Assembly: GCA_019671135.1 (NCBI GenBank)
Contig: JAHRHY010000003.1
Coordinates: 2,604,001 to 2,668,000 of the forward strand
From: Linnemannia hyalina
Taxonomy: Eukaryota > Mortierellomycota > Mortierellomycetes > Mortierellales > Mortierellaceae
Direction of reading: 5' to 3'
DNA length: 64,000 nucleotides
The notes beneath the pieces were generated by a model. The model was not told the DNA's origin, made no database searches, and saw only the letters and a list, made by a program, of their open reading frames with translations. Of the stretch, positions 1 through 64,000 are shown piece after piece (within the stretch, counting starts at the first letter, position 1; each line of letters opens with the position of its first letter). The translations under genes were made by a program, and so were the position numbers.

Positions 1-185
1 TGTTTTCCCTTTTATCCTTTTAACCTGTTTTTGTTGGACGGGCATGTCGGCATGTCCATATATGACGATTTCACGACTTTTGTGACTAACGAAACCTTGT
101 TTTGTCTCCTTCTATTCTCCCTTTCCCTTTACTTTTTCGATCTCCTTGCTGCTGTTGACGTCCCTCGATCTTGATAAATTAACAG

Positions 186-1693
186 GAGAGTGCTGCTGGT
201 GCAAGCGTAGCAACGGAAAAGCTGAAGCAGACCGCAGAGCAGTTCAAGAAGGCCACCGACAAGCTCGGAGAGACCGTCAGCGAGACCTTGAAGGGTGCCG
301 CCGAGAACGAGTTTATCAAGGGATCCAAGGAGAAGGTAATGCTATTGTGTTTTCTGATATGATATGATGTATTGTGTTGTCATCTCCCCTGTCACTGTCC
401 CCTCTCAATTATCAATTCAGGACAAAGGGCGAGCAATGGTTCCTAACATTACACTGTCCACACTACTACGCACATGACTACATAGATCTCGGAAACTGGA
501 AAGGTCTTCTCTGAGACTGGAAAGGTGTTTGCCGAGTCCGTCGATTCTTCAACAAAGCCCCTCCGTGACAACGAGTACTTCAAGAACGTCAAGGAGTCAG
601 CAGAGACACTTATCCAGGACACCGAGTCCAGATACGGAGGATACATCTCCAAGGCCGAGCGCCGTCGTGCCCGTGGATTGGCCGTTGACTACAGCCCCAA
701 GGAGGCCCAGAAGGCTGCCGCTGCTGCCGTTCCCAAGACCGAGGAGGATGTCAAGTAAGCACTCGAATTTGCTTTTGTTCTTAGACTTGTACGATATTGA
801 CAAGGTCATTCCCTTGATCTGGACTTGTATTCTGACCCCGATCACCATCTTTCAATCGAATTGTGCTCTTAGCGCTGGAGAGTCGATGGTTCTTCACAAG
901 GACTCTGCATGGAAGGAGACCTGGTCAAAGTTCAAGGATACCAACCCGGTGATGCAGAGTGTCTTCAGCATCAAAAAGAACTATGAGGATTCCAACAATG
1001 TTTTCGTTGCCTGGGCTCGCGTGGTCACCGACAAGATCTCCGACGTCTGGGGTACGTACCTACCCGCATGAAATTTTGAGTTTCATGTCTCGAATTGATC
1101 TCTTTTTTCATTTATCTCAGCGACAAAAGAACCCATTGCAAGTATACTCACATATTTTGCTTTCTTCTTGCCATTCATTAATAGTCTCGATGTTGGATGA
1201 GACCGAGAACGCCAAGACCATCAGAGCTCTCCAAATGATCGACCCCCGCTTCAAGATGGACAACTTCATGAAGGAGGCCCGCGAGTTCATCATCCCCGAG
1301 ATCATGGACGCTGTCCTCAACGCCGACTCTGAGACCTTGAACGAATGGTGCTCTGAGGCAACCTACAACGTCCTCACCGCTGGATTCCAGGCCCAGATCG
1401 CTCAGGGCCTCGTGAGCGACTGCAAGATTCTTGAACTCCGTAACGTCGATTTGGTCTCGGCCAAGGTTCTCGAGAACGATATTCCTGTCCTGATCATCTC
1501 GTTCAACACTCAGGAGGTGACCGTCTTCCGCAACCGGTTGACGCGTGAGGTTGTTTTCGGAAAGGAGGATGCGATTGAGGAGTGCACTTATGCCTGTGTT
1601 ATTACGTTGACCCCTGAGACTATGCAGAACCCTTTGACGAGAGGTGTGCGTATTATGGATATGGCTAAGCATGGTAGCCGTGCCTACATCTAA
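186..1693 (+). CDS. TIM44: TIM44, mitochondrial inner-membrane import motor subunit (5' end outside window)
   Basis: Tim44 anchors mitochondrial Hsp70 to the TIM23 channel on the matrix side and drives preprotein import. Four exons are visible: 186-335, 486-754, 873-1051 and 1185-1693. Phases agree and give 368 residues ending in TAA; bases 1-185 read as the tail of an intron, so the start codon and presequence lie upstream. The first exons encode a lysine- and alanine-rich helical segment (EKLKQTAEQFKKATDKLGE). The last exon carries the conserved C-terminal domain, with IRALQMIDPRF followed by FMKEAREFIIPEIMDAVL and a final strand region ending GSRAYI. This matches the Tim44-like domain closely. 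Each intron has GT/AG borders. It is convergent with the kinase gene downstream. Identity is secure; only the N-terminus is missing. Confidence 0.93.
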
Positions 1694-2066
1694 GCATATT
1701 TTTTTCTGTTTATTATTTTTTTTCTTCTCGTCCCACCACCACCACCATTCCTTTTTTTATCGCACATTTTTTTTGTTCAGCATTTCGCATGTATTTTTAC
1801 AAACACCCCACCATGGAGAGTTACAATGTCCCCACTATTTTAGACACACTCACAAAAGAAAGCACCTCGCCACCGAATAGAGACGGTTCTGACAAATAAT
1901 TAAACATGGGTTGGACCAGGACACAAGAATTGAAATATGCAAAAGTTTGTGGTGCTTCTCTAGGTTTAATGTGTTCGCGGCGGAATATGCGCATGTCGCT
2001 CTCGATCTGAGAGGAAGAGGAGGAGGAGGAGGAGGAGGAGGAGGAGGAGGAGAGCGAGATCGGGGT
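1694..2066. other. convergent 3' region between TIM44 and the kinase gene
   Basis: No coding sequence seen. It holds T-rich 3' UTR sequence of TIM44 and, at about 2010-2052, a GAG/GGA triplet run that falls just downstream of the kinase stop codon on the other strand. Confidence 0.6.
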
Positions 2067-5000
2067 CTACCAAAACTTGATGGACGTCTTCTCGTTCAAG
2101 GCCTCGTCGATGAGAGCGCGTTGACTTTTGCGAAGCGACCGCATCCTGTGGCCTTGAGTAAATTTAGATCTCGAATTGCCATTCTGTTGCCCATTGACGT
2201 TGCCGTTGCCGTTGCCGTTGCCGTTACCGGTACTGCCGCCCAGACCTTGGTAGAACTGGATCTGCTGCTGAAGCTGCTGATGGACTTGCTGTTGCTGCTG
2301 AATCTGTTGCTGAAGCTGACGACGGTTCTGTTGGTGCAGTTGATGTTGGGCAGGCATGGCCATCGACGGCGGATGATAGGCGCCGACACCTTCACCACTG
2401 CTACTGCTGCTATCACTAGACGCCAGCGAGTTGGAAGAAGAAGATGTCCTGCCATGAGAATAAGGGAACTGCTGGTCGACAAGCTCGGGTGGGACCTCGT
2501 GTCCATACATGACCTTCAGTTTCGTCGCAACCTCCTTCCGGGCCTGAATCCTCCGTCCGCCAGTCCACTGTTCCAGTAGCTGTAATACGGGACCGACCAT
2601 ATCCTTGCCAGCGCTCTCCGAGACCTTGTAGGCCACGCCCGCCCAGGAGTACTTCCCCAAATCGCGCAGTTCGTCCAGGTACTGTTTTTGTTTCACGGCG
2701 TCAGTGGGTTTACCGTCTGCACCAACATTAGGGTTGTAGGGGGAATGCATACTGCTGGGGAGTTCGCCGGTGGATAGCGGGGCCGGACCATGGATCATCT
2801 TGACGGCCTGGATGGCGCGCTGGATACCCATATCGGTAGAACTGATATCAAGATCGTTGTTGAGGAGCCATTCGACGTTTTTGATCCGGAGATGAGCCGC
2901 GGCGGCGACGAGGGCCGTATCGCCTCCAAAGGTCATCGCAGGATCGAGTCCGGCTTCGTAAAGACAGTCCAGGATCCGGTGGTCTTCTTGCATTGCGGCG
3001 ACGACGTGGATTAAGGGACGACCTTGAGCAAAGGGGCGGTCGGTCCGGGATCCTGGAGGGGATTGTTGAGAGGATGTCCGTGATTGTCCCGATAGTTGTT
3101 GTTGCTGTGGAGGTGGTTGAGTGCTCCATCGCGGGATAACACTGTTAGTCGCCGGCCGACCACCACTAGCTGGTGGAGGGAAGGCCGATGGGCGCTGGTA
3201 CAGTCGAGACTCACTGATAAGATTAAGCGCGTAAGTTTGTGCACTGTTTAAAGGCGTAATCGGGTTCCGAATATACGCCGGGATACGAGCTCCTCGCATG
3301 ACGAAGAACTTAAGCGCCTCAAAGCAGTACTGAGTATTGGACGAGACCAAGATCATGACGGGGGTGTATCCCTGCAAATTCTCAAGGTTGATATCCGCGC
3401 CGAGTTCGATCAGGACCTTAATGGTGTCCAGGGGAGATTCGAGGAAAAGACAAGCCAGATGCAATGCCGTATCACCGGTTTGGGAGCTGGATTCGTTGAT
3501 GGGGTTGTAAGGGCCACGGTGGTGGAGGTAGTAGTTGAAGGCGGGGATATCGCCCACGAGTGGGCAGAGATAGATGGGTGTCTTGGGTGGGTTGGCTGGG
3601 CTGTAGGGTTCCATGGGCAGACGTTGGTTCGTAAAGTACTTGCGCGTTTCTAAGAGCCACATCAAGAGAGTGAGTTATTTCGTATCAAGTATTAATTTTG
3701 GTGGCGCATAAGTCAACAACACCGAGACACGACATACCTTCGATGTACTTGACGGTTTCCTTCATCTCTGGATCCTTGATATCAAACACCATCTTGTTGA
3801 GAGCGTTCGAGGCACGTTCAAGGGTCGACATCTTGGCGCTCAACTCGGGTGGCATCGGCAAAGCCGCTGACTGAGTCAAACTTGGGACCATAAACCCGGT
3901 TGCGATCTGGTGGACAGGCTCAGTCGGTTTAGCCATCAGCGTCTGCAGGATCGCAATCACAATATCGATCTTGAGTCTTTTCGCAGGGTTGACATCCCAG
4001 CACTTGACCAACATATCCCGATACTCCTTGGGTGTCCCCGGTACAATCTGCTCCCGATGACCCTCCATCAGCTCCTTCAACAACGCCGCCTCCCGAAGCC
4101 GTTTCGCAAACGGGATCCGGCCTGACGAGATGTGCCAAAAGATGACTCCCAGACTGTAGATATCACAAGCCGCTGTGTAGATGGGTCGCTTTGTCGGGAA
4201 CCGCTCTGGTGCCAGGAAAGAAGCCACACCGACAGCAGCAACAATATCAGCAGTCTGCGCCTTGGTCGAGGATCGACTGAGTCCAAAATCACAGATCATC
4301 GCCGTCCGTTTGTCGTCCAGCAGAATGTTGCCACTGTGCAGGTCGCGATGATGGAACCCCGACTTGTGAAGAAACTCAAGCCCCTTGGTGATCTCGATCG
4401 AGAGGCGGTAGCGCTCATTCCAGCTTAGGGTCGAATGGTTCTTTTCCAGGAATGTACACAGGTTACCGTTGCTGCAGTGCTTCATCACAATGCACTTGAC
4501 ATGCGTCGTTGGGTCCGTCGCCACTCCGTAGAAGGGGACAATAAAGTCATAGTCATGGACTCGTGTCAAGATCTCCAGCTAATTCGTAAAGAGTCGAAAA
4601 ATATAAAAAAAGGTGTTACAAGCCAGCCTTTTGAGCAAAATTCTAATAACAATAAACAACAAATGTACTAACCTCTTGAGCAAACTGCTCTACTCCTTCA
4701 CCATGATCGACCAAGGCCCGCTTGAGAACAACCCGAAGACGAGACCACTCGCCAACATGAATCTCGCCAAACCCTCCCTTCTTGAGCGGCTTGATGTCTG
4801 TAATGTCCCTGTAGTTAATCCTACGATAGCTAGAGATGGCAGGTCGGGAGAGGATCCGAGTTCGTTCTCGTTTGAGTGTCTCCTGGGTCTCCATCTCGGG
4901 GACATATTTTCTATTGGGGTCCTCACTGTGCATTGTTGGGTTTCGAACATTTGATGCGGAAGATCTAGGTGAGCGAGCCGATGGCGGTCTAGGCGATACT

Positions 5001-5077
5001 GCAGCGGCTCTTTGTACAGAAATGGAATTTTGTTGTTGCTGCTGCAGTTGTTGTTGTTGCAGTTGTTGTTGCTGCAG

Positions 5078-5148
<71 letters not shown>

Positions 5149-6283
5149 GATATTGCTGCTGCTGTAGATAATGTTGCTGTTGCCGCTGCTGTTGCTGCAG
5201 TTGTTGTTGGGTGGGCTCGTGCCTTGGTAAAGAATCTTCCTGTTCATCGTGGGAAAGATGACCCGAGTCCGATTGCTCAAGGTAGTCAAGTCCTCCAGTC
5301 TCGTCCTCATCCTTACCCTCATCCTCACCCTCATCGTCGTCTTCAGTTAGACTCTTGAACAGTTGGTCGGCTAGTTTCAGACATCCAGTAGTTGAAACAC
5401 TTTCGCCGTCCGTGCGCGGCGGTGACCCTGCGGAAGAAGATGCGGAGGGTATCAGCGGGGGTGTACTATTAGGGATACGATCCGATGCTACTGCAGATCC
5501 CTGACGACCCTGCTGCTGGATGCCGTTTGCCTCCGCAAGCCGCTGCTGGTATTGCTGTTGTTGCTGCATATGTTGGTGATGGTGATGCTGAAGCAACGGT
5601 CGAAGCAATTGTTGTTGCTGTTGCTGCTGTTGTTGAGGATGGTATTGATGAGATGGAAGACTAGTATCGACATGGAGAGTGCGCTGAGGAGGATGAGGAG
5701 GAGGCTGGGCAGGAGGGACAGTCTGGTCGATAGAGTCTCTTGTCATGTTGCTGCTACTGTTTTTGTTGTTCACGGTCATGGAGGGGGAGGAGTGCGGACG
5801 AGGCGGGTATCGTGGTCGCTGTGTCAACGTGCCAGGGAGGAGATTGAGAGACAAGGAGCTGTTGAGAGTTGGTGCCGGAGTGGAGGTGTCATAAGTCGGG
5901 AGATAGTCGCGCGCAAAGTGATCGTCTTGCAGCTGAAACCGGAGGCGTTGTTCCTGGCGTTTAAGGTGCACTGTCGCGTCCGTCTCTGCGTCTTCTTGAT
6001 CATGGTCTTTGCTTCTTTGTTGGACCCCTTGTAGGGGAGAGGTAGGATGAGGACGACCCGAAGACAAGGAGCTGTTGTCGTTGTTACTGCCGCTGCTGTT
6101 GTGGTGGTCACTGTTGTTATTGTTCTCCAAGAAGAGGTCATTGGTGCTGACATACTCGACCTCGATTTCCAAAGTCGACTCATGACGAGGTGGCCTTGTT
6201 GCTGAATTGTTTATGGAGCGGGGTGTTCCTGAGTGGGTTCGGATGGAGGGTTTCCTTTCGAGGTTGGTCGTTGCTGCGAACAT
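2067..6283 (-). CDS. large polyglutamine protein kinase (TKL-like) with C-terminal ankyrin-type repeats
   Basis: Three exons, 6283-4673, 4578-3738 and 3649-2067, give 1,344 residues. An upstream in-frame TAA at about 6400 leaves ATG 6283 as the first possible start in this exon. Residues 1 to about 480 are disordered and rich in Q, S, P and H, with a run of about 24 CAA codons. The kinase domain follows: glycine loop GGFGEI near 503, VVLK lysine near 521, FAQE helix C, HRDLHSGN near 614, DFG near 634 and APE near 655. All catalytic residues are present, so it should be active. The HRDLHSGN form is typical of TKL-type kinases expanded in Mucoromycota. After the kinase come two ankyrin-like stretches (GDTALHLACLF, then GRPLIHVVAAM and GGDTALVAAAAH) and another Q/N/G-rich tail with a GNGNGNGN motif. 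Substrate and pathway cannot be told. Confidence 0.85.
5031..5210 (-). repeat. CAA/CAG trinucleotide tract encoding polyglutamine
   Basis: The plus strand shows long TTG/CTG runs. On the minus strand they encode glutamine runs separated by single leucines, the longest being about 24 CAA codons at 5078-5149. The tract sits just before the kinase domain. Nearly pure CAA stretches are prone to slippage, so length variation between strains is likely. Confidence 0.9.
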
Positions 6284-7556
6284 GAGGGATGGTTGTTGTC
6301 GTCGTTGATGTGGCTGTGAAAGGGGTGTGAATGAGGAGCAACTGGATGCATCCCTTGAGTTTGAACGATGCAGGAATGTCAAAAATAATCGTAGGGGGGG
6401 TTAAAAGTGTGAGTGAGGGTGTATGTGAGTGAGGGTGGTGGAGCGAGGGGTGGGAGGGTGAGGAGAGGAGGAAGAATAAAATGGAGGTTGACAGCAGGCA
6501 GGAGCAAGCAGGCAGGTAGGCAGGCAGGCAGGCGAAGACGGAAATGAAGATGGCGAGGGGGAAATGCTCGATTATTATTATGGGTACTATGGTATGGGTA
6601 TGAGGAGGAAGAGGAGGAAGAGGAGGAAGGGGAGGAAGGGGAGGAAGGGGAGGAAGGAAGACAAGAGAAAAGGAAGGGAAAGAAGAAGAAGAACAAAACA
6701 AACAAACAAACAAATAAAAGGGAAGCAGCGAAGAGCAGCAGGACGACAAGAAAGAAGAAGGAGAGCAGCAGTTGATCGTGTGTGTGCGGCGTCTTTTTAT
6801 GTGTCTTCTTGGTGCGAACAAAGGAGGAGCAGTGGTCAGTGAGTGGCCCACAAGGGGAAACAAGGGGAAACACACAACGCAAATCAATCAAACCAGGAAA
6901 ATCAAAGCCCAAGTGCTCATCCACTGTGGTCTGGATGGACGCTACCCGGAAGAAAAGGAAAAAAAGGAAAAAAAGGAAAAAAAGGCGGCGATGGTCCATC
7001 TTCTTCTCTCTCCCATCATCACACGTTAGCTGCTGTCAATGGCTCAACATCTTGCTCCCACTAGCAAAAACTTATTCTTGTCCTTCCTCCTCCTTTTCTA
7101 GGGCTATGCTCGACAATCCAAGGCCCCTACAGAGATATTACAGTGGCAAAACTAGCGTGGACAAATGGTGTCCGTCTGCGTCCGTCTATTTTTCTAATTA
7201 CAAACTGGTTTTGCGATTGTGTGCACAAGCTGCGCCCTGGATTAGGTTCAAAACCCAACATTGAATGTCTCTCAAGCAGGGGATGGGTGAATGTGCAAAG
7301 GAATTGAGTGTTAGAGAGTGTTTTGCACCGCCACATCAAACACTCACGTCTCCTCTCCACCCTACGAACGCGACAACTAAAAAGAAAGCGGGGGCACTGT
7401 CGACATTTGTCATCCCCAATTCAACCCTTTTTCAACAATCGCATGTCCTTCCTTCCTTCATGGCTTGTCCGCAAGAGAGTCGGAGAAAAATAAAAACAAA
7501 GTAAGAATAGCTTGTAGAGTTCATGCTCGTTATTTTTATAAATCAATACAAGGACT
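6284..7556. other. upstream region of the kinase gene and 3' flank of the Aven-like gene
   Basis: No supported gene. The stretch is full of short tandem repeats: GGCA units near 6500-6535, GAGGAAGAGG-type purine runs near 6600-6700, CAAA units near 6698-6715 and AAAAAGG units near 6955-6985. It probably holds the kinase promoter and 5' leader. Open frames here are products of the low-complexity sequence. Confidence 0.5.
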
Positions 7557-9292
7557 CTAAATCCCAAGCACAGAGTCAAGCCAAGCCTCGTCCTTCTTCT
7601 CGGCCGGACCCGATGATGGGGCTCCTTTCTTGAGTGGCGGGAGAACCTTACGTGCAGGTGGGCTGGTCTTATCGTTGGTCGTCGCCTTGGCACCACCCTT
7701 TGAAAGTGGTTGCAATGAAAACTTTGTTCTAGATGCATTAGCAGCGGTAGGAGTGGTAGGCTTGACCATTGCAGACAAGGTCACTGCATCAGATGATGGT
7801 GTTGGTGCAGGACGGGCACGACCGTATGATTTCGTAATGTCGAGGAGTTCATCCAGATCGTCGTCTATTGAATCTAAGCAACAACAAACAAACAAACAAA
7901 AAACCACAAACCACAATATCTTTTGTCAACATTCTTGGGAACTTCTGCGCCGCCTTTTGTGATGTGCCGTATCGAGATGGCCATGGTACAATGATTTGTG
8001 CCCTATCCATTCAAATCCAATATTCCTACCTTGCTTGCTGGCATCTGATGACCCTGACACTGCTTTGCTGTATTGGGCTGACATTGTGGTTGTAGAGGCG
8101 GCACCAGCACTAGCAGAAGGTTTGATCAAGGTATCCGCGGCAACTTGACCTCGGACCAGCTTGGGGACGATCGGTTTTCCTGTTGTCAGCGAGACCTTTC
8201 CCACAATATCCCGATCGAGCTACGTTAAGAAGGCAATTTGTATAATAGGTAAGTACGAATGCCTCCAATGTCAACGCAGGTGCGATACGTGCTTGATCCA
8301 CAAATGCGTATCCATAGCTTTCCGACTTACTGCTTTCACATCTGAGTTTCGGAGGCAAAGACGATCCTTGATTGAGAGCGTCATCAATGCAGCCTCAATG
8401 TCATTCAGGCGGACTTCCAACAGCTTGCGCGCCTGTTGCGAATCCTCCAATGCATCCTGTGTCTCGACTGCCTTCTCAGACTTGAAGCGGAAATATGCCG
8501 CTGGATCAAATGTTTTCTTCTGGTCTATTACAAAGGAAAGGGAACGTGGCGGGAACGTAATCCCCAGATTTAGAAGAATGAAATGCCAAGGAAAATAGGA
8601 CACAAATAATCCCGTTAGGCAGTGCAGATCCATGGTTGACTGACTCTGCTATTGCTTATAAAGGACGAACGGTACCTGAGTCCTTGAGCATTTCACGAAA
8701 TGCTATAGTTTGCCTGTCTATGCCTTGTTCCAGTTCCTCCTCCTCGTTCACTATATAATAAAATAAACATTAGTTGGTTCACAGCGCCCAATATAGTTTC
8801 AACCACCTTATGTTTTCGACTAGTGGCGCCAATGATTTTACCTTCTACATCGCGTTCGGCGTACCGATCTGCATTGCTTGTAATCTTGCGCCTGGCGTAA
8901 TTCTTTCTAGGGGCTGGAATATCGAGGATTGGCGATAAGTATGCTTAAATGTCCTTGGATAAAGTGCAAGTCCACTGTCAAAAGCAATTCCAGGTTAAGG
9001 ATCAACAAAAGAGACACGAACCGTATTCACCATCCTCGTCTGGCTCGCCTTCGCCTTCATCCTCGTCATCATTGCTCCTGCCACGATATCCTCCACGTCC
9101 ACCACGTCCGCCTCCACGCGAGCCACGATTGGATCCAGCGCCTGCCCCTTGTCCACCTCCTCTTCCGCCTCTTGAGGCAGGGGTTGAGGTCGATTCTCCT
9201 ACTCCTGTGGTTCCTGCAGCGCTACCTCCCCGAGACTTGACCTTGTTGTGGTATTTTCTCGAGGCGGCCTGTTTATGTGGGTCGGGTCTCAT
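7557..9292 (-). CDS. AVEN: Aven-like RGG-box protein
   Basis: Six exons: 9292-9022, 8943-8842, 8750-8676, 8524-8331, 8219-8030 and 7873-7557. They give 382 residues with all phases consistent. The order of features copies animal Aven, a regulator of apoptosis and ATM signalling that also binds G-quadruplex RNA through its RGG box. There is an N-terminal RGG/GRGG-rich segment (about residues 40-75), an acidic stretch, then YARRKITSNADRY (cf. YSKRKIVSNWDRY in human Aven). Next comes a block with DPAAYFRFKSEK (cf. the FRFAEEKEW region), then LCLR, and near the end LDELLDI and AWLDSVLGI, like the C-terminal EDWLDSMIS. Human Aven is 362 residues, so length also fits. Role in a fungus is unknown. 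The first-exon donor GTTCGT is weak, so that junction is the least sure. Confidence 0.74.
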
Positions 9293-10220
9293 TTGTCCTT
9301 TAATGTGCTGTCGATGAGGGAGAGAAGTTGTTGATGGCGGACATTTCGTCGCCCAAGAGAGTTGGTTGCCTTCGAGTCCCCCGCCGCCCCACGTGACTCG
9401 TCCCAATTTTCGAAGGATTTTTTTTTTTTTTTTTTTTTTTTTTTCGCTGCGCCAAAGGAAGGGAGAAGGCAAAGCAATGGTCGACAAGGGACCATTGCAG
9501 ATAAGAAGTATCATGGGTTGTGTAATTCCTTCTCTCCTGGTTCTCGGGCGTGCAATTGACCGTTTATCAAGGGAAGTTTAGTTGGCTTTCCTGTCCGCGA
9601 CGTGCACTGATTGACTCGAGGGAAGACAACGAAGACAACAGATGTTATACGAAGCGTGTGCTGGACTGTCTGTCTGCGAGTCGAACAAACTCCCGCCTGT
9701 AAGGGCGCACGCGTGTGTGTGTGTGTGCATCTGTATCACAAACATGCGAGTGAGAATGAGAGCAAGGGAAGGAAGGAAAAGTGGGAAAAGAGCTGTTCGT
9801 TGGGTAAACACCCAGGCTGTCCTTCAGTTTCATTTCTTTGTTTCCTCCCCCTTCCCGTCCACATTTTTCTTACTTTCTCGCTCTCTCACTCTCTCTCTCT
9901 CTCTCTCTCCCGTTTCTGACTTTACTTTTCCTTCTTTACCACACTTCCTCCACACATACCCTTTTCTACTCATATTACCCACTCACTCCACTCTACCCTC
10001 AAAACCCCATCGCGCGCCTTCGACCATCACCCCCCAACGAACTCGCATACTCTACTCTACTCTACCCTTCATCACCCTTCCTCCTTGCCATTGAGTTCCA
10101 TTCATCCCGTTCTCTCCTTCTCGTTACCCTCGAAAACATAAAAGTAAAAATAGACCGTACACCCACGCCCACTCTCTAAAAACTTCCTCTTGGCCCGCGG
10201 CCTCTCGCATCTCTTCGGTC
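9293..10220. promoter_or_regulatory. divergent promoter between the Aven-like gene and the Rab GAP gene
   Basis: The two genes start 928 bases apart and point away from each other, so this stretch must hold both promoters. It contains a 27-base T run (9418-9444), a short GT repeat near 9715, a CT repeat near 9884-9909, and a pyrimidine-rich leader before ATG 10221. No clear TATA box was found. Confidence 0.55.
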
Positions 10221-13200
10221 ATGGCTGCTCATCTCAAGCCTCCTCACAACGTCTTCATCCTGCCGACACCATGCGATCAGTACAACCCACTCTTTGACAC
10301 AGTCCAGTCGACCGAGAACTTTGTCCTCCAGCGCACCAAGGCCTCCAAGAACCAGTTCCTCAACTCGTTCTTGGGCACCATCCAAAACGTGTAAGTTATT
10401 CGCCATAATGATACTTCCTGTAAAAAAAACGTGGAGGGCACGCCTTTTGGCCCACGCTATCGATGAGAGCACCAGCTGGGGATCGGAATCAATTGAACAA
10501 GAGGAGGTTCAAAGAATGTAACATAACGCCAAAAATAAACACGCCTGGCTAATTTGTCCTTTTGCTTATTCTCCGCGCGCGTGTCTTCGTCTTCATCCAA
10601 TTCGTTAACAATAGCTTCGATGGCAAGCAGGCGCCCTTTCGGATTCTGTTTCGACGACAGCTGAATGCCCAGGCATTGATGATTGCCGAGGCGGAGGCAC
10701 AAAAGAACATTGACCACGCCTGGACATGGATACAAGGTATGGATCGAGAGTCAACCAGGAAGGACAACAGAACATTGGACGTTCAAGGGTGTGAATTTAT
10801 GAGCGACTTTTACAAGCATGACATTTGTCGTCAGAGCCCCTTCAGCCTCCACTCACCCCTGCCGGACATTAATCCAATCCTCCGTGTGGTGCCATATACT
10901 TTTAGAAAATTTCGTTCTTGGACTTCAAGTACTGGACGATGCGCAGGAGAAGGAAGAATGGGTCTTGACAAAGATCCGATCGTTGGTAACACGAGCAGGT
11001 AAGATGACAGGCCAACAAAAAGGGCATAATGCGAATTTGGACCGTTACACTTGCCCAAAAAAAACAAAGGGGACTGACCAAGCATGGTCGTTTTTTTCAT
11101 GCAACATCCCTTGTTAGACAAGGGCACAGATGATATTACTTCAGACGAGAAGGTCAGAAGTGCTTCTCGCGCCTTCCGCCAGACATTCAACGTCCTGCCG
11201 TCGGAACGACTTGTCAGTTACTATTCGTGCTCGTTTCACGGAAAGATGATGAACCAGGGCTGGATGTACATCTCGGAGAACTACCTCTGCTTCTACTCGT
11301 TTATGTTGGGCATGGAAACAAAAATCTTTCTCGAGCTCAAGGATATTGGTGATCTTCAAAAGGAAAAGAGCAAGCGCGGAGTGTTTGCTGATGCCATTCG
11401 TGTTGTCATGAAGGACGCACGCGAGGTAAGATGCATTCAGTGTTGTAACAGTCGATGATGTCCCCCTACGAAGCCAAAAGTACATAGAGCTAACATTACA
11501 CAGTACTTCTTTTCCAACCTCTTCCACCGAGATGAAACCTACGATATTCTCGTTCAATTGACAACATTGACCATGGAACGTCTCCTAAGGAATACGGCAT
11601 TGGAGCATGCACCTGGTCAGTCGAACGGAGATGATCCAGAGAGCGTCAAGGATGTCTTCTCAGTCGACGTCGACAATCTGGACAATAACGAATCACTCTA
11701 TTCACCAGCACCGACAACTCGTCCACTCAGATTGGGACTCGAGGAGCAGAAGCGGGATAGCCAATTCCAGCTGCGGTTCAACTTGCCGACATCGGAGCAT
11801 TTGATGGAGGAGTCGAGCGCCACAATGGTTCATGGAGACAAAACGGACATGTTCCACGGACGAATCTACATGTCCGAGTCTTTCCTCTGCTTCATTTGCA
11901 CGGAGGCCAACCCATGTGTACTCGCACTGCCCCTTTTCACCATCCGTCGTGTTGAGAGAATGAACTCGCGCTCTGCCATGTATGCCCTCAACATCTTGAC
12001 CTGGCACCAAATGAGACTTGTCTTCCGTCTCAATGGACCAAGGACCCAGTGCGAAAAGTTTTGCGGCACTCTCAAGACCAACTTGAAGCTCCAAGTCAGA
12101 GCTATGCGCTCTTTGAAGCCCTTCCTTGCCACTTGCTTTTCCGAAGCCCTGTTGGCAGACCGCCCTGATGTTTCCGAGAAGGACTCTGGCTTGGGATGGA
12201 TCTTTGAGTTCCCTGGTGACCCCAAAAAGTAAGAATGACAAGCTGTTTTTTTTGGTGGCTAATCTAATGATCCATTTCTAGCTCTTTTAGTTTCTGACAA
12301 TACCAATGATTATATCGAACCTTCTTAGGCTGAAAAACAAGAGCAAGACCAAGCTCTGGCTTCAGTACTTCAAGGATAATGGGCGAAACCTGACCATGAA
12401 CAAGGCGGCTACATTCCCCAAACTGATTCGTGTCGGTCTCCCCAACAAGCTCCGTGGAGAAGTCTGGGAGGCTTGCAGTGGATCACTCTACCTTCGCGCG
12501 ATGAACCCAGGCGAATATGCTAAGTTGCTCAAGGATAATGAAGGAAAGATGTCGCTGTCCTTGGAAGAGATCGAGAAGGACCTGAACAGGTATGGATTGT
12601 TACTCTATGTTTTTTTTGGACATGGAACGAGATGAAAAATAACCTCACATGCCAACTTGCTCTTTTGCCTTATTTTGCAGATCTCTCCCTGAGTATGAGG
12701 CTTACCAGGCAAACCAGGGTATTAACCGTCTCAGGAATGTGCTCAGCGCCTATGCATGGAAGAATCCCGATCTTGGATACTGTCAGGCGATGAACATTGT
12801 CACCAGTGCCATCTTGATGTAAGTTTTCAAGTATAAGCAATATGTCATTGGACACGACTACACTTGTGGCGCCAGATTCCTAACGGATGATGTTTTCCAT
12901 CTTCCACAAACAAATAGTTATCAGAGCGAGGAGCAGGCATTCTGGACATTGAACGTGTTGTGCGATCGACTTTTACCTGGATACTACAGTACGTCCATGT
13001 ACGGTGCTCTTTTGGATCAGACGATTCTCGAGCACTTGCTGGAGAAGACAATGCCAATTTTGAGCAAACATCTCAAGAAGGTTGACGTGCAGCTTTCAGT
13101 GGCGTGTCTTCCTTGGTTCCTGAGCTTGTTTATCAACTCAATGCCCTTGGTGTACGCCTTCAGGGTCCTGGATTGCTTCTTCTTTGAGGGTCCCAAGGTC

Positions 13201-15110
13201 CTCTTCCAGATCAGTTTGGGTAAGTGAACGCATCACTGCAAGGTCAGTAATGTATATGCTGAAATGAAAAGGTTGTTGAAGCAGTGGTCTGACTCTGTCG
13301 CTGTAATACTCCGTATAGCTATTATGAAGGTCAACGGGGATGAGCTGCTGGCGTCCAAGGATGACGGTGCTTTCATGGATGTGCTGAAGAAGTACTTTAG
13401 CACCTTGGACGAGTCAGCATTCCCCAACAGCACCAACCCCAAGGCGCGAGCACTCACCAAGTTCAACGAGCTGATGTTGGTGGCGTATAAGGAGTTTGAA
13501 TCAGTCACGGCAGAGATGGTTGCCGAGCTGAGGAGGAATCACCAGCTCAAGGTCGTCCACAACATCGGAAGTTTCACCAAGCGCAGTCAACTCCGCAACA
13601 TCGCCCCCGGAAAGTTTTCCAAGGACGAGATGAGCGTCATCTACGATCGTTTCTACTCGGCTTTGTTCTATGGCCGCTCGCAGTCGGGACGTGGATCGAA
13701 CAAGCAGGGGGAGGCGAGAGCTTTGGACACTAACACGTTCGTGTCGTTCTTGGGAAGCATTGCTCACTGGGCGCAGGTCGAGGACGATCAGATGGAGGGT
13801 GATGAGATCCAACCAATCAATGGATCATCACAGCACCGCCGTCGTGGCTCCACCTCTACCACGTCAACAACCCGTGAGCGTCGTCGGGTCGTTGGCAAGC
13901 ACTTTATCTCACGACTCTTTGAGCGGTTTGACGAGAATGGTTCTGGAATTCTTTCGCTTCAGGAGGTCACCACCGGACTTGGTGATATTATCCACGGCGA
14001 CATGATGTCTCGCATGCAGCTCTTCTTTGACATGCACGACCTGAACAAGGACGGAACGCTGAACCGCGACGAGATTTTGGGCATGTCCGAGAGCTTGCTC
14101 TTTATCTACAGATATGATGATGGTGACACCTATCTCCCAGCCATCTCCAACTTTATCCGCAATGCTTTCGAGTTTGCTGAGAAGGTCGAGCCTGTGAAGA
14201 AGGAAGAGTTTGTGGTAGAGGATGAAGATGACGATGATGAGGATGAAGATTCAAAGAAGTCCAAGGAGACCAAGGAGGACGAGTCAGGAACTGAGGCGTC
14301 ATCTGCTTCTAAACCCACGACCAACGGGACTACACCTCAACCTCAGGAAGAGCCCGAAATCCAGATGTCACTCCCCAGCTTCCGCATGGTTGTGTTGGCA
14401 GATGAGACGCTCGAGCGGCTCTTTGATTCTGGATTCTCTGACTCGTTTAAGCTATTGGAGCCACTGGATCGTCAGCGGGGTCTGTTCGCGAAGGAGGTGT
14501 TCGATTCGTTGTTGTCGGAGGGACGGAAACTGGCAGGAAGCATTGCTGGCGGTATCCAAGGCAGAGGTCGCCCACAGCATACCCCCTCCAGCTCCAGCTC
14601 GTCTTCTCTTCCTACTGCCGACGCGAACAAGTCTACTGCCTCGATTTCAGAGAAGCAGGATACTGATGCTGTTGTGGTGCCTGTGGCTCCTGGCGCTCCT
14701 GTGACCGCAACCGGCGCCGCCGTCGCTGTTAGTGCTGGCGTTGTTGCGGATAAGATCAAGGAGAGTGACGACGATGAGGACGATGATTTGGAGGAGGTTT
14801 CTCGCGAGGATGCGGACGTAGACGGCGATGATGATGAGGAGGACGACGAAGATGGAGATGGTGACGATCTATTGGACGAAGTCGAGAAGGTACGAAGCTT
14901 CATACATGGCTACTGTGCTTCGTTTCTTGATCTTGATGACACCACACAAACTTCCTACCGATCAAATTGTGGGGCCTCTTTATGCTAACGTATCTGCTTT
15001 TCCTTCGTTTTCACTAATAGTTTTTGACAGAGTTTGATCTCGAGGGTGGTGGCAAGAAGGATCTTGGACTGACCTCTGCTGCCGGCGCTGTTGATACTAC
15101 CAGCCCGTAG
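10221..15110 (+). CDS. GYP2: GRAM-TBC-EF-hand Rab GTPase-activating protein (Gyp2/Mdr1, TBC1D9 type)
   Basis: Ten exons: 10221-10390, 10615-10736, 10906-10998, 11118-11425, 11504-12228, 12329-12589, 12681-12818, 12918-13219, 13319-14889 and 15021-15110. They give 1,259 residues with consistent phases. TBC proteins speed GTP hydrolysis by Rab GTPases using an Arg and a Gln finger. Two GRAM domains lie at about 140-210 and 310-375 (each with a GxxYxSExxxCF-type core). The TBC domain spans about 500-760 and shows IEKDLNRS (Arg finger), GYCQAMN (Gln finger) and [15 protein letters not shown]. Paired EF-hands lie near 900-980, with loops [12 protein letters not shown] and [13 protein letters not shown] very acidic tail follows. 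The domain order equals yeast Gyp2 and human TBC1D9. The last acceptor could be at 15020 or 15032; both keep frame. Confidence 0.92.
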
Positions 15111-15170
15111 TCGCTTTCTTTCTTGCTAGACAACATACCGATACGCCATTTCATATCCCCTAGTTTGTTT

Positions 15171-15190
15171 GTGGTGCAAATTTGCACCAC
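15171..15190. repeat. perfect 20-bp palindrome
   Basis: GTGGTGCAAATTTGCACCAC reads the same on both strands. It lies 61 bases after the Rab GAP stop codon and 180 bases before the piggyBac-like reading frame. It could be a transcript-end hairpin of the Rab GAP gene or a terminal structure of the neighbouring element; nothing seen decides between them. Confidence 0.8.
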
Positions 15191-15369
15191 ATTTTTTTCG
15201 ATTTATCCAGGTTTCCAATAAAACGGGTTAGAAGACTACATCGTGGGAGTGTCATTGTCGTCTTCGTCACATTACATTCATCACTCTCGGATTCAGCTCT
15301 TTTTTTCTCATCATCATCCCGCAACCCATTACCTTTTTTTCTCACACATCGACTTCACCCTACTCACTC

Positions 15370-16875
15370 ATGGACTCCAGTCTCGAGTTTCTCGGTTCCT
15401 TTGACGTTTCTGACTCTCAAGGCACCGTAGTAGCATCTGCGGAGGAGGTTGACGAGGCACAGGAGGAGGAGGAGTTGTTGTTTTCGGTCCGTTGTCGTAC
15501 TCGACCAACGCCTGGTACAGATAGCTCTGGGGACGAGGAGGAGGAGAAGGCAGGAGATGAAGGGGTGATAGATGCTCCAGCTCCACCGACAAAGAAAATG
15601 AAGGCTGCCAAGAAGGCTGCTAAGAAGCCCGTTCGTGAGACTAGAGAACTCCCGCCTGTACCAGATTTTCGACAATATCTTTCGCCACTACAAGGATGGA
15701 CACCCAGCACAATCCAACCTTCCCCGTGCTCTTCAACTCGACCAAGAACTGGCACCAATAAACATATTCAGCCTATTCTTCAGCGGCAAAGTATTTTCGG
15801 ATATGGCCACCTTCACTAGCGCATATGCAGCATCAAAAGGAGCCGGCACAGGAGAAGGATTGCGCCAATGGGTAAAGACCACACCTGACGAACTGCGCAT
15901 ATTCCTCGGCATCATTGTCTACATGGGCGTATTCAGGCAGAACACTGTCTCTGAGTATTGTTCAACCTTCCCTGAATGTCCTCAACACAACATCACTAAC
16001 TTCATCTCCCTCGTCCGCTTCGAACAACTGAGGCGTTTTTTTCATGTCTCCAACCCCAACGAACCTGAGCAACATTGGTTCTCAACGGTAGAGCCTGTGA
16101 TAGATGGGTGCATTTCTCTCTATGAGTTCGCTTCCTTTTCTTTTACTTAACGAAGAGAGTCACCACTCTTGCCCTCTGCTAGCCTATAAAAGCTAGCTGC
16201 GGACAATCGCCCGATCCACCTCAGGCTCTTACCGTGTTCTGGATGGACAATAGACCTGTCTCCATGCTCTTCACCGTCCATGCCCTCAGCCTCGGCGATA
16301 ACGACTGATCCGCTGTCTATGATCGCAGACGCCCTCGAGAGACAAGCGCCAACGCAAAGTCAGTGCGGGATGCTTATAAAGGACATTCCAGGGCGTTACT
16401 CCCCATCCCAAAAATCATCGATGACTACAACCACCACATGAACGGAGTCGACATCGCCGACCAGTTACGCAGCTACTATTCGACTCAGCTCAGGACTTAT
16501 CGCGCATGGGCTCCGATCTTCTTCTGGTTACTGGATACAACAATCATCAACGCGTACCTCATCAACAAACTCTTCGGCTCTTTCATGCATCACAGGGGGT
16601 TCCGACAGTTCCAAGCTAAGGATCTGATAGTGTCCGCCAAATGTCGCGACACCCCTACCCAAGTATCCCCTTATGTCTCGAAAAAATTCATGGGACCAAA
16701 CGATGAACTACTGACTACTCATGACTGGCTCCCATTTCCCCGTCCGAGTCAAGGACCGCCCCTACTGCATCCTGTGCAGATAAAAGAAACGAGAAGACAT
16801 AACACAAGCATATCCTCAACCGCCCAGCGAATCTGCTCTCTCTGCAAGGTTCCTCTTTGCACCAAAAATGATTGA
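15370..16875 (+). pseudogene. piggyBac-type (IS4-like DDE) transposase, broken
   Basis: The frame starting at ATG 15370 encodes an acidic, lysine-rich N-terminal tail and runs out of register near 15660. The next frame continues with the piggyBac N-domain (LFFSGKVFSDM, then TPDELRIFLGIIVYMGV) to a TAA at about 16148. After a gap, a third segment from about 16230 shows VFWMDNRPVSMLF, a TGA near 16306, then IDDYNHHMNGVDIADQLR and FFWLLDTTIINAYLI, hallmarks of piggyBac-like transposases. It ends with a cysteine-containing tail (CSLCKVPLC) at 16875. The middle of the catalytic core, including at least the first catalytic Asp region, is missing. So at least one frameshift, two stops and an internal deletion make it non-functional. 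TTAA target duplications could not be assigned. Confidence 0.85.
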
Positions 16876-17025
16876 GGAGTATTGTTACTCAGGGGAGAGG
16901 GTCGACGGCCAGAGTTGTAGGACCGCTGTTAGGTCCTCAATTGGTACGGAGGAGGGGAAGGGGTTGTAGGTTGGCGGGAGGGGAAGTGATAATAGCGTCC
17001 TAAAGGAATCACACAAAACGATATA

Positions 17026-17087
17026 CTGCAGCGTGCCAGCGAAACTCTTGTCAATACTGCTCTCGTCCAAGTGATGTGTAAAAGGAC
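17026..17087 (+). repeat. 62-bp direct repeat, copy 1
   Basis: This 62-base unit, beginning CTGCAGCGTGCCAGCG and ending GTGTAAAAGGAC, is repeated without visible mismatch at 17122-17183, start-to-start spacing 96 bases. It lies just after the broken piggyBac gene. Confidence 0.9.
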
Positions 17088-17121
17088 CTTGTATTCATAT
17101 TAATAAAGAGGGGGTTGTTAC

Positions 17122-17183
17122 CTGCAGCGTGCCAGCGAAACTCTTGTCAATACTGCTCTCGTCCAAGTGATGTGTAAAAGGAC
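17122..17183 (+). repeat. 62-bp direct repeat, copy 2
   Basis: Second copy of the unit at 17026-17087. The 34 bases between the copies are AT-rich and G-rich and show no gene. Identity over the full 62 bases suggests a recent local duplication or a sub-terminal repeat of a transposon. Confidence 0.9.
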
Positions 17184-17640
17184 AAAGAGCAGACAAGAGG
17201 GCTCGGCGCACTACTAATACTATGTCTACTAAAGGATATGACTGCTAACCTAAGGCATCGCCGCCACTGCCTAGCCACCACATCTTTTTGTAACAGTATC
17301 ATACGCGCCATGGGTTTTAGAATAGATTATCTCAAAGTGAAGTTAGAATTTTAAGGTCCTGTGCCCTCTCCACCTTGCATCGCGTGTTACTGCTACTATT
17401 AAATAAAAGAAAGATGCCAGCTCTCCAAGTTGTCCATTGTTGCGATGGTCTTCCTGAAATGGAAGAAGATGACACAGACGCTGGTGGTGATGCCGGTGCT
17501 ACTGATGTTGACGAGGATGTTGACGACGATGACGCCCTCAAGCGACCCAAGAAGATCATTTTCAAACCGGGTCATATTCAACTCTGCTGGTGATACTTCC
17601 TCCGCTTAGCATCTTCCAAGCGACTCCGGTTCTGCATTCA
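17184..17640. other. noncoding or decayed sequence between piggyBac relic and Fanzor relic
   Basis: No intact gene. A short acidic frame at 17414-17593 (MEEDDTDAGGDAG, then KKIIFKPGHI) may be a remnant of the acidic linker that precedes the Fanzor core, as in the complete copy near 21540-21640, but the match is compositional only. Confidence 0.35.
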
Positions 17641-17945
17641 GGCCAAAATGAGCGATTCTTCCATCGACATCAACGACAAAGCGTTGGTTGCGCTTCTCTG
17701 GGGAAGAAGACAGTTCAGCTAGACAACGTATAGAAGGACACCCGCTACACTCACAACTGGGCAGCCGCCAAACAGCGTTCTTCGTACGGAGAGGTGATCA
17801 AGGAACTATTCATCGGGGACCGGATGCCATCGAGGAAGCCAGGAACAAGCAGCAGACGACATACGGGAAGAGGACAACAACCATGGCTGAGCGTCAGGAG
17901 ACCCATCCACACATCTACGGACAGTTGGAGCTCGCGCGGTATTGA
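17641..17945 (+). pseudogene. short Fanzor-like relic, frameshifted
   Basis: Two overlapping frames together match one stretch of the complete Fanzor copy downstream. One frame gives SYGEVIKELFIGD (about 17780-17820). After a frameshift the other gives PDAIEEARNKQQTTYGKRTT and then MAERQETHPHIYG up to the TGA at 17943. The corresponding stretch in the downstream gene (about 21880-22010) reads HGELIRILFYGEPDEI and then QTSYGRRSTTM followed by NNHPAIF. The order and spacing agree, so this is a diverged fragment of the same protein family. No RuvC or zinc-finger part remains. Confidence 0.7.
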
Positions 17946-18233
17946 CGAGGAGGGTCATTTTTTTCTGAGAACGGCACAATGCCTCCCTTACGGCCAGTGG
18001 GGATCTGAGAGTTATTGGGTCGTAAAGCTAAAAAGGAGGGTGTACTAGGGCCATGCAAATGGCCTTCTCACAGGAAATGACATATGTGTCACAATCAATG
18101 ATTGTATCAAGGGATCAACTGAACCCCTCGCATGACCCTCGTCCTCCAACCCACGTAGGGAGCCGCGAGTCTATCAATGTTCAACGATCAAGGACATGAC
18201 GGCAACACATTGTCACCCGTAAGGACAGAGACA

Positions 18234-18241
18234 TATAAATA
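18234..18241 (+). promoter_or_regulatory. TATA box (TATAAATA) of the XPG-Fanzor gene
   Basis: TATAAATA lies about 400 bases before the ATG at 18640 and is followed by a pyrimidine-rich stretch and a spliced leader. The spacing to the leader intron at 18483 fits a transcript starting near 18265-18280. If right, the mobile gene brings or has kept its own core promoter. Confidence 0.55.
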
Positions 18242-18482
18242 AGGCCCCTCTTTCCTCTATTTCTATTTTTTCTTTCTTTACTTACTCCTTCCTTCCTCCT
18301 CTCCTACCTCTTTCCTCCTTTCTCTCCGTCTTTCCTTTCATCACCACCATTATACTATCACAAAGCAAAACAAAACATACACGTACACTCCTTCCTTTTT
18401 TCTCCTTTTCACTCGTTGCCAACACAAAACGCGTTTTGCTTTTCTTTACCGCCTGTCCGCCCAACCCACCCGCCACCGTCAA

Positions 18483-18576
18483 GTAAGTTGATGCAAGTTG
18501 CGAATGAACGTGCAAGTCGATGCAGGAAGCCCATGTATGGATCCTAACCATCGTTGTCGTTATTAATTTCCATTAG
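18483..18576 (+). other. probable intron in the 5' leader of the XPG-Fanzor gene
   Basis: A consensus donor (AA followed by GTAAGT) at 18483, a CTAAC branch site near 18544 and a CATTAG acceptor ending at 18576 outline a 94-base intron. It matches in size the four coding introns of the gene (91-100 bases). ATG 18640 is downstream in the next leader exon. Confidence 0.55.
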
Positions 18577-18639
18577 TCTAGCACGGGCCTCCATTCCTAA
18601 GAACACAGCGTAACATTTCTATTTCTACATTTTGTCGTG

Positions 18640-21600
18640 ATGGGAATCCGTGGCCTTCCCAAAGAGCTGCACGAGAGCGAGGGAATACCTGGGGGGTCTT
18701 GTAAGGATGCAGGAAAATCAACACACGTGGATTTCCTATGCCGCTTCTTCCGCTTGCTACAGGCACGTGCATTCCAAATTCTCCAACAACGCATCAAGGC
18801 CGGGTCTGACTCTGCCACAATCACGCCTGCCCCAGAGCTGCAGTTAGAGACCGAGGTGCCCGCAAGATCTCGAAAAAGGAAGAACATCGCCGAGCATAAC
18901 TCAACCCCCAATACCCCTTCCCTTGATGTCACCATTCCTTTTGATCCCAAACAGACATTGGATGAGCTGATCGAGGACAGTATTGATAGACTCGGCTACA
19001 AGAACCTTTTCCTCAACCCAGAAGGCCTGTCCCCTGTCGACAAGAAGAATCTGCAGGTAACCTACAATTGTGTTTTTACTCATTCCGTTAGAAGTGAAGT
19101 GCTCGCTCGCCTTGATTCCTCTAACCTTTGTTTTTTTTGGGCACATAACTTATTAGACCTTCCGAGCAGTAGGACACGTCCTGGATGATATCCTGTCCAA
19201 GGAATTCGACAAAGAGCTCACCATCATTCATGTGGACGGTTCACCATCAGAGCAGAAGCGAGGAGAACATCGGCAGAGAAACGCGACCCTAAAGCGAGCA
19301 CTGGACAAGCTACAGACGAAGGTCAGCGGTTCAACCCGGTCAACAAAGCAGCTCTTCAAGGCCTGCAAGAACAACTACCGCCTACCCGAGGGAGTCTCGA
19401 GCAGGATATCCTTCCGGTGTTGAGAGAGAAAGGCTGGCGGATCCACCTGTGCCCGTATCAAGCGGATACATGCCTCTCAAGAGTGTGTCAGGACGCCCCA
19501 GACCCCGACTCTGTCATGATCGTCACTTCTGATAGTGATCTAATTGTCTACGAGGGGATCCGCCACATCATGATGCCCGTGGGCAAGACGAGGGAGTTGC
19601 AGTTGTTCGACAAGACCAAGCTCCTGGACCGTCTAGATCTGCCGTCGGAACAGCACCTTCTCCTTGTCTGTATCGTAACCTCCAACGATTACGTGAAGAA
19701 TCTTCCGTACTTTGGGCTTCACAAGAACTGCGACATCATACGAGACTTTGATCTGACAAGCCTAGGGCCGCTGGGAGGATCTGGAGACAACGACCACAGA
19801 GCCGAGGCATTGATGCCGTTCATTCAAAACTACCTGGACGAAGTTGAGCGTCAACTGGGGAAACGGAAGAAAAGATCAATACAGCAGACTTCTACTCGAC
19901 ACAAGCAACAGGAAATCATCCACATTGGCCCGGAATATTATCGCCATGCAATCACCGCATTTTTCAAAAGGATGGAGAGGCCTATACAAGAACCGCTGGA
20001 GCAGGACGACGAGAGTCCTCACTCTCACGATATCATTACCATGATACTACAGGAACTGTACTCTCGCAAAAGTCAACAACAGCAGCCTCAGCAACCCAGG
20101 AACGACACCCACACCTTCACACAGCACCTACCACCAGAGCGAGTCCCGATCAAACTGTCTTCTACCAAGGACATGGGCATGGACACCGATACGAACATCG
20201 AATCAGCACCCCCGTCAACATCCACGCAATATGATTCCAAGACGATCTCCGAATGCACCCGGAAGCGGAAAAGATCCCTGAAACACAAGCAGCAGCGGAA
20301 GGATCGATTCAAGGCTAAGAAGTCAGAAGCCAAACACAAGCAGTGGAGAGAGTCACAGTAAGTTTAGTTACACTTTGAAGATGTTTCAAGTTTCGTTGAA
20401 TTCCTACGCTTCGTTGCAAAGTTCATTATTCCCAATACTCCTGTCAACTTAGGTTCAAATCAAGGACCGATATTCAGAAGAGGTATTCAGTCAGAACTGT
20501 CAACATCCACGACGCCCCAAACGTCGATGAGGCTGAGCTTTCCCATATGACTGTGCCTAAGCCTCGCTCCCAGAAACAGTCATCTCCGTCTATCAACAAC
20601 CCGGTCTCCGACAACAACGCCAAAGATACATCCAAAACAACAAGCGGTTCTTCGTCCCAGCAGAAATCCAGCGAAAACTCCCAACAAAAGAAGAAGAAGC
20701 GCAAACCTAGGAAGCGCAAACCTAGGAAGCCGAAGTCTGAAGTTGCACAACTTAAATCCGGATTCTCAAGCACCTTTGCAATTTCAACACAGACGATCGG
20801 TAGTGTTCTGGGGTGCCTACGGCGATCACTATTGCCGGCACGAGAGACTGGGCGACTTGCTAAACTCAGCGACGAGGATATCAAGGATATGGCGGTCAGG
20901 ATCGACTCGGCAGTGGCGACGATGGCAGAGGCCAGGATGTTTGTTTTTCGGGCAGTAGAGATTATGATCCTTGATCAGCTGTTGGGAGGAGAGGACATTT
21001 CGGGAGCACTGGATGCTGTCGCTGGCGAGGAGGATGCAGGAGAGCCTTTTGACGTGGTCGAGTTACTGTTGGAGAAGGCCGCCGGGACCGCTATTATCAA
21101 GCATATGTTCTCCTTCATCCTCAACGGAGAGATCGAGCGCGGTCGCCCTAAAACAGTCAAGGAAAAGTCCAAGGCGGCGAAGAACATCTCGAAGGCTGCT
21201 TATGATCGTCTCCGTCAGATCCTACCAGGATTTCGGCCTGTCAACAAGGACTCCATCTGCGTTGGACGGTTGATTGTTGATGCAGCGGCGGAATTCTCTG
21301 TTCAGCTGAGAAAACATTTTCGGGATTTGCCATTCACCATTGGAGCCAGGGTATGTGTCCATATACGTAGTGCTACATGATCCTTTTAGCCTACACCATT
21401 TTCAAATACTAACTCACAGTCCTTGCTCGACTCTTAAATAGATGTTAAAGTGTGGTTGGAGCAAGACCGACCTGCCAGCTGGATCATTTAAGGAGCAGCC
21501 GGGATCCCAGACTGTTGGAGCAATCCAACAAACTACAGCGGAGGAGAGGGATGACGATGACGACGAGAAGGACGAGGATGACGACGAAGAGGACGTAGAG

Positions 21601-23373
21601 GACGAGGATGAGGAAGAGGGCGACAACGATACCAGCATGCGATTTGCCGGTGGATACATCCGTCACTGGTGGAAAGAGGCCGAACGTCTGCCGCCGGCTA
21701 TGCGACCTCTCTTCTGCCTTCGACATAACTTCACCGATCCGTTCATCACATTTGAGGAGCGGGCTCTGCCGCCAATCCTGTGGTCCACGAGCAAGAAGAA
21801 TCCGAACCCGTGCGCTGCTGCTGCTTCCAAGATCATGGCCGCCAAAGAAGCATCCGCACTCGTCGAATTGACGCACGGGGAGTTGATCAGGATCTTATTC
21901 TATGGAGAACCAGATGAGATCAGGAAGTCACATTCCGTGTGGCAGACATCATACGGGAGACGCTCGACAACTATGGAAGCTCTTGCCAACAATCATCCGG
22001 CCATCTTTGATCCTAATATCCTTCACTCATACTTGGACAACAAGTTCCGCTTCATCAACTACGCCAGTGACTGTCGAGAGAAAGGGATTGCATGCGACAA
22101 GAGTCCCCCTCCCTTGCCGACAAGTCTCCTCTCACAGGATCCGACCCTATGCCCGCAACGATTCGCGCTCAACAACATCTTTTCGACAAATGGCAAGGAA
22201 CTCCATGTCACCTGCTTTGATACCACCAAGCCCTACAGGAGCAAGTTCGCCTTTAACCCTATCTATCGGATCGAAAACAGATTCCCAACACTACAATCAA
22301 TTCTGGACGAGTTTGGCGTGTCGTCTATCGAGGAGATTGATGTCTGGGGTATTGACCCCGGTGAGGTCAACACGGCAGCATTTTGTAGGATCTTGCGGAC
22401 CTATCTCACTTCAATTGACACCAATGTGGCGACAGATGATGACGCTGAACCGCAACATCGACGCAACGACCAAGCATCCACCAACAGCATCCTCCCTCCT
22501 GGTCTGGAAGCCAAGAATCTGGTCGTGAGCAGAAAATCGCTTTACCAGCCTGTGTTTGCCCATCGACATAAAATGCAGGATCTGTCGACAACGAGGATCA
22601 CCGTCAGTCCAGGTCAGACGATTGAGGGCAAGTTATGAGCCGAGCAGAAGGACGGGCAAGCGGATGGAGGAACGTCGATTCCGAGTATCAGCGAGATCCT
22701 GAACGTGCTGCCATCCCGACAATACCAACAAGTTGCAGACATGGAGCAATCCACGTTCCGATTTTTCCTTGTTCAGGATATCTTGCATGGATTCTATGGG
22801 TCTGCAAGAGTGAAAGCCATGGGCTGGGATCTGAAGAAGACCAAGAAGGCAGAGATGGACCTCGCCATCGATGCCATCCTCAGGGAGTGCACCACCAAGA
22901 CGCTATTCTGCTATGGAAATGGGTCCTTCCGTACAGGCATTAACCTCGCATCCCCCCATGAGTCCTTCAAGGCGGTCTTTGCGCAAAAGGTACGGTTTTT
23001 TCTCTATTTCCTGTTAGTTGTATTTGTCCGATACAGAAAGAACAAATACTGATCATATTCATTTTGTGCATTTTTATGAAAATAGGCTGTTGCTGCTGGG
23101 CACATCGTGGTGTTGGTCGATGAATACCTCACTTCAAGCATTTGTCCCACCTGCCTCGAGTCGAATGAGGTATCCCGTCTCGCCAAGCCTACCACGAGGT
23201 CATGCGTGTGCCTGACATGCGGAAGGTGGCTCCACCGCGATATTGTTGGAGCACACAACATTGCCGCTGCAGGCGAGGTTTGGATGCGGACCTTGACAAG
23301 GCCGACGCCTTTGAGTCGCAAGAGCCCAAGTGAACAGTCTGCATGGTCCCCTGACCTCCATAATTCGAACTAG
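18640..23373 (+). CDS. XPG/FEN1-type nuclease fused to a Fanzor RNA-guided nuclease (copy with one frameshift and one stop)
   Basis: Five exons: 18640-19056, 19157-20357, 20453-21350, 21442-22989 and 23086-23373. Introns are 91-100 bases and all junctions are in phase. The N-terminal half is an XPG/FEN1 5' nuclease: MGIRGLPKEL at the start, IIHVDGSPSEQKRGEH, then CPYQADT, VTSDSDLIVYEG and SNDYVKNLPYFGL, which supply the metal-binding aspartates. A basic linker (KKKKRKPRKRKPRKPK) resembles a nuclear localisation signal, and an acidic stretch follows. The C-terminal half is a Fanzor: WGIDPGEVNTAAF (RuvC-I Asp), FCYGNGSFRTG (RuvC-II), VDEYLTSSICPTC with a second CLTC pair (zinc ribbon), and HRDIVGAHNIA (RuvC-III Asp). 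Fanzors are eukaryotic relatives of TnpB that cut DNA guided by an RNA. Defects: a one-base loss near 19395 and a TGA at 22636-22638. With the lost base allowed for, the chain would be about 1,450 residues. Confidence 0.85.
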
Positions 23374-23382
23374 ACTAGTTAC

Positions 23383-23399
23383 CTGCGCCGAAAACGCAG
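23383..23399 (+). other. small hairpin just after the Fanzor stop codon (guide-RNA candidate region)
   Basis: CTGCG and CGCAG enclose a 7-base loop ten bases after the TAG at 23371-23373. TnpB and Fanzor guide RNAs usually come from the 3' end of the element, so this flank (23374-23634) is where one would expect it. A five-pair stem alone is weak evidence. The rest of this flank holds the 3' UTRs of two convergent genes and a GA/GT repeat near 23550-23590. Confidence 0.25.
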
Positions 23400-23634
23400 T
23401 CACCATTATCCCAGCGTTGTCCATTATTGACAGCCGAAGGGATACACGCCTAACTTCATGCATATTATTACCATCTCTCAGAGAAAAGAAAAAAAGAGTA
23501 GCATACACAATTTTTTGATCCAAAAACGTCCTTTTATTTGTCGCGTGCAGAGAGAGAGAGAGAGTGAGTGTGTGTGTGTGTGTGAGAGAGAGAAGAGACG
23601 CGAAGAACAATAAAAAAACGTTTCGATAAAAAGC

Positions 23635-25420
23635 CTAGACGATCTCGCCATAGAGCGCCAAACCGATAAGAAACACCCCCAGCGCCGCAATCCAGGTCCC
23701 GTAACTGGTCGCAGGGACACTCCACCCATCGGGCATAAACACACCCCAAATCACATACAACGATCCATGAACCGCTGCGGCGGGGAGGAGGAGTCTCCAA
23801 CCCGAGTGGCCGAGCCAGCAACAGAGACCGATGTGGACCATCATGCTGGATGTGCGGCCCATTAGACTCCACCAGGGGCGGTCTAGGCCCAAGAGATGCC
23901 GTGCTTCGCGGGTTGGGACGAGGTCTTCAGCTTCTTCAATGGCGGTGTGGTTGGTGAGTCGACTTTTGCCGTTGGTGTATCCTGATTCGAGGCTTGACGG
24001 CGTTTCTGACGTGGAGGTCGATGTGGATGGTCCTCCTGCTGAGGCGTTCGCGGATGCAAGCAAAGAAGTGGATACTGTTGGCGCCACAACCATCTTCGTC
24101 GTCGCCGCTACCCCGTTACCAATTCCCGTCGCAACAGTCCGATAATCTTCATCCGACGACGGCGACGCCAACCACCGTGTATAAATCAAACTCTGCCCAA
24201 TATAATAAACCGTCTCGACACCTGCCCAACCCAACCCTAACCAATAGACTGCTCCAAAGTCCTCCCCGATCCCTAGGAACAAGATGATGGCGAGGCGGAG
24301 GGTCTCTTCGAGTGCGCCGGCGGAGAGGAGGGTTGACCATTCGCAGAGGTAGAAGTCTTCCTGTGGGTTGTGGGAGCGGGAGAGGGTTTTTGAGAAGAGG
24401 GCAAAGAGTGGTGTTCGGGCTGCGAAGGCGATTGTCCATCCTATGGCGCCTTCTCCGAATCGATCTATCGCCATGCATAAGGGGGGAGAGAGAGAGGTCA
24501 GTTGGTGTTGTGTGTTACTCTTTGTTTCCTTGACGCATAGTATCAGGTGGAAAGAAGGGGTGAGATTGGGTTAGAAGGAGGAAAAAGGGGGGGGTAGAAG
24601 AAGAAGACGCTTGGAAAGTAAACAAAAAAAAAAACGAAGAATAAGCGCATAAACGAGAAAAAATAGTGAGGAAGAAAAAGAATCTCTCTTTTTTGTCGTC
24701 GTCTGTCTGCTCACGCCTTACTGACAAAGCATGGCCACCACCACCACCACCACAACGAGAACAATGCAATGTCATCATACAACACCGACATATCGCAACT
24801 ATCATTCATCCTGACTTACCCCAATGCACGATATACTCGTCAGACTCGGCGGAGGAAGGCAAGAACTGAAGCAGAACCGCAAAGAGAACAAGGATCGAGA
24901 GCAGTATGGGAGTCAAGCCGACATAGGTCCAGAACATACGTCGAGAACTGGCTTCTTCCTCCTCCTCCTCTCCAGGCTCGCAACCTTCTCCATGGGAATG
25001 TCCTTTGTGGCTGTGGTGGTCAAGGGCGTGTAAGGAACCTGTTGAGGATGAGTATGTCGAATAAGAGGACCGTGACGAGGTGGAACCTGTATCGTCTTCA
25101 TCTTGGCCGTTGTTAGCATGTGTGTTTCCGTGCTCGCCTTGCCCAGGTACGGTGATTTGGACAGATCGGTGAGACGTTGCTGTATTCCTGGTCCCTGCTG
25201 CTGCTGTTCCTGCTCCGACACCTGCCACTGTCCCTGTCCCTGTGCCGTCCTGCTGTCTTTGTCTTGACTTGAGCGACGAGGCCGGTGAGGGCGGCGCATT
25301 GGGATTGGGACCAGCTCTTGTTCGTACTGCTGCTGGTTGGTTCAGATGTGTGAGGGACCCGTAGTTGGGTCGCTGGCCGTTCAGAGGCGTGTCGTTTGGT
25401 TGTCCGGACGTCGGGCTCAT
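23635..25420 (-). CDS. multipass membrane protein resembling PrsW/YhfC intramembrane metalloproteases
   Basis: Two exons, 25420-24820 and 24464-23635, give 476 residues in phase. The first exon encodes a soluble S/T/G-rich tail, a His-rich motif (DHHSHKGHSHGEGCEPGEEE) and the first membrane helix (FWTYVGLTPILLSILVLF). The second encodes several helices. Conserved-looking polar residues sit inside helices: ALEETLRLAII (EExxR), YWLGLGWAGVETVYY (GxxE), MVHIGLCCW and AAVHGSLYVIW. This order (EE, then G-rich E, then H, then H) is that of PrsW and YhfC families, in which these residues hold a metal. A low-complexity S/T insertion lies between the second and third motif. Enzymatic activity is inferred from motifs only. 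It starts 380 bases from VPS33 on the other strand. Confidence 0.5.
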
Positions 25421-25799
25421 CCTATCCTTGTCTTTTTAGGGTGTGTCGTTTTGTACAATACAGGGAGGAAGTGTGCAATCTTGAGAAGAGCGGTAAGAGA
25501 GTGAGTGTGGGAAGAAGAGAGAGGGAGAGAAGAAGAAGAAGTAGAAGAAAATGAACGAACGAAAGAACAGGAAAAGAGGAAGAAGGACGTTTGGAAGGTA
25601 TGTAAAAGGAGTCGATTCGCGGTCAGACGCATCCATGCCTGATGGCCCGTCCATGTGTCCTCCTTACGAAATCACGGGAACAAAAGGCACATAAAAAAAA
25701 CGGTCCCCATTCCCTTCGAGTTCGAGCGCGAAGGAAGCGGACGAACGTGGCTCATCCCTGACCCTCACTTCTCTCTTCACTCCTCTCTCTTGAAGCACA
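25421..25799. promoter_or_regulatory. bidirectional promoter, membrane protein gene / VPS33
   Basis: These 379 bases separate two divergent start codons, ATG 25420 (minus) and ATG 25800 (plus). They hold purine-rich repeats (AGAAGAAGAAG near 25530) and no clear TATA box. Shared regulation of the two genes is possible but not shown. Confidence 0.6.
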
Positions 25800-28626
25800 A
25801 TGTCGACATCAACCGCTGCTGCAGTCGCCGCAGCGTCCTCACCCGCCCAACCCACAGGCGCCCATCTGGGCCACACCTCACTCAACATCGACTCCCTGCG
25901 CGACTTGGCCCGCAAAGAACTCGTCAACGTCCTCGACTCTGTACGCCCGCATGCCTTTGCACGCACACAGCCATGCTGTTTCTGGTTCGCATTCATTTAC
26001 AGCATGCAAGAAACAACGTTGCATTTGCTAAACTCTTTATATGTTCTCCTCTCCCATGGTTGCTAGGTGCAAGGAAAGAAGGGTTTGGTGCTAGACCCAA
26101 ACCTCAGTGGACCCTTGAGTTTGATTGCAGAATTCGCTCTTCTCAAGGCAAGCTTTCTTCAAGAACATAGGGCAGAGAGCTCCTTTTATCATTTTTACAC
26201 TTGGACGACACGGGAGTTGCAAGTTGACAGCGAAAAGGACATTACATCAAGCAACTGGTTATCTTGACGCTGACACCCTGACTTTTGTCGTACTCACGTC
26301 GAATAGGATCATGGCGTTGAGAAAATATACCACCTTCAACCGGGACCATTGGAAACCGACTGCAAGAACCTCATCTACATCTGCCGGCCTCAGGTCAACT
26401 ACATGAAATACATTGCCGGTAGGTGATCCATCATCTTACGCACAATTGAGACGACGGAACTATCATTTCATTGGCATTCATGGCTAATATGGACTCTACA
26501 TGTTGTTTATGAACGCCTACGATAGAGCACATTCATACGCACACAAAGGACTCCCGCGCAGGATCCTACACATACTCGCTCTTCTTTGTCCCTAGACGTA
26601 CCGCATTGTGCGAGAAGGTCCTCGAGGATGAGGGCGTTTTTGGCGAGATCACAAAGGGCGAATACCACCTTGACCTGATCCCACTCGAGGACGACGTGCT
26701 CAGCTTGGAGTGGGACTCGACCTTCAAGGAGCTCTATCTGGAACAGGACACGACTTCGATCTACTATGCTGCCAAGGCCCTTATGCGACTCCAGGGAATC
26801 TATGGATTGTTCCCTCGAATCCTTGGAAAGGGCGATTATTCAAAGGCGTTGTGTGATATGATGCTGCGTATGCGTCGAGAGATGGCCGTTGACGACCTGG
26901 ATGCTTCACAGACGATGCAGTTGTCGCAGAATATCGATTCTTTGATCATTATCGACCGAAGTGTTGATATGGTGACTCCTCTTTGTACCCAGTTGACTTA
27001 CGAGGGTCTTATTGACGAGATCTTCCACATCAAGAACTGTAAGTGTGCTCCGAGCATGCATACTTGGATGCGGATGAAACTATTTCTTGAAATTTTGTGC
27101 TCACCCCAACTTGCGTTATTATCCTATTTTTTAAAAAAATAGCATTTGTGGAGGTGGATGCTAGTTTGGCGAGTGCAGCATCGGCTCCGCCGGGCGGAGG
27201 GTCGGGATCAGGAACGCAGTCATCGGCGACTGCTCCAACGGGAAAGAAGAAGAAGGTCCCACTGAACGGAGGCGACAAGCTGTTCGACGAGCTTCGTGAT
27301 CTCAACTTCGCTGTCGTCGGAGGACTTTTGAACAAGGTCGCTAAGCGCATTAATGCCGATTACGAAGAACGACACAACGCCAAGACGGTGCCCCAGATTC
27401 GTCAGTTTATTGTCAAGATGGGTGGTTTGGCAGCCGAGCACCAATCTCTCCGACTTCGTAAGTCCAATTTTGCGTTAGTTATACGGACACATGTCAAGCC
27501 ATGGATGGTAGACGAAGGACCTATGACTGATGTGGTTTTCGTATATCTCTATTGCGACCTTTGTAGACACGGCGCTTGCTGAGGAGATTATGAACTATAC
27601 CATGACGGATGACTTTAACAGGATTCTCGAAGTGCAACAGAGTAAGTGCATCGTGTCATTGTGAGCGACGAATCTCATCATGTATAGTTGCTGCATCGCG
27701 AGCTGTTGCTAATGCAAATTCTCTTCCTCCATTTGCACAATAGATGTGGTGGCGGGAATTGCGACGAACAAGGAGCCAGAGTATATCGAGGAAATGATCA
27801 ACAAACAGGCACCACTGGTGCAAGTTCTTCGCCTGCTCTGCCTGTACTCGCTCGTTAACAGTGGACTGAAGCCAAAGCAGTTCGAGTTCTTCAAGCGGGA
27901 GATCTTAGAGACGTATGGATTTGAGCATATTCAGACGCTGGAGAACCTACGCCGGTTGGGCATGTTGACGAAGCAAACGACGACCAAGAACACATATGGA
28001 CTCGTGCGACGCAGTCTGTCGCTGATTGTGGACGAAGTGAACGAACATGCGCCCAACGATATCTCGTATGTGTATTCGGGATATGCGCCCTTGAGTGTGC
28101 GTTTGGTGCAGTGTGTGGTGCAGCGTGGAAAAGACAGCAAGCAGCCTGGCGGACCGGGAGGAAAAGGATCGGGAATCGCGGGAGGGAATGGGTGGAAGGG
28201 GTTCGAGGATGTGTTGAGGATGCTCCCTGGGCGGACATTTGATGAAACTCAGCGCGTAGACGATGGACAGCCTAGGCCTTCCAAGAGTAAGGTTTTATGT
28301 TCACATCGCTCATATTATTGCTCCAATGCCCTTGCGGAATTGCGACGATCTAATTATTTGCATCGATTTTTTTTCCTTTTGCTAATCTGGGCACATCAAT
28401 ATCATTCACTGAATTGTATATCATAGGAATGAATGGACAGCCTCGAGTGTCGCTGGTGTTCTTCCTTGGAGGATGTACCTTTACAGAGATATCTGCTACG
28501 CGGTTCTTGGCATCGCAGGAAGGTGGGCAGCGAGACTTTGTGATCTGCACGACCCAGATTTTGAATGGAAACACACTTGTCGATTCCCTTGTCCAAAAAG
28601 TTCCAGATCTTCATGCTTCTGCATAG
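25800..28626 (+). CDS. VPS33: VPS33, Sec1/Munc18 subunit of HOPS/CORVET
   Basis: Eight exons: 25800-25940, 26067-26147, 26307-26418, 26526-27038, 27143-27457, 27567-27641, 27744-28286 and 28427-28626. They give 659 residues. Vps33 is the SNARE-binding Sec1/Munc18 member of the HOPS and CORVET tethering complexes at vacuole and endosome. Diagnostic stretches are LVLDPNLSGPLSLIAEF, HGVEKIYHLQPGPL, IIIDRSVDMVTPLCTQLTYE and, near the end, VFFLGGCTFTEISATRFL. A G/P/S-rich insert (about residues 290-320) interrupts the middle, as in other Vps33 proteins. The second intron begins with GC rather than GT (AAG then GCAAG); no usable GT is near, and the join restores the conserved sequence. Length and motif order fit the family fully. 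Confidence 0.94.
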
Positions 28627-29403
28627 AAATCGAGCTTAGGCATCGCGTTGTTGTTTTTTCTATTTCTTTCTTATTCAGTCGATATGAGGGAGAGAATAAA
28701 AGTGGGTCTCTTTGGACCCGTAAGAGCCGCAATTGTTGTGCAGGTGTGGAATGTCTCTTTTGAGCAGGTGTTGATACTTGGAGACCAAGTGAACACCAAC
28801 CTGCCTAATCCACTTTTCGTTCATAATGGAAAAAAAGAAGGAACAAAAAAAGGCCGAAAAGGCACAATTGTGCATGTGGGGTGTCGAAAACAATGCATGC
28901 CTTTGCCTTGTGTATTCTTCTTTGTGCTCGACCGTTGCAATTTTTTTTTCTCTGCCCTTTGTTCATGCCAAGCAAAAGAGCAGTGATTGGGCCATTATTT
29001 TTTTTTGTTTTGTTTTTTTTTGTTCCTGAGCTTTCATACCATCATGGTTTGCAGTCATATACTATATACACCGGACCGAGTGCTGCCGTGGCATGTCATG
29101 CAGTGCCACCATGTCATGCCATGCCATGACTTGTCTTTCACTCTCTCCTGTGTCTCTCCCTCCTTTCAACGGTCAAAAATATTCAAGGGGGATGGGAAGG
29201 GGTGGGGGGGATCTCGGCAAAAAAAAAAGGGATGATTAGCATAATGGGAAAAACAAGGGGTGTAAATCGAGAGAACCGTACAATGAAAAAGGATGCAGGA
29301 GGGATTGAACACAAGCTATATGCATGGCATGGCCCACTGTCCCGAGAGGGGGAGGTGAAGGGACGAAAAGAGGGGAAGGGGTGCGCATAATGGCCTAAAT
29401 AAT

Positions 29404-29416
29404 GGGGGGGGGGGGG
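29404..29416 (+). repeat. 13-base G run
   Basis: An uninterrupted run of 13 guanines in the gene-free stretch. Confidence 0.9.
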
Positions 29417-31535
29417 ACTTGGTCATGGTACCTCGCGAAAGAGAGTAACAAGACTACGGATCTGACCCGAGGGGGGATATAGGGGAGGAGTATTCAATGA
29501 CGCGAGATGGCATGATCACAAAAGACGACAAAAAAGAATAAGAATAGGAAGATGTTGTGGTTTTTTTCTTTCTTGAAGAGAGATCAGAAATGAAAAAAGC
29601 ATGGGCTGGATTGTTTGGGGATGATGATGTTCAAAAGAAAAGGAAGCAGGGGTGTCTGGCCCGTACATTGTAGATGGAAGAAAAAAAAATCAAAGCAACA
29701 GAGACGGGTAAATCATTTACTCTATGCTTTTGTTTTCAATTGAGTTCTGAGAATAAGTAAATTGTTCTTTGTGTCGTCACTCGCCTGTTGCAAATCTAGT
29801 CTTGTTGCTGAACACAACATCTCGACTTCATCCAAAAAGCACACCCCCTATGCACGCTCGGGACACCCTGCTGGACAAACGTGGAAGGGCGGTTAGGAGA
29901 AGGAGAAGGTAGAAGGAGGGGAGGACAAAGGACAAAATAGAATGAACAGGGGGGTGATGCGGCATATGCGCATAAATCTCCTCAACAGAAAAGAAGGGGG
30001 TAGATGTCGGCAGTAGGACAGGAAAACAAAAGTGATGGGCTGGCTGATGCAGAGCAAGCGGGGGACTCGCACCTCTTTATCTTTCCTTTCTGTTTTCAAT
30101 ACAACTGAGCACAACTAAAACCGCAAAGTACGAGCGTGAGATAGATATGAGCATGAGCCATGCACGAGTTGGACAGAGAGCAGACGAAGGGGTCGAGAAC
30201 ATATAGAAACAAAGGACTATGAGAAGAACATTGTCGATATCTTGTCTTCTTTTGCGAACAAACAAAAAAGGCACATAGCCTAGAAGAGAAAGAATGACCC
30301 TAGGCGGGAAGTCATGTTCAACTATCTCTCCTTCGGTCTATCCTTTCCTCTCTCTCGTCCTTTCGCCCCTTCTTTTGTCTCCAGCCATTATTTTAGAATA
30401 TTGAGGAATATGTACCTGAAAATGAATACACCACTTAACGGATGCGAACTGGTGTAGCATCTTTATTTTTTGCTGTGCTGGACGAAAAAAAGGCACCAAT
30501 CGACGGTTCAGATCGAGGCACATTCCGATTGTAGTTTTCATCGACACCACGCCTCTAATATAATAAAGACACCTTGGAGTGCGTCGATCCAGTACGACAT
30601 CAAGCAAAACCAACAAGACCCCCGGAATACCAATGCCAATACAGAGACTTCTCCGTGTCTCAATTGATATTTCAGTTTTGATATGCATGAAAAATAGAAA
30701 CGCAGGCAATACGGGAAAATGATAAATTACCGTTAAGCCTCTTGCGCATATAAAAAAAACAACGAATAACAGATAGACAATCTCTAGGGCGCATGAAGGG
30801 CAGTAGCTTCTGCTGTTCCCTCTTCCCATCGAGGCTCAAAAGCTCGCCTGTAGAACACCATGAAAAGTCCAACAAAGTGATCAATGGATCGACTTTATCA
30901 AATCGCAACAATGAACTGCTGAGAATAGGCGTGAGGTGAACATGAGCGCGATGGAGAACAACAAAAAGACAGAAGTTAGAGATAGAACTAGAATTAGCAC
31001 ATCGAAAGGAGAGAGCGACAGATCGATCGTCTTTAGAAAGGACAACTGCAAGCGCGTTATATGAACAGGTTAAACTGCTTCATGGCTGCTCGTTTCCATC
31101 GATCGTAATGCTGCTCTACTTTTCACACACTGGTTAAATCAGTCTTTTCACGAAAGAGCAATAGAAATAAAGCCACGCTTACTCCCTAAATAGAACCATC
31201 TCTACACCTCTCACCATCCTTTGATTCTTCTATCCCTCTCTATGTCTCCCTCACTCATCGCTGTTTTTTCACGGCTGGCTCCTTCACCCAGATCGGACGT
31301 GCGTCTTTCTTGCTGTGTGTCGAATGAGCCCTGGGCCTCAATAGAGCCGATAGAGCAAGAGCAAGAAAGGAGCTAGATAGGCCATTGGGATGAGAACGCG
31401 AGAGAAGGAGCATCGTTGGAGGGGAGGCGCACGAGCCCTGCTCTATTTGCTATGTCGTTGCCAAGTTCTCCTTAATCTTTTTATTCTTTTGTCAAAAAAG
31501 GGCTCTGACAATTATGGTTCCCCTTTGACCATGGG

Positions 31536-31537
<2 letters not shown>

Positions 31538-31570
<33 letters not shown>
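31538..31570 (+). repeat. 33-base T run
   Basis: An uninterrupted run of 33 thymines, the longest homopolymer in the window, in the gene-free stretch. It could be the A-tail of an inserted retro-copy on the minus strand, but no such body was recognised next to it. Confidence 0.9.
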
Positions 31571-31571
<1 letters not shown>

Positions 31572-34500
31572 GGTTTGCTCCAACTGCCATCCTCCTTCTT
31601 TCTCTTCCCTCTTTAGCCCTCCTCATTCGTCACTTCTCTTCACTCTTATTTTTACTCATGCCTCTCACGCCCCTCGCGCTCTTCCCCTTCCGTCCCTTTT
31701 TCTTCTTGTTTTGTCTCCTCTCTTGCTCTTCTCCTTCTTTCATGCGAATAGTCGTAGAGCCTCGAAATGGCGCTAAGTCTTTCTGCTCTGTGGTACTATG
31801 ATGTCTAAGGACCATAATTGGCACGGGAGAAATAATAGAAAAACAAGTAAAATAAAAATGCGTTTTCTTCCCACACATTGCACAGCAGAGCGCGTTGGAG
31901 CCAAAAAAAAAAAGGTTGTAACAGGATCATAGCCCTGACAAGCTTTCCTGATTTTTTTTGTTTGTTCATATCAGGGGAAAAGAGGATAGGGAGAATGAAG
32001 GGGCTATCTTCCTTGTTTTTTCTTTTCCACTTGACCAGTTCGCTCTTCCTGCTCTGACGGTGTGACCCGATCCAACAATCGCCATGCGAAAAACTATCGA
32101 AGAATGAAGATTTAGTGAGTGTTGAATGTTTTAATCGCGTTTTTTTTCTTCCTGTGTTTGAAATCGCAAACAGCGCGTCTGTTTAGAATTGCCTGGGCTG
32201 CTGTCGCTTTGAATTCTTTCCTGCGACCTCATTCTTGTTTCCTTTCAAGAAGTAAGGGATGTTGTTTCTTTTTTGAACATGTCGCATAGAGGCGTAAACT
32301 CTATTTTCCATGTTACATTCACGAAAGGTTTCCTTATTGCACTAAAAAAAGGGATCGACAATTAACTTCTGGGATATTGAAAGTGGGACAAAGGGTTTAG
32401 AAAAGGAGTTAAAGGGCGAAGAGCTGGGGAAAGAAAAAGGATAGACGAAGGACAGGAAGGAGGGAAGGACCCAAGTCCAAACAACATGAAAGCCAACACA
32501 AATAGGTTTGCATAAATGCAAGTTCCCTCGAAGAAAGGGATTTCAATTCAAGGGCTGCATGGTATCAATTGCAGGCCAACATCAACAACAACAACATCGA
32601 CACGGCACTTTCTTGCCTGCGGCAATGTCTCCTTGTCCCTTCATAGTCTCTCTCTTGAGATGTCACCCAGTCATGTTCTCACTTCTGTCTCCCTATTCCT
32701 GAGAAGAAAAAAAAAAGGGGGGGGATGGGGGGGTGGGAGAGAAAGAGAGAGGGTACGGCGGCGCTGGGCTTGTTTTGGATAATATCAACATGGTTCATCA
32801 CCGCCCTGGAGTTAAAGGCAATTACGCAAAAACATAAAGATAGAGACAAGGGACGAAGGAAGGGAGAGAGAGAACTGAGAAATGCTAGACGCAAATTAGG
32901 ATCCTGCAGAAGAAGAAAAATGGGTTGCCTCAGCTGTGTTGTTGTATTTTGATCCCTTCCGTCGTTTTTGTTTTGGAGAGAGAGAGAGAGAGAGTCGAGA
33001 GAAAAAGGGAGAGTGTAGTACAGTTGTGTGTGAGAAAGGGTAAGGGTAAATACCCGAAGGTCAAGAGTGGACGAGGGAGGTTACAGAACAACAAAGTAAC
33101 AACCACGGTCATTTACAGTTACATCCGATTATCATATACGCCTTCACTTGGCCATGGGCTTCGTGTTTTTACACCGCTTGTGCTCACTAAGTTCATCCTT
33201 GGCTTGAGGCAGCGAACGCTGAAATACGAAGTGCGCCTGTCGGCGCAATGCTACGTCTTCGTTTATTCTCTCACCTTGGTTGCCAATGCAAAAGCTAGCT
33301 ATTCATTCGGAATTGGTGTGTTCAAGTGATCAAGGATCGTTGTATCTCCTAGAGGTATATATCCTTTGTCTTTTTGCAGTAGCAGCTGCTCTACTAGGAT
33401 GGAATGCTTCGGCTCAGACACTCACTCCCATTCCTCTTCAGGAGTGGAAATACACCATGGCAATGATAGGCTACTTTACATTTCAGTACGCGACTTGGAG
33501 TACCCTTTACAGCTTTCAATGCGACGACGATATATTCTCTGTTGTGTCAATTGTTTGCTCCTTCCCATACGTTGCCAAATGCATGTCATTCTTGTTCCAT
33601 TGGCCAATTAAATGGAGATGTCGGGACGTTGCCGACTGAAGAAACCCATTTCCGCCTCTACCCCCTCTTGACTTTACCCTCCGGAACTGTTGTCCATTCG
33701 TTATCATTGTTACTCGCGCTGCTGATGTTGAGATATTTTCAGGGCAAGACAACTATGTGCACTGGCCAGATGAACACAACTCAAACGAAGCGAAAAGAAT
33801 GTGTGTATGATAAAAGTGTACAAGAGACACAAATGGGAGCCTGCTGGTGAACACAGGCAAAAAAAAGGACACAAACCCCAGCATGCAGGATCTTGCCACC
33901 CCGGAATAAAAGAAAACAAACACAACAAACAACAGCTGGGATAATGCATTGTTGGGCATTGCCAATGGTATCGGTGGTGGTGGAGAGTGGGAGTAGGACT
34001 AGAGGGACGGCCGAGAACTAAATTATATAGATCTCGATTGAATCGCCACGCTCGTCCGTTGTTTGGCCATCCCTTTTTTTTTTTTGGTTGTTGCATTGCT
34101 CTCCTTTTTCCACTCCCCAAGTCTCTCTGCTCGCTCGTTCATTACCCATTTTCTGTCTGTTGTTATAGTCCTGCACAGTCCATTTTTTTTGCCTCCTTTG
34201 CTCTCAATTGTCCTGCGGCTCAAATATGGGATGCTGTCTGTCGTCGCTGCCTCTCTTTTTTTGACAATACAATACGGCAGTGAAATATGTATGAGTTGCT
34301 CTCGCCTTTAGGTACCTTTCCGTCAAGTCATTTGTTCGTTCCTTCGTCTGTCCTCCCCATCTACGGTCGAGCCATAAGAGAAAAGAGTATATTCTCCCCA
34401 CATCAATTCAATCGTATTATTGCGTTGTTCATGCTGTTCAACCCAGTCCTATCCCAACCCCTTTCCTGCCATCCGAAATGAGGCATGCTCTCTCACTCTG

Positions 34501-36605
34501 GACGCGACCGCACCTTAAAGCAAAGAAGGAAGGGAAGCGAAAACACATTTATACTCGAGGATTTTTCCTCAATCCCCCTTTCTTCTTCTCTCCATTCTCA
34601 CAACGAACACAAACAAAACAAATATATTCCCTTCGATACTCCACTTTTTTTTACTTCTTCTTCCGCGCCCTCCTTCTTCTTTCTCTCTCTCTCCTCTTCG
34701 TCCTTATCTCCGTCAAGGAGCAGCAGCATTAACCCTCCACTCTCCTTCTGTCTCCAGCAATACCCCGCCCACACACTCATACACTCAATTATACTCCCTC
34801 CGTCCGATCTACGCAGCCTTCGATCGTCGTAAGTGTAACAAAATAATATCACGCCAACAAGCGCGTCAGGTCTCACCTTTCATTCGGCCTTCCTTCTCCA
34901 TTTTTCCCCCACTCTTTCTACTCTGTCGGCTGGTGACCTCACCCAACCCTGTTCAACCACCCCTCCCTCCTCCCGTCCTTGTCATCCCCCTATCAATTGG
35001 CCTCCAGCTCTCTCTGTCTGTTCTCTCCACTGCTGTGGTCCCTCCGAACGAATTTTCCCTTCCAAAAAAGGAGTGTTTCTTCCTGTAGCAGTACCAACAT
35101 ATCGAACGAGGGGTGTCAGAAAAAAATGGGTTAATGCATGGCGACATGGACTGGGTGTGGTATAGCATGGCAAGGAGTTGATATGTGTGAGAGGATAACG
35201 TGCGCGTGTTTGAGAGATCAATAAAAGGTACTGCAACATGCAACGCCGACTAGCGGAACCAACGGGGCTGTCTAGTTGGGTTACAGGCAAAGAGAGCGAA
35301 AAACAAAAAGATACAAGAAGAGGGGGGTGGGGGGAGGGGATGTTGGAAAGGATCCCGAACGTGCTAATTCGACCCTTCACCCCAGGCAGGTAAAAAAATG
35401 TGTTCTCCTTTCCTCCCTTCATCCCTCGAACTGTTGGAAGAAGAAGGAGAGGAAGAAGAAGTGGGCCATCCTCAACTTTACCGCCTTTATTTATCGTTAT
35501 TTTGTTCTGTTTGTTGATACCCCTCCTCCTCTTCGTGCTCAATACTAATAAGAGGAACAACATGATACGCAACCTCTTTGTTTTTTGTTGTTTTTTGCCT
35601 CGACGTTACTCGACGGTATTGTATTTTTACGGGGTCGTTTGGGGAGCTCGACGAATGACATTAAGTGCATCCCAAAAAAGGGTGCTTTTGCACGGAGGTT
35701 TTTTTGATGCTTGTTCATTGTTCATTGTTTTGCCGTTGGTCGTTCTATTCACGACAGTGAATAAAAGCACAGTTCACCCAGTCCTTCCCTTTTCCTTTTA
35801 TATTGCCCTTCTTTGATTCTTGAAAATATAAGCCTTTTTCGTGTCTTGCTTTTTCTTTGTCTTTCTTCTTTACTCCTCCTTGTTCCTCTTCTCTTCCCTC
35901 CTTTTTTCGCGCCTTCCTGCCTTTCCCTTACAACCTTTGTTCTATTTCTCTCTCCCACTCTCTCCTCATTTTTTACTTGTTTGCATTTGTGTGTGTGCGT
36001 GCCCTTCCTTTGACAACATACACTGACAACCAAGTCAGACCAGATCCATCCTCAGCTCTCAGATCTCTCCCCTTCTCAAACGCGTCAACATTCATAAATA
36101 GTGCCCTTGCCCCGACTGCAAAAATGTCGTTTTTTTTCACAGCACCCCAGTTGTCTCCTTTCAACAACAACAATGTAAAAATAACCCAGCTACGCATGGG
36201 TATCATTTGTTGTTACCTATCGTAATTTTCTAATTATTGTGCCTGGCTGGGGTCTTATTTTTTGTTATTGCATGGTCCATTTTTCTTTTCTCTCACCCTA
36301 TCCGACCCAGTCATACTCCGTATTTCTCTCTCCATCCCTCCGTCTCTCTCAAACCCTTCCTTGCTCGACCGAGAAAGAAAAGACAGAGTGAGAGAGAGAG
36401 GAATTTGTTCAATGGTGGATGAGCACTGTCATTCTACTATTTATGAACACGAATTAATCCTCCTTCCTCCTTTTATGCTTCGTCTCTTTCTTCACCTTTT
36501 TAGATATATCCCCATCCTCTCGCTATACCCACTTCCACTTCAACATCCAAGTCACAAATCCTTCGTCAATTCCTCTTTCAAAAACCTATCCCCATCCCGG
36601 TGCCT

Positions 36606-37352
36606 ATGTCCCTTGCTCGACCAGCTCCAGCCCTCCTCAGTAACCGCTCTGAACCCGCTCAATTTATTCCCGCCATGAACCCGTCCTCATCCTTCACACT
36701 TACCGCCGTGGGACTTTTGTCGCCCAAGATCAAGTGCCAGTCCGATAACAAGAAGGAACACTATACCTTCCAGTCCAAATCGGATGCAGTCAACCGTAAC
36801 ATGACGATCAAGGACCTCAAGGGCAACCAGGTCTGCAAGGTCAAGAACAAGGGTGAGCATCTCCTCGATCTCTACCTGACAACCGATTCCAAGGATATCA
36901 ACGTCCAGTTCCGAGACATGGTTGCCTTCAAGAAGGCCGTCGAGAAGAACGGTGCCAACGGAGCCAAAATGCCGGTCATCTACCAGCCCGGGGATGAAGA
37001 CGATGAGCGCTCAGATCCTCGCTATATTGAGGCACAGGGAAACACCAACATCTGCTGGGCTTTTGAGTTTGAGGGACGTATCTACCAGTGGACTGCTCCC
37101 GGTGGTCACGGAATCCATGCTGCTCCAGGCTCGGATGTCCTTGTCTGCCACCAAGCGGGGGCCGGTCCTGTGTCAAAGGTTGCCAGGCTGGCCAGCAGCC
37201 ATACCGGTGCCTCGGACAAGCTGACGATCTCAAATGGATCAACTGCAACAGTCCTCGACAAGAACGGTCTCCAGATCCTCCTCCTCACAAGCGTACTCAG
37301 TCTGATGGAGATTATGAACGACCGCAGCCGAGAGTTGCTCGACTTTGACTAA
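36606..37352 (+). CDS. Tubby/LURP-one-fold protein, function unknown
   Basis: A single exon of 248 residues from ATG 36606; the second in-frame ATG at 36675 (CCGCCATGAACC) has the better start context and would give 225 residues starting MNPSSSFTL. The sequence forms a row of beta-strand segments, with LLSPKIKCQSDNKKEHYTF, NRNMTIKDLKGNQVCKV and WAFEFEGRIYQW as clear examples. This strand-rich pattern, with an LxDxxGNxVCK-like turn, resembles the Tubby C-terminal/LURP-one/scramblase fold that is common in Mucoromycota. No signal peptide or membrane helix is visible. The long C/T-rich leader upstream suggests a strong or regulated promoter. The fold is inferred by pattern; the cellular role is not known. 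Confidence 0.68.
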   Translation: MSLARPAPALLSNRSEPAQFIPAMNPSSSFTLTAVGLLSPKIKCQSDNKKEHYTFQSKSDAVNRNMTIKDLKGNQVCKVKNKGEHLLDLYLTTDSKDINVQFRDMVAFKKAVEKNGANGAKMPVIYQPGDEDDERSDPRYIEAQGNTNICWAFEFEGRIYQWTAPGGHGIHAAPGSDVLVCHQAGAGPVSKVARLASSHTGASDKLTISNGSTATVLDKNGLQILLLTSVLSLMEIMNDRSRELLDFD

Positions 37353-38198
37353 AGCAATCTCTGCCTTTTCCTCTCCATCTCTTTCTCCCTCTTTCTTTTC
37401 TTTCGTTCTCCCCCTCCTTTTCAACCGTTGTGCGTTCAATCGTATCACATTTCACGATTTCATTTTTATCCCCCGCCCCTTGTTCGCCCCCCTTTTTCCT
37501 CTATTTTTTTCCTCCGAAATGAATGTGCGGTTTTCTTGTCTCTCTCCTCTCTCCTTCTCTCCCTCTTTCCCTCTCTCTCTCTCTCTCTCCTCTCTCTCTC
37601 CTCTCTCTCGCTTTTTTTTCTTTGTCTAGGGGGGATCTCAACAAAGCCATGTGCACAATTGGTCAAACTGAGAGATTGAGAAGAGCCTCGATCCCGTTTT
37701 TCCCGTTTTTCCCGTTTATGTCTTGTTTCCCCCCTTCCCTTCTGTTTGAGAGACTTTGTTCTATATCTCTCGCGAGTTGTCTTTTTTTTTTTTTTTCTTT
37801 CTTTGTTCTGTAGTATCATTTGTTGGCGCATCTATCACCTACATACCTGCTCTTGTTATTTCGCCTTGTCCTGTCTTTCTTTGTTACATTTCGATATCCC
37901 CTCTCTCTTTCACCACCTCTATCCACAAAAGAAACAAAAAAAACAAAACACTCATAAAACAACAACCTAGATACCTCTTTTGAAATAAAATACAAAAAAA
38001 TATATTTCATGGCTGATGAGGAGTATACGCGTCGGATGAGCTTATTTCTTGAACGCGCTGCAGAACTGAATGGAGTTGAGTGGCTTGGCAAAAATCCGAC
38101 TAGACAAGGGAACGAACAAACGAGAAGGGGAGAAAGGCTAGATGAAAAGAAATATTCCCATCTACCATCATTAACATCTCAAAGCAACACAGAACCCA
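37353..38198. other. spacer between the Tubby-like gene and PLP1
   Basis: No gene. It begins with the C/T-rich 3' UTR of the Tubby-like gene (CT repeat near 37574-37594) and ends with an AATAAA-containing, A-rich stretch near 37985 and the PLP1 leader. An ATG at 38009 opens a frame that overlaps the PLP1 start in a different register and could act as an upstream open frame. Confidence 0.5.
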
Positions 38199-39654
38199 AT
38201 GGCAGACATGAACACAGCAGCAGCAGCAGCACCAGGAGCAGGAGCAGCAGGACATACCGGAGGGGCGCCATCAGGAACAGGGCCTGTCCCAAGGTACATG
38301 GCCTTCAAAACGTTGCATGAGCAAAGTCTCACCATCTCCAACTCGCCCTTGTCTCGTCTTCCTTCTCAGGCCCGACAAGGCTTGGGGGGGAAAAGGACAA
38401 CTCTTAGCATGTTGAACTATGTTTGCTGGATCTATACATACGCTGATCTTAGTCCTCATAGCTCATACTCACCCGCGCATTTATCGCTCATACCATTGAC
38501 TTGTAGCAAAGGAGCAGGATCGGAGAAGAGCAGCAGTCACCAAAACCCCACCACCAACACCAGCACCAACAGCACTTACATCAAGAGCAGTCGTTACGTT
38601 GATGACGATACCATCGACAAGGACGACGGCGGAGATGAGGCAGATCTGGACGATGACGAGTTGTTTGAGGAGCTCGAGAATGATGACTACCATATGGCCA
38701 GCTTCCGTGAGCAGCGAATGGAGGAGTTGAAAGGAGAGTAAGTCTCACCTGTCGTTAGTACTCTTTATCGCTCGGTAAAATGTGAGTATGTGTATGAGAG
38801 AGAGTTCCAATTAACAACTTCCTTCTTTTCGTTCGTTCATCTGCAAATGTAGGGTGGAGAAGAGAAAGATAATGATGGAGAGTCAGAGTGGCGTGTACAA
38901 GGATATTACGGACGAGAAGGAGGTCATGGATATTACGACCAAGACCAAGCACTGTGTCGTGCACTTTTATCACTCGGATTTTAGACGTTGCTTGATTGTC
39001 GATAAGCATCTCGAGGTAACGTGAACGCGTGCCATTTTTGTTAGGTGGCAATAGGAGTTATGATCAGGAAGGAAAAAAAAGAGACTACGCGACCTTGGGT
39101 GTGCACAACCACGTATCAAAGGTGATAATAGTTTGGATACAGGACTATTCAAAAGCGCCAATGGTTGGATACAACCATCTATCAATGGCGACAATTATTG
39201 GATATAACAACCTATTGAAATGGGGGCGAAGTTATTGGAGTCATCAAAGTCGGTTAAAAATAGTCGGCACAATCAGTTTCCTCTAACCAACAATATTACT
39301 CTCTGGTATGGACTCATACATTTCATATAGACCTTGGCAAAGAAGCACTTCAAGACAAAGTTTGTGAAGATCAAGGTCGAGGACGCCCCCTTCCTGGTGG
39401 AAAAGCTTCAGGTCAAGATCTTGCCCTGTGTCATCTCATTCGTTGATGGAATTGCAGTCGACAGGTAAGATAATCGAGTTGTTATTGTTAATTAGCACAG
39501 ATACCTCATGGACAAGTCAGGACAGGACAGATGGAACAGGCAGGGGAAATGAATTGGAAATTAAATGAGGGAGGTCGATTATTTGACCACAGGAACCACA
39601 TGTTGTGGAGAGATGCAGAAATAGAAGAGCAGGAAGGGAGAGGAAGGAGGAGAG

Positions 39655-39707
<53 letters not shown>

Positions 39708-39950
39708 CGAAGGGAAAGCAACAACTTCGTACTCATTCTGTTTTCTTTCAATTGTTTTATCTATTTTAGGCTGATTGGATTCGAGGAGCTGGGCAACACG
39801 GACAACTTTTCGACGGCGGTGCTAGAGTTGCGGTACAAGACTGCTGGCGTGATTGAGGATGATAAAAAAGTCGACCCGTCCAAGCTAAAGAAGAAGTCCA
39901 TCTTTGGACGCGACTATGGGTCTGACGAAGGAACCGACGATGACTATTAA
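38199..39950 (+). CDS. PLP1: phosducin-like thioredoxin-fold protein (PLP1/TXNDC9)
   Basis: Five exons: 38199-38293, 38507-38737, 38853-39015, 39331-39464 and 39770-39950, giving 267 residues. PLP1/TXNDC9 proteins work with the CCT chaperonin in folding of actin and tubulin. The order is an A/G-rich tail, an acidic stretch (DDDELFEELENDDYH), helix FREQRMEELK, then a thioredoxin fold with HCVVHFYHSDFRRCLIVDKH and ILPCVISFVDGI. GFEELGNTDNFSTAVLE, the family signature, comes near the end. The usual CxxC of thioredoxins is replaced by a single Cys (RRC), as in this family. Intron 3 contains a degenerate tandem repeat and intron 4 a long GA repeat. The acidic end EGTDDDY is also typical. Confidence 0.93.
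39107..39240 (+). repeat. degenerate tandem repeat (four 32-36-base units) in PLP1 intron 3
   Basis: Four successive units end in TTGGATA or TTATTGGA and share CAACC.TAT..A and GG.GA.AAT blocks: about 39107-39140, 39141-39172, 39173-39205 and 39206-39240. They lie wholly inside an unusually long intron (315 bases against about 100 elsewhere). Confidence 0.65.
39659..39704 (+). repeat. GA dinucleotide repeat in PLP1 intron 4
   Basis: Twenty-three perfect GA units inside the 305-base intron 4 of PLP1; likely polymorphic between isolates. Confidence 0.95.
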
Positions 39951-40646
39951 TGTAGCACAGCGAGGCGACATAACATTTGTTTCGATATACAACCAACACA
40001 CAGTAAACGCAAAACTACGTCAGAATTTCAGGTGTTGTTTTGAGAGGCGTAAGAGTTTTGTCCGATGGCACCGCTCAGGTCATTCTACAGATTCGCTTTA
40101 TTCTGTGGGATGTTTTATCAATAAGCGACGTGTGTGTGTGCGTGTGTGGGGGGGGTCTGTGCTGATGGTTGTAGTGACTTATATGCTGACTGCCCTTGTA
40201 CTCTCTGGAGAAACTGAACTGGCGCAAAGGAGGAAAGGAGAGACAGAAAAGTGAGACGCGCAAGACACTGAACATGAATAAGACGAAAACCGGACAAGGA
40301 GGAAGAAGAAGAGAGAAGTCAAATGTAAAGAGAGGGGAAATAGGATAGTAGAAAAAAAAGAAAAAGAAAGAGACAGAGAGAGAGCGAGAGACAGAGAGGA
40401 ATGGGTCACGCCTGTTTGGGTACAAGAAACCTAGCCTACCATACCTATCCTCAATGCTCACCATAAGCCCTTTCTCTTTGGTGTTCGTTTTCGGTATTTC
40501 TGTTTTTGCACATTCAGATACTAAGAGAATCGATTTGGGGGTTGGAATCAAATAACGATATCAACCTATTGGAGTGCGCATGGTGGATGCTGTTTGTGCA
40601 CAGTGGTTTGTTGTTTGGTTTGTTGGTTTGTTACTCAGTTGGTTGG

Positions 40647-40705
<59 letters not shown>
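40647..40705 (+). repeat. TTG trinucleotide repeat
   Basis: About 19 perfect TTG units outside any supported gene, unlike the similar tracts at 5.1 and 63.1 kb, which encode glutamine. Confidence 0.95.
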
Positions 40706-40706
<1 letters not shown>

Positions 40707-43700
40707 TGGTTTCTATCGCGTTCACTTTGTTCTATTCCGTTGAGGGTTTTTTCTCTTGGGCGAGAGAGCACACGAAAAAGGGAGGGAGAAAAAGTGACAG
40801 AGGGGCGTAGCACAGGTCGGTCTTTGTTTATGGTTTGACTTTTGAATGTTTTGTTTGTCCGTTTTCTTGTTTTCTTGCCAATTTTTTTTGCATGAATCGG
40901 TAGGCCCATCGGATCATACAAGACTCCAAGAGGTCTAGAACTAACGGCGTGGCCCATCCCGCTCACTCCTTTTCCTCTTTATTGCCATTCTTCTCTGACC
41001 ATTTGCGCAACGCCTTATAATATCTTTTCCAGTCGCATTTGTTTTCTTTTGCCGCGCTAAATTGATCGGCGAAGCAGATGAATCGCTTTTTTTTATTTTT
41101 TTATTTTTTTTTGGAATTGAGCCAGGCCATCTCTACCGCTGATACCGCCGGTAATTGAGAAAGATCTAACGAAAAACAAGCTGGAGAAGGAGAATAGGCG
41201 AAATATTACAAAAATCTGCACAGCACTAAGATTTCTTTTTTTGAATGATGTTGAAAGTGCTCTCGAAATGCGCTATCTGACCATATGAAAACCGACTTTT
41301 GATAGGGATAGATATAAAGAGCGGCATAACGACGAGTTGGGAGAGGGAAGAAGAGTGAAGAGAGAGAGAGAAAGGAGAGTACCAATCAAAACGTGTTTGA
41401 ATCGAACGAACAACAGGAATCACAGCACAGGAAATCACGTCCACCGACTCACGGCAACAAGGAGACCTTGACGCCCAGCGGAGTAGATTCGTATCAATTG
41501 TAGGCAACTTGAGTTTGTTATCCGAAACGGCGCTGGCCATCTGTGCAAGACGAAGGAAAATATTGAGCTGGATTAAAGAGGACACAGATGAAAAGCCAAG
41601 CCAGAGAAACGCGCAAAGCAAAAAGGGTAGATCGTTTGAAAGAAACACATAAACACACGCATGGGGAGGCTCGTCCTCATCTACTTTCTGTGTACCTAAA
41701 AAAAACACAGACAACGACGAGGTCAAAGAGTCCTTCAAAGAGAGAAAGTTCAGGACCCAGGTCTGAGGTCTTAACTCTCTTTCTACCCCTTATCCTACTC
41801 TTTCTGGACGGAAAGGTGTGAGCGGGCAATGAAATTGATCCGCACTGCATGTCCATGCCAAAAAATGATGTGCAATGTTACCAATGCATCAACCCCCCAA
41901 CTTGCCAACGCACCCATATACATGCAAATACAAAACCGAGGATGGTTACACAGCTGCCCAAATTGGTGGTAGTTCCCGATTAGGACAGCAAAGAGGACGG
42001 ACTTTCATTGGGTCAGAATGCAATGGGCGTTCCAGAGCAGAGGAGGTCTTCCTTTAGCCTGTCATGTCGTGTTTGTTTGTTTACCCACTGAGAATGAAAA
42101 GGGCACACAACAGGCAGATGCATTGAGTGCGTGTGCTTATCAATTGAGTTGTGTCCGTTGTCGTCGTGTTGTTGTCGACTTTATCGTTTTTTCATTTATC
42201 TGGGCTTGTTGTTTGCCATTCGTTTTGCTACATGATTCATGGTGTGATCTGTGGATACTAAGAGTGGCCAAAAAAAAACCAGCAAACCTTCGATGGAACA
42301 TTGTTTGCCATATACAAAAAGAGAGATGAACGAGACTGCGACGAGAAAGAAGCCGTGCAAAAGAAGGAGAGCATGCGAGTCGGAATATGGTTCACATGGT
42401 TCGTTCGCCTCAGGGGCAAACGTGGACCCAATACTTTTTACCTTCGCCAAAATAGCTTTCGAGCAGTGGAAAACGTGCCAACAGAAAGTGATGGTAGTGC
42501 TGCTTTCGACGTTTAGTGCTAGTGTCTAAATGATAAAGAGACAAAGTGGACTGAGAGAGATGCCTTGGCCTCCTCTGTTCTGGTCACGGAGAGATGAACC
42601 TTGAGGGATGGTTGCATAGTTTGCTCAAAACAAAGCCCATGACTTCCCTTACCTTGCCTTGGATTGAAAACTCTGGTGGCGACGACCCGGCGAACAATGC
42701 ATCCACCCTCGGCCCAAAAATTAAAGCTGGACATATATTTTTTTACGCCTCTCTCTCTTCTCCTAACTTTTTTTTCTTTCTTACAGTCCCCTGTCATTGT
42801 AAACAACATGCTGTGTCCCTATCTTCGTCTGATGGTCCTTTTTTCCAATGAATCCCAATCTGCTTTTTTTTGCCCTCTGATTCGTATTTGTTTTGTTTTG
42901 GAGCGCTTACAAGTTTCACCAAAAAATACATCCAACTGTAGAAGACATCCTCACTATTCACATACTCATAGCCATTCACACATACACACACAAAAAATAC
43001 ATGCTGTTTGTGCTAAAGTATAGGGGAAGGGGACTTTTCCATTTTCAAACACGTCATTAGTGCAAAAAAACGTCTGATCTGACAAACCCTGGTCCTCTCA
43101 ATATCTATCACTGAAACAATGCTATGGTGCGGTGCATGGCCTGCATGCAATACACGATATTTTCCACAAGAGGTACATGGTAAACATGTACACATGCTTC
43201 AAGGCTTAACAGGGTTCCAATTCAATAGCAACAAGTAAATAACAACACAACAAAGCTAACAAATAACATTCTACAACACGCAACATGTGTATGGTGGAGA
43301 ACGAGGGACATAGATATGCTCAGGGACTTGTGGGGGAGGATGGAACAGCTGTACAGGGAGGCCCAGTGCTTTTTTTCATCTCCCAAGAAATGGGAACAAA
43401 ACAACAACGACATGCGACCCATGGGCCTCTGAAGGCGAGATCCCTGGGTATCTGAAAAAATAACAATGAATGAAAAAGCATTTACTATACTTAGGTTCAT
43501 TTGTTCTGATCACGGTCAGTAGGAAGGCACCCCTATTTTCTCTTCACCGCTCAGTCATACGAAAGAATGGTGGTATTTTTATCTTGTACGCGACTCACTG
43601 TGCCTCTTATCCTTCGCCTTCTCTAAGTCATTCGTCCGTTCGTTTCTTTTCTTCGTTGCTTTTGTTTGCTGGTTGGCCTGTCCATCAGTTTTGTTTTTTT

Positions 43701-44090
43701 TGTTGGCTCATGCGCGAAACTCTTTACGCGCGCCTCTTCTATGGTTGCTTCTTCTGAACCCCCTTTCTTATTGCCTCCATATTGTGAGCCCGTGAAGTTC
43801 AATATTGTCCCCTGGATACAGGAGACGGGTTTTAAAGGTCTAATAGACGATATTGGGGTTGCCCTCAGGGCCGAAATAGGGGCAGGGTACGTCGTTATTT
43901 TTGGAGGGAAAAGGCATCGTCGAAGTCCGGGGTAAGAGTGCGAGGGAGTGGAGAAGAAGGAGAACAGAAAAAGGAAGAGTGCTCTCCACGCTAGTGAAGG
44001 GAGTGGCCATCGAACTCAGAGGCGAAAAGAAGGGTCAACAAATTAACAAACTGGAGGATGCATATTCTCTTCTATTCCATTCTCAATATG

Positions 44091-44116
44091 CCATGCCTTT
44101 TGGAGGCAAGGCATGG
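44091..44116. repeat. 9-bp perfect inverted repeat with 8-base loop
   Basis: CCATGCCTT at 44091-44099 and AAGGCATGG at 44108-44116 can form a short stem. No gene or element is recognised around it. Confidence 0.7.
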
Positions 44117-46057
44117 TATGTCACAAGGACGTTTGAGCCAGGAGGAAAGAAGACACAGCGAACAGAAATAAAAAACAAAAGGTGCTCACTTCGAAATGCC
44201 TGGCTTGCCTCCAATCCTAACGATACAGGGATCCGCCCTACACATATTTCTACGGGGCCAATGCATCGGAAATAGATATACAAACCGACAGATGACTTGA
44301 TTGCCGTTGAAATGAGAAAGGGGGCAAGTGAGCCCTTCAATATTCGTTTCGGACAAGAGGGGCCATGGTTGAAGAGGATTCTCTCTCTATCCCTGTTCCT
44401 TCTCTTTTCTTTTCTCCCGCTCTCAATCTCATTGTTAGCCCTATCACCACTGGCATCATGGGCATGTAGACAAATGTTCTGCCACTTCTAATCCTATTTT
44501 TTCTGTTTTCTATTTTCTTCTCGGTCCAGCTTCCTTCTTCACCCTTGCGGTGAGAAAAAAGAGAGCATAGGAAAACAAGGGGAAATAATGAAAATTGACC
44601 AAGAACAATATTTAGCAGATCGCTGCGTTTGAATAGTCTTGCTCCGTTTGATTCTTTTGCTCATTCGCCCTATTCTAAAGCTGTTGCATTGTAATAACGA
44701 AGCTATCTTTTAGAAGAAGAGGGGTGGTACTACTCCTTCTTTTTCATATTCATGGACAGGGATTGGTCTGTCTGAGGACCAATTCGCCTCTATATTTGAC
44801 GCATCGTCTTGGTTGGAATAAAAATAATAACGACGTGGTATGGTTCTTTGCTCAACTCAAGAGGCAAAACTGCAAGATCAAGAAGGCGAAAATTACTGTA
44901 TTCTGCCAGGGTGTAAACAAACTTTTCGGTGTTGATAGGTGCGACTTGAGTAGGACGTGTCCTCTTTCTCTCTTCTTTGTTCTCCTCTGCTCTATCCCCT
45001 TCCGTTTCTATCGGTAGATTTTTGGTTGTCGTGTGTGCAACATGCTCAGGTGAATGTCCAATTACAGAAAGAAAAGAGAATCTGGGATGGCCATCTGGGC
45101 ACGAGCTGTCGTCTCTTCTTGCTGTTTCCATCCTAAACGTGTTGCAATTTACCGGTTTTGCTGTGGCTACTTTTTGTGCTCTGGTTGCTCACGCACATTT
45201 TTTCCCCTCTCCCTCTCTCTTTTTTTTTGCAACTCTTGCAATCGAAGAGGGAGGGATCAGTACTGTTGGAATGAACAAACAATGCGTTGTTTAGAATGAG
45301 TGAACGATTGAATTGAGTGTTGAGATTGAGTTAAGAAGGATCTCTACCCGTAATTCTGCTGTCCGTGGTGTCTTTGCCATGGCGGCAAAAAAAAAAAGCA
45401 CAGATTCATATTCAATCATGTATTTTAATTTACAATTTATTATACATTCATGCATAGCGTCGAGATCACCCCCTCACCATGCCCATGGCGACGGCTCTCT
45501 CGTCGCTGTTCTCTTAGTCTCCTCTCATTCTCTGTTCTTTCTTTCTCACTCTTTAGTTCCTTCTCTGCCCTTTAGCTTGTCCGTCTGTCCTTCGACTATA
45601 AGACTATGGTCAATTCCCACCAAAAGTGCCTCTCTTTTTGTTCGTACCTCTCAACCTTTACTTCTTCAACTTTCCTTACCACGCTAGCATTTTCTTCTTG
45701 TACTTACTATCTGTTCTTTTCTATTCTCTTCTCTGTCCTTGCTGTCTTTTATTTCTTGTCTTGACTTGTTCATTATCTACTTCCACGTACCATAGCCTTG
45801 TATCAACACCTCCCGTCCTCTCATCTCTCTGTCCATATACTCCCAATCCTCCCTTTTTTCTATTCCCTCAACCCTTCCTCACATTCACCTACATTCTCAC
45901 TCTCAACCTCACCACAACGCCACTCTCAAGTCCACCCTTCACCTATTTCCCTCCTAAGCCAACCAGCCAACGACAACGTCTTCTCTCCCTCTTCTCCTCC
46001 ACAACACTCCATTGCTCCTTCCCTCCACATCTCATTCAACCTCACACAATTCAAAAA

Positions 46058-47986
46058 ATGGTATACCTCGCTTCTCAGGGGATGGCGCTCAACCCCGCCA
46101 ACCACAGCTCATCCTCCCTCTCCTCCGCAGCAACAAATTCAGACTATTCATCGTTCGACCTCACAACACTCGGCTCATCCACTTCAAGTCTTCCCCTCAC
46201 GCCAACTCCCAAACCAACCCAGACCTCCTCCTCCTCCTCCTCCTCCTCCTACCTAGAATCAACAGACCCTTACCATCACCCTATCAAACTGGAAACGATC
46301 GAGTTGTCTACCTACAGCATACCCTCCACTTCCACCATCATCCACAACACTATCCCCAAGAAAGAGAAGGTGCCTCGACCCCCAAACGCTTTCATCATTT
46401 ACAGGAGAGAGCACTCGGCAGGCTATTCAAAGATCACTGCCGCAGAGCTCTCTAAGATTCTGGGCGAACAATGGGCTAATGAGCCTCCAGAACGGAAAGC
46501 TCACTACTTCAAGCTGGCCAAGGCCGCAGAGAAGGAGCACGCCCTCATGTTCCCCTATTACAAGTTCACGCCAGCCAAGCGCGGCACCGGACGGAAGGCC
46601 AAAACCATGCGTGCCGCTGCCAGTGCCCCATTGAAAACCACGCCTGATTCTCCAAAGCCTCGCGCATACAAACCTTCGCCCCTGTCCGCCTTGGCTCCTG
46701 CTCATTTTCCTCTTTCCATTTCACCTCAGTTGTCATCGTCATATCTGCCTACGCCCATGCCATCGATGCACTCCTCCCTAGGACGTGGTGTCTCTCACTC
46801 AAGCGCGTTTCCGTATACCACAACCACCGCAAAAAATAATACCCAGGCTTCAGCCCACTTGGCAAGACCAGGTGACGTCAAGGACTACTGCTTTCATCAC
46901 AGCCAGTCTAACCGGTCAGATGCTCAGAAGCCCAAGCCCCGACACGCAGCCGCTCCTTTACGCACAAGGCCATCCACATCAACCACGCAAGACTCGTATT
47001 GTCATGCCGCTCCCGGTCCCCTCGACCCTGACATGTTCCCTTCGCTCAACTTTGGCTTCCCTCACCTCTTGCCTCAGTTTGGAGGTGTCTCGAGTACGTC
47101 GTCCTTGTCGCCGTCAGGGTTCTCGGCCAGTTCGTTGCTCTTTGACCCCGTCGTCCCAACGACCTGGCAGTGGACCCCTCCCACGCCTGCAACACCGTAC
47201 CAATTTACAATGCCTGCGATGACTCCCTCAAGCTTCCATGGTCGGTCTCAGTCGTCCCCCATGCCCCTCAGTCAAGAGATGACCCATCTGGTTAACTTGC
47301 CTGCCTTTGACTACTTTGCCCTCCAAGACCCCGGCCGGCCAACTGCCTTGTCCATGAACTGGCCACACATGAGCCCCTCGATCACCGGAACTCCCTTGCC
47401 CATTCCTGATGATGTCGCGGCCACGGCCAATGGTGACGACTGCGCCCCAACGTCATACCAATGGGGCGTTGGAGCTCCAGTTCCTGCCTCTGCCTGGCCA
47501 AGCCCAGAAGCCATCTATGGTGCAGACCTCCCAGTACCAGTCTCGCCCGAATTCCGCGCTTCAATGAACATCCCGATCCCATCGGTCAAGCAGCAGCATC
47601 ATCACCATTATCATCACTTGCACAACTACCACAACCAGATCATGCCGGTGAATGGGTCTGCAGCCAGCTTTTCAGCCTCGATGATGGCCGAGCAAGATAT
47701 GTCAATCTCTCCTGTCCTGTCCACTTGCTCATCAAGTTACAGCAGCTTGTACTCTCTGAACGAGCACCAGGCACACTTCCCACAACACTTCTTGTCAGGA
47801 GACCTTGCGCTCGATCACACGACCTCCAAGACCCCCATGGCGACAGCAAGATCGGCCGCGGCTGATACTTCAGATGTGACCCTCCATGACCTGGAACAAA
47901 AGAGCGCGAAGCTTGACGCTGCTGCTACCGCCGCCGCGGCACAGGTTGCGGGTCGTAGTCCTATCTCCTGCAAGACCTTTGTTTGA
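46058..47986 (+). CDS. HMG-box transcription factor (MATA-HMG/Ste11/Rox1 type)
   Basis: One exon of 642 residues. The open frame extends upstream of 46058 without an ATG in good context; ATG 46058, after TCAAAAA, is taken as the start. The HMG box at about residues 104-175 starts with RPPNAFIIYRREH and continues with LSKILGEQWANEPPERKAHY and KEHALMFPYYKF, the form found in fungal mating-type and Ste11/Rox1-like regulators that bind AT-rich DNA in the minor groove. It is followed by a basic stretch (RGTGRKAKTMR). The remainder is S/P/T-rich with a histidine cluster (QQHHHHYHHLHNYHNQ) near residue 515. The long gene-free DNA upstream fits a heavily regulated factor. Whether it is a mating or stress regulator cannot be told; no TPT or RNA helicase genes of the Mucoromycota sex locus flank it. 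Confidence 0.88.
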   Translation: MVYLASQGMALNPANHSSSSLSSAATNSDYSSFDLTTLGSSTSSLPLTPTPKPTQTSSSSSSSSYLESTDPYHHPIKLETIELSTYSIPSTSTIIHNTIPKKEKVPRPPNAFIIYRREHSAGYSKITAAELSKILGEQWANEPPERKAHYFKLAKAAEKEHALMFPYYKFTPAKRGTGRKAKTMRAAASAPLKTTPDSPKPRAYKPSPLSALAPAHFPLSISPQLSSSYLPTPMPSMHSSLGRGVSHSSAFPYTTTTAKNNTQASAHLARPGDVKDYCFHHSQSNRSDAQKPKPRHAAAPLRTRPSTSTTQDSYCHAAPGPLDPDMFPSLNFGFPHLLPQFGGVSSTSSLSPSGFSASSLLFDPVVPTTWQWTPPTPATPYQFTMPAMTPSSFHGRSQSSPMPLSQEMTHLVNLPAFDYFALQDPGRPTALSMNWPHMSPSITGTPLPIPDDVAATANGDDCAPTSYQWGVGAPVPASAWPSPEAIYGADLPVPVSPEFRASMNIPIPSVKQQHHHHYHHLHNYHNQIMPVNGSAASFSASMMAEQDMSISPVLSTCSSSYSSLYSLNEHQAHFPQHFLSGDLALDHTTSKTPMATARSAAADTSDVTLHDLEQKSAKLDAAATAAAAQVAGRSPISCKTFV

Positions 47987-48478
47987 TAGTCCTTCTTTTA
48001 ACCAGAGCGAGACCTCCACCTTTCCTTTCCAGATGTTTTTCTTAGCCTCATCCCATTGTACAACACAGATTAGTTTCCTATTCTCCTTCTTTTCGCACCC
48101 TCTCATCACAACATTCTAGACAGAAAAAAAATGAAGATAACTAGGATTTATCATACTTATAAACTAAATGGCAATGTGGTAGTGTAGAGACGTTTCGATG
48201 AATGGTGCAACAGCTGAGTAAAATAGATAATATAACCGCGAATCGTTTTTATTCTATGAACAAGAACAGCATCTCTGATGCGTGTGTGTTATGAGCAATG
48301 ATGATGATGATGATGATGATGACGATGAATGGGATGTGAAGGGAAGGTAACTATGTTCAGGTCGAGTGATGGTGAAAAAGTAATGAAGATACAGATATAC
48401 TACAAAGAAAAGATACAAAAAAAGGAAGCAGCTCATGATACCAGCTCACATCGCCGCCGCCCTACGCCTTTTGCACAT
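47987..48478. other. convergent 3' region, HMG gene / secreted barrel protein gene
   Basis: No gene; AT-rich 3' flanks of two convergent genes with a GAT repeat near 48298-48325. Confidence 0.6.
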
Positions 48479-49207
48479 TTAAGCAAACTGCCACTTGATG
48501 TTAATAACACCAACGCTAAGAGGGGCCAGCTGCTTGAAGGCGGCCTGAGAGAGATCCAAAGCACCCGAGGAGCAGAACTGGGAGGGGCAGGTATCGACAA
48601 CCTTGGCGGTGACGGTCTTGCCGCCGTAAGAGATCTTGACGGACTTGCCGCACTGGGAGGACCCGTCCATCTGGTCCGCGTTCATGGCGACGATCAGGTC
48701 GTTGGTGTCGAAGGGGACCTCGCACGAACCGGTGGAGTCGGTGAACCAAGTACCGCGGCCAGAGAAGTCGCCGCCGCCGCTAGCCTCGGTGGAAACAGAG
48801 TTGTCATCGTTGTTGCCGTCGCCGGAGCCAGCCTCCTTGGTGGGAGAGGGACTAGGGGTGACTGAGCTGGTATCGTTGTGACCGCCCTTGGTATGGGTGG
48901 GGCTAGGGGTGGCTGAGCTGTTATCGTTGTCGCCGTCCTCGGTAGGGGTGGCAGCAGGGGAAGCAGAGCTGCCATCAGCTGCGTGACCCTTATGGCCTTC
49001 GTGACCCTTATGGCCTTCGTGACCCTCGTGACCCTCGTGACCCTTATCGGCGCGGGCGACAAAGTTGGAGGAGAAGGTGGGGGCCTGGGCAAGGCTGGCA
49101 ATGCTGAGGTCGACGGCGGTCGAGTGGCGGGCGGGGGTGCTGATAGGGGCGGCTGAGACGGCAAGAGCGACCGAGGCGAGGAGAACGAACTTGTACATAA
49201 CAGTCAT
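48479..49207 (-). CDS. secreted double-psi beta-barrel (RlpA/barwin-like) protein with GHEGH repeat
   Basis: Single exon, 242 residues. The start MTVMYKFVLLASVALAVSAA is a clear signal peptide with a likely cut after SAA. Residues about 55-76 are a repeat of GHE/GHK triplets (GHEGHEGHEGHKGHEGHKGH), followed by an S/T/P-rich spacer with internal repeats (ATPSPTHTKGG, VTPSPSPTKEAG) that is probably glycosylated. The C-terminal 100 residues form a double-psi beta-barrel of the RlpA/barwin/expansin-related group: GRGTWFTDSTGSCEVPF, NADQMDGSSQCGKSV, VVDTCPSQFCSSGALDLS and FKQLAPLSVGVINIKW. The catalytic-type Asp in VVDTCP is present. Fungal proteins of this sort act at cell walls or as secreted effectors. 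The histidine repeat may bind metal ions. Confidence 0.86.
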   Translation of the reverse strand: MTVMYKFVLLASVALAVSAAPISTPARHSTAVDLSIASLAQAPTFSSNFVARADKGHEGHEGHEGHKGHEGHKGHAADGSSASPAATPTEDGDNDNSSATPSPTHTKGGHNDTSSVTPSPSPTKEAGSGDGNNDDNSVSTEASGGGDFSGRGTWFTDSTGSCEVPFDTNDLIVAMNADQMDGSSQCGKSVKISYGGKTVTAKVVDTCPSQFCSSGALDLSQAAFKQLAPLSVGVINIKWQFA

Positions 49208-51321
49208 ATTGAAAAGAAAAGGTGATGTAAGAGAGATAGAGAGAAGAGCGAGAATGTGTGAAGTGAAGATTGGAGAGTTGCTTGAGTTGCTTGGCTGTGT
49301 AAGAGAGGATGATGAACACTTCTTTGGAGGAACTGATGGCTACCTTTTATACATTTTTTTTTCACTTGTTTGTCTTCGAGCTTGAAGTGTTCAGAGCCAG
49401 CTTTTTTTTGCTCATTCAAGAAAGATAATTGAATGGCAGCAAACTCCGTCGCAGTAGCATGGAGAAAAAGTGTGAATTGAGAGCAGAGAGGACCCTCGCA
49501 TAGAACAATTGTGAGCCGGGGCCTGTGTCCCCGCTCCTTTTTTCCTTTTCAGTCCCCTAGCAGGCAACAACTCAGCGCCCTTAGTGAGGTAGCCCCTCAC
49601 CGACTTGTTTGTTCTGTTCAACCAGCTGGACACATGGCAAACAGATCCGCCACCAAAACCAAAAAAAAGGTTACAATTAATTTATCGTAAATGAATCATT
49701 CTCTTATTTCATCAACAACCATCAACAAAAATTCTTTAAAGTTTCACATCGGGCCAATCAGTGGAGAGCCCAAAGTGCCCCTGGGCCAGACCTCCTTCCT
49801 TTTTAATCAATTCTTACCCCTGCCCCTGATGTCCGACAGAGACAAGAAACACAACCCCCGAATCTGATTAGCTCACGCTATCTCTTGTTCTTTCTCGTAG
49901 TTCTTCCGTCCCTCTTTTTTTCCCCCTGAAGCTAATCCTCCCCTTTTTGGCACGTTTTTTTTTCATGGGACCCCTGTGTGACCGTCACTTACTCACCTTC
50001 ACTCACACCCCTTCCTCGTTCAGGGGTGCCTTCATTATTGTCTTCATTTAAAGGATAATTCGTCAAGATGAGCGTAAATGGTAATTAATGACTGTCTCGA
50101 ATTCATCTACCTCTTCACTCACATACGTGATGCCATCTTGTTTGGTGAAGCCTGCGCCCATTTGAAATGATTAAGAGCCAAAAGGACCCTGAATTAAATC
50201 TTCTTTCATATTTTTTCATTGTGCTGGTGTTGTAGCATCATCAAAAGCCGTATTTTCCTGTCGCCGGACCCTTGAAAAAAGAAATGTGCCTAGGAAGCTT
50301 CATCAATTGCATAGACATATACACAACCTCCCCACCAAGAAAACAAAAAAAGGGTTTGTATACATCTGCGTATCTCGCAAGCAGAGACGATAAGATAGAT
50401 ACGAAACCTAGGCCTTTTGTTCGTTCATATACAGGTATAGATTATAACATAGGCAAGTACCAAGAGCTACCATAAAACCAGACGCTTGGGGATATAAAAA
50501 AGATCCCACACTATCATTCCAACTGCACAAAGACTTACGTGAAGGATATTGAAAATACCCCGTCGGTATATTTCGTGTACTAGTGTGAAACCCCTTTTCC
50601 ATTCAAAACTGTTAAGTTTGGATGAAGCGATAACAAACAACACAATAACCAACGCCTTTTTCTCCCTCACTCTCCCTCGCACACTGCAAAAGAAGAGAAG
50701 GGAGGGGTGCTGTTTGTTCGTAAGATTGTGATGGATAAATATCCGGATGAAAAAGAGGTACAAGAGAGAGTGATGCTTCGCCGCACGTACGAATTTTTAC
50801 TCCCCGCTCTTGCCAGGGTTCTGTGAACCTTGTTTTTTTTGTTATGAACATGTACTGTACAAGGTATCACACGGTCATTGTTGTGGGAGGAAAGGGAAAA
50901 GGAGGGAGCGAGCGAGGGGAGGGAAGAGCGACGCGAGACCTGAGAGCGCGCGAGCGGATAGACCGTTAGTCCGCTAGATAGGTTGTTACTATCAAGCTTT
51001 TGGGTCTAATAATGAACTTTTTTTTTTGGTTCGCACACCGCACACGTCTTTGCGGGGAAGCAAGTGTGGGGAAACCGGAAAGACGAGGGAGATCATGGCA
51101 AACTAAAAACACTCCCGTACAAGGAGGAAGTGCCTGTACCCTTTTTTTTGCGTATGCGATTGACAAGAGTTCAAGAGCGAAAAGATTTTTGAATGGGGTA
51201 TCTATTCATATTGTCAATGCGTGGCCGAAAGCACTAGCATAAAATGTGCGTGTGAAAGTAAATAATTGAAAGAAAAAAAGAAGTGATCAAAGCGAGTGGA
51301 TGGAATGAAATAGAAGCTATT
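49208..51321. other. 2.1-kb intergenic stretch
   Basis: No supported gene. The left end is the promoter and leader of the secreted barrel protein. The middle is A/T-rich with simple T runs. The right end is the 3' flank of the dehydrogenase gene. Confidence 0.5.
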
Positions 51322-52447
51322 CTACTCCTCGCGGACAGCACTGGCAACGGCAGCATGTTCCTCCTCATGCTCAACAACCTTGGCAGCACCAGTCATCGAA
51401 GGCAACTTGGACGCAGCACGATGAGGGTTAATCAAACTAGTCCAGTCCTGGTCACCCAACCCCTTATCCTGCACGCTCTTCAAATGGCCATACGCAAGAT
51501 CGGCAGTCGGCAACGAAGCATCCTTCTCCTTGGCCAACTGTCTCATATGCCCAACATCCTTCAACCCCAAATCCACCGAGAATCCCGAATCTTTGCCCGA
51601 AACATGTCCATCAACCATCTTGCGACTATACTCGAGCCAAGCAGGGGCCGGGAAGAACGCCTCAATAAACTTCAAAACATCCTCCTGGTGCACACCAGAC
51701 TTTTCGGCCAATGTCAACCCCTCGGCCAGGACCTCTATCGAACCGACGACAAAAAAGTTTCCGACGAGTTTGAAACTGCAGGCCTTGGCGACGTCAGTGG
51801 TCTTGAGGTGGATGATGGATTTGGACATGGTGGTGAAGTAGAGGCACATCTTTTTGATGACTTTGTCATCCCCTCCGCTGGTGACCCAGATCAACTTGGC
51901 CGCCTTGGCAACAGGGGGGCGGCCAAAGACGGGGCATTGGAGGTAAGAGTGCTTTTGGGGGAGGGAGAGGATCTTTTGAGAGAGTTGGGTTGCCAGGGCG
52001 GGGTAGATGGTCGAGGTCTCGACAAAGACGATCGAATGCTCGACTTGCTCTGCATATTCGATCAACTGTGCGTAGATCTCCTCGACCGCCGCATCATTCG
52101 ACAGCGACGTGAAAATCTATATCGCATGTAACAAAAAGGCAGACAGTGTCAGTATCAACATACAGGTTTCATTACCTACTTATCTGATCTTTCGCGCTCC
52201 CATGAAAAAGATAGGTGAAGGTACTTACGATGTTGCTGGTAGCGACGAGCTCCTCGAGGTTCTTGGCAACATGGGCGCCGTGACGGTGGATCCTTTGGCA
52301 CTTGGCGGGGGTGCGGTTCCAGACAGTCAGCTTCAAATGGAGCGAGGCCAGGTATCTCTGGAGGTTGTTCGCCATGTTGTAACCCATCTCCCCCAGACCG
52401 ATCCATCCAATGCGGTCCTGATGCTTGAGGTGGAGCAAGTTGTTCAT
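51322..52447 (-). CDS. 3-hydroxyisobutyrate dehydrogenase-like (beta-hydroxyacid dehydrogenase) protein
   Basis: Two exons, 52447-52229 and 52116-51322, give 337 residues. The N-terminal Rossmann motif IGWIGLGEMGYNMANNL binds NAD(P). VFVETSTIYP is the substrate-site region, and the helix with FKLVGNFFVVGSIEVLAEG carries the catalytic Lys of beta-hydroxyacid dehydrogenases. Such enzymes oxidise 3-hydroxyisobutyrate, tartronate semialdehyde or related short acids. The usual DAPVSGG loop is altered to QCPVFGRPPVAKAAK, so the substrate may differ from the classical one. No clear mitochondrial targeting sequence is seen at MNNLLHLKHQ. The tail is acidic (VEHEEEHAAVA). The family is secure, the substrate is not. 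Confidence 0.85.
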
Positions 52448-52994
52448 GTTTGTTGTCGTGTTTGTTTGCTTGGCTGGTTGGTTGTTTGTTTGGTTGTGAA
52501 AGCGCTCAATGATATTTGTAGAGAAAAGGAGAAGGAGAAAGAAAAAGAAAGCGGCAAGCTGTCGAGTGTTTTATAGGGCGGTGTTTGTGGAGAAAAACGG
52601 TTCATCATTTGACTCGATGGTCGAAAACTGGGGTCAGGAATCGCCCTTTCGCTGTCGTTTTAATCCGGTCATGCCCTCGCCTTTCTAAATATTTCTCTAT
52701 TGAACCCTCTTTCATCAATGCACGACTCAACGCAAAAGGTAATAATTAAAGCAGAATGATGTTACGCTGTTTTAACAACGAAACATCATCCCGTCGCGCC
52801 TGCCCCCGGTGGTTCCTCTTTGTCTTTGGTCGTCCCTCTTAGTTGTTGCCTGTGTGGTGTCAAACGGGCAACTCGGGCTATGTGCGGGCAAAATTAGGCC
52901 GCATTCGTATCATGTCACGTGCGCTGTCCCGGAGCTCCTCGCCTGCCGCGTCCGTTTTGCTGCTTTATTTTCACAAGGGTGTGTGAAAGAACAA
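52448..52994. other. upstream region of the dehydrogenase gene
   Basis: No gene; 547 bases holding the promoter of the dehydrogenase gene and the 3' flank of the CENP-M-like gene. Confidence 0.55.
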
Positions 52995-54194
52995 CTACGC
53001 GCCTTCATCCTCCAAATCTCCTCGTAGACGTTTTAAATCTGCCTGGGAACTCATCTCCTCCGCGACCATCTCCTGAGCATCATCCATCTCCATGACGGTC
53101 ACTGGCCCATAATAGGTTATCGGTGCCCTGACGAACGAAGACGTGATATTGGCTCGACTTCCAAGATTCGATCCCAAATACAATCCAGAAAGACTCGCCG
53201 GTGACAACAAAGCGGACTGTACTCTTGTGGATGAAAACGCTGCCGTCGTTTGTGCGAGGCCTGTGAAGGAGTAGTCTCTGTCCTCTCGCCTGTATCCTGA
53301 AGATATCTCCAGTAGCCTGACGATCTGAGCTGCAGCCAGTGTTGCCTCAGAGGACACGTTGAGGTTGGTCCACACGGTTGGGATGTCGTAAAACTGTTCC
53401 ACAAAGTCTGGAATTTCGTCCCTGTCAAACGCGTACTTTGACACATTCGCGACTATTGTTTTCATGAGTTAAAAATAGTTGGTGTTAAATAATGCAGTTC
53501 AGCCGTACAGACAGAAAAAAAAGTACCAAAGCTACAATGCAAACAAAAGGAGTATTTGTTCTAACCTTCGGTGACGACAATGGCAACACGGCCCAGGAAC
53601 CAGCCCGGGTGCAGTCTCAGAATCGCCCGCTTGCAGTCGTCCCATGAGTCCCGATTCGCCATGGTGATCAACAAGAGGATCAGATCATACCGTGCCACGG
53701 AATCAACGGCTCCCTGGTCATTCAATCCCGTCACTGTGCTACTGCTATTGTCGATGGTTGAAAGAAGTGCCTTGAAAACAGGTAGTAACGAAACCAAGCC
53801 ATCCTCATGTCTGATGCCATCTGGTATGCTCTCTGCTGTCCTGAAACTGACTTTTGTGTTTGAGGATGAGGATCTGTTGAATGGCTGAGTGACGTTTGTT
53901 GGTGTTGATGGCGAGGTTGTGCTGTTACTGTCCTTGTTGGCTGCTGGATTTGTGGAGGATGGTGTGGGTGTAGGTGGTGGTACGATCTCTTTCCGGATGT
54001 ATGAGGCCAGTCGCCGCTTGCCGATACCTGCGTGTCCTACGAGCTGTTACAGTGGTAGGCAAAGCGGGAGTTGATTAGAGACGAGTGCGCCATGGTTGAT
54101 TGTGAAGTGACAACAAGATCCTTTTCATTGTGAAATGCGTGTTCTAGCTGTTTACCAAGATTGTCGCGGAGGAACGGGGGATGGCAAAGTCCAT
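52995..54194 (-). CDS. CENPM: CENP-M-like kinetochore protein (GTPase fold)
   Basis: Three exons, 54194-54156, 54043-53566 and 53452-52995, give 324 residues. CENP-M is a small-GTPase-like subunit of the inner kinetochore (CCAN, with CENP-H/I/K), thought not to bind GTP. Matches in order: SSATILLVGHAGIGKRRLAS (cf. ATILLVG), YDLILLLITMANRDSW (cf. DLIVFVVNLHSKYSL), GWFLGRVAIVVTE (cf. FFLGKVCFLATG), VSKYAFDRDEIP (cf. VVKLAHTYQSPLL) and AAQIVRLLEISSGYRRE (cf. MAQRLVRVLQICAGH). It is longer than the 180-residue human protein because of a P/T/S/N-rich insert after the first helix and an acidic tail. GHAGIGKR is close to a P-loop. Introns have consensus ends. Confidence 0.76.
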
Positions 54195-54436
54195 GGCGTT
54201 TTTAAAGGGAGGTGAATGTGTGTAGAAAGGAAGGAGACCTTTCTTTTTTTTTTCTTCCGTGGCGCTCACATAAAATGAAAAGCCTTTGCCACTAAAAGTT
54301 TCACCTTGCGCCGAAAAAAATACGAAATTCCTTCAGTCGCCTTTCAATCCACCAGGTACCAGCACATGAGGTAAAGAGTATCAACGCGTTTACTCACTTT
54401 ACTTTACAAGTTTGTACAATGTTATCATAATTACAT

Positions 54437-57400
54437 CTAAAGTCTCGAGCGAACGGGTTCCAGTCTAAACTTGATCTCCTTCATACCCTTCGAAACTGGG
54501 TTCCACTCGTCGTACAGCTTCTTCAGTCGATCCATCTCTTCGTTGAGCTCTTCGTCACCTCGCGCCTCGATCTCGTCCATGACACCGCGCATGCCCCAAG
54601 GGAGGTAGAATGGGTTGAGTGTCTGCTTGGCTCGGAAGGGGTGAAGGATCGGTTCGCTGCGAGCCGTCTCTGGTGTCAGACTCTTTGGTGGCTCGAGCAG
54701 TGAGCGAATGGCCAGTCTGTCATAATAAAGACGAAGTAATACTTTTAGTAAAGAAGAAGCGTATACAAAGACAATAAAAGGCAAAGTGACAAGAGAGAGA
54801 TCAATTGAGACTTACAGGTACACTTCGCGCTCCTCGTAGACAGCAGAGTGCCCTTCACCGTAGAATGATCCTGCAATGACTTCGCTTAAGTGCACAAGCA
54901 CACCATGGTCATCCATACCTGAATTCCGGAGTCGTAGCGAGAACGAGATCAAATTGGTCAAAAAGTCGTCCTGGTACGTCGCTCCGTCAATGTAGACAGC
55001 TCGCACTATAGAGGGATGATGAATCGATGTCATGACCGCCGAGTACAGAGGGACGACTTGATCCTCCAAAGATGCAACACAGGTGAACCGGACCCCTGAC
55101 GTCAGTACGATCCGTAGAGCCTCACGGTACTTTTTGGCAATCTCGGTCTCAGAGTCCATGAACTCGAACAGTTCTTGAGCGGCCTCGGCTTCAAACCATC
55201 GCACGATCAAGTTGCCCTTCAAGAAGGGGAAGGGTCCGTGAGAGATTCCGGCCATCGCCAAAATACCGATTCGCTGCATCTTTGGATCTTCCGCTGCAAT
55301 TCGAAGCATCCCCTCCTCAATCAACCTGGCGACAAGCATAGTACTGGTTGGTGTTCCTTGTGAATGCGTGGCGACCAAGACCAAGTCCGCCTCATGAAGG
55401 GCAGTCTTCCACTTCTCGTTCTTGACAAGGTTTTGGTACAGAATCTCGACCCTGTTCAGAACCTTGCCCTCACCCTCCAACGGAATCAGCGCGCAATCCT
55501 CCGGCTCCAGTTCCACTTTGTGCACCTTGAGGTAGTCCTTGAGCGCCAGGTGCATCTCATCGCAAAACTTCTTGCTCGTTCCTGTAGGCTCTCCAATGAC
55601 CGTTCGGATCAGCTTGACAGGGAACCAACCATGGACACCAATGATCACGACCTTCCTGATTCCACTCGTACCCTGTTGCTCCATCTGCGGTGAGGTTGGA
55701 ACTTGAGGCGAAGGGTTGGAGAACAACAGGTTGCTGAGGACATTGACGGCGCTCTTCATGACCGATGCGGAGCGAGTACGATGAGGCCCTTGATGCGGGA
55801 GATTCGGTGGCAGCGCGATCAGACTGTGGTGTACATCCGAATATTGCTCGTAGTAGTCGGGCAGAACGACATTTTTCTTCCGGAGGACGACCTTGGAGAG
55901 AGAAGCAGCAGCCATTCCTGCCTCCTTGGCGATTCCATTCTCCTTGTTCTCGCTTTCCTTGAGCTGTGAAAACGTCTGCCTGTCCTTGGAACCGTCCTTG
56001 CGATCTTCCTTAGGAACAAGCCCGCTCTCATTGGCGTTCTTCGCCTCTGCCAGCTGTGCAAATGTCCGGCCAGACTGTTTCTCTCCAAAGTTGATAGTGG
56101 TTCCATCAACATCCTTACGTTTGCCTTCCTGATAGTCGGTTATTTGATGTGAGATCACCATGTCTTCCCTGGTCTTGTTCGCCTCCTCTGTCTTGTTTCC
56201 GAGGCCAGGTATGATCGAGAGCCAGCTGTAACTGCTTGACACGGTTCCATTGGTGTCGGGGTTGGTGGTAGTATCGTTCTTGCTCTTGATCACAGCGTTT
56301 CCTGGAGGGACAACCACGTTCAGCTGGGACGTTCCGACCAACGCTGGTGCTATTGGTCCAGTTTCCTCCGAAGGATCTGCAATCTGGTCCGTCACTTGGG
56401 CCTGGGGCCTGATCGAGGTAGTCGGTGTAGCCGATGACGTTGCTGTGACTGGCACATTGGCAGCAGTAGCCTTGGTGGAAGGAACGGCAGAAGCAAGAGC
56501 CGAGGTCGAAGATGATGTCGGTATTGCTGGTGTTACTTCGTTGATGCTTGAAGGTCGGGATTCTGGCTCGATCAAGACGTCGCCACTCTTCCGCAGCTTT
56601 GTAGGCCCTGCCTCGGTGTCATCCTTTGCGCCATATCCGAAAATCGACCACCGCTTTTTCGAAGAGCTGGTTTGGCTGTCTGCGAGCTTGGAAACAGCGG
56701 AAGTTGGTTTAGGTGTAGGATCTGCTGTCTTGGCTGTGCCGTCTGCACCCTTGGCATGTGTTGGTGAAATCTCGAGTCCCGCATTCTGGACCTGGCCTTC
56801 ATCCACATCCATTGCATTGGACTCATCAGACGCTGTGGCAGAAGGGACGTGCCCCACCGGTGTCACTTTGGCAAGAGTATCCTGGCTAGTCACGAGCCTG
56901 CTCCAGAGAGTAGATGTGAGAAGCCCCTGCGTTGAAGAAGTCGATTCTCTGCGTTCGCTGACAGAAGCGGAAGGTCGGGTGTGCTTGATCATGGAAGAAG
57001 GAAATGTGGCGGATGATGGGAGAGAGGAAGGGAGGGAGGAGCTGTCGCGACCAACTAGCCCACGTGTTTTCTGGAGGATGGCCGTCTCAGGTCCTGAAGG
57101 TACCCAGTCCATACTATCAGAGGTGTCCGGTTTGGAGTAAGAGGTGTTGGCTGATTCTGGTGCGGATTCTGTAGACGACGTTGGGGAGGATGCTGTTGAT
57201 GTCATGTTGAGCATGGACGTCCGTAAGGTAAGTCCGTGCGGCTGGGTATATGAATTCTCGTGGGTTGAGTTAGAGCCAGGATTGGTTGCGTTGACAGTCG
57301 CGGAGCTGCCACCTGACCACCACGTGGTAAAAACACTCACAGACGATCGTTTGTCGCTCGAGGCATCGCTGCCAGTTGTAGCAGCACGTTCGATCGTGTC

Positions 57401-58082
57401 AGGTATAGCTATTGGAGGGGAAGATCCCTGTATTGCAGTTGGTGTTAAAGAGGCTGGTTGTACTGAAGAGACGGAAGCTATGGGGCGAACTGATGTGTCT
57501 GGCTGGGATGTCTCCGTAGTTGTTATTGGTGTTGCGGCTGAACCTGATGCTGAGGGTGTGAAAGAGTGGGCCTCGAGGGCTGTGCCAACAAATGCGGCGG
57601 GCATGTGAGAGTGTGAGGAGACCGAGGTACTATCGTCGGAGACGAGTGCAACTTTTAGGTCGAGTTCTGAGTGTTTGGTGGGCGAACTGGCGAGGGTGTT
57701 GTTGCTGGACTTGCGAATGATACTCTGTAATGATTGCGAAGCACTGCCGGCAGTGGCTGTCCTGCCTACTGTAGTCTCGGCGTCGAAGATGTTACTACTC
57801 TACAATGATGACACAAAGCAAGGGTTTCGTAAGACATTAGTCGCTATGGTTTCGTTGGGTCTGTGAGTTTTGAATGGAAAAAGCCCGCAGCTCAGTGCGC
57901 ATATAAAAAAAATGGCGCAAGGGCCAACTTACCGTTGCGGAGACTAAGGGTTCGACCTTGCCAGCTGCAGAGAGTCTGTCGAAGTGAGGGAGTGAGGTCT
58001 TCCCTTCGGAGCTGTTGGATGAGGAGTGTAATGAGTCGTTGTCTTTGTGGGAGTGAATGGGTGATGAGGCGCGGTCGTCCAT
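54437..58082 (-). CDS. YMC020W-type alpha/beta hydrolase with long disordered N-terminal half
   Basis: Three exons, 58082-57933, 57799-54816 and 54716-54437, give 1,137 residues. Residues 1 to about 650 are S/T/P-rich and disordered, with repeated short blocks (SGRTFAQLAEAKNANESGL, then a diverged RQTFSQLKESENKENG) that look like internal duplication. The hydrolase domain follows: VVIIGVHGWFPVKLIR (oxyanion strand), LVLVATHSQGTPTS (nucleophile elbow HSQG), ILAMAGISHGPFPFLKG, and a late DDHGVLVHLSEVIAGSFYGEGHS that supplies the likely catalytic His region. This order matches the fungal family named after YMC020W; its substrate is unknown. A short helix-rich end follows in exon 3. It is in the same orientation as the CENP-M-like gene, 242 bases apart. 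Confidence 0.82.
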
Positions 58083-61000
58083 GGTGTGATTGCTGTTGTT
58101 GTTCACTGTCGGTTTAGAGCGATGGCGCGCCGAGAGTTGAAGAGATAGTTGAGAGGAGAGAAGTATGAAAAAGGATAAGATATGAATCTATCAGGAGGTG
58201 CATGGACGGGAAGCTATTTAGGATGGTTTGGTATGGTATCTGTTAATAGAAGGGTAGAAGATCCGTAAAGGAGAGGAGGGAGAGGAGAGAAGAGCAGAAG
58301 GGATGAAGAAGAGACAACAAAAAGAGAAGAAGGAAGACGAGGCACGAGATAAACGACAAACGAAGATGACATGGCAGGCATGCATCCAGTGGCAGAAATA
58401 AAGTGGCACTCGGCGTTTGAACACGTAAAGATTTTCTTACAGAGTCCGAGTGACTGCTGTCACATGAAATACCATCTGGTGCCCTTCGTATGCCGTCATG
58501 GCGAGCTCATCTATATTATCTTATGCCGAAGTATGCATGCTCGCCTACAAAATCGCCAATAGCAGACCTGTAGAGATGATAGTTACGCCAAAGGAGGCCA
58601 GGATGCGCGTGAGCGTTGCCAATTGCCCCAGGTTCAGATGCATACGTCCAGATGTACCACATACTGCGAACGCTTGTCAAACATGGATAGCAGTAGGAGA
58701 CAGGAGGACAAAAAAAAGCACGTCATGTTGAAAACCTACGGAAATTGGTGGCGCATAATGACGATGAACCGCGCTCTGACCCGATCAGATCCACTTGCCT
58801 GAATTGTCAACATACACCCAAGGATATCTTGGAGTAAAGAAAGAGAAAGAGAGAGGGTGAACAAACATCAGAGAGCAGAGTGTAGGGAAGGAAGAAAGGA
58901 GACGATCGAGGGATGCAATTGCCCAATGTGTTTTTTCTTCAGCGACTCTCTTTTGGTTTCTAGCCCATTTTGACTTTCTTTTCTTTTTTTTTTTGAACCT
59001 TCTGGATCAAAAGGGATCAAAGGGGGGTCGAAAGGGGTGCAGCGCACATACAGAGAGAGACACACACAATGAAAGTGCACCTTGAGAAAAGGGAGAGACA
59101 AAGAGGGAGGAGGGAAGGAGAGACAGACAGTCAAAGAGACAACAGAGAGAAGAGAGACAGGGAAGGGAGAAGGGGATACAAAAAAAATGAAGCGAAAGAG
59201 TAAGCTAAATAATAATAGGCCCAGGGTTCAACCAATTGAAGTGGTTTTTTTGTTGTCATTTGGTTTTCTTTTAGTTTCTCATCAAAAGTGTAGGGTTTTG
59301 TTCGGGGCGCGTCAATTCGCTGGCCAATAGTAAGAGTCGGATCGGATAGGGGAGGGAGAGTACAAAGAAAAGTGGAGGGCTTGCTGCTAACATAGCCTTG
59401 TTTGTCGAGACCGATCTCCATGACAAGAGGCACCCTTGAACAATGAACAAAGTATGGAATTCTCAGGAAGGGTCGAGATATTTGAAGCAGAATGAGCTTT
59501 CCTATTTCTTCTGACTTTGCCCTATTGTTTCACTCATTCTACTCATTGAATAATGCTTTTTATATTCTTGTTGTTGCGTGGAGGTGTAGGAGGGGAGAAG
59601 GAAGGGGCACAGGAAGGGCAAGGAGGTGCAAGGGCAGAATGAGATGTATCTCTGTGTGTTCATCCCCTTGTCGTGTTCTTTCGTTGTCTCTGTCATTTCG
59701 CCCTCACAGGGAAGAACGAGAGAATAGCGAGAAAGGGCCACTCCAGTCAACAATCGCATCAGTCCAGTCCAATTGGACTCCCTATTCCCTCGGGCCTCTT
59801 GCTATCAGACGAAAAGACAAAAGACAACAAAAGGATACCATGCCTCTCTTTTCTGTGTTTTTCTTTGAGGGATGCATTGATGCGAGAAAGTAAGCCAAAA
59901 ATATCCTTTGGCATCATCACCACCATCATCATCATCAGCATTCATCAATCCATCACTATCCACATACAATAAACCTGCACTATGCACACACATGTATTAG
60001 GTATCCATTGGTGCAAGGTCGATTGCCACCCTCGAACAAAACAGCTCCTACACTCTCTCTCCTTCATCCTACTCCTCCCTTCCTTTCTCTTGAAAATCGC
60101 CACTTTGCGACTACTTCTTCCTCTCTCCACCACCACTCTCTTACCCCCTCCTCTCGCTCCATCCCTCCACGTTCCCCACTGGTGGGTAGGGCACACATCG
60201 ATCCAAATGTCAAGTAGTGGGACAATGTCGCACCACATTCCGTGTCCCGAATGCAGCAAGGAGGAGAGATAGAAAAATAGATACAGAAGGTTGTAGGTCA
60301 AGTCGAGACAGATCTGTCCGATGAAAAATAAAAAAATTGCACTCTCTCCAAAAGAGAAGCTGTTCCTCATTCCTCGCAACCCTTCGACAATCTGTGATCT
60401 TCCCCACCCCCTCTCCTTTTCCTTTTCTAACCCACATCATCGACAGCATCCACAAGGGCCACATCGTCAAGTTGCTCATCTCTCTTTCTTTCAATATTGT
60501 TTATTGTTAATCAATGTTGAATGCTGCTGCTGTACGCTGATTGCTGTCATCGCCTCTTCCTCCACGCGAGAATTACTTGCAGCGTAACCTCCACCCTGGT
60601 TTGCCTGCAAAAAAGAACCAGAGACAAGAGTTGCAATAGTCTTAATCGCATTTGTTGTGTCCCTCGTACATCATTCATCCTTGGCGTTTCTCTTTCTCTC
60701 TTTTCTTTTCTGATTCCTTTCTACTTTCTTGTTCCTGTCCCTGTCCACTTTCTACTTTTACCCCTCCTATCCTTCTTTCTCACTCTTTCCATCTTTCTCT
60801 CATCACCCCTCCACCTTGCCATCATAACCTTACTTTTGTGTATCTCTGTCCTGTCTGTCCTTAACCCCTTCTGCCCCTTTGAATTCATCCTTCCAGCTTT
60901 TTCGAGTCCCCCTCACGCTCCAATTCCTTTCTCTTCTTCCTCCTCCTCTTTCAGATAAACCCACCTCCACCTTGTCATATCCAGAATTCCCTTTCTTTCT

Positions 61001-61122
61001 TCCCCTTCTTGCCTTTGCCAGCTTTTTCATTTTTTCCGAGATCACGGCCATCGCCCTCGTCTTGGCCTTTATTCCGCTCCCTCAACACCTCCCTTCACTT
61101 CAAGTAGTTCCCTTTTCCCTGG
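58083..61122. other. 3-kb region between divergent hydrolase and APSES genes
   Basis: No supported gene. It contains AG/GA-rich blocks near 58830-59170, pyrimidine-rich sequence from about 60020, and a long C/T-rich leader at 60660-61110 before the APSES start codon. The two flanking genes diverge, so both promoters should be here. Confidence 0.5.
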
Positions 61123-63101
61123 ATGCTTGGCCACCAACAGCTGCTTCAACAGCAGCATCAACAGCATCACAACCAACACCCGCTTCAGCACCAACACCCG
61201 CTTCCTCTCCAGCATCCTCACTCTCTCCAGCATCAACAGCAACAGCAACAGCAACACTCTCACCCTCTCCAACCAACTCAGTACCAGCAGCAGCAGGAGA
61301 GCCACCAGGACTTTAACAAGCCTGCTAGTGGCAAAAAGTTGAACCACCCTCCTCCACCTCTACCTCCCCTCTCTTCGTCCTCAGCCTCGTCCATCGCCAC
61401 TGTCTCTGCCATCAACATCAAGTCACCCTCCGCCAGTGCTTCCCTCCCACCCGCCTATCCTTACTCCAACCACTCGGCTGGCCCCGTCTCCACAGCTTCC
61501 CTGCCCTCTGTCTCGTCGTCCTCGACCACCCTTGCGTCTGTCGCCGGAGATGCATCAACAGGTACGGGCGAAAACTTTGTGCCCAACATCAAAAAGGCAA
61601 AGTACTCGACTTCCCTTGACCCAAGAGGGTTCATCCCAGGTAAACCACCACGCATCCAAGCCGATAAACTACCTCGTTAGTATGGATCGCTCCTCCACTT
61701 CTAACATTCTCGATATTTCCATTGGTGAATGCTTCAACATAGTATTCGAGTATGACCTTTATGGCCATCCTATTATGTGGGATCAAGAGAATCTCTACGT
61801 CCACTTTACCGGCATCTGGAAGGCCTTGGGGAAGACGAAAGCAGACATTGTTAAGATCATTGACGCCAACCCGATCCTAGAGACCATCATCCGCAAGGTC
61901 CGAGGCGGGTTCTTAAAGATCCAGGGCACCTGGTACGTCTGCCCCGACAATTCCATGGTCCCATAAATGATCTCGTCAGTGTCATGAAATTAGCATACTG
62001 CAAACACCAGTTCATTCGATGCTAACTACCACCCTTCCTCTTACTTCTCTGATCCTCCTCACCTCCTTCTCCGATCCAATTCAATAACTGCTTATGAAAA
62101 CTTAGGATGCCGCACCAGGAGGCTTACGATCTGGCTAAAAAGACTTGCTACAAGCTGCGTCATGAGCTGGTCCCTGTCTTTGGCGCCGGCTTTGTCAATG
62201 ACTGCATCCCACCAGACACTCCTGGATTTGGTTCGATCCACTTGACAGTCGTTCGTAGACGTGCCTCTGAATGTGTCGTTGGTCAGCGTCAGGCCGTCAT
62301 TGGCGCCCAGCAACTTCGACTCCAACAGACCCATATCCATCCTAACCTAAAGAGACGGTACTCTAGCAATGATGTGAGTCGCCTCAGTCGATTCAATCAA
62401 TCTGGAGGACCGCCCACAGCCAGCCAGCTGTCCTCGACATCGTTTCTACTCAACAGCAACAAGGACTACCCGAGGGACGAGAGTGTGGATGGCGACCAGG
62501 ATGATGACTTAGATCTGGATCTGGACGAGGACGATTCGAGTGCCAGCCAAGCTAGGAAAGCGAACGACCTGAACCGCAAACACCGATTCCACCGGATGGG
62601 TCGCTTCAACTCTATGGGTGACAATGACGATGATGACGAGGAAGATGATGATCGTCTGTTGGATGGATCCACCGCCGACGAGGAGGAGCATCGGTCGCTC
62701 TCGGGCTCCTACGACGACGACGATATTGATGTTGACGGAGAGTCCTGTTTCAGTGAGCAAGATGACCCCATGTATAGTCTTGCCCGTTTGGACTTGTCGC
62801 GCCGAAACTCATCACCCATGCCTTTGAGCACGGCGTATGCACTCTCTGCGGGAATGGGTGTCAAGTCTGCCACTGTCCGGGCCAGACGTGGTCGTCCACC
62901 CACGCGGAGTCCCATGCCTGTCGCCAACCGAATCGCGGCCAATTATGTTGCTTACAATAACTATGTTTCAAGCAATACTCAAGCTGCTCAAGGTCTTGGA
63001 CGCAATAACGGCTCTACTCGTACACAGAAGCAGCAGCTTCGCCAACAGCAAAAGCTACAGAACCAATTACAGCAACAGCAGCAGCAGCAACAGCAACAAC
63101 A

Positions 63102-63132
<31 letters not shown>

Positions 63133-63142
63133 CAGCAGTTCC

Positions 63143-63176
<34 letters not shown>

Positions 63177-63618
63177 GCAGCATATGCATCAACAACATTC
63201 CCAGCAACAGCATCACCCATTCCAGCTGCAGCCAATGCAGCAACATCCAATGCAGCAACATCCTATGCAGCAACATCCTATGCAGCCTAGCCAAATGTCG
63301 CCTGACCAAGAGCATTCCAGCTACCAGCTACAGCAGCAGCAGCAGCAGCAACAACAACAGAGCGGAAGTTCGTCGCCTGGTCTGTCGCACCAGGAGCTGG
63401 TCGAGTTTTTCAAGGCTGGCCAGGCTCTTCAGCGGATGTCGCAGGATGATGGCAGCCGGCCCTGGAAGCAGGATGGAGGAAGGATGATTTTGCCGAAGAA
63501 GATTGTGCTTGGTGAGCAGGTCTTTCAGTGTGTTGGAGGCGAGTACAAGTGTGTGCCTGAACCCAACAGCATGGTCTCATCCAAGGCGCCTGGAGAGGAC
63601 GATGGCTGGTCGCGTTGA
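61123..63618 (+). CDS. APSES-type (KilA-N-like) transcription factor with polyglutamine tail
   Basis: Three exons, 61123-61639, 61743-61932 and 62106-63618, give 739 residues. Both joins restore the conserved sequence. The first 170 residues are Q/H/P- then S-rich. The APSES DNA-binding domain runs from about 173 to 275: MWDQENLYVHFTGIWKALG, KTKADIVKIIDANP, IIRKVRGGFLKIQGTW, YDLAKKTCYKLRHELVPVFG and PPDTPGFG. APSES proteins (Swi4/Mbp1, StuA, Xbp1 groups) control cell cycle and development. The KVRGGFLKIQGTW form, without ankyrin repeats, is nearer to Xbp1/StuA-like members. An acidic stretch (about 370-425), an AT-hook-like RARRGRPPTRS, long polyglutamine runs and an MQQHP repeat fill the C-terminal half. 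The intron before the domain (61640-61742) uses the second possible acceptor, after a CTAAC branch site. Confidence 0.87.
63063..63183 (+). repeat. CAG/CAA tract encoding polyglutamine in the APSES factor
   Basis: Mixed CAG and CAA codons give glutamine runs of about 20 and 13 residues separated by a phenylalanine. Mixed codons make this tract less slippery than the near-pure CAA tract in the kinase gene. Confidence 0.92.
63234..63283 (+). repeat. 15-base tandem repeat encoding MQQHP
   Basis: Three full units of ATGCAGCAACATCCW and a partial fourth, in frame, encode MQQHP repeats in the APSES factor. Confidence 0.9.
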
Positions 63619-64000
63619 TCTCTGATTGGTTGGTGTAACCTGATTACTTTTTTTTTCTTTCACTTCTTTCTTTTCTTACTCTTTCTCTCATTGTTGTAGG
63701 CCACTTTGTACAGATCTTTTTTATTGCGATTGATGTTCCTTTGCATTGAGATGTGGCTTTTCTTCTTTAGTTGATGATTTGAAGACCCACTCCCCTCTTC
63801 TCGCTACTCCAGCCCTTGTCACCCAAGGATGTACCATAACGAACCCCCTCCTCTCTCTCCCTTTTTTCTTTCTAAAAAAGGGCAATCCTGTTCATACTTG
63901 ACCACCTTTTTATTCATACCCCACAATGCCTTTTCCTCTCCACTCTCCACGCTCCCCCGCTATTTTCTTTTACATTCCTACCCTTCTCCTCCTCTCTCGC
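63619..64000. other. 3' flank of the APSES gene
   Basis: T- and C/T-rich 3' UTR and flank; no gene seen to the window end. Confidence 0.6.

Follow-up and report, generated by a model that had tools for sequence, protein, structure and literature searches.

A decayed mobile-element copy in Linnemannia hyalina carries one gene predicted to join an Exo1/FEN1/XPG-type 5′ nuclease to a Fanzor

In the 64,000-nucleotide stretch of Linnemannia hyalina DNA analyzed here (the window), we found a mobile-element copy, now decayed, that carries one gene, in which a 5′ nuclease of the Exo1/FEN1/XPG type is followed by a Fanzor, and whose product is likely a cut-and-resect homing enzyme; we give this reading as a whole a probability of about 0.6. 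That the XPG and Fanzor halves form one fused polypeptide we regard as very likely.

The spliced gene in the window and its decay

The XPG-Fanzor gene spans positions 18640-23373 of the forward strand and, as read in the window, consists of five predicted exons. Exon 1 (18640-19056) encodes the start of the XPG half (MGIRGL..., with HVDF at 18724-18735), and exon 2 (19157-20357) encodes the XPG core and a basic tail, with the motifs HVDG (19229-19240), QAD (19459-19467), DSD (19531-19539), and NDY (19684-19692). Exon 3 (20453-21350) carries the FKSRTD segment, a basic linker, and the N-terminal helical part of the Fanzor half, while exon 4 (21442-22989) holds the Fanzor core with the RuvC DPGE motif (22354), and exon 5 (23086-23373) encodes DEYLTS (23119-23136), a C4 zinc ribbon (PF07282, E = 1.7e-10), and HRD (23233-23241). 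The metal-site motifs of both halves were thus seen, in agreement with the sequence-only reading of this DNA.

The same reading had placed an in-frame junction between the halves, and its sites proved exact. Exon 2 reads ...GAGTCACA up to position 20357, the donor GTAAGT starts at 20358, the acceptor ...AACTTAG runs to 20452, and exon 3 opens with GTTCAAATC at 20453. The intron so defined (20358-20452, forward strand, GTAAGT...TTAG) is in phase 2 and is conserved in other families; CA plus G restores a Gln codon at the junction, and the frame goes on as FKSRTDIQKRYS without a Met. In the unspliced sequence, a TAA is present at 20359-20361, directly after the donor.

Two lesions mark the window copy as decayed. 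Near 19,385, exon 2 loses its frame through a one-base frameshift, and an in-frame TGA at 22,636-22,638 interrupts exon 4; neither lesion is found in the two sister copies, on contigs C5 and C1, each of which has a single stop at another point of its XPG half. Because the frameshift is sited in a short run of C, an assembly error is possible there. The transposase of the window element is also broken, by frame disruption and internal loss. Of the single spliced gene that had been proposed, the fused frame stands: in intact copies and in other genera, one spliced frame encodes one predicted protein of XPG/FEN1/Exo1 type plus Fanzor. The copy in the window, as read here, cannot yield the full protein owing to its frameshift and TGA, and the gene turned out to be a mobile-element passenger that recurs across a fungal family.

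Conservation of the junction across families and species

A Fanzor-core search of the L. hyalina assembly gave 64 matches, merged into 51 loci, and at 39 of these an XPG match on the same strand preceded the core by less than 4 kb; the remaining 12 were a deletion derivative and matches that were either short or interrupted. In L034 (C48:1493689-1497615), a deletion derivative, XPG and RuvC-region matches share one 576-aa open frame. Copies were sorted into families A (the window copy and its two sisters), A′, B, C, D, and E. Unbroken spliced models were obtained for families B (1,334 aa), C (1,351 aa), E (1,459 aa), and A′ (1,460 aa), all four with intron phases 0, 2, 0, 0, and the junction of family D is alike. 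Thus, a phase-2 junction followed by F[KR][SR]RTD without a start codon is present in families A′, B, C, D, and E. The full coding sequence was intact in 10 of the 11 family-C copies tested, 3 of 8 in family B, and 1 of 2 in family E; a twelfth family-C place (C22:138521), with an XPG match and no TNB, stands outside this count. The ten intact family-C copies lie at different places and are about 99.1-99.98% identical. In both halves of families C and B, amino-acid changes per site were lower than silent ones; the counts are small and come from 10/11 family-C and 7/8 family-B copies, with broken copies among the latter.

The zinc ribbon profile PF07282 (TNB) matched at least 91 places in the assembly. 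At 59 of the 91, an XPG match was located within 6 kb upstream on the same strand (2 matches were downstream and 2 on the opposite strand), and at 32 an upstream XPG match was missing within this distance; the 32 may be either Fanzors with diverged XPG halves or XPG-less Fanzors. Conversely, 67 XPG places (68 matches minus one adjacent fragment) included at least 59 with TNB within 6 kb downstream and 8 with none found; even among the 26 weakest XPG matches, TNB followed 2.2-3.9 kb downstream in 19. One deep locus, L080, splices to 1,292 aa with no stop to the end of the fetched stretch, and its phases are 1, 2, 0, 0; therefore, the junction intron and the next two keep their phase. The frame order of a second deep locus, L081, is as in L080.

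The joined form is also common to annotated proteins of other species. Protein searches, each of which scored about 7,990 candidates, returned 14 proteins with a family-C query, 9 with the A′ XPG half, and 65 with a deep query; the genera of the named homologues are presumably Mortierella-type fungi, and four records are metagenomic or other. Full-length single models include one of Linnemannia gamsii (1,321 aa), at 76% identity over 97% coverage, and two of Entomortierella parvispora, of 1,313 and 1,363 aa, and the model of L. elongata P0017, a relative of the window family, is joined at the matching point QWRQSQ/FKSRTD. Profile searches of the 88 homologues, with an XPG profile derived from 30 of them and a Fanzor profile from 34, detected both domains in 58, XPG only in 10, and Fanzor only in 20, and the XPG domain came first in 58/58; these searches superseded a motif regex count (34/88). 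Homologues with the halves always in separate genes had been named as evidence against a fusion, and the outcome was the opposite, with 58/88 fused overall and 31/33 among those of at least 1,150 aa. Conservation of the junction across families and in a deep lineage rules out a chance or local join. Two annotated L. hyalina proteins, P0005 (contig C6, 1,418 aa) and P0006 (contig C15, 1,479 aa), combine a piggyBac exon with XPG-Fanzor; we regard this triple join as a likely mis-join, given that the XPG first exon present in L060, on the same contig as P0006, is left out of the P0006 model.

Fold and metal sites of the two halves

No XPG family exceeded its Pfam cut-off in the window pieces (XPG_I, 13.1 bits versus 24.9), and sequence-only PDB searches gave weak XPG matches (E = 0.022 and 0.1). 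Among the homologues, P0028 is above the cut-offs for both XPG_I (28.1 versus 24.9) and TNB; XPG_I fell below 24.9 in P0027 (23.5), P0061, P0048, P0058, and P0036, and P0024 had no match. Structure prediction of the fused relative P0048 (34 sequences) yielded fold matches for both halves, to SpuFz, Exo1, and FEN1, the FEN1 match being equal in quality to that of Exo1. The prediction that had been called for on the fused chain thus returned the catalytic-core fold of XPG/FEN1/Exo1 together with a Fanzor fold. It replaced a first fold, of P0001 (1,161 aa, 14 sequences), which was poor (pLDDT 54.4, pTM 0.39) and for which Foldseek listed SpuFz first and then Exo1.

We assume the roles of the XPG metal-ligand residues from FEN1. 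At one such position, families A, A′, B, C, and E have a Gln where deep lineages have a Glu, and their other acidic XPG motifs are present. In the 34-protein alignment, counted over rows with a residue, E163 is Glu in 27/29, D165 is Asp in 29/29, and D182, D184, and D232 are kept in 27/29, 29/29, and 31/32, respectively. Because of the Gln, XPG activity could be lower in the five families; we predict that the XPG half is probably catalytically active. Compared with Exo1, FEN1, and XPG (the Rad2 group), the half matches the catalytic-core fold, whereas it differs in being fused to an RNA-guided nuclease, in its identity of about 15%, and in the Gln ligand of the window family.

The Fanzor half carries the TNB/OrfB zinc ribbon in the window (PF07282, 41.3 bits over a cut-off of 26.3). 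The published Fanzor1 motif, D-X(125-275)-[TS][TS]-X-X-C4-X(5-50)-RD (PMC3627910), was found in the window copy, whose exons were read in turn across the stop, with a spacing of 226, and in four intact models with spacings of 201-223. Like Fanzor1 (SpuFz1, PpFz1, GtFz1), the half thus has the RuvC DPGE, the [TS][TS]..C4..RD motif, the TNB zinc ribbon, the fold match to SpuFz, and a DNA transposon as carrier. The Fz1 proteins described so far are mostly 600-700 aa long (PMC11423790), whereas the present ones have about 1,190-1,460 aa and bear an Exo1/FEN1-type domain at the N terminus.

The mobile element and the possible role of the second nuclease

The whole element extends over 15154-23444 (forward strand) with TA at both ends, from TATCCCC plus a palindrome on the left to CGAAGGGATA on the right. 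Its left end was placed by visual comparison with L078 and L079, and its right end was set by the sister copies, which diverge directly after GGGATA. The terminal 9-mer by itself is not significant in the window (0.44 expected). No empty site was found in this genome, and both flanks of the window element are single copy. Across families A, B, and C, 22 right termini end with CGAAGGGAT, followed by A in 22/22, and the host DNA beyond them differs, save in two copies with common flanks. Six copies (that of the window, three of family C, and two of family B) gave left termini starting TATCCC. A seventh left end, C4:809693, may belong to an adjoining element. The family-C subgroup of L076 (C4:811668) and L077 (C49:713416) begins with TATGATAAGGACTG rather than TATCCCTTCC, such that left ends vary and the right end is fixed.

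Within the element, a broken piggyBac-type transposase (PF13843, DDE_Tnp_1_7; E = 1.4e-16 and 2.2e-7) occupies 15370-16875 on the forward strand; the family-B copy L078 has a full-length 563-aa piggyBac-type ORF within its termini (E = 2.3e-62, 1-349/349). Families A, A′, B, D, and E include copies with such a transposase or its remnant upstream, and a piggyBac match was detected within 6 kb upstream at 27 of the 67 XPG places, with none within this distance in family C or at the 19 weak XPG places followed by TNB. The canonical target duplication of piggyBac is TTAA. All six copies with both ends read are flanked on both sides by TA; the element is therefore not filed as a canonical piggyBac, although it shares with piggyBac elements the DDE_Tnp_1_7 transposase inside it. 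A putative relic of another Fanzor, of family-D type, was noted at 17414-17707 on the forward strand (C23:2621414-2621707), a weak match (E = 1.5e-4) with likeness judged by eye; since matches recur at the corresponding place in the two sister copies, the element looks composite. A direct repeat of about 60 bp ('ctgcagcgtgccagcgaaactcttg...') is located between transposase and XPG gene at 17021-17190 of the window, and L041 (C23:186155 onward) has subterminal direct repeats of about 74 bp, 183 bp apart, in the family-C 5′ region.

A candidate RNA scaffold is predicted at the right end (23383-23444, forward strand), where a CTGCG/CGCAG hairpin is followed by a stem of TATCCC (23407-23412) with GGGATA (23439-23444) that encloses an inner hairpin. 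In single-sequence folds of the last 55-70 bases, five families gave a hairpin and a UAUCC(C)/(G)GGAUA stem, with inner hairpins of different sequence; z values against shuffles were -2.70 (A, from the window copy), -2.78 (B), -3.81 (C), -0.90 (D), and -1.91 (E), those of D and E being only modestly better than shuffles. A MAFFT alignment of the right ends was set aside, as family B was misaligned. A fold with the terminal inverted repeat in the element's right-end RNA fits the published Fanzor1 scaffold, which is predicted to include inverted repeat and target duplication (PMC10711439).

Fanzors are directed to the DNA that they cut by the 3′ extension of their RNA (PMC10432273). By analogy with other Fanzors, the right-end hairpins, up to the terminal GGGATA, would form the guide scaffold, and flanking host DNA would serve as guide. 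The transposase would excise the element, and the Fanzor half would then cut the vacated site beside its TA-containing motif; on the simplest reading, the 5′ nuclease tethered to it might resect or deflap the 5′ ends of that break, pushing repair toward copying the element back from a sister copy. This resection and homing role of the tethered nuclease we advance tentatively; more speculatively, a whole lineage of Mortierellaceae Fanzors could consist of two-nuclease homing machines that make a guided break at the vacated site, resect it with a domain of their own, and have the element recopied.

Other explanations were weighed against these observations. Two separate proteins, an unspliced XPG ending at the TAA and a downstream Fanzor to which the XPG gene is a neighboring passenger, would account for the adjacency of that stop to the donor and for the one-domain homologues, several of them labelled partial; we consider this highly improbable, since the XPG-only P0015-P0017 and P0022 run on through the FKSRTD segment, the conserved F[KR][SR]RTD follows the acceptor with no Met, the intron phase is constant in the families read, and long homologues are nearly all fused. 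A dead pseudogene without current significance describes the window copy, with its frameshift, its stop, and its broken transposase; for the family it is refuted by the ten intact family-C copies, and we give it next to no chance as a general account.

If the halves are fused, the XPG half might lack catalysis and instead bind DNA or RNA so as to position the Fanzor, as the Gln at an expected metal-ligand position could suggest; the acidic motifs kept in the same families and the well conserved E163, D165, D182, D184, and D232 make this unlikely. Also doubtful is an active 5′ nuclease that serves the transposase, at flaps or gaps of excision or insertion, or trims the guide RNA 5′ end: the piggyBac-type transposase upstream in many copies and a FEN1 match no worse than Exo1 are in its favor, whereas no piggyBac match lies within 6 kb upstream in family C or at the 19 weak XPG places with a TNB downstream, and, to our knowledge, piggyBac excision requires no such nuclease.

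Fanzor transposons listed by Bao and Jurka in 2013 are Mariner, Helitron, IS4, Sola2, and MuDR (PMC3627910). As in the present case, Fanzor1 there sits on elements with a transposase or on non-autonomous ones, and Mariner carriers have TA duplications; in contrast, the carrier here is of piggyBac type, and that paper has no XPG or exonuclease in its text and no fused 5′ nuclease in its sections 6, 7, 10, and 12. We claim no novelty for piggyBac carriage of a Fanzor. By titles and abstract starts, no fusion of XPG or FEN1 to Fanzor or TnpB was found in the open-licence literature.

If the cut-and-resect reading is true, the gene would represent a natural fusion, stable in evolution, between an RNA-guided nuclease and a nuclease that processes 5′ ends, of a kind otherwise made by hand by engineers to steer repair. 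What Fanzors do for their transposons becomes testable, the second nuclease pointing to break processing beyond cutting. One soil fungus also provides ten nearly identical intact copies of a single family. Should the one-chain reading hold, a single molecule would both cut the site and work on the broken ends.
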